Positions 1 to 37,167 of a DNA stretch of 37,167 nt are shown piece after piece. The DNA lies in IMG/VR virus record IMGVR_UViG_3300020213_000064, positions 1-37,167 of that record; one strand, given 5' to 3'. The translations under genes and the position numbers were made by a program. Each line of letters opens with the position of its first letter. Within the stretch, counting starts at the first letter, position 1. The notes beneath the pieces were generated by a model. The model was given only the letters and a program-made list of their open reading frames with translations. It was not told the origin of the DNA and did not search any database. Source of the DNA: a virus.

Positions 1-127
1 CCGCTGATCCCGACTTCGTCCGGGCGTGTCTACAGACGATCACCGACTTCATTAACCGGAAATGTTCGATGGCTCAGTTCATAGACAACTGTGACGCGCT
101 CGATAGTGTAGCGCGCCAACTAAACCC
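1..127. repeat. 127-bp terminal direct repeat, left copy
   Basis: Bases 1-127 are identical to bases 37041-37167. An open reading frame continues through the join without interruption, so the repeat marks circular closure. The length of exactly 127 equals a k-mer size often used by de Bruijn assemblers, so this is most likely an assembly overlap on a circular or circularly permuted molecule, not a biological terminal repeat. Confidence 0.95.
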
Positions 128-185
128 AACGAGTCGTAGGGCAAATCGCCCCGACACGCGGGCAATGCAAGCAGGAGAAAAGTAG
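1..185 (+). CDS. Helicase-loader-like replication protein, 3' part (continues from 36743)
   Basis: This is the 3' portion of a 160-residue gene that starts at ATG 36743 and is cut by the linearisation of the circle. Joining 37040 to base 1 keeps the frame open to TAG at 183-185, two bases before the recT-like gene begins. The residues encoded here include a Cys/Asp-rich stretch (FINRKCSMAQFIDNCDALD) and a basic tail. The combination of a short alpha-helical protein between an initiator-like gene and a RecT-like gene suggests a role in loading the host replicative helicase; that is inference from position and general helical pattern, not from a recognised catalytic motif. Confidence 0.8.
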   Translation, partial: ADPDFVRACLQTITDFINRKCSMAQFIDNCDALDSVARQLNPTSRRANRPDTRAMQAGEK

Positions 186-186
186 T

Positions 187-1149
187 ATGGAAGAAAAAAC
201 TAACCAGACAGCAATCGCTGTAGCTCAGCAGGCGAACGAGTGGCAAACGCTCAAAAAACAGTGCATCGCATTCGTGATGAGCGGATACCTGCCAGACCAC
301 GTCACAAAAGGGGCCAGGAACGATAACGAGGCACTCGCCCGGGCCATGACGATTGCCTGGAAGGGCCGCGAGCTAGGCATTCCCCCTCTCCAAGCGTTCA
401 CGTCAATATCAGTAATCAATGGGAAACCGTGCCTGTCCGCCGAGCTGATGCTGGCGCTCTGCTATCAGAGGATCGTGGGATTCAAAGCGACATTCACGAC
501 GCCCGCCGACACGCAAAACACCGAGTGCACGCTCGTGCTCCAGCGTCGAGGAGGCGAGCAGCAGGCCTTTCGATTCACGCTCGAAGACGCGAAACGGGCG
601 GGGCTGATTCGTCCTAACTCCCCGTGGGAGAAATTTCCGGCTGCGCTGCTTCGCGCTCGCACTATCTCTGCCGCGTGCCGCGCCGTCGCTCCCGACGCTA
701 TTATGGGCTGTTACACGCCCGAGGAACTGGGCGGGCACGCAATCGAGGTAGAGGGAGAGACGGTCAGCGTAGTGACGCATCCCGAGGCCCTGTCAGAAGC
801 TAAAGGTGGCCCAGGCGTCGAAGGGCCGCCGCCGCTTGCCGTCGCCGCTATCCAGCCATCGACGACCACGGTACGCACGAGTAAGGACACGCAGAATGGT
901 GACTGGAGCAGAGGCGCTCACGGCTGGGAGAATCACCCGTGCACGGAGCCGCAGGTAAAACGGCTCTACGCGATCGGTAAGGGCATGCACCTTGACGCGG
1001 CGGCACTCAAAGAGCTGGCGGCGGATAAATTCGGCGTGGAGCATTTGAGCGAACTGACAAAAGGTCAGATCCAGGAACTGTTTTATGAGCTTGAGGATTT
1101 ACCGGCCGTGAATCCTGGGAATGCCGGACTTGCGGCGAAGCAAAAATAG
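187..1149 (+). CDS. RecT-family single-strand annealing recombinase
   Basis: This 320-residue protein looks like a phage RecT-type annealing protein, which pairs complementary single strands during phage recombination and replication. Residues about 25-195 carry the family pattern: a GRELGIPPLQAFTSI stretch, KPCLSAELMLALCY, an FTLEDAKRAGL segment, then WEKFPAALLRARTISAACR and a closing CYTPEELGG. After a Pro/Thr-rich linker (about 200-235), a helical C-terminal domain (about 240-310, beginning near WENHPCTEPQVKRLYAIG) resembles the small tail domain of many phage annealing proteins. An AGGAGA ribosome-binding site lies about 8 bases before the ATG. It directly follows the helicase-loader-like gene, so both belong to one early transcript. 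No partner exonuclease is adjacent. Confidence 0.88.
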   Translation: MEEKTNQTAIAVAQQANEWQTLKKQCIAFVMSGYLPDHVTKGARNDNEALARAMTIAWKGRELGIPPLQAFTSISVINGKPCLSAELMLALCYQRIVGFKATFTTPADTQNTECTLVLQRRGGEQQAFRFTLEDAKRAGLIRPNSPWEKFPAALLRARTISAACRAVAPDAIMGCYTPEELGGHAIEVEGETVSVVTHPEALSEAKGGPGVEGPPPLAVAAIQPSTTTVRTSKDTQNGDWSRGAHGWENHPCTEPQVKRLYAIGKGMHLDAAALKELAADKFGVEHLSELTKGQIQELFYELEDLPAVNPGNAGLAAKQK

Positions 1150-1172
1150 TCCGATTCGCATGTGAATAATAT

Positions 1173-1208
1173 TTGCCGGAGGCTGGTCGATATGCCAGTC
1201 TCCGGCAA
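1173..1208 (+). terminator. Intrinsic terminator or attenuator hairpin after the recT-like gene
   Basis: A 14-bp stem with one G-U pair (1173-1186 with 1195-1208, 8-base loop) follows the recT-like stop codon by 24 bases. The tail is TGTTGTTA, only moderately U-rich, so partial termination that lowers expression of the small-gene array downstream is more likely than a complete stop. Confidence 0.65.
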
Positions 1209-1244
1209 TGTTGTTACAAAACACGCAGTTCTATGGAGGAATGT

Positions 1245-1424
1245 TTGAAGCTACTCCCAAACCCGCGAGGCCGCGTCAAAAACTGGAAGTCCCTCATGCG
1301 CAAAGTGGAGGCTCGACGTAAGGAGGGCCTGTCATTAGAGGTCGCGTGCGCCGAAATCGGTATCGCGTATTCCACATATCATGAATGGAAGAAGCGATCT
1401 GGCCCGGGGATTAGGTTGAGATGA
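1245..1424 (+). CDS. Small helix-turn-helix protein
   Basis: This is a roughly 59-residue basic protein. It has a helix-turn-helix segment in its second half (pattern EGLSLEVACAEIGIAYSTY followed by HEWKK), like the DNA-reading helices of resolvase/transposase-type HTH domains. I prefer the TTG at 1245 because the GGAGGA ribosome-binding site (1235-1240) sits about 5 bases before it; an in-frame ATG at 1233 overlaps that site and would add four residues. It ends in an ATGA overlap with the next gene. It could be a phage transcription regulator or a DNA-binding accessory factor. No catalytic domain accompanies the HTH, so it is not a transposase. Confidence 0.65.
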   Translation: MKLLPNPRGRVKNWKSLMRKVEARRKEGLSLEVACAEIGIAYSTYHEWKKRSGPGIRLR

Positions 1425-1669
1425 ACGCACTCGACAAAGCCATGGCGGAGAGCAAGGCGCGGGAAGAGATGGCTAGGAGAGACGGAATTCTGGGCAGGGA
1501 TTTGTATCCGGGGTGGCTAGAAGACTGGGAGCCGCGCTTCCGCCGCATGGTGGAGGTGGCCGTCGTCCGATTGCGAAGATTCGCGGAAAGTTCGGATGCT
1601 GAAGCAAAAAGGGCAGCGGGCGTGATCGCCGAGCTGGAGCGGATCGCGGGTGAAGGAGGTGGGGAATGA
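1421..1669 (+). CDS. Small hypothetical helical protein
   Basis: I do not recognise this 82-residue protein. It is strongly helical and charged, with Arg/Glu/Ala-rich segments (RFRRMVEVAVVRLRRFAE; EAKRAAGVIAELERIAGE) that could form a coiled coil. Its ATG overlaps the TGA of the HTH gene, and its own stop overlaps the next ATG, so it is translationally coupled within the early array. Confidence 0.7.
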   Translation: MNALDKAMAESKAREEMARRDGILGRDLYPGWLEDWEPRFRRMVEVAVVRLRRFAESSDAEAKRAAGVIAELERIAGEGGGE

Positions 1670-2052
1670 AACTGAAAGACATCGCCAAGCTTGGGCACGC
1701 ATCGTACCTGGAACATATGGGAGCGGGGCATCAGGAGTACTGGTTCATGTGCCCTGGCTGCAAGTCAGACCATAGGGTCACCACAAAATGGGGGGACAAA
1801 TCGGGGAAGACGCATCCCTGTTGGACTTTCAACGGGGACATGGAGAGGCCGACCTTCAGCCCATCGCTTCTCGTGACCTGGACGTTCCACCAGGCGGAGC
1901 ACGGTTTCGATGAGAAGAACGTGTGTCACTCTTTCATCAGAAACGGGAACATTGAATTCCTTGGTGACTGCACGCACGAGCTGAAGGGGCAGACCGTCGC
2001 GATGGCGGATATTCCAGACATTGAGCCCAAGGAGAACGCAAATGCCAAGTGA
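1666..2052 (+). CDS. DUF6527-like zinc-binding phage protein
   Basis: This 128-residue protein matches the pattern I know from DUF6527 phage proteins: an N-terminal CPGC pair (around residue 29), a central PCWTFNG-type strand, PTFSPSLLV, and a C-terminal CHSFIRNGNIEFLGDCTHEL block followed by GQTV. The conserved Cys and His residues suggest metal binding. The biochemical role of the family is not established to my knowledge. It overlaps the previous gene by four bases. Confidence 0.75.
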   Translation: MKLKDIAKLGHASYLEHMGAGHQEYWFMCPGCKSDHRVTTKWGDKSGKTHPCWTFNGDMERPTFSPSLLVTWTFHQAEHGFDEKNVCHSFIRNGNIEFLGDCTHELKGQTVAMADIPDIEPKENANAK

Positions 2053-2224
2053 CGACCTATGGTGCGAGAGCTGCAACGGCATGGGGACCAACCAATGCCT
2101 TTGCGGCGGAGACCTCTGCATTTGCGATAACTACGGCGAATACGATTGCCCGCGCTGCGACGGGACGGGCGACGCTACGATGAGTACCGGAAATTTATGG
2201 GGGAGAAATGAGCGAGAAACCTAA
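2042..2224 (+). CDS. Cys-rich zinc-ribbon small protein
   Basis: This 60-residue protein has repeated Cys pairs (CESC, CLCG, CICD, CPRC), two of them within CxxCxGxG-like contexts (CESCNGMG and CPRCDGTG) as in the DnaJ zinc domain. It probably folds around one or two zinc ions. ATG 2042 is chosen because AAGGAG lies seven bases upstream; it overlaps the end of the DUF6527-like gene by 11 bases. The function is unknown. Confidence 0.7.
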   Translation: MPSDDLWCESCNGMGTNQCLCGGDLCICDNYGEYDCPRCDGTGDATMSTGNLWGRNERET

Positions 2225-2468
2225 ATGCCCGCTGCGAGAGTTTACGGATTCAGATTGTGAGGAGGCTTACCAGCATGAAAGCCCGTGGAAGTATTTCAGT
2301 TCCCTCATGGCCGAGCGTTTCGAGGAGTGGAAAGCGGGGCTGGTAGAGGTAAGCGGCGTGATTGGGCCAAATGGTTGGAGTGCGTGGAGTTCGATGAGTG
2401 CGCGGTCCTACAGCGACACCCACCGCACACGCATTCTGCCGACTGAAAAGATTAAGGGTGGGGAATGA
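2208..2468 (+). CDS. Small hypothetical protein
   Basis: I do not recognise this 86-residue protein. The start has a GGGAGAA ribosome-binding site and overlaps the upstream gene by 17 bases. It contains a Trp/Phe-rich middle (HESPWKYFSSLMAERFEEW) and a Ser-rich segment, with no clear catalytic motif. It is one of the overlapping early small genes. Confidence 0.65.
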   Translation: MSEKPKCPLREFTDSDCEEAYQHESPWKYFSSLMAERFEEWKAGLVEVSGVIGPNGWSAWSSMSARSYSDTHRTRILPTEKIKGGE

Positions 2469-2668
2469 AGTTCCGAAGCTACTGGGACGCGCTGGCGTAT
2501 GTCGTGCTGACTCCTATTTTGTTTCCGCTGAAGGTATGCGCGTTCGGCGTCTTCTATCTAGCAGCGAAATGGGCCAGTAAAGAAAAGCTACTGCCGCGCT
2601 GCCGACTGCATGGCTGGAAGTTTTGCCCAAGCTGCACGAGGCCAGAAGGGTATGACAATGTTCAATGA
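2465..2668 (+). CDS. Small membrane protein with C-terminal zinc knuckle
   Basis: This 67-residue protein has one hydrophobic segment at about residues 8-36 (LAYVVLTPILFPLKVCAFG and onward), long enough to cross the inner membrane. A basic, Cys/His-containing tail follows (CRLHGWKFCPSCTRP), suggesting a small metal site on one membrane face. The ATG overlaps the previous stop by four bases. It could modify the host envelope early in infection, but that is inference. Confidence 0.65.
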   Translation: MKFRSYWDALAYVVLTPILFPLKVCAFGVFYLAAKWASKEKLLPRCRLHGWKFCPSCTRPEGYDNVQ

Positions 2669-2695
2669 CCTCGCCGCAACTTTTTTGAGGATGTT

Positions 2696-3205
2696 ATGAG
2701 CGACGACGAAAAATTTAAAAAGTTGTATGCATTCGGGCACTGGAAGCGCGTTCAGGAGACGGGCGACAGAGTTGCGGACGATGATGCATACGAACTCGGT
2801 CACACTATACGTCTCGTAGAAGTCAGAATCGCTGTGCTCAAAACGGAGAACGCATGCAACAAACTGCGCATCTCGTCGCATGAGACGGAAATGGATCAAG
2901 TGTTGAAGGAGAACGAGCGGCTGAAGTACGTCCCAGGTCATTTCGAGTGCAAGAAATGCGGTTTCGGCCTTGTCTCGAAGACGATCTACATGGGCAGCGG
3001 AACTATCGGCGCGAATACCAAGCCGCAGGAATGCGGCAACGGGTGCGGCCCGATGTGGCGGATTGCATGGGCGGACTACTGTAAGAGTTTAGACACTGGT
3101 TACCTTGCTCACTTTGAGCGACAGGAAACGGAGCTCACCCGCCTCCGCTCCGCCCTGGAATCCCAGGGTAAACAAGCCCGCGAAGCACTGAAGGCGACGA
3201 AATGA
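2696..3205 (+). CDS. Coiled-coil and zinc-ribbon phage protein
   Basis: This 169-residue protein has a charged coiled-coil middle (about 45-80), a metal-ribbon block at about 82-125 with FECKKCGFGLV, a GSGTIGANTKP turn and an ECGNGCGPMWR half, and a terminal coiled coil ending in REALKATK. The ribbon pattern is widespread in phage hypotheticals. The last bases, encoding the REALKATK end, recur with little change at the end of the gene ending at 3973. Function is unknown; protein-protein or nucleic-acid binding is plausible. Confidence 0.75.
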   Translation: MSDDEKFKKLYAFGHWKRVQETGDRVADDDAYELGHTIRLVEVRIAVLKTENACNKLRISSHETEMDQVLKENERLKYVPGHFECKKCGFGLVSKTIYMGSGTIGANTKPQECGNGCGPMWRIAWADYCKSLDTGYLAHFERQETELTRLRSALESQGKQAREALKATK

Positions 3206-3247
3206 ACGAACCTAATTGGAGTCAGATAGACAGGGACCGCATCGCCG
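3180..3247 (+). repeat. Direct repeat copy A at a gene junction (partner 3948-4015)
   Basis: Bases 3180-3247 match 3948-4015 at 65 of 68 positions by my reading, and 3202-3247 is an exact 46-base match, including synonymous positions. Each copy spans the end of one coiled-coil gene and the beginning of the next. Copies are 768 bases apart, a multiple of three. Confidence 0.9.
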
Positions 3248-3387
3248 AACTGGAGGCGGAGAACAAGCGGCTACGCGAGGCGCTGGAGGCGATAGTCGAG
3301 TGGGCATTCGTTGAGCCTATTGGCGGTCAGGACACTACCGACTACAAGGAACGAGCCCGCGAAGCGCTGAAGGGGAAGGGGGGATGA
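3202..3387 (+). CDS. Short coiled-coil protein (MNEPNWSQIDRDRIA family, short form)
   Basis: This 61-residue protein starts with the same 15 residues (MNEPNWSQIDRDRIA) as the protein starting at 3970, followed by a heptad-like ELEAENKRLREALEA coiled coil and an REALKGKGG end. It overlaps the previous gene by four bases. The exact nucleotide identity with the later copy suggests recent duplication or recombination. It may be a truncated relative able to form mixed oligomers with the 182-residue version; that is inference. Confidence 0.7.
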   Translation: MNEPNWSQIDRDRIAELEAENKRLREALEAIVEWAFVEPIGGQDTTDYKERAREALKGKGG

Positions 3388-3388
3388 G

Positions 3389-3973
3389 ATGCCATTGAAA
3401 TTAGGGCCGATAACGCCGGAGATGAACGAAAGTATTCAGAAGGCTTTCCAGGCCGAGAACGAATTCTGGGAGCGTAACGGATTTCCTGGCTATACCAGCT
3501 CGGATGAGAACGGTATGGCAAATGTGGCGCACAAAGGATGGGTTAGAGTTTGCGAGAAGGAAGGCAGGGCCTACGATTCTCCGATGGCTCGTCGACTGTT
3601 TGTGCTGGGGTACCTAACAGCTAAAAGACATTGGAACCTTCCGCAGGAGCCGACCGATGATCCAAATAGTCAACCAGAGGGCTGCCGATTGCGAATCAAA
3701 GAACTTGAGGCGGAGAACAAGACGCTCACCTACACGCTGGACATGTGCAAGGGCGACCTTGCAGAGATTCATAGGCTCCGCGCGGCGCTGGAGTGGTACG
3801 CAGATGCCAGCAACTGGGAAACGCGCTCGGGAAAGATTCACCTCGCGCCTGTATGGGCCGACTTGGGGACCACGGCCCACGCAGCGCTGGAGGGGTTTTG
3901 TCAGCGCCACAACCTGCTCCCAGGCATTGGCGGACGATGTGACGCCTGCGAAGCACTGAAGGGGAAGACATGA
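3389..3973 (+). CDS. Hypothetical protein with C-terminal coiled coil and Cys pair
   Basis: This 194-residue protein is unrecognised. Its N-terminal half (about 1-85) is globular, with FWERNGFPGYTSS and a Trp-rich segment ending in RHWNLP. A coiled coil follows (KELEAENKTLTYTLD), then a Trp/His-containing region typical of phage modular hypotheticals, and finally a CQRHNLLPG...CDACEALKGK tail with four Cys/His that may bind metal. It shares its last codons with the gene ending at 3205, so it appears assembled from exchangeable modules. Confidence 0.7.
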   Translation: MPLKLGPITPEMNESIQKAFQAENEFWERNGFPGYTSSDENGMANVAHKGWVRVCEKEGRAYDSPMARRLFVLGYLTAKRHWNLPQEPTDDPNSQPEGCRLRIKELEAENKTLTYTLDMCKGDLAEIHRLRAALEWYADASNWETRSGKIHLAPVWADLGTTAHAALEGFCQRHNLLPGIGGRCDACEALKGKT

Positions 3974-4015
3974 ACGAACCTAATTGGAGTCAGATAGACA
4001 GGGACCGCATCGCCG
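3948..4015 (+). repeat. Direct repeat copy B at a gene junction (partner 3180-3247)
   Basis: This is the second copy of the junction repeat. It spans the end of the 194-residue gene and the first 46 bases of the 182-residue gene. Recombination between copies would remove or duplicate 768 bases cleanly, in frame. Confidence 0.9.
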
Positions 4016-4518
4016 CGCTCGAAGCGGAGAACGCGGAGCTGAAAGTAAACGCGGAGTTTGGAATGCAATGCTACCAGGATCGCTGTGAAGGCGCCTATAT
4101 CGAAGTTAGCGTTGTGAAGCGCCTCGAAGCGGAGAACAAGCGGCTGAAGAATCCTAAGGTATTTAAAGTCCAACGGTACGGCACCGTCCCCTGGTATGTA
4201 GGTGAAGTCGCTTACGGCGCTTACGCAGCTAGGTTTGGCTATTGGCAAAGCATGGAACGCTTAAACGAGCGTGGTGGCTTCGCGGTTGATGAGATGGATG
4301 ATTTATATCCAGAATGGAGAACGGCATCGAGTGAAATCACCATCCTTCGGGCCGAACTCGCAGCCCTCGAAGCGGATGTAACGGGCTGGAAAAATCAATG
4401 GACCGCCGCTGATGCGAACGTGATCGAACTCCTGAAGGAGAACGAGAAACTACGCATTCAGCACGGTCTAGCCATCAACGAAGCCCTCGCCGACAGCGGG
4501 AAGGTAAAGGGGGAGTAA
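3970..4518 (+). CDS. Coiled-coil protein (MNEPNWSQIDRDRIA family, long form)
   Basis: This 182-residue protein begins with the same sequence as the 61-residue protein at 3202. Several coiled-coil segments follow (AALEAENAELK; KRLEAENKRLK; ILRAELAALEADV; LLKENEKLR) around a central globular block rich in Tyr and Gly (about 65-110). It overlaps the upstream gene by four bases and the next start by one. Function is unknown; the repeated coiled coils suggest a scaffold or oligomeric adaptor. Confidence 0.7.
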   Translation: MNEPNWSQIDRDRIAALEAENAELKVNAEFGMQCYQDRCEGAYIEVSVVKRLEAENKRLKNPKVFKVQRYGTVPWYVGEVAYGAYAARFGYWQSMERLNERGGFAVDEMDDLYPEWRTASSEITILRAELAALEADVTGWKNQWTAADANVIELLKENEKLRIQHGLAINEALADSGKVKGE

Positions 4519-4685
4519 TGGAAATATTTCTGAGGAGCCACCACAGCGCCGGAAACGGTAATGGGAACTACTGGTTCCGGTTCTTCCGGCGGTGGGTATG
4601 TTGCATTTACTACTACGGTACGGGTGACGGCGTTTTCAAGCACGTCAAAGTTCGACTCTTCAGAGCATACGGAGCAACAAAATGA
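4518..4685 (+). CDS. Small basic aromatic-rich protein, 55 aa
   Basis: This short gene begins at an ATG that shares one base with the preceding TAA (TAATG), with an AAAGGGGGAG ribosome-binding stretch just upstream, and its TGA overlaps the next ATG. The product is rich in Phe, Tyr, Trp, Arg and Gly (NYWFRFFRRWVCCIYYYGTGD in the middle). The perfect fit between neighbours, with overlaps at both ends, is the main support. It resembles small phage proteins of the WFRFFGKGLAI kind but I cannot assign a function. Confidence 0.65.
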   Translation: MEIFLRSHHSAGNGNGNYWFRFFRRWVCCIYYYGTGDGVFKHVKVRLFRAYGATK

Positions 4686-4981
4686 ACCTCATCCTCTCCC
4701 TCATATTCGCAGCCCACGCAGGTCAAATCCCAAGCATGACCCGCGAACCAGCCACCGCACCACGCGAGCTATGCACCTGGGACATCACGTTCCACCACCG
4801 GCTAGGTGAGTATCACCAGGGCAAATCAAAACACGCCTGGTTACTCACTAAGAAGGAGCAGATCGATATGTTTGGCCCCTTCGTCGATGGCGCTGAAATC
4901 GTTTGGCCCGGTAGCTGGTACGATTGCGGCGGGAAAAAAGTCACGCTGGGATCTCCGGCATTGATCAGGCGCAAGAAATGA
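4682..4981 (+). CDS. Hypothetical protein with possible N-terminal signal
   Basis: This 99-residue protein starts with a short hydrophobic stretch (MNLILSLIFAAHAGQ) that could be a signal peptide with cleavage after AHA. The rest is soluble with a Trp/Gly-rich end (VWPGSWYDCGGKKVTLG). It overlaps neighbours at both ends by four bases. No family is recognised. Confidence 0.6.
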   Translation: MNLILSLIFAAHAGQIPSMTREPATAPRELCTWDITFHHRLGEYHQGKSKHAWLLTKKEQIDMFGPFVDGAEIVWPGSWYDCGGKKVTLGSPALIRRKK

Positions 4982-5439
4982 CTGAAACACGCTGGTACTG
5001 CTGCCTAGGATGCGGCCTAGTCGGCTCTTCCGACTGGCCTCCTATTAATACTGGTTTCGTGTGCTTCGGCTGTAAAAGCGCGGTCACATGGACACCATCA
5101 CGAAGGATCGCGATAATGCTCCAGGTGGAATTTATAGATAAGGCGAAGGCGAGTGAGAAGACAGACGCAAACCTGCCGAACGACATTGTGAACCGGCCCC
5201 GCCACTACAACATGGGCAAAATAGAGGTCATCGAATTCCTGGAGGACCAGGGATTGGACTTTCACCTAGCCAACGCTGTGAAGTATATTTGCCGAGCAGG
5301 GCACAAGGATAGAGACTCCATGGTGCAGGACCTGGATAAAGCTATCTGGTACCTGAATCGTCGCCGGGAACTATCTTCGGCGCTCAAGGAAAACCGGACG
5401 CCTCGATGGGCCGACGAGACAAGTAAGGCTGGCCAATGA
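4978..5439 (+). CDS. Zinc-ribbon plus DUF3310 domain protein
   Basis: This 153-residue protein has an N-terminal ribbon with two Cys pairs (CCLGCG and CFGC, about residues 7-33) and a C-terminal DUF3310 domain (about 72-130). The DUF3310 pattern is clear: RPRHYNMGKIEVIEFLED, then DFHLANAVKYICRAGHK and a QDLDKAIWYLNRR helix. DUF3310 is common in phages, sometimes labelled nucleotide kinase-like without proof. The ATG at 4978 overlaps the previous TGA, which I prefer over an upstream in-frame TTG at 4924. Confidence 0.8.
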   Translation: MTETRWYCCLGCGLVGSSDWPPINTGFVCFGCKSAVTWTPSRRIAIMLQVEFIDKAKASEKTDANLPNDIVNRPRHYNMGKIEVIEFLEDQGLDFHLANAVKYICRAGHKDRDSMVQDLDKAIWYLNRRRELSSALKENRTPRWADETSKAGQ

Positions 5440-5753
5440 CACCACTCGACACATACACAACGGCAGTAGCTCAGCGAAAAGCGATTACGCGTCGTGGGAA
5501 AACTCCCTGTATAAACTTCTCCGTAATCTCCCAGCTCGAGGACAAGGACATCCCTCTTCTACTGGAGATAATCCGTGAGCAAAGCACTACCATCGATGAA
5601 TGCTTCGAGCGCGCCGACACGGAGGATGGAGTACAGCTAACGGGAGAAGATGCGATTGCTATGTCTCATAGAATCACAGCCTGTAAGGTTAGAGTAAATC
5701 AACTGGCTCTTTCTGGAGACGCCACGAGATGGGGCGACGTGCGTGTCAACTGA
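5436..5753 (+). CDS. Hypothetical early protein
   Basis: I do not recognise this 105-residue protein. It overlaps the DUF3310 gene by four bases. The sequence is mixed helical, with an acidic central part (LEDKDIPLLLEIIREQSTTID and ERADTEDG). No motif points to a reaction. Confidence 0.65.
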   Translation: MTPLDTYTTAVAQRKAITRRGKTPCINFSVISQLEDKDIPLLLEIIREQSTTIDECFERADTEDGVQLTGEDAIAMSHRITACKVRVNQLALSGDATRWGDVRVN

Positions 5754-6189
5754 CGTTTTTAACCGTAAAGAACGGCGGGCCTGGGCGGCTCGCTTTAGAG
5801 GAGACGAGACGATGAAAGTGAATCTACTTGACCCTATAGAGGCATTCGATGCCGACGGCACACTCATCATGGGCAAGGAGGGCAAACCGCCGTCAATTAA
5901 AGAGATGGTGGTGTTCGCCCTACGGTCCGCGCACCAGAGCGATAACCAGAGCGGATTCAAAGAGAAAAACGAGAGGTATCTGGTCATCAAGCGAATCAAC
6001 GCGGCGGACGAAATAGATTTTACCGACGGCGAGATTAAAATGATTTTGGACCGATGCGGCAAGCTCTTCCTTCAGGTGGAACTGGTCGGAAGGATCGCGG
6101 AATTATTGACCGTAGCGAAGCCCGCTATATCGGCTGTCCGACTTCTCGAGCCAGACGTTCAGGTCTACCCGAAGCCTGACATTCCCTGA
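5743..6189 (+). CDS. Hypothetical protein, last gene of the rightward arm
   Basis: This 148-residue protein is read from GTG 5743 and overlaps the previous gene by 11 bases. Its first residues include NRKERRAWAARFRG, a basic motif often found near the ends of small phage proteins. An alternative ATG at 5812 has a strong GAGGAG site and would give a 125-residue protein beginning MKVNLLDPIEAFDADG. The body is mixed alpha/beta (SIKEMVVFALRSA; GEIKMILDRCGKLF). Its stop is immediately followed by the stop of the leftward gene at 6190, so the two arms meet with no spacer. Confidence 0.65.
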   Translation: MSTDVFNRKERRAWAARFRGDETMKVNLLDPIEAFDADGTLIMGKEGKPPSIKEMVVFALRSAHQSDNQSGFKEKNERYLVIKRINAADEIDFTDGEIKMILDRCGKLFLQVELVGRIAELLTVAKPAISAVRLLEPDVQVYPKPDIP

Positions 6190-6639
6190 TTATTCGAAAT
6201 AGAGCAGTACTCGGCCCTGGCCACCGTTGCCAGCGTTGGCCACCCTGAAGGTGTAGATACCGACAGCGAGGGGGGAGAAGGAACTGACGGTGCCGCCGGT
6301 TCCGGCGATTGCCGGGTAAATGACTTCGGTCGTGGTGGTGTGCCGGTTCTCTGCCAGTGTGCCGATTAGGCTGATGGCGGCATCCTCAGTTTCGTAAACG
6401 TAAACGTCGTAGTTCGCCGTGGGAGCCGGAGTACCCGGGTTCGTAATTATTTTGACCAGGCGGCCAGTAAGGCCAATCACTTTGTCGGCATCGCCTGAGG
6501 CATCCGAGGTAAAGCCGAGCGTAACGACGCGGTATCCGCGCCCGTGGTGTTCATAGGAATTATCCGTGACGGTGACGGTGCCAGCGGCCTGGGCAAACTC
6601 AAAGCCACCAAGCAGCGCAAGCAGTAGTAGGAATCTCAT
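6190..6639 (-). CDS. Secreted or decoration-like protein with signal peptide
   Basis: This 149-residue protein opens with a signal peptide (MRFLLLLALLGGFEFAQAAG, cleavage likely after AQA). The mature part is beta-rich, with VTLGFTSDASGDAD, PGTPAPTANYDVYVYE and a VGIYTFRVANAGNGGQGRV end. That pattern is familiar from phage virion-associated proteins that normally lack a signal. It is the last gene of the late arm, four bases overlapping the lipoprotein gene. It could be an exported relative of a decoration protein that acts at the host surface; this is inference. Confidence 0.65.
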   Translation of the reverse strand: MRFLLLLALLGGFEFAQAAGTVTVTDNSYEHHGRGYRVVTLGFTSDASGDADKVIGLTGRLVKIITNPGTPAPTANYDVYVYETEDAAISLIGTLAENRHTTTTEVIYPAIAGTGGTVSSFSPLAVGIYTFRVANAGNGGQGRVLLYFE

Positions 6640-7031
6640 TTTTTCTTCTCCTTTAGTTTTCGCCGCTTCTCCATGACGCGGGCTTGTAGACCATCGACTT
6701 TAGCAGAGACCCTAGAGATTTTCTCCTTCATCTCTTTCGCGCAGCTTGTTCCTAGCTTTTTACAGGCCTGCTCGATGACGGTCTTTATCTTAGAGAAATC
6801 CGCACTCGACATGCAAATAGCTGCACCGCGTGCTGGATCGAGCTGAGGCTCGAGGAAGTTAACCCATTGGTCCAGGTTCATTTCCTCTGGCTCTCCGTCT
6901 AGCGTATAGGCGCAATCGGCACCTGCCGACATGGTGCCAGCTACAGCGCAAATGCGAGTATTCGGGAGCGTGATGGTGCAGGCGTTAAGAAGCAAACTTA
7001 ACGAAAGCAGCCAGCCGTTTTTTATGATCAT
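6636..7031 (-). CDS. Lysis-region lipoprotein with C-terminal coiled coil
   Basis: This 131-residue protein has a lipoprotein signal: a short basic start, a Leu-rich core (WLLSLSLLLNAC) and Cys 18 as the lipid-modified residue. The mature protein contains an acidic region, four further Cys and a long charged coiled coil at the end (about 95-131, rich in Lys/Glu). It overlaps the holin-like gene upstream by 47 bases. Position in the lysis block makes it a candidate outer-membrane spanin partner, though it is longer than a typical Rz1 and no inner-membrane partner is certain. Confidence 0.6.
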   Translation of the reverse strand: MIIKNGWLLSLSLLLNACTITLPNTRICAVAGTMSAGADCAYTLDGEPEEMNLDQWVNFLEPQLDPARGAAICMSSADFSKIKTVIEQACKKLGTSCAKEMKEKISRVSAKVDGLQARVMEKRRKLKEKKK

Positions 7032-7338
7032 CTCTTGCCGCCCTAAATTCCGGGGAGTCGATCCCCTTGTCCTTAGCTATCAGTTTCAGTTTCACTCCTG
7101 CATCGTCATAGGCGCGCCGGTGCTCCTCGTTTTTTAGAGCGATGGCATTCAGGTCGATTGCCATCTTTACCGAGGAGTACAGATAGTTTGCAACCATCCC
7201 AACGATCCACCCAACCACCACACCAATCGGTCCCCACCCTAGCCAGGGAACGGCAGAGAAAAGCGCCTGGAGGGCAACCCTCACCATCGCATCCCAGACC
7301 AGGTCCTTAAAAGTATCGCCAATGTCAGGGAGGGGCAT
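6985..7338 (-). CDS. Putative holin-like membrane protein
   Basis: This 117-residue protein has an amphipathic N-terminus (MPLPDIGDTFKDLVWDAMV), one long or two short membrane segments at about residues 20-52 (ALFSAVPWLGWGPIGVVV and GWIVGMVANYLYSSV) and a charged helical cytoplasmic tail (about 60-117). Size, position downstream of the endolysin, and layout fit a phage holin or holin-like protein. Translation is probably coupled to the small gene upstream, which it overlaps by 14 bases. No experimental family hallmark is visible. Confidence 0.55.
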   Translation of the reverse strand: MPLPDIGDTFKDLVWDAMVRVALQALFSAVPWLGWGPIGVVVGWIVGMVANYLYSSVKMAIDLNAIALKNEEHRRAYDDAGVKLKLIAKDKGIDSPEFRAARDDHKKRLAAFVKFAS

Positions 7339-7441
7339 TCTCGGTCTCCGATTTTGGCTTATTCAACACGCGGGCCAGCCAGGCCGCCACCCATTTAAGG
7401 GCGGGAGACCATAGCTGGCCCGCGAGCCAGGAGAAAATCAT
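7325..7441 (-). CDS. Small amphipathic membrane peptide, 38 aa
   Basis: This short gene reads MIFSWLAGQLWSPALKWV, continues with AAWLARVLNKP and ends with a charged tail. The Trp/Leu/Ala-rich first 27 residues could form an amphipathic or membrane helix. Its stop lies inside the start of the holin-like gene (14-base overlap), which suggests coupling. A weak GGA ribosome site precedes ATG 7441. It could be a second holin or antiholin; support is limited to fit and composition. Confidence 0.45.
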   Translation of the reverse strand: MIFSWLAGQLWSPALKWVAAWLARVLNKPKSETENAPP

Positions 7442-7449
7442 CTTCCAGA

Positions 7450-7677
7450 TCAACCGACTGCACCGTCGATTTTGTCCAATTCCTTGAGTACCGCGGCCTT
7501 AAACTGTGGGAGCACCACCAGGGCGACATCGTCGAATGGGGTGGCGGACAGTTTTGCCGACGTCTCGAACCAGACGCAAACCTGCTCGACAATGGCCTTC
7601 GCGGCATCTTCGGTCACGTTGAGGCCAGTCGTTTTCAGGCCCGCGACTAGCGCGGAAATATCGTAAGGTACGGTCAT
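7450..7677 (-). CDS. Small hypothetical protein of the lysis block
   Basis: This 75-residue acidic helical protein has an AGGAGAAG ribosome-binding site before its ATG. It contains DAAKAIVEQVCVWFETSAK and a FKAAVLKELDKIDG end. No membrane segment or family is apparent. It sits between the nuclease-like gene and the holin candidates. Confidence 0.6.
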   Translation of the reverse strand: MTVPYDISALVAGLKTTGLNVTEDAAKAIVEQVCVWFETSAKLSATPFDDVALVVLPQFKAAVLKELDKIDGAVG

Positions 7678-7720
7678 TTTCTCTTCTCCTGTGGGGGGGA
7701 TTGGGGGACGAAACTTAATT

Positions 7721-8089
7721 CTAACCCGTCGGGACTATGGTTTCCACCAGCTTTGGATAGGCCGCTGATCCCTTATAGATCCAAAGCTGGCCCGGTCCGT
7801 AGACCGTCCATAGCCGCCTTTTGATGCGCCACTCCGGGGTCTCGAAACCCTTGGCCTCGCCGTAAATGGTCTGGCCTAGCTCTATATTGAAGGCCCGCAT
7901 GTCTGGCTTATAGATAACGCCCGCCCTGGTAAGCCGCACCTCGACCTGAAACTCGAGGTCCTTGAGAATGCCCCCCTTGACCATGAGCAGCCAGAGGCCA
8001 GCGACCGAGGCCTCGAATTTAGAGGCGAAGGACCTGCCAGCAAACTCAGTCCTCGTATTACCGTATTTCATCCCTCGGCCCCAGGTCAT
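7721..8089 (-). CDS. DUF1064-type PD-(D/E)XK nuclease-like protein
   Basis: This 122-residue protein matches the DUF1064 pattern of phage restriction-like-fold proteins: KYGNTRTEFAGRSFASKFEA near the start, LKDLEFQVEVRL, then YKPDMRAF and GEAKGFETPEWRIKRRLW. E26, D63 and E78-x-K80 fit the catalytic set of the PD-(D/E)XK fold. The family is thought to include Holliday-junction-type or recombination endonucleases. The ATG at 8089 has GGAG seven bases upstream and overlaps the previous gene; ATG 8071 is an alternative. It may be the nuclease partner missing from the RecT region, or act in DNA processing late in infection. Confidence 0.75.
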   Translation of the reverse strand: MTWGRGMKYGNTRTEFAGRSFASKFEASVAGLWLLMVKGGILKDLEFQVEVRLTRAGVIYKPDMRAFNIELGQTIYGEAKGFETPEWRIKRRLWTVYGPGQLWIYKGSAAYPKLVETIVPTG

Positions 8090-8339
8090 TCATCAGCTCC
8101 TTCGCCTTGTAGGCCTGTAGCTCTATCATCTTCTCGAGTGCGGCTGCGTGCTCTCTCGAACGAACCGAGATTATTTTTAAGCACCACCCGCAGTTTACTT
8201 TAGATACCTGCGTGGTGAACCTGCCGCCTTCTGCCATTACTTTACCGCACAGAGTCTTATCCGACTCGGCGTGCTTATGGTGGACCGTATCAACCAACGA
8301 GGCGGAAAATCGGTGGTGGCACTTTGGGCACTCCATCAC
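8058..8339 (-). CDS. Zinc-finger small protein
   Basis: This 93-residue protein starts with a Cys pair (CPKCHHRF) and has a second possible metal half (CGKVMAEGGRF and VNCGWCLKIIS), followed by a charged helix. It overlaps the endolysin gene by four bases and the DUF1064-type gene by 32. Nucleic-acid binding is plausible but no specific family is recognised. Confidence 0.65.
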   Translation of the reverse strand: MMECPKCHHRFSASLVDTVHHKHAESDKTLCGKVMAEGGRFTTQVSKVNCGWCLKIISVRSREHAAALEKMIELQAYKAKELMNDLGPRDEIR

Positions 8340-8686
8340 CGCACCCCGTTATGCGCGATACTGAAATGGTTCCCGTCTCCGAAGTCACCTCCCCACACGC
8401 ACGTCATTTCGGAGGTGGATAAGCTTCTCCAAAACATGCCTGGCTGGGCGTACTCGTCGTTTTTTTGGAGGTACTTTCCGCCGCGCCAGAGATTAAGGTC
8501 GATCGCAAGGCGCATGCAATGGAGCGAATTAGCGATGCCCTTACCGTCTACCGCGTAAAGGCGGGCCGTCTCTGGAGGGCGATGTGCCTCGCCGAAAGTA
8601 ACTTCATATCCCTGCTGACTGAGCCACATGATCAGCCGCGCAACGAAGCCTGGAAACGCCTTTTGCTTGTCGATTAGGGAAGCCAT
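8336..8686 (-). CDS. M15-family peptidase endolysin
   Basis: This 116-residue protein looks like a phage M15C-type peptidase, which cuts the L-Ala-D-Glu or related peptide link in peptidoglycan at lysis. The zinc ligands are visible: H56 in SLHCMRLAIDL, D63 in the same stretch, and H107 in GDGNHFSI. The preceding FGEAHRPPETARLYA segment and the WGGDF stretch also fit the family. It has no signal peptide, so release to the cell wall would need a holin, and holin candidates lie downstream. Confidence 0.85.
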   Translation of the reverse strand: MASLIDKQKAFPGFVARLIMWLSQQGYEVTFGEAHRPPETARLYAVDGKGIANSLHCMRLAIDLNLWRGGKYLQKNDEYAQPGMFWRSLSTSEMTCVWGGDFGDGNHFSIAHNGVR

Positions 8687-8695
8687 GCCCGCATT

Positions 8696-11014
8696 TTACT
8701 GTGCGGTGGCCTCTTCATCCATCGACTTTCGGAAGTCCGGATACATTTGATTCATCATGTAATACTTCACGGCGTAGCTATCTGATCCCTTAGAGAGAGC
8801 TTCCGCCAATGGTTGAGCGTACTTCTGCATGGCCGGATTACTCTGTAGCTTCTGAATGACCGCCTGCGCGCTTTCTTTGATTGGGATGGCGGCGTTCAGT
8901 ATGCCCTTGGTCGCTTGAGGTCCCCACTTGTCCACAACGCCACCAGTCACGGCTCCGATTACCGCTCCTGGAGGGCCAAGCATCTTCGCGCCGACCGCGC
9001 CAAAACGTACCACGTTCCTGGACCCATTGGTGCGCTCGCCGGTGAAGGCGTTCAGCGTCTTTAGGTTTTTGATCCAGTCAGGCAACCCGGGAATCTTCTT
9101 TGAGAGCGCGTCCACAGTGCCCTGGTCGTTTAGGCTGGGCTGAACGTCCGTCTCCTTGCCTCGTATCATCCGATTGATGAGTGACTCGCTGGAGCGGCCT
9201 ACTCTGGCAATCGGTCCGTGCGTAGCTTCCGCCGTCGCCACGCCTTGGCCCGCCGGAGATTGCGCCACCGCGTCCGATACGGCCCTGGGCGTTGACGCTG
9301 CCCGTGCCCCTTCTACCGCCTTTTGCTCTGCTCCCACATCGAGAGTGCCTCGGAAATCGCGGTTGGTTCGCCTGCCTAACGCGTCCAGCGTATCGCCTAT
9401 AGGGCCGCCCTGGGCCTCTCGAGGCAGGCGATTAAGCCGGGCCTGTAACGGAACTTTCTCTCCGAGATTGTCTCCCACCCCTTTAAGGAGCGTCGCATCG
9501 TCCGACACGTTGACCATGCGCCGAGCATACTCTGGAACGCCCTTCTTAAGCTTCATGTCGATGTACTGCCGAATACGGGCCAGGGCGATCTGTTCCTCTG
9601 GAGCAAACGAGAATCCCGGCTTGTCGTAGACCTCGGCACTGGCCCGGTCCAGCGCCTGGATAATAGGCTTTGCCTGCTCATAGGTGAGCTTGCGAGGGAG
9701 CGTCATTAGCCAGGCTTTCCATTCATTGAGCCTACCCGCGCTATCACGGGCAGCTCCAGGCGTAGGCTCGAATTCCTTTCCGAGCGGGGAGAGCTTATTG
9801 ACCTGCTTAGAGATCTGTCGTTCAAGCTCCGGAGTGTTTATGCTCCCAACTTCCTGTGGCTGATGAAACTTCGCCGCCTTGCGAGGACCGAGCACTTCGA
9901 CTGCCGCCTGGTATGCCTGCTGCTCGCCCCTCGCCGTCGGGATCGCCTCTTTGGCTACCGCTGAGCCCTTGACCAAAAGATTCTTGAGCTCGAGCGTCGC
10001 CTTCTCGATATCCATGGAGGTATCCATGGTCTTTTGCGCCTGTGCCTTCTCGAGCGCCGCCTCGGCTCTAGAAATCGCCTCTCTCACATCCTGGCGATGG
10101 TCCATCTTCGCATCCTTGAGAGCGATCTTGGCGTCGAGTATCCCCTGACGGGCCTGGCCGACCACGTTGTCGATTGAGGCCTTCACATCTGACTTAGAGG
10201 GGCTAGCGTTAATCTCTTTGTGTCGGGCGATGTAATCGTCGATGGCATTTTTGTTTACGCCGAGTAGGTTACTCAGCGCAAGCTTAGGGGCCTTCTTCAA
10301 TAGCCATGGTGCGGCCTGGGCGAATCCTGCGCCGCCTGCGATCTTCGCCGCGGCCTTCCCGTAATCCCCCCTACCAATGTCCTCTTGAGCTAGATAGCCT
10401 CCCGCTCCGGCTCCGACCATGGTGCGAAGCGGGATATTGGCCGTAGCGAAGCCCATGAGCGAGCTGTTAGCGCCGTCGTAAAGCGCCTCTCCCGCGCCGC
10501 CTTCTGCGGTGATGTCTGCGTCTGAGTTGCCGACTCCCATCGCAGCGGCAATGCGCGATCCCTGTACAGCTTTTCCCATACGGTCCATTCCCTTGGCACC
10601 GGGGAATAGCAAGCCGGTCCCGATGGCGTTCGTGACTCCACCGGCGATTGCGGCCTTAGGGTTTTTAGAGCTTGAGGCATTGAAGGCGTCCACGCCTTCC
10701 TTGTGCCCGCGCTGGTACTTGTTGATGAAATGGTCGAGCGCCTCTCCGGTCCATCCACGCTTTTTTAGGTTGTCCGGTATGTCTCCGACCGCTTCCGCGA
10801 CGCCAGATCCAACGCTAAGAGCGGTCTTTCCCTGGCCGAATGGGATCAGTGCGTTGAGTCCGAAAGTCTGCTCAGGACTCACATCTAGATTGTCTAATAC
10901 GGTATTTTTCGTGCTTTTCTCATTGGGAGATTCTTTGGCGATAAGGGCATCTACCTCTTCGTCCGAGGGAAGTTCCGCATCGATTTCTTCGTCTGTTAAA
11001 TTAAAGTCCGACAT
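8696..11014 (-). CDS. Large internal virion / ejection protein
   Basis: This 772-residue protein starts with an acidic segment, then a Gly/Ala-rich, hydrophobic region (about 90-240) with repeated glycine patches, then a long Lys/Glu/Ala coiled coil (about 255-350). A second Gly/Ala-rich hydrophobic block lies near residues 650-700. Such mixtures of membrane-active and coiled-coil parts are typical of podovirus internal proteins that leave the capsid and form a conduit for DNA. I see no lytic transglycosylase motif. It is the last of four consecutive genes with virion-internal character. Confidence 0.65.
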   Translation of the reverse strand: MSDFNLTDEEIDAELPSDEEVDALIAKESPNEKSTKNTVLDNLDVSPEQTFGLNALIPFGQGKTALSVGSGVAEAVGDIPDNLKKRGWTGEALDHFINKYQRGHKEGVDAFNASSSKNPKAAIAGGVTNAIGTGLLFPGAKGMDRMGKAVQGSRIAAAMGVGNSDADITAEGGAGEALYDGANSSLMGFATANIPLRTMVGAGAGGYLAQEDIGRGDYGKAAAKIAGGAGFAQAAPWLLKKAPKLALSNLLGVNKNAIDDYIARHKEINASPSKSDVKASIDNVVGQARQGILDAKIALKDAKMDHRQDVREAISRAEAALEKAQAQKTMDTSMDIEKATLELKNLLVKGSAVAKEAIPTARGEQQAYQAAVEVLGPRKAAKFHQPQEVGSINTPELERQISKQVNKLSPLGKEFEPTPGAARDSAGRLNEWKAWLMTLPRKLTYEQAKPIIQALDRASAEVYDKPGFSFAPEEQIALARIRQYIDMKLKKGVPEYARRMVNVSDDATLLKGVGDNLGEKVPLQARLNRLPREAQGGPIGDTLDALGRRTNRDFRGTLDVGAEQKAVEGARAASTPRAVSDAVAQSPAGQGVATAEATHGPIARVGRSSESLINRMIRGKETDVQPSLNDQGTVDALSKKIPGLPDWIKNLKTLNAFTGERTNGSRNVVRFGAVGAKMLGPPGAVIGAVTGGVVDKWGPQATKGILNAAIPIKESAQAVIQKLQSNPAMQKYAQPLAEALSKGSDSYAVKYYMMNQMYPDFRKSMDEEATAQ

Positions 11015-11024
11015 GCGCTCACCC

Positions 11025-12116
11025 CTATTTCTTTTTCTTCATGTTTGCTAGTGCGGCGCGCACCTTATCGGCTTTGACCGGGTCCGCTTTCGCGGCCTTG
11101 CTGCCTAGCCACGCTGTGAACTTCTTTTCCTTGTCCTCTACGCTGACGTACTGGCGGCCCAGCGGAGACTTTCGTCCCGAGATCTTTTCTATCAGAGCGG
11201 TATTGAGATCGGCCGCTTTCTTCATCGAATTAGATACGCCGACCGCCTGCTCAACGAAGCCCTTCATGTTTCGTCCGAACTGCGTCGGGTTTTGGTTTGT
11301 GAAGTTACCAACCGCAAACTCTAAAAATCCAGCCAGTCGCTTAGATTCCTCCGCACCGACAGCATCCGGTCCCTCGAAGGAGTTTAGAGTCTTGATCATT
11401 TCTCTGCCTCTCGCCAGCTGCTGATCAGGAGACAGCTTGTCAAAATCACTCAAAAGTGAATCTATGGTGCCTGAGATGGATAGCTTTGTTACGTTTTTTT
11501 GCGCTAGTCCGGTCGCCATCGCCTGAGTTTCAGGAGGGAGCCCACCGCCCTTCTGCTCAATAACCTTGTTGTGGCGGGCCGTCTCCTCCTGCCTTCCAGC
11601 CGCGATTCGCAATCGCTCCTGACGGGACTTCTCCTGATTCGCCTTTTCCTGGTCCGCTCGAGATAGCTTTTCCTGGTACCTAGCCTCAGAGGTCTTTTGC
11701 TTCGCCGCGCTGGCCGTCATATTGTACTTCTGCATCATGTACTTATTGACGATACTCCCCTCGTTATCGAGACGGTCGAGAGGTTTATCGGCGTATTTCG
11801 CCATATCGGAGAACGCTGACGTATCGCCCTTCACTCCAGCGATTGCGTTACCGAGATTGCTCGCGGCCGCCCCAAACTCTGCGTTGAACCGATTTTTAGT
11901 GGATAGCTCCTCCGCGCTGTCTTTACGGGTGAAGTAGTCACGCAAAAATTCCCGGTGGTCTGCCTCCGGAGACATCGCCTCGAGCACGGAGGGGGCGCGG
12001 GATACATTCGAAGTCGGTGCTTTACCCGTGCCCGCAGGCGGCCCGTCGACTGGAATGTCTTCAACAGCAAGGATATCGTCATCGTCATCGAGAAAATCAT
12101 CTGAGTCATCGTTCAT
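11025..12116 (-). CDS. Internal virion protein, acidic N-terminus and coiled coil
   Basis: This 363-residue protein has a striking run of Asp near the start (DDSDDFLDDDDDILAVEDI), a helical middle and a Gln/Glu/Arg coiled coil (about 140-185, SRADQEKANQEKSRQERL). The C-terminus is basic and ends in four Lys. An AAGGGTG site precedes the ATG. Its position among ejection-type genes makes an internal or DNA-ejection protein likely. No sequence family is recognised with confidence. Confidence 0.6.
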   Translation of the reverse strand: MNDDSDDFLDDDDDILAVEDIPVDGPPAGTGKAPTSNVSRAPSVLEAMSPEADHREFLRDYFTRKDSAEELSTKNRFNAEFGAAASNLGNAIAGVKGDTSAFSDMAKYADKPLDRLDNEGSIVNKYMMQKYNMTASAAKQKTSEARYQEKLSRADQEKANQEKSRQERLRIAAGRQEETARHNKVIEQKGGGLPPETQAMATGLAQKNVTKLSISGTIDSLLSDFDKLSPDQQLARGREMIKTLNSFEGPDAVGAEESKRLAGFLEFAVGNFTNQNPTQFGRNMKGFVEQAVGVSNSMKKAADLNTALIEKISGRKSPLGRQYVSVEDKEKKFTAWLGSKAAKADPVKADKVRAALANMKKKK

Positions 12117-12126
12117 AATTCACCCT

Positions 12127-13146
12127 TTAGTATGAGCGCGGTCCCATAGTGCGCATTCCCGCGTCACGATCCTTCTGCCTCTGTTCGTTGCTGTTCTCCT
12201 GATTCGCGTAAGCCGTGACACCCTGATTGATCGCCGATCCGATGCCAGCGGCCTGGGCGGCTCCGGCCTGGCCAGCGGCCAGCGCGTTGGAGGCTACTCC
12301 GGCCCTGGCATTGGCTTTTGCCTTCGCGTTATTCATCTCGTTTTCGTACCGGGTCTGGATGAGCCCCTTATTGTATGCCTGGCTCTTGTTTCTGGTATCG
12401 ACATTCGAGTTGGCCAGGTTCTGAGCGTTGCTGAGATTGTACTGAGCCGACGTGTTTTTCACGCCCGCATTCCTCTGCGCGACATCCTGACTATTGGATG
12501 CGTTCCATTTTGAGATTGCGTCACGCGCCTCGGCCACCTTTTGCTTCTCACCAAATTCCTGACCACGCAGCTGAGTACCAAGATCGCCGCCTGACTTGAT
12601 CGCCTCGAGCGCCCTCTTTTGCGCCGATGCCGCCGTATTGAGGCCAGCCATATGCGCGTCCTGGCTCCCACCCTGTTGGCTCATGAGCTGAGCCACGAGA
12701 GAGGTTCCCGATCCGTATCCACCGCGTTGCTGGGCGTCTTGAAGGATCGCCTCTCTGGAGCCTCGCTGGCGCGCGTTGATCCCGCCTTCGATTCGCTCCT
12801 GAGTGGCGCGGTCCTCGAGCTGCATACCGCCGCTGTCGCCTATGTCTTTGAGCTTACCGAGCGCCTTAAGCTGAGACTCTTTGTAGGCTGGATCGGTGGT
12901 AATACCACCCATCTGAGAGTCACCTAGCGAGATAGATTGCTCTAGCTCAGGGGTCCATTGCCCCTGGCTCTTGTACTCCTCCATCGTCATTTGTTGCGCT
13001 TCGACGGTAGGGATTCCTATCGCCTCGAGGTCTTTCACCGACTTCTCATAGGCTTGCCGCGCCTGAGAAGCGGCGTTCGACGAAGCACCTGCTCCAAAGA
13101 GCCCTCCAATGAGACTGGCAGCTCCTCCGACGATTGCGGGTATCAT
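12127..13146 (-). CDS. Ejection protein with N-terminal glycine-rich membrane segment
   Basis: This 339-residue protein starts with MIPAIVGGAASLIGGLFGAG, a hydrophobic glycine-zipper-like segment seen at the N-terminus of many podovirus internal proteins. The rest is Gln/Ala/Asn-rich and mainly helical (NAASQARQAYEKSVKDLE; a Ala/Gly-rich block near 280-315), consistent with a flexible protein packed with DNA and inserted into the envelope at infection. It follows the 460-residue protein by 25 bases. Confidence 0.65.
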   Translation of the reverse strand: MIPAIVGGAASLIGGLFGAGASSNAASQARQAYEKSVKDLEAIGIPTVEAQQMTMEEYKSQGQWTPELEQSISLGDSQMGGITTDPAYKESQLKALGKLKDIGDSGGMQLEDRATQERIEGGINARQRGSREAILQDAQQRGGYGSGTSLVAQLMSQQGGSQDAHMAGLNTAASAQKRALEAIKSGGDLGTQLRGQEFGEKQKVAEARDAISKWNASNSQDVAQRNAGVKNTSAQYNLSNAQNLANSNVDTRNKSQAYNKGLIQTRYENEMNNAKAKANARAGVASNALAAGQAGAAQAAGIGSAINQGVTAYANQENSNEQRQKDRDAGMRTMGPRSY

Positions 13147-13171
13147 AAATTACCTCTGTGGTTAAAGTGTT

Positions 13172-14554
13172 TCATATGGGCGGCAAGCCGTATTTGGCAC
13201 GAATGGCATTGCCTTCGCGCCGGACGGAATCGGTAGCGGTCTGGCCACCGGCCCGCTCAGAGGCCGCCACCCTAGCTAAAACAGCCTGCTGCTCTGGCAT
13301 CATCGACGTGCGCTTCTGTTGCGAAGCGGAAAGCATCTCTCCGCCGCGAGCGGTAAAGGTAGGCTTGCCCACCATTCTACCGGCCTGATCCGGCACGATG
13401 AAGGAGTTCTCCTTACCGGCGAGCTTAGAAAGAGCCGAGATGCGGGCCTGCGTGTCTCCGTCGGCCATTGTGCTGCGATTCAAGTCAGCGTCATTACCGA
13501 GTTCAATGTAATCCCTGGGATTGAATCCGTAGGTGCTCCCCTCGGCCTCGGAGAAAGTCTTGTAGTCCGCCTCGTAGGAACCGCCTCTTAGGTATTCCGG
13601 AATCAGGTTGTATCCCTGGAACTGCTCCTTAGATACGCCGAGCCGTTGCATAGCCTCAGGAGAAAAGTCGCTTACGTTTTGCTTATCGAGCGTTGGCTCG
13701 AGAGCCGCTCGGTCGCCGGCAAGCTTCGTCCTTTGGTTCGCTACGGTCCTGTCTAGCTCGCTCAAAACATCGCCCATCGCCCCCGTGTTGTTCCAGTTGC
13801 CAGAGTCATCAATGCCGACGGCACTACGGGCGGAGGCTCTGGCGTCTTCGGTCGCGGCCTTTTTGCCAGAGGCGTACTGGCTTAGCGCCGTATTAAGGGA
13901 TCCAAATTTATCGCGCGTCGCAGCGGCCCGCGCCTGATTCTGCTCGAACATGGCTTTCGAGTTCGGATCTGCCTGGACAAGCAGGTTATCGAGCTTCTGC
14001 TGACCCTTACTGTAATCGTAACGCCCTACGCCGCTGCCGTACTCCTGGTTAAGAAAAGCTTTCCTTCCGCCCTCGTCCTTAGTTTGCTCTGCCGTGGTAA
14101 AAGCACGGTCCGTCTTTTGCTGGGCAGGCTGATACAGGTCGGCCTGGTCCACGAGGTTATTCGGCCCCTTGTACTGCGCGTCTCGCATCTTCCCGAAGGC
14201 CGACTGGTCCACCTTCGTGGGATCGGTCTTGAGCTGACCTAGCACTCCATCGTCCTTGGCCACGCTGGTTTGGTCCACCGCGCTGCGGAAAGATGCGTCA
14301 GCCACGCCTTGGGCCTGGTCGGCTTCGTTGATCTGAGCACCCACTTTCCCAGCGACTTCCTGACCGAACTGATGCGACTTGTTGGCGTCGAGATAGGAGT
14401 TTAGGTTAGTAAACGATCCGCTCGAGGATTTACCGGCCTCTCCCTGTGGCTGATTACCCGTAACGACGGGGCTCTCCTGGCCGAGTTGCTGCATTGGCTG
14501 CTGCGCCTGTCCGTCTTGCTCGTTTTCTTCTTTCTGGAAAAAATCAAATGCCAC
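13172..14554 (-). CDS. Virion-associated protein, Gln/Ala-rich
   Basis: This 460-residue protein starts at GTG 14554 with GGAG six bases upstream. The first 60 residues are Gln-rich and disordered-looking; the middle is helical and Ala/Asp-rich; the C-terminus (about 390-460) contains SASQQKRTSMMPEQQAVLA and a basic RAKYGLPPI end. Neighbours are tail and ejection genes, so I infer a virion component. No family is recognised. Confidence 0.6.
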   Translation of the reverse strand: MAFDFFQKEENEQDGQAQQPMQQLGQESPVVTGNQPQGEAGKSSSGSFTNLNSYLDANKSHQFGQEVAGKVGAQINEADQAQGVADASFRSAVDQTSVAKDDGVLGQLKTDPTKVDQSAFGKMRDAQYKGPNNLVDQADLYQPAQQKTDRAFTTAEQTKDEGGRKAFLNQEYGSGVGRYDYSKGQQKLDNLLVQADPNSKAMFEQNQARAAATRDKFGSLNTALSQYASGKKAATEDARASARSAVGIDDSGNWNNTGAMGDVLSELDRTVANQRTKLAGDRAALEPTLDKQNVSDFSPEAMQRLGVSKEQFQGYNLIPEYLRGGSYEADYKTFSEAEGSTYGFNPRDYIELGNDADLNRSTMADGDTQARISALSKLAGKENSFIVPDQAGRMVGKPTFTARGGEMLSASQQKRTSMMPEQQAVLARVAASERAGGQTATDSVRREGNAIRAKYGLPPI

Positions 14555-14563
14555 AGTGGACTC

Positions 14564-14986
14564 CTATGGGGTAACGCGTACCCGAATCTTATATCGTTTC
14601 GTGGCCGTGAGAGTTGCGATGACCGGTGCCGTTGTGAATTTCACTATCTCAGTCAGTTCAACCTGTCTGTCTTCCGTGAATCGCCACGCAACAGAAATAT
14701 TCACCGGGTCACCGCTCTCCGTAGCGCTTACCACCTGGAGCGACTTCGGGGCCGCGCCGTATAGCCAGAGAAAACCGATTGGGAGAGAGATGACGTTCGT
14801 CTGAAAAACGAAGTCAAAAACGTGGTCCTTACCTATGAAATTATCCGGAAATACGATGCCGTCGTTCAGTATTTTTATGGACTGAGTGACGTAATCGTTA
14901 ACAGAGGCGACGATTTTCTCCATCCAGGCGCGTTGATCCTTCGGGATGTCCTCTATGGTTAGCCGCTGTGTCGCTTTCACTCTCAT
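14564..14986 (-). CDS. Hypothetical tail-associated protein
   Basis: This 140-residue protein begins with a helical segment (DIPKDQRAWMEKIVASVND) and continues as beta-rich sequence (VFDFVFQTNVISLPIGFLW; VNISVAWRF). Its ATG overlaps the stop of the 828-residue tail gene by four bases, so both are probably made together. It resembles short connector or tail-needle accessory proteins of podoviruses in size and position; that assignment is inference. Confidence 0.6.
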   Translation of the reverse strand: MRVKATQRLTIEDIPKDQRAWMEKIVASVNDYVTQSIKILNDGIVFPDNFIGKDHVFDFVFQTNVISLPIGFLWLYGAAPKSLQVVSATESGDPVNISVAWRFTEDRQVELTEIVKFTTAPVIATLTATKRYKIRVRVTP

Positions 14987-17469
14987 TTGGCGATCACAAA
15001 GCTACTCGTGTCCCGTATCGGGAGCGAAAAGCCCAGTAGCTTGAAATACCCGTACCCCTGCCTGTGCGTGAATCTCACCCGGATGAAGCTGCCGCGCTGC
15101 TTTTCTAGAGGGATATATGTCCGAATGGGAACGGTGGAAGCGGTAGCGCCCCAGACGGCTTGACCCCATGGAAAGAGTCCCCAAAGGCCAGTACGGTTTC
15201 CCATGATAGGAACAGCCTCGAAGGCTGCGGAAGCATCGGTGGCAAACGAAAGGGCAGCCGAGTTAAATCGAGCCGCCTTAAAGAGCATCGAGATTTCCGG
15301 GAACTGCTTCGCAGTGCCTGGATTGGCTCCTGTTACCGCCGAATACTCCAGCTCACAATTAATGCCTTTGTAGACGGTAGCCGATCCGTTGGACCATGAG
15401 ATGGTGTCCTCCACCACAACATACCCTGGCTGAATTTCAGTGATGAGAGATTGCACACTCGACGATTGATAAAGCAGGTCTCCAACTTCAATCTCGCTCG
15501 TGGCTGTCAGATTCACCCTGGTCGTTGAGCTCGAGATGATGGTGTATGTCGTGCCGTGATCGATGTAATCGGTATAGTTGCGGTTCTTTCTCTCCCGCTC
15601 GAGATCGTAGCTAGATCCGTTGCCTAGATATAGCTTGTCATCGACCGGGCTTACCATGCCGCACGCTTTTGAGATCGGCCACCGAGTGTAGGCCTGCGTA
15701 AAAATATTGAAGACGAAGGCTTGCGTCGCCACCGTGTCTGATGAGCTGCTGACTGTAAAAAGTATGTATTGTCGCTCCGTTTCGTACGCTACTCCGAAGC
15801 TATAATACCGGACCGCGTTCAGAGCGAGGCCAAACTGGTCGAGAATCAGGTCCTCGATAGGACGGCTAACAACGGAAACTCCAGTTTCCGTTACTACCGT
15901 GATTCCCTGGTCACACAAGCACCAGATTTGGTTATTAACCACGACTACGGAATCCGGGGCCAGTAGCTTCGCCGAGCTATCGAATAGCTCAATCTGGAAG
16001 TTCTCAGGCCCCGTGCCTGTCATCCGGTAAATCCCCTCGCGCTCTTTGAAGATAAATAGCGAGTTGCGTAGCTTTTTCACTCGTCTAATGGCTGTATTTG
16101 CGGACCCTACCCTTCTGACATTACCAAGCGGAACGGCCTCCCCAATACCAGACTTAGAGAACATGAGACCGTTCTGAAAGTCGTCGTTGGCACTTACGAC
16201 AGAGGTCCCACTGGTAGGCAGCACGGGATTATAGGCGGTGCCTCTGGCGGAGGCGATGACGGCAAAGGCCGCGGCTCCGAGCCCTCGTTCCTCGAGAAGA
16301 ATCTTCCCAGGCAAGTCTCCAGGTCCTGATAGATAGTACGCATAAACTGCCGTGTTTGATGTGTACCGATTGATAACCCTTACCAACGATGCCGACGTGT
16401 CGGCAATGTTTTGCGCGACAGATCCAGCCGATGCAGCGTGATAGAATCCAGAAGCAATCGTCTCGCCCGCCGTTTTGGCCGTGTAAACGACGCCTGCGAT
16501 GGTGATCGTATCGTTGTTGGCTATCCCAGCCGCGCCGCCCACCGAAAGAATGGTGAACTCCCTACGCTGCTTTGACTCGATGTTCGCGTATACAGTGCAT
16601 TCCTCGAATTCCTCAAAATCCTCGCACTTGGGAGGCCGCTCGTTTGCCTGCGCGATGCCCTGCTGAGAAAGCGCCGTGTAAATGGTGGCACCGCGAAGAT
16701 CGTCGGTAGTGGCGTCCGTATAAATGACGGTGCCCGCCGTTATCTCCGCTGCCGATGGGTTATTCTCGTACACGAGGCCCATCTCATCGTCTGGCTCAAC
16801 GGCTACTCCGCCGGAGGCTTCCGTTCGGTAGACCTGAAAGAAATTCGACGTAGTAATTCCAGACGGGATCGTAAACGTGACCGCCACATCACGACTACCG
16901 CCCGTGCCGTTAGAAATGATAGCGCGTCCGCTAGGCGATCCCAAAACGAGATTGAGCTGCGCATCTCGAACCCCCCACACAACTCGGTACCCTGTCATGT
17001 TGCCAGTTGCTAGGAATCCTGAAGCTCCAGACAAAGCGAGACTCAGGTCGAGGCCTTTGTACATCCCGGACAGTTTAGGAGTGGCGTTGTAGACGTCCAT
17101 CTTGTAGACGCCAGCGGAGCTCGTAAAGTAGAGGCAGGAATTGGATAGCAGGAACTTCCTGCGCGCTATCGTAGACGATGGGTCATTATATGTTCCGCTG
17201 ACCGCGACGAAAGTCGCCCCGGACAGGTATCCAACCTTACCGCCAGACCAGGTGGCGACCTGAACGTCTTGGTACCAATCAAATCGGGAATACCGATCAT
17301 CGGCCAAAGGAAGCACGGCGATTCGGTCGTTTCCTCGGCGGCTCTCGGCGATGCCGTCCACGGTTAGGATGCAATTATTCGCCATAAGCAAGGCTCCGTC
17401 CGGAACCGCGCTAAACTCGTTTGGGCTGGTATAGAGGCCCTTGTGCCGTACTTGGAGAAGCTGAGCCAC
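14983..17469 (-). CDS. Tail nozzle / stabilisation-like protein
   Basis: This 828-residue protein starts at GTG 17469 with a GGGGAGA site. Its first 60 residues follow a typical phage stabilisation-protein pattern: KGLYTSPNEFSAVPDGALL, NNCILTVDGIAESRRGNDR. The body is beta-rich with repeated blades (QVATWSGGKVGYLSG; SLFIFKEREGIYRMTG; ILFTVSSSSD), consistent with a beta-propeller, as in P22 gp10-like and T7 gp12-like nozzle proteins. It lies between the head-tail adaptor and the internal proteins, the usual place for a nozzle gene. Confidence 0.75.
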   Translation of the reverse strand: MAQLLQVRHKGLYTSPNEFSAVPDGALLMANNCILTVDGIAESRRGNDRIAVLPLADDRYSRFDWYQDVQVATWSGGKVGYLSGATFVAVSGTYNDPSSTIARRKFLLSNSCLYFTSSAGVYKMDVYNATPKLSGMYKGLDLSLALSGASGFLATGNMTGYRVVWGVRDAQLNLVLGSPSGRAIISNGTGGSRDVAVTFTIPSGITTSNFFQVYRTEASGGVAVEPDDEMGLVYENNPSAAEITAGTVIYTDATTDDLRGATIYTALSQQGIAQANERPPKCEDFEEFEECTVYANIESKQRREFTILSVGGAAGIANNDTITIAGVVYTAKTAGETIASGFYHAASAGSVAQNIADTSASLVRVINRYTSNTAVYAYYLSGPGDLPGKILLEERGLGAAAFAVIASARGTAYNPVLPTSGTSVVSANDDFQNGLMFSKSGIGEAVPLGNVRRVGSANTAIRRVKKLRNSLFIFKEREGIYRMTGTGPENFQIELFDSSAKLLAPDSVVVVNNQIWCLCDQGITVVTETGVSVVSRPIEDLILDQFGLALNAVRYYSFGVAYETERQYILFTVSSSSDTVATQAFVFNIFTQAYTRWPISKACGMVSPVDDKLYLGNGSSYDLERERKNRNYTDYIDHGTTYTIISSSTTRVNLTATSEIEVGDLLYQSSSVQSLITEIQPGYVVVEDTISWSNGSATVYKGINCELEYSAVTGANPGTAKQFPEISMLFKAARFNSAALSFATDASAAFEAVPIMGNRTGLWGLFPWGQAVWGATASTVPIRTYIPLEKQRGSFIRVRFTHRQGYGYFKLLGFSLPIRDTSSFVIAK

Positions 17470-17470
17470 T

Positions 17471-17671
17471 TTAAGTTCTCCCCGCGAAAATCAAATCTTG
17501 GCACCCTGAGGTAAACCTCTTCTTGGGCGTCCACTTTCCGTGACGTGTGGCGTGGTGGTAGAGGATCGTGGTGCACTTCTCGCACGCTGGCATAGGCTCT
17601 GGATAACCCTTCACCTCGATGTCTTCATCGGCCCAGCATTTTCGACACCGTAAGATGAAGGTCTTCGCCAT
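17471..17671 (-). CDS. Zinc-ribbon small protein
   Basis: This 66-residue protein has two Cys pairs (CRKC at about residue 9 and CEKC at about 30) with His and Cys further on, a basic zinc-ribbon layout. Its ATG overlaps the stop of the adaptor gene by one base (TAATG), and it ends one base before the tail gene's start. It may be a small assembly factor or regulator inserted among the tail genes. Confidence 0.65.
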   Translation of the reverse strand: MAKTFILRCRKCWADEDIEVKGYPEPMPACEKCTTILYHHATRHGKWTPKKRFTSGCQDLIFAGRT

Positions 17672-18576
17672 TAGATCCCCCTGCGTAGGATTCCTGAGCG
17701 ATTGGTTATCTTCTTGCCCTCGGATGATACGCGAGGCGTAATGAGAGACTTTATCTCTTCGCGCATCTCTTTCACTTCGTCGATCCCAAGCTTGAGCGCG
17801 TTAGCGTCCGTCTGCGACCTAAGGCAAATGTTAGCCACCTCCTGGGCGAGCAGAGGGTTAAGCTCTACTGGCACTTGAATAACGGGAGACTCACCCCTGA
17901 GACCAATCCAGTCGCCTACGGCAAGCCTAGATGGAAGGTTTGCGGCAGTGAAAGTCATAGTGCCGGAGGCTCCCGTCGAAATCGCCGTGATTGGGAGATC
18001 AATGGCGAGCGTGTCGAAGTGAGCAGGCTCTTGCACCATGTCGAATAGATTTGACGTGGTCCAGCTAGATGGAACCGTCTCGCACGTTACGACGCCAGAC
18101 ACCGTATTGATCGCTGAAATACGGGCCGCAGAATCCTGCGCGACGATTGTCGGAGGCCGCAGCATAATGGTCTGCCTGAATGAGCTTCCGCTAGCAGGAA
18201 CCTTAGGGAGCAAAAAAACCTGACTCCGCTTCAGATAGAAGCCTGCCTGCCCAGGGGCTTGGTCGTAATTCTTGATGGTGCCCTCGGAATACTTTGCCAG
18301 ATCGAATCTCTCATCACCGGACACCAAGCAGGCATCGAGAAGCTTCCCGCCCACCGCTCTGGTGTGGAGATTGTATATTCCGGTAGCGTTGAGCACCGTA
18401 TCCACATCGTATGAGTAATAGCCCTCACGGACCTTATCGACGAGAGGCAGCACCTTCGATCGCAATGTAGCGTTGGTCAGGCTAAGTAGCCTGGCGGTGG
18501 TGAATGTGCTCTGGCTCGTGGGAAACATTCCACGGACCTTGATGTCGTCGATTAGTTCCGTCCAGGTGAAGGCCAT
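17671..18576 (-). CDS. Head-tail adaptor-like protein
   Basis: This 301-residue protein has a helical N-terminus (WTELIDDIKVRGMFP, RLLSLTNATLRSKVLPLVD), a beta-rich middle and a helical C-terminus (LNPLLAQEVANICLRS; EVKEMREEIKSLI). This order, and the position between capsid and nozzle genes, fits the gp4/gp11-type adaptor that attaches beneath the portal. Sequence identity to a named family is not obvious by eye, so the assignment rests on layout and fold pattern. Confidence 0.65.
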   Translation of the reverse strand: MAFTWTELIDDIKVRGMFPTSQSTFTTARLLSLTNATLRSKVLPLVDKVREGYYSYDVDTVLNATGIYNLHTRAVGGKLLDACLVSGDERFDLAKYSEGTIKNYDQAPGQAGFYLKRSQVFLLPKVPASGSSFRQTIMLRPPTIVAQDSAARISAINTVSGVVTCETVPSSWTTSNLFDMVQEPAHFDTLAIDLPITAISTGASGTMTFTAANLPSRLAVGDWIGLRGESPVIQVPVELNPLLAQEVANICLRSQTDANALKLGIDEVKEMREEIKSLITPRVSSEGKKITNRSGILRRGI

Positions 18577-18834
18577 TTAGCACCCCATCTTCTCGAGGAA
18601 CGCTTTTAGCTGGTCTTGCTCTTCGGGAGCTAGCTTGGCCAGGTCGCCGCCAATGCCCTCTAGCTTAGAAAGCGGATCTTCGGAGCCCTCAACGGCTCCG
18701 TACATGGACTGCTCTTCCACTGGCGATGCAACATCATCTTCGGCAGGATTGGCCTTAGGCTTCATTCTGTCGACCATGCGCTCCTCGAGAGCCCCCTTAA
18801 TTCCGCCGAGTGCCTTTTTTTTCAAATCTAGCAT
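18577..18834 (-). CDS. Small acidic virion-region protein
   Basis: This 85-residue protein has a basic amphipathic start (MLDLKKKALGGIKGALEER) and an acidic remainder (SEDPLSKLEGIGGDL, LAPEEQDQLKAFLEK). It has a clear AGGGGAATG-type ribosome site. It lies directly between the tail fibre and adaptor genes. No family is recognised; a tail accessory or assembly role is inferred. Confidence 0.65.
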   Translation of the reverse strand: MLDLKKKALGGIKGALEERMVDRMKPKANPAEDDVASPVEEQSMYGAVEGSEDPLSKLEGIGGDLAKLAPEEQDQLKAFLEKMGC

Positions 18835-18884
18835 TTCATTCCCCTAAAAGGTGTTTGAGTTAAGGATCAATTTCGGTTTGAAAT

Positions 18885-21671
18885 TTAATTTCCGATTCGT
18901 TCATATGAGACCCAGTTTCTTTGCGGCGTGGCGTCTGTACTGATAGCGCCGCCAGAGTTCTGGAAAATTCTTACTTCGAGGGTGTCACCAGCAAGGCAGG
19001 CAACTATAGTTGTGCCGACTGTTTCCATAATCAGGGTATTAACCACCTGTGCGTAAAGTCCGCCCATGACACGATTAAGCGACCCGTTCTTATAAAGATA
19101 AATTTCCAGTGTTTCGTTTCTGTCCCAGCTGGCGTTTGCAGCAAGCGCAACCATTGCACCAACGCGGTACTTCCCCGACACAGGAGAGGTGAAGATAGCC
19201 GTGGTTGTGCTGTACGAACCGTGAGAATCAAATATCTTATCTTCCATTAGAAACTGCCCGGTAGTGGCAGCACTGTGAGAAATACTTCTCGCAGTATCCG
19301 ATTCGTAGAGACAGTTTACGCTTTCACTCGCAGCAATCGTTGCGGGACCGGAGATGCGTTCGAAGTGAAGGGAGGCGTTGCTAGTTACGTCAAGCGTACC
19401 GCCGACCGGACGAATGTCGATTAGTTGACCTGCGTTAACTCTTACAGCGGCGGAAAAAGCCATAGCACCGTTCGCGTCGGTGAGAAGTAAGCGGGCAGCG
19501 TCTGCCACAGCGTCAACGTAGATTTTTACTATTCGGCTCGCAGTGCCCGCGTCCATAAAGCCGTACACGTTATAAATTCCGGCCACGGGCACCGTATATC
19601 GTCCCGTCGTGGCGTTATACGCGCCGTGCGTATCATAGACAGTCGAGGGGAATATGATCGGAGCGCCATCAGCCGCACTGGCAGGATCGCCGCCGACACG
19701 AGCCGCAACAACTCGCGTGTCCGTGTCCTGACTCATCACGACCGACGAGCCCCAGCCCGTGATAGGCACTTTGAAGAGTAAGGAAAACCTGTCGTTAATT
19801 GCCCAGGTATACGGAACCGCCTGTGACCAAGTGGCAGAAGCGCCGATTTGCTGTACGTTCACGCTAGTGGTCGAAGCGTAGACAACATTCTGGCCAGCGT
19901 AGGCCGCCGTTCCAGAATCCAGAGACGACGCAAGTCCAAGTACTTTCGTACTCACTGAAGAAAGTTTTGCGGTGTCGATTGAGTAACCAGATGGGAGATT
20001 CACCGAGAATGTTGCGGCACCCGGAGTACCGGTTAGCACTCCGTCGATCTGAATCTCCATCGAATCGCCAGCGCGACGCCAAAAACCCGTGTGTGTCGTA
20101 TTAGTGAAGGAGCCCCCTGGCGTATACGCGGTCCAATCACTAATCGGTGCGCCGAAGACCTGAACCAGCGGTCCGATGACGACGTTATCGAATTTAAGAA
20201 GCGCGCTGGTGGCCGCCGCCTGATGGATAGCTACGCGATAGGTGACGCCAGTGGCCGAGGCTTGAAATTGACCCATCCACCGATATTGACCAGCAACAAT
20301 TCCGCTGGGGATTTTGAAGGGAGTGGGCTGGATAAGTTGGGAGTTCGTTACGTCGTATACCCAGACCGTGTAATCGCCTTCGGCTGCATTCGCGGTCACG
20401 AACGTGTAGTCGAAACTAATTTGAATCGGCTTCGTGTAGTCAGCGAGGTTGGGCGTGATTGTCGTTGCTACGCCTTCGCCAAGGGCAGCGGGGGTATAGA
20501 GAAACGAGCCCGTACCGCGAAGGGGCAGTATCGCTGTTCGAGCAAACGTCCCGTTAAAAGTTCCAGCCGTTAAATCAACGGGTGTGGCGGCCGCATCGTC
20601 GTATGTAGTCCAGCCTGAAACGTCGCCATCTGCTCCGCTGTTCGTGCAGTAGTTAATTCCGCCTGAACCAGCGCCGACTTCCGTCTCTGTTCCAAGATCG
20701 TTCAGGTAGTAGAGCTTGTTATCGGTTTTAGGATAGATTTTCGTAAAGCCGGAAGCGGGAGTCGCAGGCGTGGCGATTTCCGCAACTTGAAGCGCATCCG
20801 AGAAGGTCTTACCGGACAGCGTTTCCGCTCCCAGGAGGGTGGCCAGCGTGCCCGTAGTGGGAAGAGTAACGCCCGTGATAGCGGTAGTGGTCAGGGTAAG
20901 GGCGTGGTTGCCTGAACGGGTCGTCGTGGCAGCCGCGTTATTCGCAACGCCTGTTCCGCCGCGCACAGGGGATAGCGCAGCCTCCGAGGACATAACGCCA
21001 GCGGCGGAGTTGATCAGGACGTGATCGTTAGAGCCTGATGCAAGCTTCGACCGGTCGATAGCCGCCGCGACGGCGATGTCCGCGTTTAGGATCGAAGTTC
21101 CCAGGCTTAACTTCGAATAAGCGATAGCCGCCGCCGCATCAATGTTCGCGTTAACGAGTAGTGCCCAGGAAGGAATAGCCGCGCCGGAGCGAACCATCAC
21201 CGTGCTAGCTGCGCCGATCGCAAGCTTTGAGATTGTGGTTGCGCCCGATGCGTAGAGAGTGTCTCCGCTGGCGTAGCTCGTAAGGCCGGTGCCACCGGCG
21301 GCGACGGGAACTACGCCGGTAGATCCGGCGAGAACGACGCCATTGTACAGGAGCTGATCGCTCGCGTCGGTGGCGAGCGTATTATTCCCACTCGCAGCGT
21401 TATTCAGCCACGCGACCGCCTCGAGCTTAGCGAGCCGGATTATTCCTGACGTGGCTACCGTTCCTCTGGACTTGTAGTAACCGGACTTCAGACCGGCGGT
21501 AGCTCCGAAATCGACGTCAGCCGACAACGTGAACGTACCGCCAGTCTTCTGGAATCCATTCGTAGCAAGTGAGATTATAAGGCCATCGACCTTGGTGACC
21601 CCGCCCCACGATTCTTCGCCGACGGCTGGGACGCTGTAGCTAGAGCCGTTCCATGAAACGATTGTGGCCAC
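18885..21671 (-). CDS. Tail fibre with two C1q-like C-terminal domains
   Basis: This 928-residue protein starts at GTG 21671. The first 330 residues contain fibre-shaft repeats (VVPVAAGGTGLTSYASGDTL; AAIDRSKLASGSNDH; SPVRGGTGVANNAA). Residues about 340-500 form a beta-sandwich like a carbohydrate-binding module, about 510-640 another beta region, and the last 290 residues hold two successive C1q/TNF-like units, each with a YDTHGAY- or FDSHGSY-type start, a PVAGIYNV or PVSGKYRV strand and a terminal ERISG or ERIGN. It should attach to the tail and recognise host surface glycans; the C-terminal units probably trimerise. Confidence 0.75.
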   Translation of the reverse strand: MATIVSWNGSSYSVPAVGEESWGGVTKVDGLIISLATNGFQKTGGTFTLSADVDFGATAGLKSGYYKSRGTVATSGIIRLAKLEAVAWLNNAASGNNTLATDASDQLLYNGVVLAGSTGVVPVAAGGTGLTSYASGDTLYASGATTISKLAIGAASTVMVRSGAAIPSWALLVNANIDAAAAIAYSKLSLGTSILNADIAVAAAIDRSKLASGSNDHVLINSAAGVMSSEAALSPVRGGTGVANNAAATTTRSGNHALTLTTTAITGVTLPTTGTLATLLGAETLSGKTFSDALQVAEIATPATPASGFTKIYPKTDNKLYYLNDLGTETEVGAGSGGINYCTNSGADGDVSGWTTYDDAAATPVDLTAGTFNGTFARTAILPLRGTGSFLYTPAALGEGVATTITPNLADYTKPIQISFDYTFVTANAAEGDYTVWVYDVTNSQLIQPTPFKIPSGIVAGQYRWMGQFQASATGVTYRVAIHQAAATSALLKFDNVVIGPLVQVFGAPISDWTAYTPGGSFTNTTHTGFWRRAGDSMEIQIDGVLTGTPGAATFSVNLPSGYSIDTAKLSSVSTKVLGLASSLDSGTAAYAGQNVVYASTTSVNVQQIGASATWSQAVPYTWAINDRFSLLFKVPITGWGSSVVMSQDTDTRVVAARVGGDPASAADGAPIIFPSTVYDTHGAYNATTGRYTVPVAGIYNVYGFMDAGTASRIVKIYVDAVADAARLLLTDANGAMAFSAAVRVNAGQLIDIRPVGGTLDVTSNASLHFERISGPATIAASESVNCLYESDTARSISHSAATTGQFLMEDKIFDSHGSYSTTTAIFTSPVSGKYRVGAMVALAANASWDRNETLEIYLYKNGSLNRVMGGLYAQVVNTLIMETVGTTIVACLAGDTLEVRIFQNSGGAISTDATPQRNWVSYERIGN

Positions 21672-21684
21672 TGGTCACCTCTAG

Positions 21685-22284
21685 TTAAATGTCGGAGACC
21701 TGGACAGTTCGGTAGTACAGGCGGCAGTTTATGATCGAATCGCCGGAGGTAACGTCCGCGTCAATCGTCGCTGCAATCACCGCGTTAGCAACCGGGACTC
21801 CGGACGCCCCTACTGCAATGTAGTGGGTATCCGCGTTCAGCTCTACGGTAGTATTTGGAACGTCCGCCGTAGCCTTCACGCCTGAGCCGTCCGTGTAACG
21901 GAATGAGAGCACCGCCGTTCCGGCCTCGAGGCGTGTAGCCACGAAGTCCACGAAGCAGGTTGCGCTCATTACCTGCGTGACGTATCCAGAGCCGGGAGCC
22001 GCTATTGCCGTCACCGGAGTGGCGGCGAGGGTGTCTAGCTGAGCTGCCGTCAGGTTTACGTCAACGCTTTTAAGCGCGCTAACGTGCATCTGCGCGAGCG
22101 TCAGGCCTGCGCCAGAACTGAGGTCAGCGGATACAAGCGTGCCATCTTCGACTTTCGCAGAGTTTACCGCGTTGTCGCAGAGGCTGACGCTCACGTCGCA
22201 GCTTGAGCCGTATGTCACGCCGATGGCCGGAACGGCCAGGAGAAGAGACAGAATTAGAGGCTTAAATAGATTTTTCACGTTCAT
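21685..22284 (-). CDS. Signal-peptide-bearing paralogue of the decoration-like protein
   Basis: This 199-residue protein has an N-terminal signal-like segment (MNVKNLFKPLILSLLLAVPAIG), then a Cys-containing linker, then about 125 residues clearly homologous to the 165-residue protein at 22293-22790: LTAAQLDTLAATPV, AAPGSGY, VLSFRYTDGSGVKATADVPN and GRLYYRTVQVSDI correspond closely. The start may be GTG 22278, which is better spaced from the AAAGGAA site than ATG 22284. Whether it is exported or the hydrophobic start anchors it in the virion is open. It lies between capsid and fibre genes. Confidence 0.7.
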   Translation of the reverse strand: MNVKNLFKPLILSLLLAVPAIGVTYGSSCDVSVSLCDNAVNSAKVEDGTLVSADLSSGAGLTLAQMHVSALKSVDVNLTAAQLDTLAATPVTAIAAPGSGYVTQVMSATCFVDFVATRLEAGTAVLSFRYTDGSGVKATADVPNTTVELNADTHYIAVGASGVPVANAVIAATIDADVTSGDSIINCRLYYRTVQVSDI

Positions 22285-22292
22285 TTCCTTTC

Positions 22293-22790
22293 TTAGGCGA
22301 CGATTTCCGATGCTTTAACGACACGGTAATACAGTCGGCCTTTGACGTTACCGGTACCTGCCGTAATGTCCGCCGAGGTCTTCGCAACGACTTTTGCGTT
22401 AGCCACTGGAGCGACCGATGCAGCGACTGCGTGATACTCTACGTCAGTAGCACTTTCGACGCTCGCGTTTGGAACATCGGCCGTTAGTTTTGCTCCGCTA
22501 CCATCCGTGTATAGGAAGCTGAGGACTCCGCTGCCAAGCTCGAAGGCTGTGAATCCTGTCGAGAATACTTTGCAGTAGACCGCTTCTGCGATAATCGACA
22601 ATCCAGCTCCAGGTGCCGCGAGAATTTGGACCGGTGTGGCGTTCAGAGTGTCCATCTGAGCTGCGGTTAGGACGAAGTCCTGATAGAAGAGTTGTGACCT
22701 AAGCAGGTGGTCACGGAACCCTGTATCGCCTAGGTACTGGAGGAACTTGTGCTTGAATCCGTCCAGTAAGCCATTCATTGCTAAGGGCAT
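22293..22790 (-). CDS. Head decoration-like protein
   Basis: This 165-residue protein has a helical start (MNGLLDGFKHKFLQYLGDTG) and then the same beta-rich domain as its downstream neighbour (FVLTAAQMDTLNATPVQ; VLSFLYTDGSGAKLTADVPN; GRLYYRVVKASEI). An AAAGGAG ribosome site precedes the ATG. Its place immediately after the major capsid gene suggests a capsid decoration or stabilising protein; that is inference from order and from the compact beta domain. Confidence 0.65.
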   Translation of the reverse strand: MPLAMNGLLDGFKHKFLQYLGDTGFRDHLLRSQLFYQDFVLTAAQMDTLNATPVQILAAPGAGLSIIAEAVYCKVFSTGFTAFELGSGVLSFLYTDGSGAKLTADVPNASVESATDVEYHAVAASVAPVANAKVVAKTSADITAGTGNVKGRLYYRVVKASEIVA

Positions 22791-22857
22791 AAAATTCTCC
22801 TTTCAACAGCGAGGGCCAGGAGGACAATTCCCCCCGGCCCTGCTGAATGGAATCGAT

Positions 22858-24081
22858 TTAGTCCGTGATCCCGGTCAGCTTGGTGCACTGAGCGGGGAGC
22901 TGGATCAGGATCGCCTGATCAGAGAACGCCCGAAGCTCGAGACCGGCATTGTCGGTCAGCTCCCGGAAGATGTTCTCCTGCATTCCGGGGCGACGGAACG
23001 TGATGTCCGAAGCTCCGACACGCATGACTCGCTTCTTAGGATTGACGATAGTGAAGCCTTCGCCTTCTTTGATGAAGGGATGGGCCACCATCTCATTGGT
23101 CCCGTTGACCGAGTGATAGACGATGCCTTCACTGCCATTCTCGGCCTTCGAGGCGTAAGCCCCGTATCGCCGGAGCGCGGCCTGGTCGGCATTGAGGGAG
23201 TTCCACCGCTTAGTGGGCAGGTACGTCTTGCAGTCGTCATCGAGGCCCATGTTCTGGGCATCGGCAACGCCGTTCTGAACGGCCAGCATGGACACCGGGC
23301 CAGCGACCGAGCGAGTGTTCGAGAGCCACAGTTCGTAGGCCGCTCCGTCGATGTTAAACAAGGTCCCGGTGTTGGACATGATTTTGTCCAGGCCAGCGCA
23401 TTCTTTATGCGCCGTCGCCGATCTGGCTCCCTTGAACCAGAGGAACGAGTTAAGGTCCACGGCTGAGGAGGTACCGCTGACGGTTACCGTCTTGGAGGAC
23501 ATGGTAACGGAGGTGATGGTCAAATCACCGTTGTCCTGCGTGGCGGTGGCGTCCTGAGAATCGAATGCCTCGAGCACGCAATCCTTCATTCCGGACCAAA
23601 TTCCCGGTGCCCACGAATTATCCGTCAGAACGAGCGCCCCGCTGGTGTTCGTGGACACCTTACCGAGAGACCGCTGACCGTACCAGAATGAGAGCTCCTG
23701 ACGTTTGGCGAAGGACCGTTGCATGTTCTCGACCACCAACGAGGTGGCGGCTTCGAATGCGGCGGGACCTGCTTCAGCGGCCTTGAAGATGTCTTCGTAG
23801 CTGAGCTGAGATCGGAGCACAATCATTGCTCCACGGATCTGCGCCTGAAGCACCTTGCCCGCGACTGCGGCATTCAGGGTGAAGGCACCGTCCTGGTAAA
23901 CTCCGTAGCTGAATCCGTGCTCAAACTGAAGAACGACGGGAATGACGTACATGTCACCAAGTCGCTCGCGTTTGGAGAACGAGCATTCATCTTGAATCTT
24001 AGCGAACTTCGGCAGGGCCTTGATGGTCCCGTCTCCGTGAACTCGCTTGAAAAGCGTGTCTAAACTATTTACAGCAGCCAT
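22858..24081 (-). CDS. Major capsid protein (HK97-fold, podovirus type)
   Basis: This 407-residue protein has the expected size and position for the shell protein, directly after the scaffold. It has a long N-terminal arm, a region with FSYGVYQDGAFTLNAA, a spine-helix-like segment (EAATSLVVENMQRSFAKRQEL) and an inserted beta-rich region (about 180-270, with LTITSVTMSSKTVTVSG and LFNIDGAAYELWL), comparable to insertion domains of P22-like capsids. A strong GGAGG site precedes the ATG. The 196-base gap upstream is the largest within the structural block and may hold extra control for high expression. Confidence 0.8.
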   Translation of the reverse strand: MAAVNSLDTLFKRVHGDGTIKALPKFAKIQDECSFSKRERLGDMYVIPVVLQFEHGFSYGVYQDGAFTLNAAVAGKVLQAQIRGAMIVLRSQLSYEDIFKAAEAGPAAFEAATSLVVENMQRSFAKRQELSFWYGQRSLGKVSTNTSGALVLTDNSWAPGIWSGMKDCVLEAFDSQDATATQDNGDLTITSVTMSSKTVTVSGTSSAVDLNSFLWFKGARSATAHKECAGLDKIMSNTGTLFNIDGAAYELWLSNTRSVAGPVSMLAVQNGVADAQNMGLDDDCKTYLPTKRWNSLNADQAALRRYGAYASKAENGSEGIVYHSVNGTNEMVAHPFIKEGEGFTIVNPKKRVMRVGASDITFRRPGMQENIFRELTDNAGLELRAFSDQAILIQLPAQCTKLTGITD

Positions 24082-24277
24082 GGTGGTGGCCTCCGTGTGA
24101 AAAATTGTTTTGTGTTGTTTCGGTCTTTAGCGCCGGTAAGCGGGTAGCGTCCCTCGAGAGGGAGGCGTCCTTGTGCCGGAATTTAGGTTACCGCATCCTA
24201 TCGCTTTGGTAGGGCGAGCCGCCCAAGGGTAGGGTCGGCCATCGCTGCGTTAGGTTATTTACGGTGCCTGAAAACTT
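24082..24277 (-). other. 196-bp spacer between scaffold and capsid genes
   Basis: No gene is visible here. On the leftward strand the spacer carries a small hairpin around CCCTCTCGAGGG (about 24154-24166), two direct CCCTACC copies, and the capsid gene's GGAGG site. It may act as an RNA leader or processing site for the capsid message. I found no convincing -35/-10 pair. Confidence 0.45.
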
Positions 24278-25471
24278 TTATTTCCACTCGCCTGGATCGA
24301 TGCCTTGTTCCATCAGATCCACTCGCCGCTTTCTTTCCGCGGCTTGCTCGTCCATCGTCAGGTACGGCTTCTTGCGTGCCGTCTCATCTACTCTGACTTT
24401 GGGAGTGTCCAAAACTTGTTGAGGACCTAGCGGCTGTCCGCCCTTCATCCTGGCCAGGTAATACTTGCCGATCGCGTACATTACCGGTTCTCCGAGTATT
24501 CCTACCAGAGATTCCCCTGCCTTGACTACCTGGCTCATGTCCCCGCTTTTATTTGCTGCTGCGATTTGAGAGACGAAACTCTCAGTGAGAGAACTGACTC
24601 TCTCAATATTATCCTCTCTGACGAATTGCGCAAGCTGCTGCGGGGTGTACTCGATGCCCTTATCTAGGCCTCGCTCCATCCATTCCGCCATTTCCTTGGC
24701 GGTGTGGGCCGTCTTAGGCACGCCGCCCTGATCCAAAGCGGAGATAATTACCTTCTGGTAATGCTCGACGAATCCGTCGGCCTTGTCGTTCGTCTCTTTC
24801 TCCTGGGCGCTCTGACGGATCTGAGCCAGTTCCGCTTCCGCACGGTCGGCCCTCTCCTTGTGCTCGATCTGTTGTCGCTGCTCTGGCGGCATCAACTCGC
24901 GCTCAATCTTGGGCCGCAGCCATCCCTCTACTATTTCCCGCGCCTTTTCCTCGCCGTGGAGCTCAACGAGAACGTCCATACTCCCCTGTTTGAGAGCTTC
25001 CAGCGTCTGAGTAACCTTTTGCTCCATCGCCCGGGCCTGCTGGTCCCGAGTGGCCACCTCGCGGGCCTGATTCGCGATGTCCCGGTTCTTGAGCTGGTGC
25101 ATGATGCCCATCTGGACAAAACGCTTCGACTGCTCCGCGTCCAGCTCGTACTCCTTGCCGTTGACCGTATACTTTTCCTTGCCCGAGGCCTTAGTCTGTT
25201 GCTCCGCGTCGGCAGGAGCCACCTTCGTATTGGCCTCCTTCGAGCTGAGTCCCGCATTTCCCTGGGCTTTGTCGATAATGTCCGTCATCGAGGAAACGTC
25301 TTCGGTCTCGTCGGCGGCGGGCTCATTTATGCGCCACAGCGTCTCCTCTGCTTTCGATTCGAACTTCGGAACTACCTTCGGCGCAGGCTTTGGCGTGGCA
25401 CCGCCGGCGGAAGAAATTGGTACCGTGTTCGTGGACGTAGCGTTAATGGGCGCAGTTGAGACTTCAGACAT
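24278..25471 (-). CDS. Scaffolding protein
   Basis: This 397-residue protein is strongly charged and helical, with a low-complexity N-terminus (Pro/Lys/Glu), a Lys/Glu/Gln coiled coil (about 110-235, RDQQARAMEQKVTQTLEAL; REAELAQIRQSA-like repeats) and a basic C-terminal end (KPYLTMDEQAAERKRRVDL). Such features, between portal and capsid genes, are typical of phage scaffolds that direct capsid assembly and leave before packaging. A basic helix-loop at the end would contact the capsid protein. Confidence 0.75.
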   Translation of the reverse strand: MSEVSTAPINATSTNTVPISSAGGATPKPAPKVVPKFESKAEETLWRINEPAADETEDVSSMTDIIDKAQGNAGLSSKEANTKVAPADAEQQTKASGKEKYTVNGKEYELDAEQSKRFVQMGIMHQLKNRDIANQAREVATRDQQARAMEQKVTQTLEALKQGSMDVLVELHGEEKAREIVEGWLRPKIERELMPPEQRQQIEHKERADRAEAELAQIRQSAQEKETNDKADGFVEHYQKVIISALDQGGVPKTAHTAKEMAEWMERGLDKGIEYTPQQLAQFVREDNIERVSSLTESFVSQIAAANKSGDMSQVVKAGESLVGILGEPVMYAIGKYYLARMKGGQPLGPQQVLDTPKVRVDETARKKPYLTMDEQAAERKRRVDLMEQGIDPGEWK

Positions 25472-25474
25472 GCA

Positions 25475-27478
25475 CTAGGCTCCTTGAGGAATTCCACCCG
25501 TCTCCGGGTCGAACTGTTCTCCAGATAACGGATTCTTCGGCATCGTAGGCCCTGGCTGGCCTCCCGGCCCTGTCGGCGGTGGAGGCTGGCCTTCCATCCC
25601 GGGCGGGGCACCTTGCTCTGACGGTGCGCCACCATCCATCGGCATTCCCGGCTCGGGAGGCATCGGGAAGGGCGGATAGCCAAGGGCCATCAAAATAGCG
25701 GGATTCGTGTTTTGCCACACCATGACGTGTTCTTCGTAGTGAATTCTAGCGCGCTCAATCAGGGCTGGATCTTTTCGGTCGTCGGGGCTGGAGAAGATTC
25801 GAGCGTGCGTCTTCATATGGGCGATCGGGTCATCAACGAAGGATACCGGCGGGGTTTCACCTCGGATAAGGGCCTCGTTCTCTTCATCGATAGCCAAGCG
25901 GGAGTTGCGGTCCGGCTCCGTTAGGCTATCGAGCTGGCCTGTCTCTAGGATTTCCGTAATCTGTCCGCCGCTGGTTACGACGCCTGGAATCTCCATGTAC
26001 TTATCGAGTAGGGCCATTTTTCCAGCGGTCGTGTCCTTCATCGGGTTTGACTGGCGGCAGTACACCTTCTGGATGCCCTTAAACTCCTTCGAGCTGTAGG
26101 ACTTCATCATGTACTTATTGTTTTGGCCGATGATCATTCCCAATCGCTCTTCGTTCGCGAAATCCTGCGTCAGCATGACGATGTCATTCGCGCTGTCCTC
26201 GGTGAGCCGGTTTACCGAACGAACGAGCCCATTATTGAACTGAATCGCCATCGACTGGAGCAGCGCCATCGCCGCGCCGGAGAAGTCCTTGCCGCCCAGG
26301 TTACCTCGAGCAACGGAGTTTACTCCGCTGATGGCCTCCATTCGAGCGATGATGAAATTCAGTAGCGTGAACATCTCGGGCGGGAGCTTATTGAGGATCA
26401 GCACCTCGGGCTTCTCATCTGATTCGATGAGGTTCATCCCTTCGGCGAGCCGCTCAAAATCGAAGTTGGGAGAGGGCTTCGTCCAGATATTATTGACGCC
26501 GCATCCAGTCATGTTGGTGACCGCGCTTGAAATCATCGCGTCGACTACGTCTTGGAGGCCGAGCAGGTCGTTAGCGTTCGAGTACCCTAGAGAGCTCAAT
26601 ATCTGCTCCGTGGGGCAAATGCGATTGCCAGGGAGGCGTCGGTACGGGATAGGGCCATTGAAAAAATGCACGGTCGGTGAGGCGAACTGAAACATCCGGC
26701 CCGCTTTGAGGGCTGGGCTTCGGCGGTGATAGAAGGTCCACACGTCGATGTCCGGGCTGATTTGGTCGGAATCGTACTGCCAGTTATCTCCGAATCGGTA
26801 AATCGAGTCCTTCGTATTGTCCCTGGCGAGCCCGATGATAGCCTCGGCCTTGTCCGGATACTGCGCGGCCAGGTCGTACTTGTTCATCGGATCGCGGACC
26901 ATAATCCAGTCGCGTTGCCCGCCCTGAGGCTTACTGAAATCAATGACCACATCGAGCGGCGTGCGGGCACGGGATCGTATGTCTCCCTGACGAATAAGCT
27001 CGCCGGTCTCTTCATCACCGGCCACTTCATCGCCGAGCATTACGTCCCACTCGTTGAATACCCATCCTAGATCCATGATGAGTGATATCTCGGTTGCGGC
27101 GTGGTTGTTGTCGTCGATCTTTCCGTCTCGTCGGTAATACTCGATGACGCCCTTGGCGACGTAGGCATCAGCCTTTGCCTTAGAATCGGTATTAGTGCTG
27201 ACGGTTTCTACTGAAGGGCGGGACTGGAAAGCCAAGACGAGGAGGTGCTGTACCAGGTTTCGGTACTCGTTGGACATCAAAAGGGAAAGCTCGCCCTGCT
27301 TCCCGGATGGCGTGATGTAAGAGGAATTGTGGGCACCCCTCTGGCCGTAATAGGTGTCGTAAGCCAGCCGCCACCGGGCCAGCCTTCCAGAGCTTAAAAT
27401 CCAAGAGTAGTAGGCATCGATGCGGGCCTGGAGTTCAGCGGCAAGCCTATCGGGAGGTAGCGCGGCGAAGTATTCCAT
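25475..27478 (-). CDS. Portal protein
   Basis: This 667-residue protein is the size of P22-like portal subunits. The N-terminal region (about 1-150) has RLARWRLAYDTYYGQRG and LLMSNEYRNLVQHLLVLAF, typical of portal proteins, followed by DLGWVFNEWDV and the DVVIDFSKP and DWIMVRDPM strands of the clip and stem region. Helical segments near 370-430 (LNFIIARMEAISGVNSVARG) correspond to the wing/stem. The last 60 residues are Pro/Gly/Met-rich and probably unstructured. It forms the dodecameric DNA channel and terminase docking site. The gene is three bases from the scaffold. Confidence 0.85.
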   Translation of the reverse strand: MEYFAALPPDRLAAELQARIDAYYSWILSSGRLARWRLAYDTYYGQRGAHNSSYITPSGKQGELSLLMSNEYRNLVQHLLVLAFQSRPSVETVSTNTDSKAKADAYVAKGVIEYYRRDGKIDDNNHAATEISLIMDLGWVFNEWDVMLGDEVAGDEETGELIRQGDIRSRARTPLDVVIDFSKPQGGQRDWIMVRDPMNKYDLAAQYPDKAEAIIGLARDNTKDSIYRFGDNWQYDSDQISPDIDVWTFYHRRSPALKAGRMFQFASPTVHFFNGPIPYRRLPGNRICPTEQILSSLGYSNANDLLGLQDVVDAMISSAVTNMTGCGVNNIWTKPSPNFDFERLAEGMNLIESDEKPEVLILNKLPPEMFTLLNFIIARMEAISGVNSVARGNLGGKDFSGAAMALLQSMAIQFNNGLVRSVNRLTEDSANDIVMLTQDFANEERLGMIIGQNNKYMMKSYSSKEFKGIQKVYCRQSNPMKDTTAGKMALLDKYMEIPGVVTSGGQITEILETGQLDSLTEPDRNSRLAIDEENEALIRGETPPVSFVDDPIAHMKTHARIFSSPDDRKDPALIERARIHYEEHVMVWQNTNPAILMALGYPPFPMPPEPGMPMDGGAPSEQGAPPGMEGQPPPPTGPGGQPGPTMPKNPLSGEQFDPETGGIPQGA

Positions 27479-27481
27479 CGA

Positions 27482-27745
27482 TTACCTCTCGGGGCGAAAG
27501 CCCAGCTTCATTTTTAGTCCGGTGACTTCCTTACGGACTTCATCCTGAGATTCCTTGAGCTGGCTAAGGTCTTTGTACGCCTTCGATTCGGCGAGGCTCA
27601 TCGGCTTTGGACGAGACTCGATCCACATGAATAGAGCCACGAGGCCGGATGCGGCCACAAACTCAATGGAAGAGTGCCAGCCAGGGAAGATGCAAGACTT
27701 CAGCGCGGTGATTAATAAAATAGCCCAGGAATAATGAATTTTCAC
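27482..27745 (-). CDS. Small membrane protein with C-terminal coiled coil
   Basis: This 87-residue protein starts at GTG 27745, overlapping the previous stop (GTGA). Residues about 5-42 are hydrophobic (WAILLITALKSCIF; IEFVAASGLVALFMWIE), giving one or two membrane segments, followed by a charged coiled coil (LSQLKESQDEVRKEVTGL). The layout is like phage inner-membrane spanins or small holins, but its position upstream of portal is unusual for lysis genes. Function is uncertain. Confidence 0.6.
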   Translation of the reverse strand: MKIHYSWAILLITALKSCIFPGWHSSIEFVAASGLVALFMWIESRPKPMSLAESKAYKDLSQLKESQDEVRKEVTGLKMKLGFRPER

Positions 27746-27984
27746 GCGTCCACCTGATTTCGAGGGTCGATGAGATCGGCCGCTTTGGTCTGAGCGTACT
27801 CGAAGAAGTTCGGCGTGCCCACGGTCTTTCTCTCCACCACCTGATCGTCAATGATCGTGATGATCTCTGGCTGAAATGATGCGAACGTGTCGCCGGTCTT
27901 TGGATGGACCTGGATTATTCGGATGAACCGCTCCACAATTTGGGGCTTATCTTTCTTCTCAGCGGGAACACTTTTGACGGCCAT
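27742..27984 (-). CDS. Small hypothetical late protein
   Basis: This 80-residue protein has a basic start (MAVKSVPAEKKDKPQIVER), a beta-rich middle (FIRIIQVHPKTGDTFASFQ; IITIIDDQVVERKTVG) and a helical end. An AAAGGA site precedes the ATG. No family is recognised. It belongs to the small-gene set between the terminase and portal. Confidence 0.6.
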   Translation of the reverse strand: MAVKSVPAEKKDKPQIVERFIRIIQVHPKTGDTFASFQPEIITIIDDQVVERKTVGTPNFFEYAQTKAADLIDPRNQVDA

Positions 27985-28024
27985 TTTTGTCCTTTTTGGC
28001 GATTTTATCGCGTCACGTTACGAT

Positions 28025-28378
28025 TTAGCGCCTGGAGAGGAGAATACCAGAAGGCAACTTAAAAAACCCAGGCATCCTTTGATCTGCCTCTGGCTCGAAG
28101 CGAAAGGCGTTCATGGTCCGGCTAAAACTCCGCTTCTGCTCTTCCGTTGGTAGCGGGCTTCCTGTCATCTGGCAGGCGAGAGAAAGGGCATGGACGTAAG
28201 ATCCACCGGCTTCCTCATCCTCGTTTACCTCGTTGATGAGGAGCATGTCGGAGAATTTCATCGAGTGGGAGATCTGAATCACCTCTCTCGTCTCGCCGTC
28301 GTTGCACTTTATTTTTCGGCCCAGGCACTCGCTTAGGTGAAATCCGGATAGCGTAATCCCATCATCGGTCTCAAGCAT
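28025..28378 (-). CDS. Hypothetical protein of the terminase-portal accessory block
   Basis: This 117-residue protein starts at ATG 28378, where GGAGGA lies six bases upstream; the frame is open further upstream but that part is covered by two other coupled genes. It contains FHLSECLGRKIKCNDGET, an acidic INEVNEDEEAGGSY patch and a basic end. The start overlaps the stop of the 52-residue Cys-rich gene by eight bases. Function is unknown. Confidence 0.65.
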   Translation of the reverse strand: MLETDDGITLSGFHLSECLGRKIKCNDGETREVIQISHSMKFSDMLLINEVNEDEEAGGSYVHALSLACQMTGSPLPTEEQKRSFSRTMNAFRFEPEADQRMPGFFKLPSGILLSRR

Positions 28379-28529
28379 CGTCGTCCTCCTCATCCTGGCA
28401 CTCGAGGCAACGGATACAGTCAGCGCCGCAGCACCCATCTCCATCGTCTCCCCATGCCTTACCCGGATGCTCCGAGCACACCCATCCTTCACCTGAGCAG
28501 ACTTCGCAATCCTGAGTGTCATCGAACAT
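28371..28529 (-). CDS. Acidic Cys-rich zinc-binding protein, 52 aa
   Basis: This short gene encodes a recognisable phage/bacterial small-protein pattern: CEVCSGEGWVCSEHPGKAWG followed by a CCGADCIRCLEC block, about nine Cys and one His, and an acidic tail (QDEEDDDA). The consensus C-x2-C-x-G-x-G-W-V-C-x2-H-P is one I know from many small zinc-binding proteins without assigned function. An AGAGG site lies six bases before ATG 28529, and it overlaps both neighbours by 8 to 11 bases. Confidence 0.75.
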   Translation of the reverse strand: MFDDTQDCEVCSGEGWVCSEHPGKAWGDDGDGCCGADCIRCLECQDEEDDDA

Positions 28530-28779
28530 CGGGCACCTCTTTTTGCAGGACCATATCGGCCAAGGGCGGTATGCAATGTTTCCTCACGGAGGCGACGAGA
28601 AGGTCCCTATCGGACACCACGGACTTCAGGCAATTTAGAATTGCCTCGTTCGCCTCGGCGTACTTCATTCCCCTGGTGAGCATGTCGGGACCGAGCTTAC
28701 ATACCAGTTCGGAGAGTTCATTACAGATCGCTTCCACGCGGTCACATTCAGCGGCCAACGAATCGTACACTTCAATCAT
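28519..28779 (-). CDS. Small helical hypothetical protein
   Basis: This 86-residue protein starts at ATG 28779 with AGGAAG seven bases upstream. It is mostly helical (MIEVYDSLAAECDRVEAIC; YAEANEAILNCLKSVVSDR) with several Cys. The start overlaps the upstream stop by eight bases and the stop overlaps the next start by 11. No family is recognised. Confidence 0.65.
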   Translation of the reverse strand: MIEVYDSLAAECDRVEAICNELSELVCKLGPDMLTRGMKYAEANEAILNCLKSVVSDRDLLVASVRKHCIPPLADMVLQKEVPDVR

Positions 28780-29257
28780 ACGCCGCTTCCTGACGCGTCG
28801 CACGGACAGGTCCAGTTCCGTATAGCATCTTGAGATAGGAGAGCAAACGGTTAACACCTCTCACGTCGATTCGCTTGCCCGTATTATAGATTTCCCACCA
28901 GTTCGTATTCACCAGAGCGCCATACTCCATCCCTACTGCATTTTTCTTTTCACGCCATTCATAGGCCTGGAGCTTTCCATTGCCGGTCTGCTGAATGGTG
29001 AAGTGAGCGCCGGTGACCGCGTCTTTTATCTCGACGAAGTATCCGCAACCGTACACCCCTATCTCTCCCGTCACCATTGGCTCGTCCATATCGAGAGAGG
29101 CGAGGTAAGAGAAGGCCCGCCAGAGGTATTTGGTCGGCACGCCTTTGATGATGCATAGGCAGCGGAAGATGAGCCACTTTCTGATTGTGCTGAAGAAGTG
29201 AATGGCCGCGCCTACCGCGCCCTTAATCCTCCTCTTGGTTCTTCGTACTAACAGCAC
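28772..29257 (-). CDS. Hypothetical protein with basic N-terminus
   Basis: This 161-residue protein starts at GTG 29257 with an AAGGAG site. The first 40 residues are basic and hydrophobic (RRTKRRIKGAVGAAIHFF; KWLIFRCLCIIKG), possibly membrane-associated. The rest is alpha/beta with VTGEIGVYGCGYFVEIKDA and WWEIYNTGKRIDVRG. It overlaps the upstream gene by 35 bases. I do not recognise it. Confidence 0.6.
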   Translation of the reverse strand: MLLVRRTKRRIKGAVGAAIHFFSTIRKWLIFRCLCIIKGVPTKYLWRAFSYLASLDMDEPMVTGEIGVYGCGYFVEIKDAVTGAHFTIQQTGNGKLQAYEWREKKNAVGMEYGALVNTNWWEIYNTGKRIDVRGVNRLLSYLKMLYGTGPVRATRQEAAYD

Positions 29258-29486
29258 GCAGGATCTCCTTCACGTCTTTCTGTACCAGTTCAAGCGTGCG
29301 ACGAAGGGGGCCTAGCACTGCGTCGAAGTGGTTATGAGTGACGTAATCCTTATTGTCAGAACGGATAGCGTCAATGTCCTTTTCGGTTCGGCGTAGTTTT
29401 TCCTTCATTACCCCGTATCCTATACTCGAAGAGACGATTGAGCTGACAATCCCAATCGCGGCCGCCAGATCCCCGTCTATCTGCAT
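29223..29486 (-). CDS. Small membrane-anchored coiled-coil protein
   Basis: This 87-residue protein has one hydrophobic segment at about residues 6-26 (LAAAIGIVSSIVSSSIGYG) followed by a charged coiled coil (KLRRTEKDIDAIRSDNKDY; LRRTLELVQKDVKEIL). It resembles phage small membrane proteins sometimes annotated as holin or spanin-like, but the family role is unproved. A GAGGG site lies seven bases before the ATG. Upstream is an AT-rich stretch shared with the divergent moron promoter. Confidence 0.6.
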   Translation of the reverse strand: MQIDGDLAAAIGIVSSIVSSSIGYGVMKEKLRRTEKDIDAIRSDNKDYVTHNHFDAVLGPLRRTLELVQKDVKEILRAVSTKNQEED

Positions 29487-29533
29487 TACGCATCCCTCTT
29501 ATATTTTTTATTTAGATCGTTAAAAGTTTAGCA

Positions 29534-29561
29534 TTGAGCTGGATTTTAGGTTTCCAATAAT
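29534..29561 (+). promoter_or_regulatory. Candidate sigma70-type promoter for the + strand moron
   Basis: TTGAGC (29534-29539, four of six consensus bases) and AATAAT (29556-29561, five of six) are separated by 16 bases. The pair lies in an AT-rich patch upstream of a two-gene + strand insert and would start transcription about 30 bases before the gene's GGAGG site. Confidence 0.5.
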
Positions 29562-29600
29562 GAATGGACGCGAGTACATTTGCAGTCCTGGAGGTTTAAG

Positions 29601-29915
29601 ATGACGAAGTTTAACTCAAAATTGGTGACCATAGAGGCCGAGCAATTTATCCCGGAAAAGAAGCCCTGGCCCGATGGTGTTCAGGCCGGTGGTATGGAAG
29701 GAAAGAACGACAAGCCCACGCATTACATCGAGACACGCAGCGGTACAGCTGCCGTTGTGAGCGGTGACTGGATCATTCGCGAGCCAGACGGTAAGGGTGC
29801 GTACCCGTGCTGTGACGCTGTCTTTAATCAGAAATACGAGACGGGACCTAAGCTAAAGGTGGCGCACGACGAAGAGGTGCAAGCTCCGGAGAAAAAGAAA
29901 AAGGATCGCCGTTGA
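29601..29915 (+). CDS. PGDYG-like phage protein (moron gene 1)
   Basis: This 104-residue protein has the pattern of a common phage protein: KLVTIEAEQFIPE near the start, PWPDGVQ, HYIETRSGTAAVVSGDWII and YPCCDAVFNQKYE. The GDWII-x-PDGKGAYPC core is the recognisable part. Function of the family is unknown; it is common as an accessory gene. ATG 29601 has GGAGG seven bases upstream. The gene points opposite to its late-gene neighbours and has its own promoter, the hallmark of a moron. Confidence 0.75.
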   Translation: MTKFNSKLVTIEAEQFIPEKKPWPDGVQAGGMEGKNDKPTHYIETRSGTAAVVSGDWIIREPDGKGAYPCCDAVFNQKYETGPKLKVAHDEEVQAPEKKKKDRR

Positions 29916-30136
29916 AACTCATCGAGATAGTGAAGCTCATCCCGCTTCGTGATGAGACGGGAAAAGTTTACAAGTGGCAGGAAGAGCTCAATCTTGTCTC
30001 CCCGATGCAGGTTCAACGCGTACGCTTAGAGCCCAACGTCGATAAAGTGGTTCTAATACTGACGAACACGGAGCAGATCCTAATCGACGAAACGCTGAAA
30101 GAGTTCAACGAAAAGTTCATGATTGCTACGACGTGA
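29912..30136 (+). CDS. FlbD-like small protein (moron gene 2)
   Basis: This 74-residue protein starts at TTG 29912, inside the previous stop (TTGA), with AAGGAT about seven bases upstream. Its order of KWQEELNLVSPMQVQRVRLE, then DKVVLILTNTEQILIDET and KEFNEKF, resembles the small FlbD-type proteins of flagellar operons, in which an asparagine-led strand precedes a valine/threonine-rich strand and a short helix. The similarity is by pattern only and may be convergent. Together with the upstream gene it forms a two-gene moron. Confidence 0.6.
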   Translation: MKLIEIVKLIPLRDETGKVYKWQEELNLVSPMQVQRVRLEPNVDKVVLILTNTEQILIDETLKEFNEKFMIATT

Positions 30137-30156
30137 TTCATGGGGAAGTGGGAGAT

Positions 30157-30175
30157 GGAGATAAGGCCTATCTCC
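30157..30175. terminator. Weak hairpin between convergent moron and terL
   Basis: A perfect 7-bp stem (GGAGATA 30157-30163 with TATCTCC 30169-30175, 5-base loop) overlaps the terL stop codon and lies 20 bases after the moron stop. There is no U-run on either strand, so it may only slow transcription or act with Rho. Confidence 0.35.
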
Positions 30176-31694
30176 GCTTCGGAGGCCTCAGTCCCATCAT
30201 CTTCCTGAACTTGTCGCTGCGCTCCATCGTCTTTTCCTCGAGGTAATATTCTTCGTATGGCCTGCCAAATTCAGCGGGCACCGGGTTGGTTCTCGTGTCG
30301 ATATTGCGTATCAGATACATCAGAGCGGCGAATGCATCGAAGTGACCATAGGTGTCGGAGCGGTCGAAGTCCGTTTTTCGGTCGTTCCAGACGCCGAACT
30401 TAAGGCACCCTATCGTTTGACGGCACCTGGGATGCACCACCACGCGGCGGTTCTTCACCCATACGCGCACCTCGTTTACCATTTCCTCCCTGTATCCCTT
30501 GTCGGTAGCCTCGAAGTAGAGTCCCTCTAGTTTTGATAGGTCGGAGATTAAAAGCAGGTCCACGTCAGAGACGCGACGAATCCTAAAGTGGTGATTTGGT
30601 GCCACCATACGCCACCGCGTGCGGCCTTGGTCCACGGTTTTTTCTTTCTCCCAGCTTACGCCAAATCGGTCGGTCTCTCGGTCGCGGATTGCCTGGCCCA
30701 GGGACTCGGTGGTCATCTGCGTGCCGTTCATTACCACTTCATCGTGGATGAAGAGCTTCGCCTGCTTAAAGTCGTAATGAGCAAGCAGGCAGACGGTCAA
30801 ATCCCTGACGCCGATGTCGAGAGCATCGTATTTTTGATAGAACGTGAAGTAATCGTCCGTCTTAAATTCGTGGACCTGCCCGTGCTGCTCCCATTCGCCG
30901 CATAACGCAAAGTCGGGATCGACAAGATCGAGGGCCAGGGCCTCACGTTTCCACGCCACTGAGCCTGGTCCCTCAAGCTCCACCATAAGGGCCTGGATGG
31001 ATACCTCGTCAAAGCCTCCTCGGTAAATGTCGAAGTGGGCGTATCGTTCGTCCATCTCAGCTTTCGTGCTCATCGTCGTGAATTCATGGGCGGGAGTTTT
31101 CGCCGGGCTCGAGGCGACAATCATCTTCCTCCCTTTGACCACCTTACCGTCTTGGTTCATCAGCTGAGGCATCCCGACGTCTTGCACTACGTATTTGAGC
31201 CGATTCACCGTGCCACCTTCGTCGACGATGAATAGGTCGCACTCATCGCCGCGCAAAGCATCGGGATTGGAGTTATTGACGCCGTGAATAAATATCTCTG
31301 ATCCGGTAGAGGGGAATAGCCAGCGGCCACGCTCGAAGACGGGGCGCACCTCGGGAGGTGAGTCGGCGATAATCTTCATCATGATCGGCTCAATCAGAAT
31401 GCGGAGATTTTCTTGATGAGGCGCGGCAAATCGTACCTTTGCATTTCGTTTGCGCAGGCACACCATCACGGCGATGAGGCAAAGCAGGTAAGTTTTGCCG
31501 ATTCGTCGTGCGCACTTGAGCACGAAGAGCCAGCCAGGGGAGTCCCATAGTCGATCCCAGACTTCGCGCTGGAAGGGCTTCATCTTGTATCGCAGGTCCC
31601 CCTCTCGCCACCTATCGGCGACAAAGGCCGCTCGCAGGGCCTGGGCCTCAGTCTTGGTCAATAATGGGGGAGGAGATGAGCTTGAGGTGTTCAA
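30168..31694 (-). CDS. terL: Terminase large subunit
   Basis: This 508-residue protein is the DNA-packaging motor and nuclease. The ATPase part shows an atypical Walker A (CARRIGKT, 61-68), Walker B DLFIVDE (153-159) and a coupling motif IVASSPAKT (192-200). The nuclease part has ALDIG with D293 and a C-terminal GHFDAFAALMYL stretch with the last acidic residue. The ORF begins at TTG 31694 inside terS, without a visible ribosome site, so translation is probably coupled and the exact start is uncertain; TTG 31658 is an alternative. Adjacent small terminase and downstream portal complete the packaging set. Confidence 0.9.
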   Translation of the reverse strand: MNTSSSSPPPLLTKTEAQALRAAFVADRWREGDLRYKMKPFQREVWDRLWDSPGWLFVLKCARRIGKTYLLCLIAVMVCLRKRNAKVRFAAPHQENLRILIEPIMMKIIADSPPEVRPVFERGRWLFPSTGSEIFIHGVNNSNPDALRGDECDLFIVDEGGTVNRLKYVVQDVGMPQLMNQDGKVVKGRKMIVASSPAKTPAHEFTTMSTKAEMDERYAHFDIYRGGFDEVSIQALMVELEGPGSVAWKREALALDLVDPDFALCGEWEQHGQVHEFKTDDYFTFYQKYDALDIGVRDLTVCLLAHYDFKQAKLFIHDEVVMNGTQMTTESLGQAIRDRETDRFGVSWEKEKTVDQGRTRWRMVAPNHHFRIRRVSDVDLLLISDLSKLEGLYFEATDKGYREEMVNEVRVWVKNRRVVVHPRCRQTIGCLKFGVWNDRKTDFDRSDTYGHFDAFAALMYLIRNIDTRTNPVPAEFGRPYEEYYLEEKTMERSDKFRKMMGLRPPKRR

Positions 31695-32097
31695 TATACA
31701 CGTCCAGTTGAGATATTTTGTCCGTCAACTCGTCGGCACTGAGATGCTCGAAGGGGCGGAACGGTTCGCCCTGGGGGCCGCTCAGTTCCATCGCCTTGGC
31801 CACCGGTCCGATGAGACGGTCGAGGAGAAAGGTAATGCGATGTTGGTCCCCGGTGGCCAGTCCCTTTGCGATCACAGAGGCGACGAGAAGGGTGACGCTT
31901 GGAGTGCTTTCGTCGTTCATTACCTGCTTAAGCTCACCCTTGGTCAGGCGAAGGAGATTGTGGGCAATGCGTTCGAAGTCGTCACGCAGCATTTCACGGG
32001 CCTGGCGTAAATCCTCTGGGATTGGCTTTCTGCCTGGCCCGCCTGGATTTCCTGGCTCGAAGTTTCTTCCGCCGGTTTTCTTTCCGTCCCTGGACAT
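31648..32097 (-). CDS. terS: Terminase small subunit-like protein
   Basis: This 149-residue protein starts with a basic Gly/Pro-rich segment (GGRNFEPGNPGGPGRKP), like the DUF5681-type N-terminus of phage small-terminase-like proteins, followed by helical segments (REMLRDDFERIAHNLL; VTLLVASVIAKGLA). It overlaps terL by 47 bases and shares only a 29-base gap with the divergent ParB-like gene. There is no Shine-Dalgarno before ATG 32097, so it may be translated from a very short leader. It should recognise the packaging site. Confidence 0.75.
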   Translation of the reverse strand: MSRDGKKTGGRNFEPGNPGGPGRKPIPEDLRQAREMLRDDFERIAHNLLRLTKGELKQVMNDESTPSVTLLVASVIAKGLATGDQHRITFLLDRLIGPVAKAMELSGPQGEPFRPFEHLSADELTDKISQLDVYIEHLKLISSPIIDQD

Positions 32098-32118
32098 GGG
32101 ATGAGTGTGCCGTATACT
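32091..32118 (+). promoter_or_regulatory. Strong candidate promoter for the ParB-ABC-GNAT cassette
   Basis: TGGACA (32091-32096, five of six consensus bases) and TATACT (32113-32118, five of six) are separated by 16 bases. Transcription would begin near 32125, two bases before ATG 32127, giving an almost leaderless mRNA; no Shine-Dalgarno precedes that ATG. The -10 core GTATAC is palindromic, so the opposite strand also has a TATACG at the right distance for terS. Confidence 0.6.
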
Positions 32119-32126
32119 CGGAAATT

Positions 32127-32744
32127 ATGAAAGCACTCACGGTTACATGCGACACGAAACTGAAGATTCCACTCGATGAACTTATCGAGCTCCAGGGTAA
32201 CTTCAAAGAGATGACGAAGGCGCGGTACGAGAAGTTCAAAAAGCTTATTCTCAAGCGAGGCATTTGGTTTGCGAGCCACGTTTGGAAGGAACTGACGATA
32301 GAAAACGGAGTTAGCTTAGTAAAGTGGTGGATCATAGACGGGCACGGTCGCAAGCGCCTGCTTACGAAGATGAGGGCAGAGGGATACGCCATACCGGATA
32401 TTCCATGCGTTGAGATTTCAGCGGCAAGCCTCAAAGAGGCGAAAGAGGCGGTGCTTGCGGCATCGAGCAACTTTCAGCGAGCGACTAAAGACGGGCTTTA
32501 CGAATTCATCTCTGGAGCAAGCATATCGTTTGACGAACTAGACGCGTTTGAGATTCCAGATATTGACCTGCCTGATTTCAAGGACGAGTTCGGGCCTGAC
32601 GCGAGCAAGGAGCGCGTAGAGTTTGACGCCGAAATCGGTCAGGCTCAGTTCCTTGTCATCGTAAATTGCGCGGACGAGGGAGCGCAGAGGGAGCTATTTG
32701 AGAAACTTTCTGGAGAGGGATGGACATGCAAAATTACCGGGTAG
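32127..32744 (+). CDS. ParB-like nuclease-domain protein
   Basis: This 205-residue protein has the ParB/sulfiredoxin-fold pattern: an N-terminal strand with IPLDELIELQGN, then VKWWIIDGHGRKRLL (71-77 is the DGHGRKR box) and IPCVEISAASLKEAKEA. A helical segment and an acidic IPDIDLPDF stretch follow. ParB-like domains in phages often couple nucleotide hydrolysis or DNA binding to modification enzymes. The ATG at 32127 immediately follows the promoter start point. The 3' end overlaps the ABC gene by 19 to 25 bases, so the two are coupled. Confidence 0.8.
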   Translation: MKALTVTCDTKLKIPLDELIELQGNFKEMTKARYEKFKKLILKRGIWFASHVWKELTIENGVSLVKWWIIDGHGRKRLLTKMRAEGYAIPDIPCVEISAASLKEAKEAVLAASSNFQRATKDGLYEFISGASISFDELDAFEIPDIDLPDFKDEFGPDASKERVEFDAEIGQAQFLVIVNCADEGAQRELFEKLSGEGWTCKITG

Positions 32745-33412
32745 AACTTGAGAGCGTAATCCCAAAGACGTACCGCACGCAAAAGGCCGTCGACAGCGTG
32801 AACTTGGACGTGATGAAGAAAAGCAGGCACGTGCTGGAAGTCGAAGCCGACTTGACCTCGCCCTATAACGTCGGCCTCATCGTCGGTGCATCGGGCAGCG
32901 GCAAGACCACGCTTGCACGTCAGATATTCGGCGAGGATTGCACGCGTGACGTGCTTGTCGGTGAGACTCCTGTGATCGAGCAGTTCCCGAAGGGAATGAA
33001 GTACGACGCCTGCGTCGAAGCACTGACTGGCGTTGGCCTCACGTCGATTCCGTGCTGGGTGAGGCCAGCGCACACTCTATCGAATGGGCAGAGGGCAAGA
33101 GCCGAGGCCGCGCTTAAGACCGCGACTGGAAGCGACGTCGTAGTGTTGGATGAATGGACGTCGACGGTGGACCGCACAATAGCGCAGATAATGTGCGCGA
33201 AGATCTCGAAGCAGTATAGGAAGGGAGCCAGACGAATCGTTTTGCTCAGCTGTCATTACGACGTCATCCCCTGGCTTCAGCCTGATTGGATCATTGACTG
33301 CAACACGGGCTCATACGAAAAAAAAAAGAGCACCGGAGGGAGCCGCTTGAATTTACCGTCAGAGAATGTTCAAGCCGCGCTTGGAGGTATTTTAGCAAGT
33401 ATCATTATCTGA
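32726..33412 (+). CDS. ABC-type ATPase (stand-alone form; frameshifts into GNAT)
   Basis: This 228-residue protein carries a complete ABC ATPase set: Walker A GASGSGKTT (54-62), signature LSNGQRARAE (118-127), Walker B VVVLDEWTS (138-146) and a switch histidine in LSCHYD (H177). There are no membrane segments, so it is a soluble ABC ATPase, not a transporter. The ATG at 32726 fits the GGAGAGGG site better than ATG 32720. After about residue 198 the frame passes an A10 run; without a shift it adds about 27 low-similarity residues. Closest general type: ABC ATPases fused to an acetyltransferase domain (COG2401-like). Confidence 0.85.
   Translation: MQNYRVELESVIPKTYRTQKAVDSVNLDVMKKSRHVLEVEADLTSPYNVGLIVGASGSGKTTLARQIFGEDCTRDVLVGETPVIEQFPKGMKYDACVEALTGVGLTSIPCWVRPAHTLSNGQRARAEAALKTATGSDVVVLDEWTSTVDRTIAQIMCAKISKQYRKGARRIVLLSCHYDVIPWLQPDWIIDCNTGSYEKKKSTGGSRLNLPSENVQAALGGILASIII
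33318..33328 (+). other. A10 run with -1 slippery heptamer (programmed frameshift candidate)
   Basis: Ten consecutive A (33318-33327) are followed by G. In the ABC frame the codons are GAA AAA AAA AAG; the heptamer A-AAA-AAG at 33322-33328 is in exact -1 phase, the dnaX-type slippery sequence. A -1 slip joins ABC residue 201 to the open GNAT frame. Slippage of RNA polymerase on the run is an alternative, and an assembly indel cannot be excluded from one sequence. Confidence 0.7.
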
Positions 33413-33858
33413 GTGAGAACCTGCCCTTTGGGAAGGTTTACGCGTTTGGCCTATACCACGGCGAGAATCAGATCGGCTTCAGCTGCTTTGCGCATTACAC
33501 CGTAGCCGACCGAACGGAGGTGCACTCGAACCGCGTGGTGGTGCATCCGGATTACATAGGCATCGGCCTGGGCATCCGGCTCGCTACGGAGGCTTCCAGG
33601 ATAATGAGTGCACGCGGGTTCAGAGTGAAGGCGAAATTCACGTCCCCTGCAATGCTCAAACAGCGACTGGGCCACCCTGACTGGATCTATTTGGGCTCGA
33701 AGCTCGTGACGTCGAAGAGCCAGGCGGGCAATTTCGGGCGCACCATTCGCAGCTCGTCAGGCCCGGAGGCGGCAGTACGGCGAAATGAGGCGAAACTATG
33801 GGGAGTGAAATACCATTGGTTTCAGTTCAGATCAGCCCTGGAGAAAGCTCACGACTGA
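33328..33858 (+). CDS. GNAT acyltransferase domain, reached by -1 frameshift
   Basis: This 176-residue frame lies directly after the ABC ATPase in the -1 frame. Its N-terminal half contains SSRAWRYFSKYHYLSENLP and YAFGLYHGENQIGFSCF, and the second half a GNAT acetyl-CoA loop (NRVVVHPDYIGIGLGIRL), then a SARGFRVKAKFTSP strand and LGHPDWIYLG. The first usual start codon in this frame is GTG 33520, which would delete the YHYL half, so the domain is only complete as a fusion with the ATPase (about 377 residues). Substrate unknown; DNA base or protein acylation is inferred. Confidence 0.75.
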   Translation, partial: EHRREPLEFTVRECSSRAWRYFSKYHYLSENLPFGKVYAFGLYHGENQIGFSCFAHYTVADRTEVHSNRVVVHPDYIGIGLGIRLATEASRIMSARGFRVKAKFTSPAMLKQRLGHPDWIYLGSKLVTSKSQAGNFGRTIRSSSGPEAAVRRNEAKLWGVKYHWFQFRSALEKAHD

Positions 33859-34188
33859 GGCCCGGGGCAGCGGGCCTATAGCGCGCTCTATCTCGATGCC
33901 GAAGCACCAGGGCGTCGTGATGAAGACGGACGCGGCCAGGCGGGCAGGGCGGCGTCGATAGCGGATGCGTCGGACGCGGCACAAGAGATAGCGCCCGCTC
34001 CGATAGTGAAGCACTAGATAGCGCGGCGAGGGACCGGCGAAGAGGGCGTGATAGTGACGCGCGTCACGCCTATACTCGACCGTCTTGGTGCCCGCGGCTA
34101 TCAGGTCGAAGTACGGCCTGGTGATAGTCAGTGTGATACTGAGAGGCCGCTCCCTGGGAGCGACCGCCTGGCGTCTGGCGCGGTGCAT
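33832..34188 (-). CDS. ASCH-domain protein
   Basis: This 118-residue protein has the ASCH/PUA-like pattern: ITLTITRPYFDLIAAGTK followed by TVEYR, then beta strands with YLVLHYRSGRYLLCRVRRI and a terminal WCFGIEIERAIG. ASCH proteins bind or process RNA or modified nucleosides; a few act as amidohydrolases on N4-acetylcytidine. The exact start is uncertain, since ATG 34188 has no clear ribosome site; a start after the AGGGAG at about 34148 would trim about 15 residues. It converges on the GNAT gene, overlapping its 3' end by 27 bases. Confidence 0.7.
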   Translation of the reverse strand: MHRARRQAVAPRERPLSITLTITRPYFDLIAAGTKTVEYRRDARHYHALFAGPSPRYLVLHYRSGRYLLCRVRRIRYRRRPARLAASVFITTPWCFGIEIERAIGPLPRASVVSFLQG

Positions 34189-34469
34189 GATGGTATGGGA
34201 GCATCATGCCAGATGATCCGGCGCGGTCACGCCGCACACCTCAGGCGGGTCGCGTCACGATGCGGCATACCGGGGTATCAGATGGGGTATCGGCGTCCAG
34301 GGCCTGGCGGCCTCTGGGGGCCAGAGACGCAGTCAGCCAGGCACGGTGCCACGCGTCACACTAGACGCACCGTGTCTGAGTGCTCCTCGGTACGATGCGA
34401 CGTGTCAGAGATGGAATGACACGGCCTAGGCCGCTCTCTCGAGAGGCCCAGGCCGTTCCGGCGGGCAGG
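34189..34469. other. 281-bp GC-rich spacer with imperfect hairpin
   Basis: No gene is supported here. An imperfect hairpin at 34421-34456 (ACGGCCT with AGGCCGT, then GGC/GCC and CTCTC/GAGAG) lies after the lipoprotein stop on the minus strand and may terminate its transcript. CGCGTCAC occurs at 34251-34258 and 34352-34359. Confidence 0.4.
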
Positions 34470-34586
34470 TCAGTCAGAGCATTGGAGCGCGGTCTGGCTT
34501 GGTCCCGCGTCCTGGTCACGGCACCCTGGCTCGCGTCCACACGCAGCGAGTGCCAGGATCAAGATGAGTGCAGCGAGTGTTTTCAT
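34470..34586 (-). CDS. Tiny lipoprotein, 38 aa
   Basis: This short gene starts at ATG 34586 with MKTLAALILILALAACGRE, a textbook lipoprotein signal with Cys 16 in an LAAC lipobox. The mature peptide has only about 23 residues (CGREPGCRDQDAGPSQTALQ and a short end), with one further internal pair of Cys. Size is like entericidin or Rz1-type lipoproteins. The gene follows a coiled-coil gene and lies far from the lysis block. A perfect 12-bp hairpin sits immediately before its start. Confidence 0.55.
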   Translation of the reverse strand: MKTLAALILILALAACGREPGCRDQDAGPSQTALQCSD

Positions 34587-34590
34587 AATG

Positions 34591-34632
34591 CCTGAGGCCC
34601 GCATCGCCGGTGAAGGAGACGCGGGCCTCAGG
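34591..34632 (-). promoter_or_regulatory. 12-bp perfect hairpin before the tiny lipoprotein start
   Basis: CCTGAGGCCCGC (34591-34602) pairs perfectly with GCGGGCCTCAGG (34621-34632), with an 18-base loop. On the minus strand the 3' arm ends four bases before ATG 34586 and includes the only SD-like bases (CAGG). There is no U-run, so translational control or transcript-end protection is more likely than termination. Confidence 0.55.
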
Positions 34633-34638
34633 GCTGGG

Positions 34639-34974
34639 TTACAGGTTGCCGATGGACGCGGCGAGCGTGCTGAGGATTTCGGCCTCTTGCTCATTGAGTG
34701 CCTCAAGCTGGGACTTGGCCTCGGTCAGCGCCGCGATGAGGTTTTGACGGTCCGACGCGGCCTGGGCGGCCTGTTTTGTGACTGATCGCGCGCTGACCTG
34801 AGGAGTTTTGGCCTTGCCGCGCCGCACCGGCTTATCCTCAGCTGGCTCGCCGCGCACAGTCTCATTGCCCGGGTTTTTCTTTCTGAGACGTTCCAGTTCG
34901 TGCTGGTATTTGGCCCGTTTGGTCCAGAGGCCGCGTTCCTTTAGGTCTTTTCTCCACGTCGAGTAGTTGCTCAT
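34639..34974 (-). CDS. Basic protein with C-terminal coiled coil
   Basis: This 111-residue protein has a basic first half (STWRKDLKERGLWTKRAKY; RRGKAKTPQVSARS) and a coiled-coil second half (LIAALTEAKSQLEALNEQE). An AAAGGA ribosome site lies six bases upstream of the ATG, and an extended -10 element (35044-35052) lies about 70 bases upstream. A DNA-binding or assembly role is possible given the basic charge, but no family is recognised. Confidence 0.7.
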   Translation of the reverse strand: MSNYSTWRKDLKERGLWTKRAKYQHELERLRKKNPGNETVRGEPAEDKPVRRGKAKTPQVSARSVTKQAAQAASDRQNLIAALTEAKSQLEALNEQEAEILSTLAASIGNL

Positions 34975-35043
34975 TTTTGTCCTTTCGATTTGAGGATTCT
35001 CGGGTGCCCGCCCGGGCCACCGTCACTTGCCTCTACTAAGAAT

Positions 35044-35052
35044 AATATACCA
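35044..35052 (-). promoter_or_regulatory. Candidate extended -10 promoter for the leftward coiled-coil gene
   Basis: On the minus strand the sequence reads TGGTATATT, a TGn extended -10 element. No good -35 is seen, which is allowed for extended -10 promoters. It would start a leader of about 60 bases before ATG 34974. Confidence 0.4.
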
Positions 35053-35190
35053 CGGCGCGTCAGAATGCTCTAATCAGACGACGCGTCGCAACTGGCTGGA
35101 TCGGCTCGGGAATCGGCTTACCCCCCGGCTTAAGTGGCTGATTCCATGCGTTATTTCCATGACTTCGATATATTTTGTGCCTGCGTGCCT

Positions 35191-35257
35191 GCGTGCCTGG
35201 CTGGGCGCTTCCTTATAAGAGCCGATGGGAGCTGCCCAGGCGCGTGCCTGGCTGGGC
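35191..35257. repeat. GC-rich 16-bp direct repeats, possible origin iterons
   Basis: GCGTGCCTGGCTGGGC occurs at 35191-35206 and 35242-35257, with shorter GTGCCTGC copies just upstream (from about 35177) and inverted GCCCAGGC/GCCTGG pairs, including a CCAGGC-GCGT-GCCTGG hairpin at 35236-35251. An AT-rich TTATAAG patch separates the copies. The non-coding position next to replication genes fits an origin or regulator-binding array; this is inference. Confidence 0.5.
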
Positions 35258-35473
35258 TGGGCAGGCCTGAGGTGGGCCAGGGGTGACCAATACTTGGGCA
35301 GTCGTCCCATTCTCGCGTCACCAATGCCAGGGGCCTTTCCTGAGCCCCTGCGCTTGAGCCGTGCAATGAGGCGAGATGTCAGGTGATGGGCAGGGGAAAT
35401 GGGCGCGGTGGGCGGGAATCGGCTGTCGTCTGGAATCAATGTAAGTTCGGAGTCCCGGGGCAGCGGGAATATT

Positions 35474-35514
35474 TCAAATCATGATTGACTGACTCGCCGT
35501 ATCTTCCTGATGAT
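35474..35514 (+). promoter_or_regulatory. Candidate promoter with palindromic operator
   Basis: TTGACT (35485-35490) and GATGAT (35509-35514) are 18 bases apart. A perfect palindrome AATCATGATT (35477-35486), extending imperfectly to TCAA/TTGA flanks (35474-35488), overlaps the -35 box. This would drive the structured RNA downstream and perhaps the early operon; the -10 is weak. Confidence 0.35.
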
Positions 35515-35520
35515 TCTCTT

Positions 35521-35691
35521 CAGCACTTAATACCCGGTTGCCGATCGGGTTGATGAGAAAAGGATTCGTCGCCGGTGAGATTCTCAGATACATTCCAGAT
35601 TGCTTTCGTGGGACATCCCGGCTTTCACCGGCCCGAATCCTGCCCACGGATTAGGGGCCAGAGACGGCAATCTCTGGCCCCGTTTTATTTT
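35521..35691 (+). ncRNA. Candidate structured small RNA ending in an intrinsic terminator
   Basis: A 5' hairpin (ACCCG 35532-35536 with CGGGT 35546-35550) is followed by a long two-part stem: AGGATTCG (35561-35568) with CGAATCCT (35634-35641), and GCCGGTGA (35571-35578) with TCACCGGC (35625-35632), separated by a small internal loop. The 46-base apical region holds a GGG-ACAT-CCC hairpin (35610-35619). The intrinsic terminator at 35654-35691 closes the unit. I recognise no named RNA family. A riboregulator, leader attenuator or antisense RNA are the options. Confidence 0.55.
35654..35691 (+). terminator. Strong rho-independent terminator
   Basis: A perfect 11-bp GC-rich stem (GGGGCCAGAGA 35654-35664 with TCTCTGGCCCC 35671-35681, loop CGGCAA) is followed by GTTTTATTTT. 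This is the clearest intrinsic terminator in the genome and points rightward, ending the structured RNA before the early operon. Confidence 0.9.
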
Positions 35692-36112
35692 CATACTCAA
35701 TATAAAAATGGGTCGGACCATCCCGTGGGGCAAGGCCCAAGGATGCTGCTTAAGAGCCGTCACGCTGTGCTCGCCGATTTCCATTGTCCATGCTGAATCC
35801 TTAACGCGATACGGGACAGTTACAGGTGCGTGAATCATTCGGAAAACAATGGGGTAGGGGATGCCTATGTTCGATAGTCCTGAATTCGACATAATACGAA
35901 GGATCAGAGCGGAGGCGATTAACATGTACCCGCGTCTGAAATGCACGAAGTGCGGTGCGACGCTGAGAATGCCCAGTTTCATACCGCCGGAATCGAATCG
36001 ACGTCTTAAGGGCTGGCTGCAACAGAGATGTGTCAGGCATTTAACGGTCCGTGCTCCAGGAGCCCCGACAAGCGGGGCTCGCCCGGGAGAAAAAAATAGA
36101 AAGGGTTCTAGA

Positions 36113-36274
36113 ATGGAAATCGAAGAGCAAATTGAGATAGTAGAGGCCCGCGTCGGCCGCCTTTACGAACGGTGGAACACGGAGGGCGAGGTGCTCCTCG
36201 CTGACTACATTAACGACCAGATCGATACGCTGCGAATGCTCAAAGCGCTCAAGCGGGAAAGGCAGCCAGCATGA
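36113..36274 (+). CDS. Small coiled-coil protein, first gene of the early arm
   Basis: This 53-residue protein (starting MEIEEQIEIVEARVGRLYER) is charged and helical. ATG 36113 has AAAGGG about eight bases upstream. The stop overlaps the next ATG by four bases. The same frame is open to ATG 35861, which would add 84 residues with a Cys pair, but the composition changes and there is a hairpin in between. Function unknown; a partner of the initiator-like protein is possible. Confidence 0.6.
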   Translation: MEIEEQIEIVEARVGRLYERWNTEGEVLLADYINDQIDTLRMLKALKRERQPA

Positions 36275-36864
36275 GAGAACGCATAGCCGCCGCGCTTGAA
36301 CGCATAGCCGCCGCGCTCGAGAAATGCATCGACAGTGGCATTACTGGTCCCGCCCTGGTCGCAGCATTAGCGGAGAGGAAGACCACGCGCAAAGGCCCCG
36401 TAAAAGGGCCTCCGCCGGTCAGGACACCGTACCGTAATCCCGAGGCGGGCCAGCTCGTCAAAACATACTGCGATGCCTACCGCTCGCGATACGGGACATA
36501 CCCGATCGTAGACGGCAAGGTAGCGGGGCTCGCTACTAATCTGCTGCGCGCAGTGCCGCTGGCCCGGGCTCAGGACCTGGTACAGGCATTTCTTCAGCTC
36601 AATGAGCGTTGGTTCGTCACAAAAGCGCACGCTTTCGACGTGCTCATCTCGAATCTCAATGTCGTCGCAGTGAGTCTAGCTCACGGCACTCAGTCACCGG
36701 ACGATAAACGGTACTGGGAGAGAGTTTTTAGGGGGGAAAATCATGCAACAATCAGTATTCAAGGCCCAAGTCCGGATGCTCGCGGAGGTCTGGGGGGAGA
36801 GAAATTACTCAGCACCCGTGGCGAACCTGCTCTGGCAGGCTTTCCAGACGATCAACGACGATGA
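36271..36864 (+). CDS. Replication-initiator-like protein
   Basis: This 197-residue protein starts with two exact heptads (ERIAAAL twice) encoded by a 21-bp tandem repeat (36277-36318), followed by a basic linker. Residues about 60-145 have the pattern YCDAYRSRYGTYPIVDGK, then ARAQDLVQAFLQLNERWF and KAHAFDVLISNLNVV, which I associate with the C-terminal domain of phage replication proteins that work with helicase loaders. The last 40 residues run 122 bases into the next gene in another frame, an unusually long overlap. It should recognise the origin or host replication factors. Confidence 0.6.
   Translation: MRERIAAALERIAAALEKCIDSGITGPALVAALAERKTTRKGPVKGPPPVRTPYRNPEAGQLVKTYCDAYRSRYGTYPIVDGKVAGLATNLLRAVPLARAQDLVQAFLQLNERWFVTKAHAFDVLISNLNVVAVSLAHGTQSPDDKRYWERVFRGENHATISIQGPSPDARGGLGGEKLLSTRGEPALAGFPDDQRR
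36277..36318 (+). repeat. 21-bp tandem repeat encoding two ERIAAAL heptads
   Basis: Two adjacent 21-base copies (36277-36297 and 36298-36318) differ at one base. They add a full heptad to a leucine-zipper-like N-terminus, so copy number could change oligomerisation. Confidence 0.8.
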
Positions 36865-37167
36865 ATTCACTGATGCCGTGACGTGGCTCGTCGCTAATCG
36901 GCCCGCAAGACTGACGCCCCCGCTGATGAAAGAACTGAGCGGGGCGTGCGACGAGGCGAGGCGGCGCAGCATAGAGAGCCGCGCTCGAGGCGGAGGCAAT
37001 CTCGGGGAGATGCTCAACGAAGCGGGCAGGGTCAATAAAACCGCTGATCCCGACTTCGTCCGGGCGTGTCTACAGACGATCACCGACTTCATTAACCGGA
37101 AATGTTCGATGGCTCAGTTCATAGACAACTGTGACGCGCTCGATAGTGTAGCGCGCCAACTAAACCC
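36743..37167 (+). CDS. Helicase-loader-like replication protein, 5' part (continues at base 1)
   Basis: This is the 5' part of a 160-residue gene. ATG 36743 has a strong AGGGGGG site about seven bases upstream. The protein starts MQQSVFKAQVRMLAEVWGER and has a helical pair (WQAFQTINDDEFTDAVTWLV; LTPPLMKELSGACDEARRR) similar in layout to the N-terminal domain of DnaI/G39P-type helicase loaders, where an alternating acidic/aromatic helix precedes a Pro-containing loop. The frame is open to the end of the window and closes at 183-185 after the circular join. It lies between the initiator-like gene and the recT-like gene. Confidence 0.7.
   Translation, partial: MQQSVFKAQVRMLAEVWGERNYSAPVANLLWQAFQTINDDEFTDAVTWLVANRPARLTPPLMKELSGACDEARRRSIESRARGGGNLGEMLNEAGRVNKTADPDFVRACLQTITDFINRKCSMAQFIDNCDALDSVARQLN
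37041..37167. repeat. 127-bp terminal direct repeat, right copy
   Basis: These 127 bases repeat the first 127 bases exactly. Removing one copy gives a circle of 37,040 bp. Confidence 0.95.

Follow-up and report, generated by a model that had tools for sequence, protein, structure and literature searches.

A viral gene encoding an ABC ATPase and a GNAT acetyltransferase in two overlapping frames is probably recoded, judging from the sequences compared here, by RNA polymerase slippage on a run of ten adenines, with the ribosome as an alternative or contributor, and this would set the ratio of ATPase alone to ATPase-GNAT fusion. The run recurs at the same junction in many relatives, and both frames are under purifying selection. 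We infer the slippage, its efficiency and the role of the ratio in an ABC dimer.

Two frames meeting at an A10 run

The window is the whole 37,167-base IMG/VR virus record (IMGVR_UViG_3300020213_000064). Its relevant features are:

30168-31694, minus strand: terminase large subunit, placing packaging genes beside the cassette
32127-32744, plus strand: ParB/Srx-like gene (phrog_498, phrog_1033), directly upstream
32726-33412, plus strand: ABC-ATPase frame (0 frame), 228 aa, with Walker A GASGSGKT, signature LSNGQ, Walker B/D-loop LDEWTSTVDR and H-loop SCHYD
33298-33858, plus strand: GNAT acetyltransferase frame (-1), with no usable start before GTG 33520
33318-33327, plus strand: A10 run, the predicted slip site, where one nucleotide added to the transcript or a -1 shift of the ribosome would give a 377-aa fusion
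33322-33328, plus strand: A_AAA_AAG heptamer in 0-frame phase, a possible ribosomal -1 site
33342-33378, plus strand: inverted repeat GCCGCTTGAA/TTCAAGCCGC, beginning 14 nt past A10, a weak candidate stimulator
33410-33412, plus strand: 0-frame TGA ending the ATPase-only product, overlapping the Leu codon of the GNAT YHYL motif
33832-34188, minus strand: neighbouring ASCH-domain gene, tail-to-tail with the GNAT frame

The ATPase and GNAT frames are in exact -1 phase across A10, with the 0-frame codons GAA AAA AAA AAG AGC over the run, and coordinates and codons agree with an earlier note that had described this overlap and its A-AAA-AAG. The -1 frame is open from 33298 to 33858 and bounded on its 5' side by a TGA at 33295-33297. 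The shift point, which the same note had placed between the stops at 33295 and 33410, is thus confined between 33298 and 33410 for ribosome or polymerase alike, and the window alone does not separate them. With the ATPase start taken at M32726 (the N-terminus of the homologues is MQNY.V.L.S), the predicted products have 228 aa in the 0 frame and 377 aa with the -1 frame, the lengths already proposed. No ATG, GTG or TTG occurs in the GNAT frame between its upstream stop and the end of YHYL; our start-codon scan bears out the earlier claim that the YHYL half is encoded before any start. The first one, GTG 33520, would remove the conserved W..F.KYHYL. One inserted nucleotide at A10 opens, at the sequence level, the full GNAT frame and a product beyond standard decoding.

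A10 is the only A/T run of at least 9 in the 37,167-base record, where 0.22 nine-mer matches are expected per shuffle. Neither a 5' stem (z +0.5) nor a convincing 3' stem (z -0.65, a value that many shuffles equal) accompanies it, so the context marks nothing beyond the run. The inverted repeat lies about 13 nt past the heptamer, compared with the 5-9 nt spacing of the -1 frameshift criterion, and no Shine-Dalgarno-like motif is visible just 5' of the slip site; both observations weigh somewhat against ribosomal frameshifting in the window. An Rfam search gave no match.

Profile searches of the window identified ABC_tran (1.3e-8) and Acetyltransf_1 (1.6e-4), and PHROG 11143, a single 357-aa family, matches both frames head to tail (ATPase frame 2-196, 1.5e-53; GNAT frame 191-326, 5.2e-13). 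The predicted fold of the GNAT part is indeed GNAT (pLDDT 85.6).

The junction in relatives

Relatives were collected by tblastn and pattern scans over phage, IMG/VR and genome loci, the ATPase frame of each locus being set by the H-loop motif and the GNAT frame by F..YHYL. Since some scans selected for runs, frequencies are taken only from an unbiased set of 113 unique IMG/VR junctions, obtained by scans blind to runs. In this set, 71 junctions lack a long run and all 71 are single-frame fusions, while the other 42 carry an A or T run of 9-12, in phase in 25 and out of phase in 17. Out-of-phase junctions are therefore found in 0 of 71 run-free versus 17 of 42 run copies (p 4e-9); our P values take the loci as independent though they are related, with a tree as guard. 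The maximum run at the junction is bimodal (6 or less, or 9-12), and the lengths of the run class pile up at 9-10; no junction has a run of 7, and the sole case of 8 is a non-homologue. Altogether, 91 A/T runs of at least 9 were counted in 169 junctions, a total that includes the run-selected scans, whereas the flanking DNA of the same loci holds 78 in 1.31 Mb, or 0.0037 expected per junction. A runs and T runs interchange among relatives, giving Lys or Phe at one place, which indicates that the nucleotide run and not the peptide is conserved. Among out-of-phase runs, 35 are at -1 and 3 at +1 (p 7e-8), and this lean to -1 means that one inserted nucleotide restores the fusion.

On a tree of 153 loci, run presence must have changed at least 12 times, and run type and phase at least 18 times each; because the tree was built quickly and some of its branches are long, these counts are indicative. 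The earlier note had regarded an unbroken homologue without a slippery run as contrary to frameshifting. Some relatives are exactly this, and others carry the run in phase, out of phase or replaced by T, a distribution that points to repeated gain or loss of slip sites and not to refutation. In one clade of A9/-1 loci (L195, L197, L201, L236, L242, L248), L219 carries an in-phase A10, a recent one-base switch of design. The near-identical contigs L027 and L028 are both A10/-1, and a single C-to-T change in L027 creates a 0-frame TAA immediately 5' of the run.

Homopolymers are error-prone and the window is a single record, which could suggest a sequencing or assembly error, or a decaying pseudogene. 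The same -1 offset, however, is common to many unrelated records and GenBank phages, including the nearest tree neighbour of the window (L118, also A10/-1), and none of the 71 run-free copies is out of phase. Moreover, purifying selection acts on both frames in the -1 pairs close enough to measure; dN/dS is 0.09-0.37 for the GNAT frames of the -1 run class wherever dS can be measured. We consider error or decay extremely improbable.

Long homopolymers are also mutable, and both phase states exist among relatives (L219 within its clade, for example), as expected if gain or loss of A/T in the DNA toggled the fusion between genomes. Such phase variation is nevertheless very unlikely, as run length is the same in 69 of 69 near-identical record pairs, 27 of them with differing flanks, out-of-phase copies lean to -1 instead of being evenly split, and in-phase copies have tailored stops and stems (see below). 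The GNAT domain could also be made separately, through an internal start or translational coupling at the ATPase stop. An own start is annotated in GenBank for the P335, Javan and MismyG phages, and in some loci an ATG lies immediately 5' of the motif; but 21 of 44 out-of-phase loci, window included, have no ATG, GTG or TTG able to give the whole GNAT with its conserved N-terminal segment, and many relatives are single-frame fusions. We therefore give separate synthesis hardly any credence. Of the frameshift reading in the earlier note, the -1 junction itself stands as real, given the same state in many unrelated phages, the stable run lengths and the selection on GNAT; a ribosomal slip at A-AAA-AAG is not established, in view of the 9-10 nt lengths, the T runs in place of A and the lack of stems.

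Predicted slip-site designs and likely mechanism

Three designs can be recognized. In the first, to which the window belongs, the run is out of phase, nearly always -1, and one added nucleotide leads to the fusion. Around these -1 runs there is no stem on the 5' side (mean z -0.5 for A, -0.2 for T) or on the 3' side (-0.16 for A, +0.40 for T).

In the second, the run is in phase and the +1-nt frame has a stop within 2 codons in 39 of 53 copies, against 9 of 72 run-free copies (p 2e-12), so that one inserted nucleotide gives the ATPase alone. A perfect stem ends 0-2 nt 5' of these runs, with mean lengths of 4.55 and 4.27 bp versus 1.93 and 1.83 in shuffled sequences, and among stems of at least 5 bp, 11 distinct arm pairs occur at A runs and 9 at T runs. 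A stem in this position would be melted by a ribosome standing on the run but extruded by RNA polymerase. We considered a reading of stem plus T10 in these relatives as an intrinsic terminator, but it fails for relatives with stem plus A10; termination is thus not the shared function, although partial termination may occur at T10 copies. The 0-frame stop at YHYL was likewise examined as a selected feature; since this frame has a stop at the same place in in-phase and run-free copies as well, the stop simply follows from the codons of the motif. A point against the two-product reading is that many relatives give the fusion alone and do without a separate ATPase, which is thus not always required.

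The third design has no long run but is -1, mostly with a 3' stem, and comprises Streptococcus, Lactococcus and Oenococcus phages, Bathyarchaeota and two metagenome-assembled bacteria (L276, L299). Streptococcus and Lactococcus phages have G_GUU_UUU followed by a 3' stem (z -1.9 to -4.1 in 5 of 6), and the Oenococcus phage copy has no clear stem. In Bathyarchaeota, A_AAA_AAG (A7G) is followed by 6-7 nt and a GC stem, and some copies carry A9 instead of A7G. The arms of this stem are nearly invariant, with no compensatory pairs among 13 sequences, and its support therefore comes from conservation and energy, not covariation. The MAG RUG10674 (L299:1589-2932, 1341-2561) has A_AAA_UUU in -1 phase and then a stem of -47.8 kcal/mol over 105 nt. 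A slippery site with a 3' stem is typical of ribosomal -1 frameshifting, which does look right as a prediction for the Streptococcus/Lactococcus phages and the A7 Bathyarchaeota copies.

The Candidatus Bathyarchaeota MAGs (L297, L302, L309, L313, L321, L326, L328-L330, L339, L343, L352 and others) contain ParB-like plus ABC/GNAT cassettes, in some MAGs several copies each, -1 out of phase with A7G and GC stem or with A9. These cassettes are candidates for archaeal -1 frameshifting and possibly lie on a mobile element.

A_AAA_AAG is also a known ribosomal slip heptamer. Programmed -1 ribosomal frameshifting of the E. coli dnaX type would give the same two products in the window, where the X_XXY_YYZ heptamer is in exact 0-frame phase; -1 is the dominant offset, and run-free relatives (Streptococcus/Lactococcus, Bathyarchaeota, RUG10674) combine slip site and 3' stem. 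On the other hand, the run class measures 9-10 nt and not 7-8, T runs take the place of A runs, the -1 run class lacks the 3' stem, and the stem of in-phase relatives is on the wrong side of the run for a ribosome. It remains a tentative explanation that we find rather unlikely. The 9-nt length threshold, the A/T exchange and the missing 3' stems lead us to place RNA polymerase slippage ahead of it for the window. In bacteria, transcription is known to slip on A/T runs of 9, and dnaX of Thermus exploits such slippage (PMC5009743, PMC1088944).

Under polymerase slippage, standard decoding would end at 33410 and give the 228-aa ATPase alone, whereas a fraction of transcripts would gain one extra A at A10 and the slipped message would join the GNAT domain to the ATPase in a 377-aa protein; a ribosomal -1 slip at A_AAA_AAG may replace or supplement this step. 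As ABC ATPases work as dimers, the two forms from one gene would set the number of acyltransferase domains per ATPase assembly, in the way that dnaX fixes its ratio of tau to gamma. Relatives in phages and archaea re-evolve slip sites at the junction, so the two-protein output seems selected, that is, the virus seems selected to make two proteins from one gene. On balance, we also suspect that the junction was recoded many times by different mechanisms, through plain A/T-run slippage to the fusion, through stem-loop-assisted slippage of in-phase copies to the short form and, in Firmicute phages and Bathyarchaeota, through -1 shifts of the ribosome at sites with a 3' stem, and that the two-product output, not the mechanism, is what is conserved.

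Predicted function and comparison with known systems

The gene product is a probable DNA-decorating enzyme. An ABC-ATPase-coupled GNAT, for which phage pT24 is named, has been predicted to transfer an acyl group of uncharacterised nature to a base in DNA (PMC7824862, citing its ref. 136), and the ASCH protein YqfB of E. coli hydrolyses N4-acylcytosines (PMC6972931). In most annotated relatives the order ParB-like plus ABC(-GNAT) recurs, terminase genes often adjoin ABC-GNAT, and 17 of the 169 loci (the window and 16 others) have an ASCH-like ORF close to the junction. Bases of the phage DNA are the most likely target of acylation by the complex, a substrate inferred from its ParB-like and ASCH neighbours, the published prediction and a weak match to the Mom family (PF25680); base acylation with ASCH as reader or eraser is a lead. 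Foldseek searches with the GNAT model gave generic GNATs as best matches, such as PaiA and RimI, and PADLOC matched the ATPase part (mad3/mad8 and similar) but not GNAT.

Fused ABC-GNAT copies (L355, L358, L007) are followed by a formyltransferase gene in Porphyromonas phage EM3 and in Pseudomonas phage Komp_PAO1_1, and by an aspartate decarboxylase gene in phage Jace; these neighbours may supply acyl donors. The copy of Tenacibaculum phage pT24 (L360:1480-2652) is a single frame with an in-frame stop inside GNAT near 2242, and is annotated as two ABC genes.

Control of the fusion by slippage had been thought new. Our literature search, mostly outside subscription papers, turned up papers on the family and on slippage mechanisms, but none that connects them; the enzyme family is known, and the recoding of ABC-GNAT is unreported in the literature found. 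GeneTack 'ABC transporter' frame-transition clusters, which their authors attribute to translational coupling (PMC3711429), may hold the ABC-GNAT family. If our reading is true, a single protein is listed in the annotations of such phages as two, an 'ABC transporter' and a 'hypothetical protein'; an enzyme of the phage-host DNA-modification conflict joins the short list of genes with a product ratio set by recoding, many natural slip sites (A/T, with and without stem-loops, in both phases) become available in one family for comparing polymerase and ribosome, and candidate -1 frameshift genes are supplied in archaea.

The predicted DNA-acylating ABC-GNAT has the same domains, and we found pT24 as an ABC homologue, but the sections of PMC7824862 on this enzyme describe no frame break or recoding. 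The Mom family shares the GNAT fold and is weakly matched by 4 of 40 relatives (best E 0.0024), whereas the window GNAT is unmatched at E 0.01. E. coli dnaX and phage tail-chaperone -1 frameshifting share the X_XXY_YYZ heptamer, and slip site plus 3' stem with the Firmicute-phage and Bathyarchaeota relatives; the gene is different, and the window shows neither a convincing 3' stem nor a Shine-Dalgarno on the upstream side. The Roseiflexus IS, as outlined in PMC5009743 (its ref. 99), has a stem-loop touching the 5' side of the slip site, a likeness restricted to in-phase relatives and not found in the window; there one C is lost from T5C5, while the runs here are A10/T10. Also comparable is the slippage of Thermus thermophilus dnaX (PMC5009743, PMC1088944), with an A/T run of 9 in the coding region, two products with a common N-terminus of which the short form is the ATPase, and nearby other-frame stops, seen here in the in-phase relatives. 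The present gene differs from it in being a viral ABC-GNAT, in having A or T as the run in different relatives, and in that the run of the window is out of phase, so that slippage would lead to the long form.
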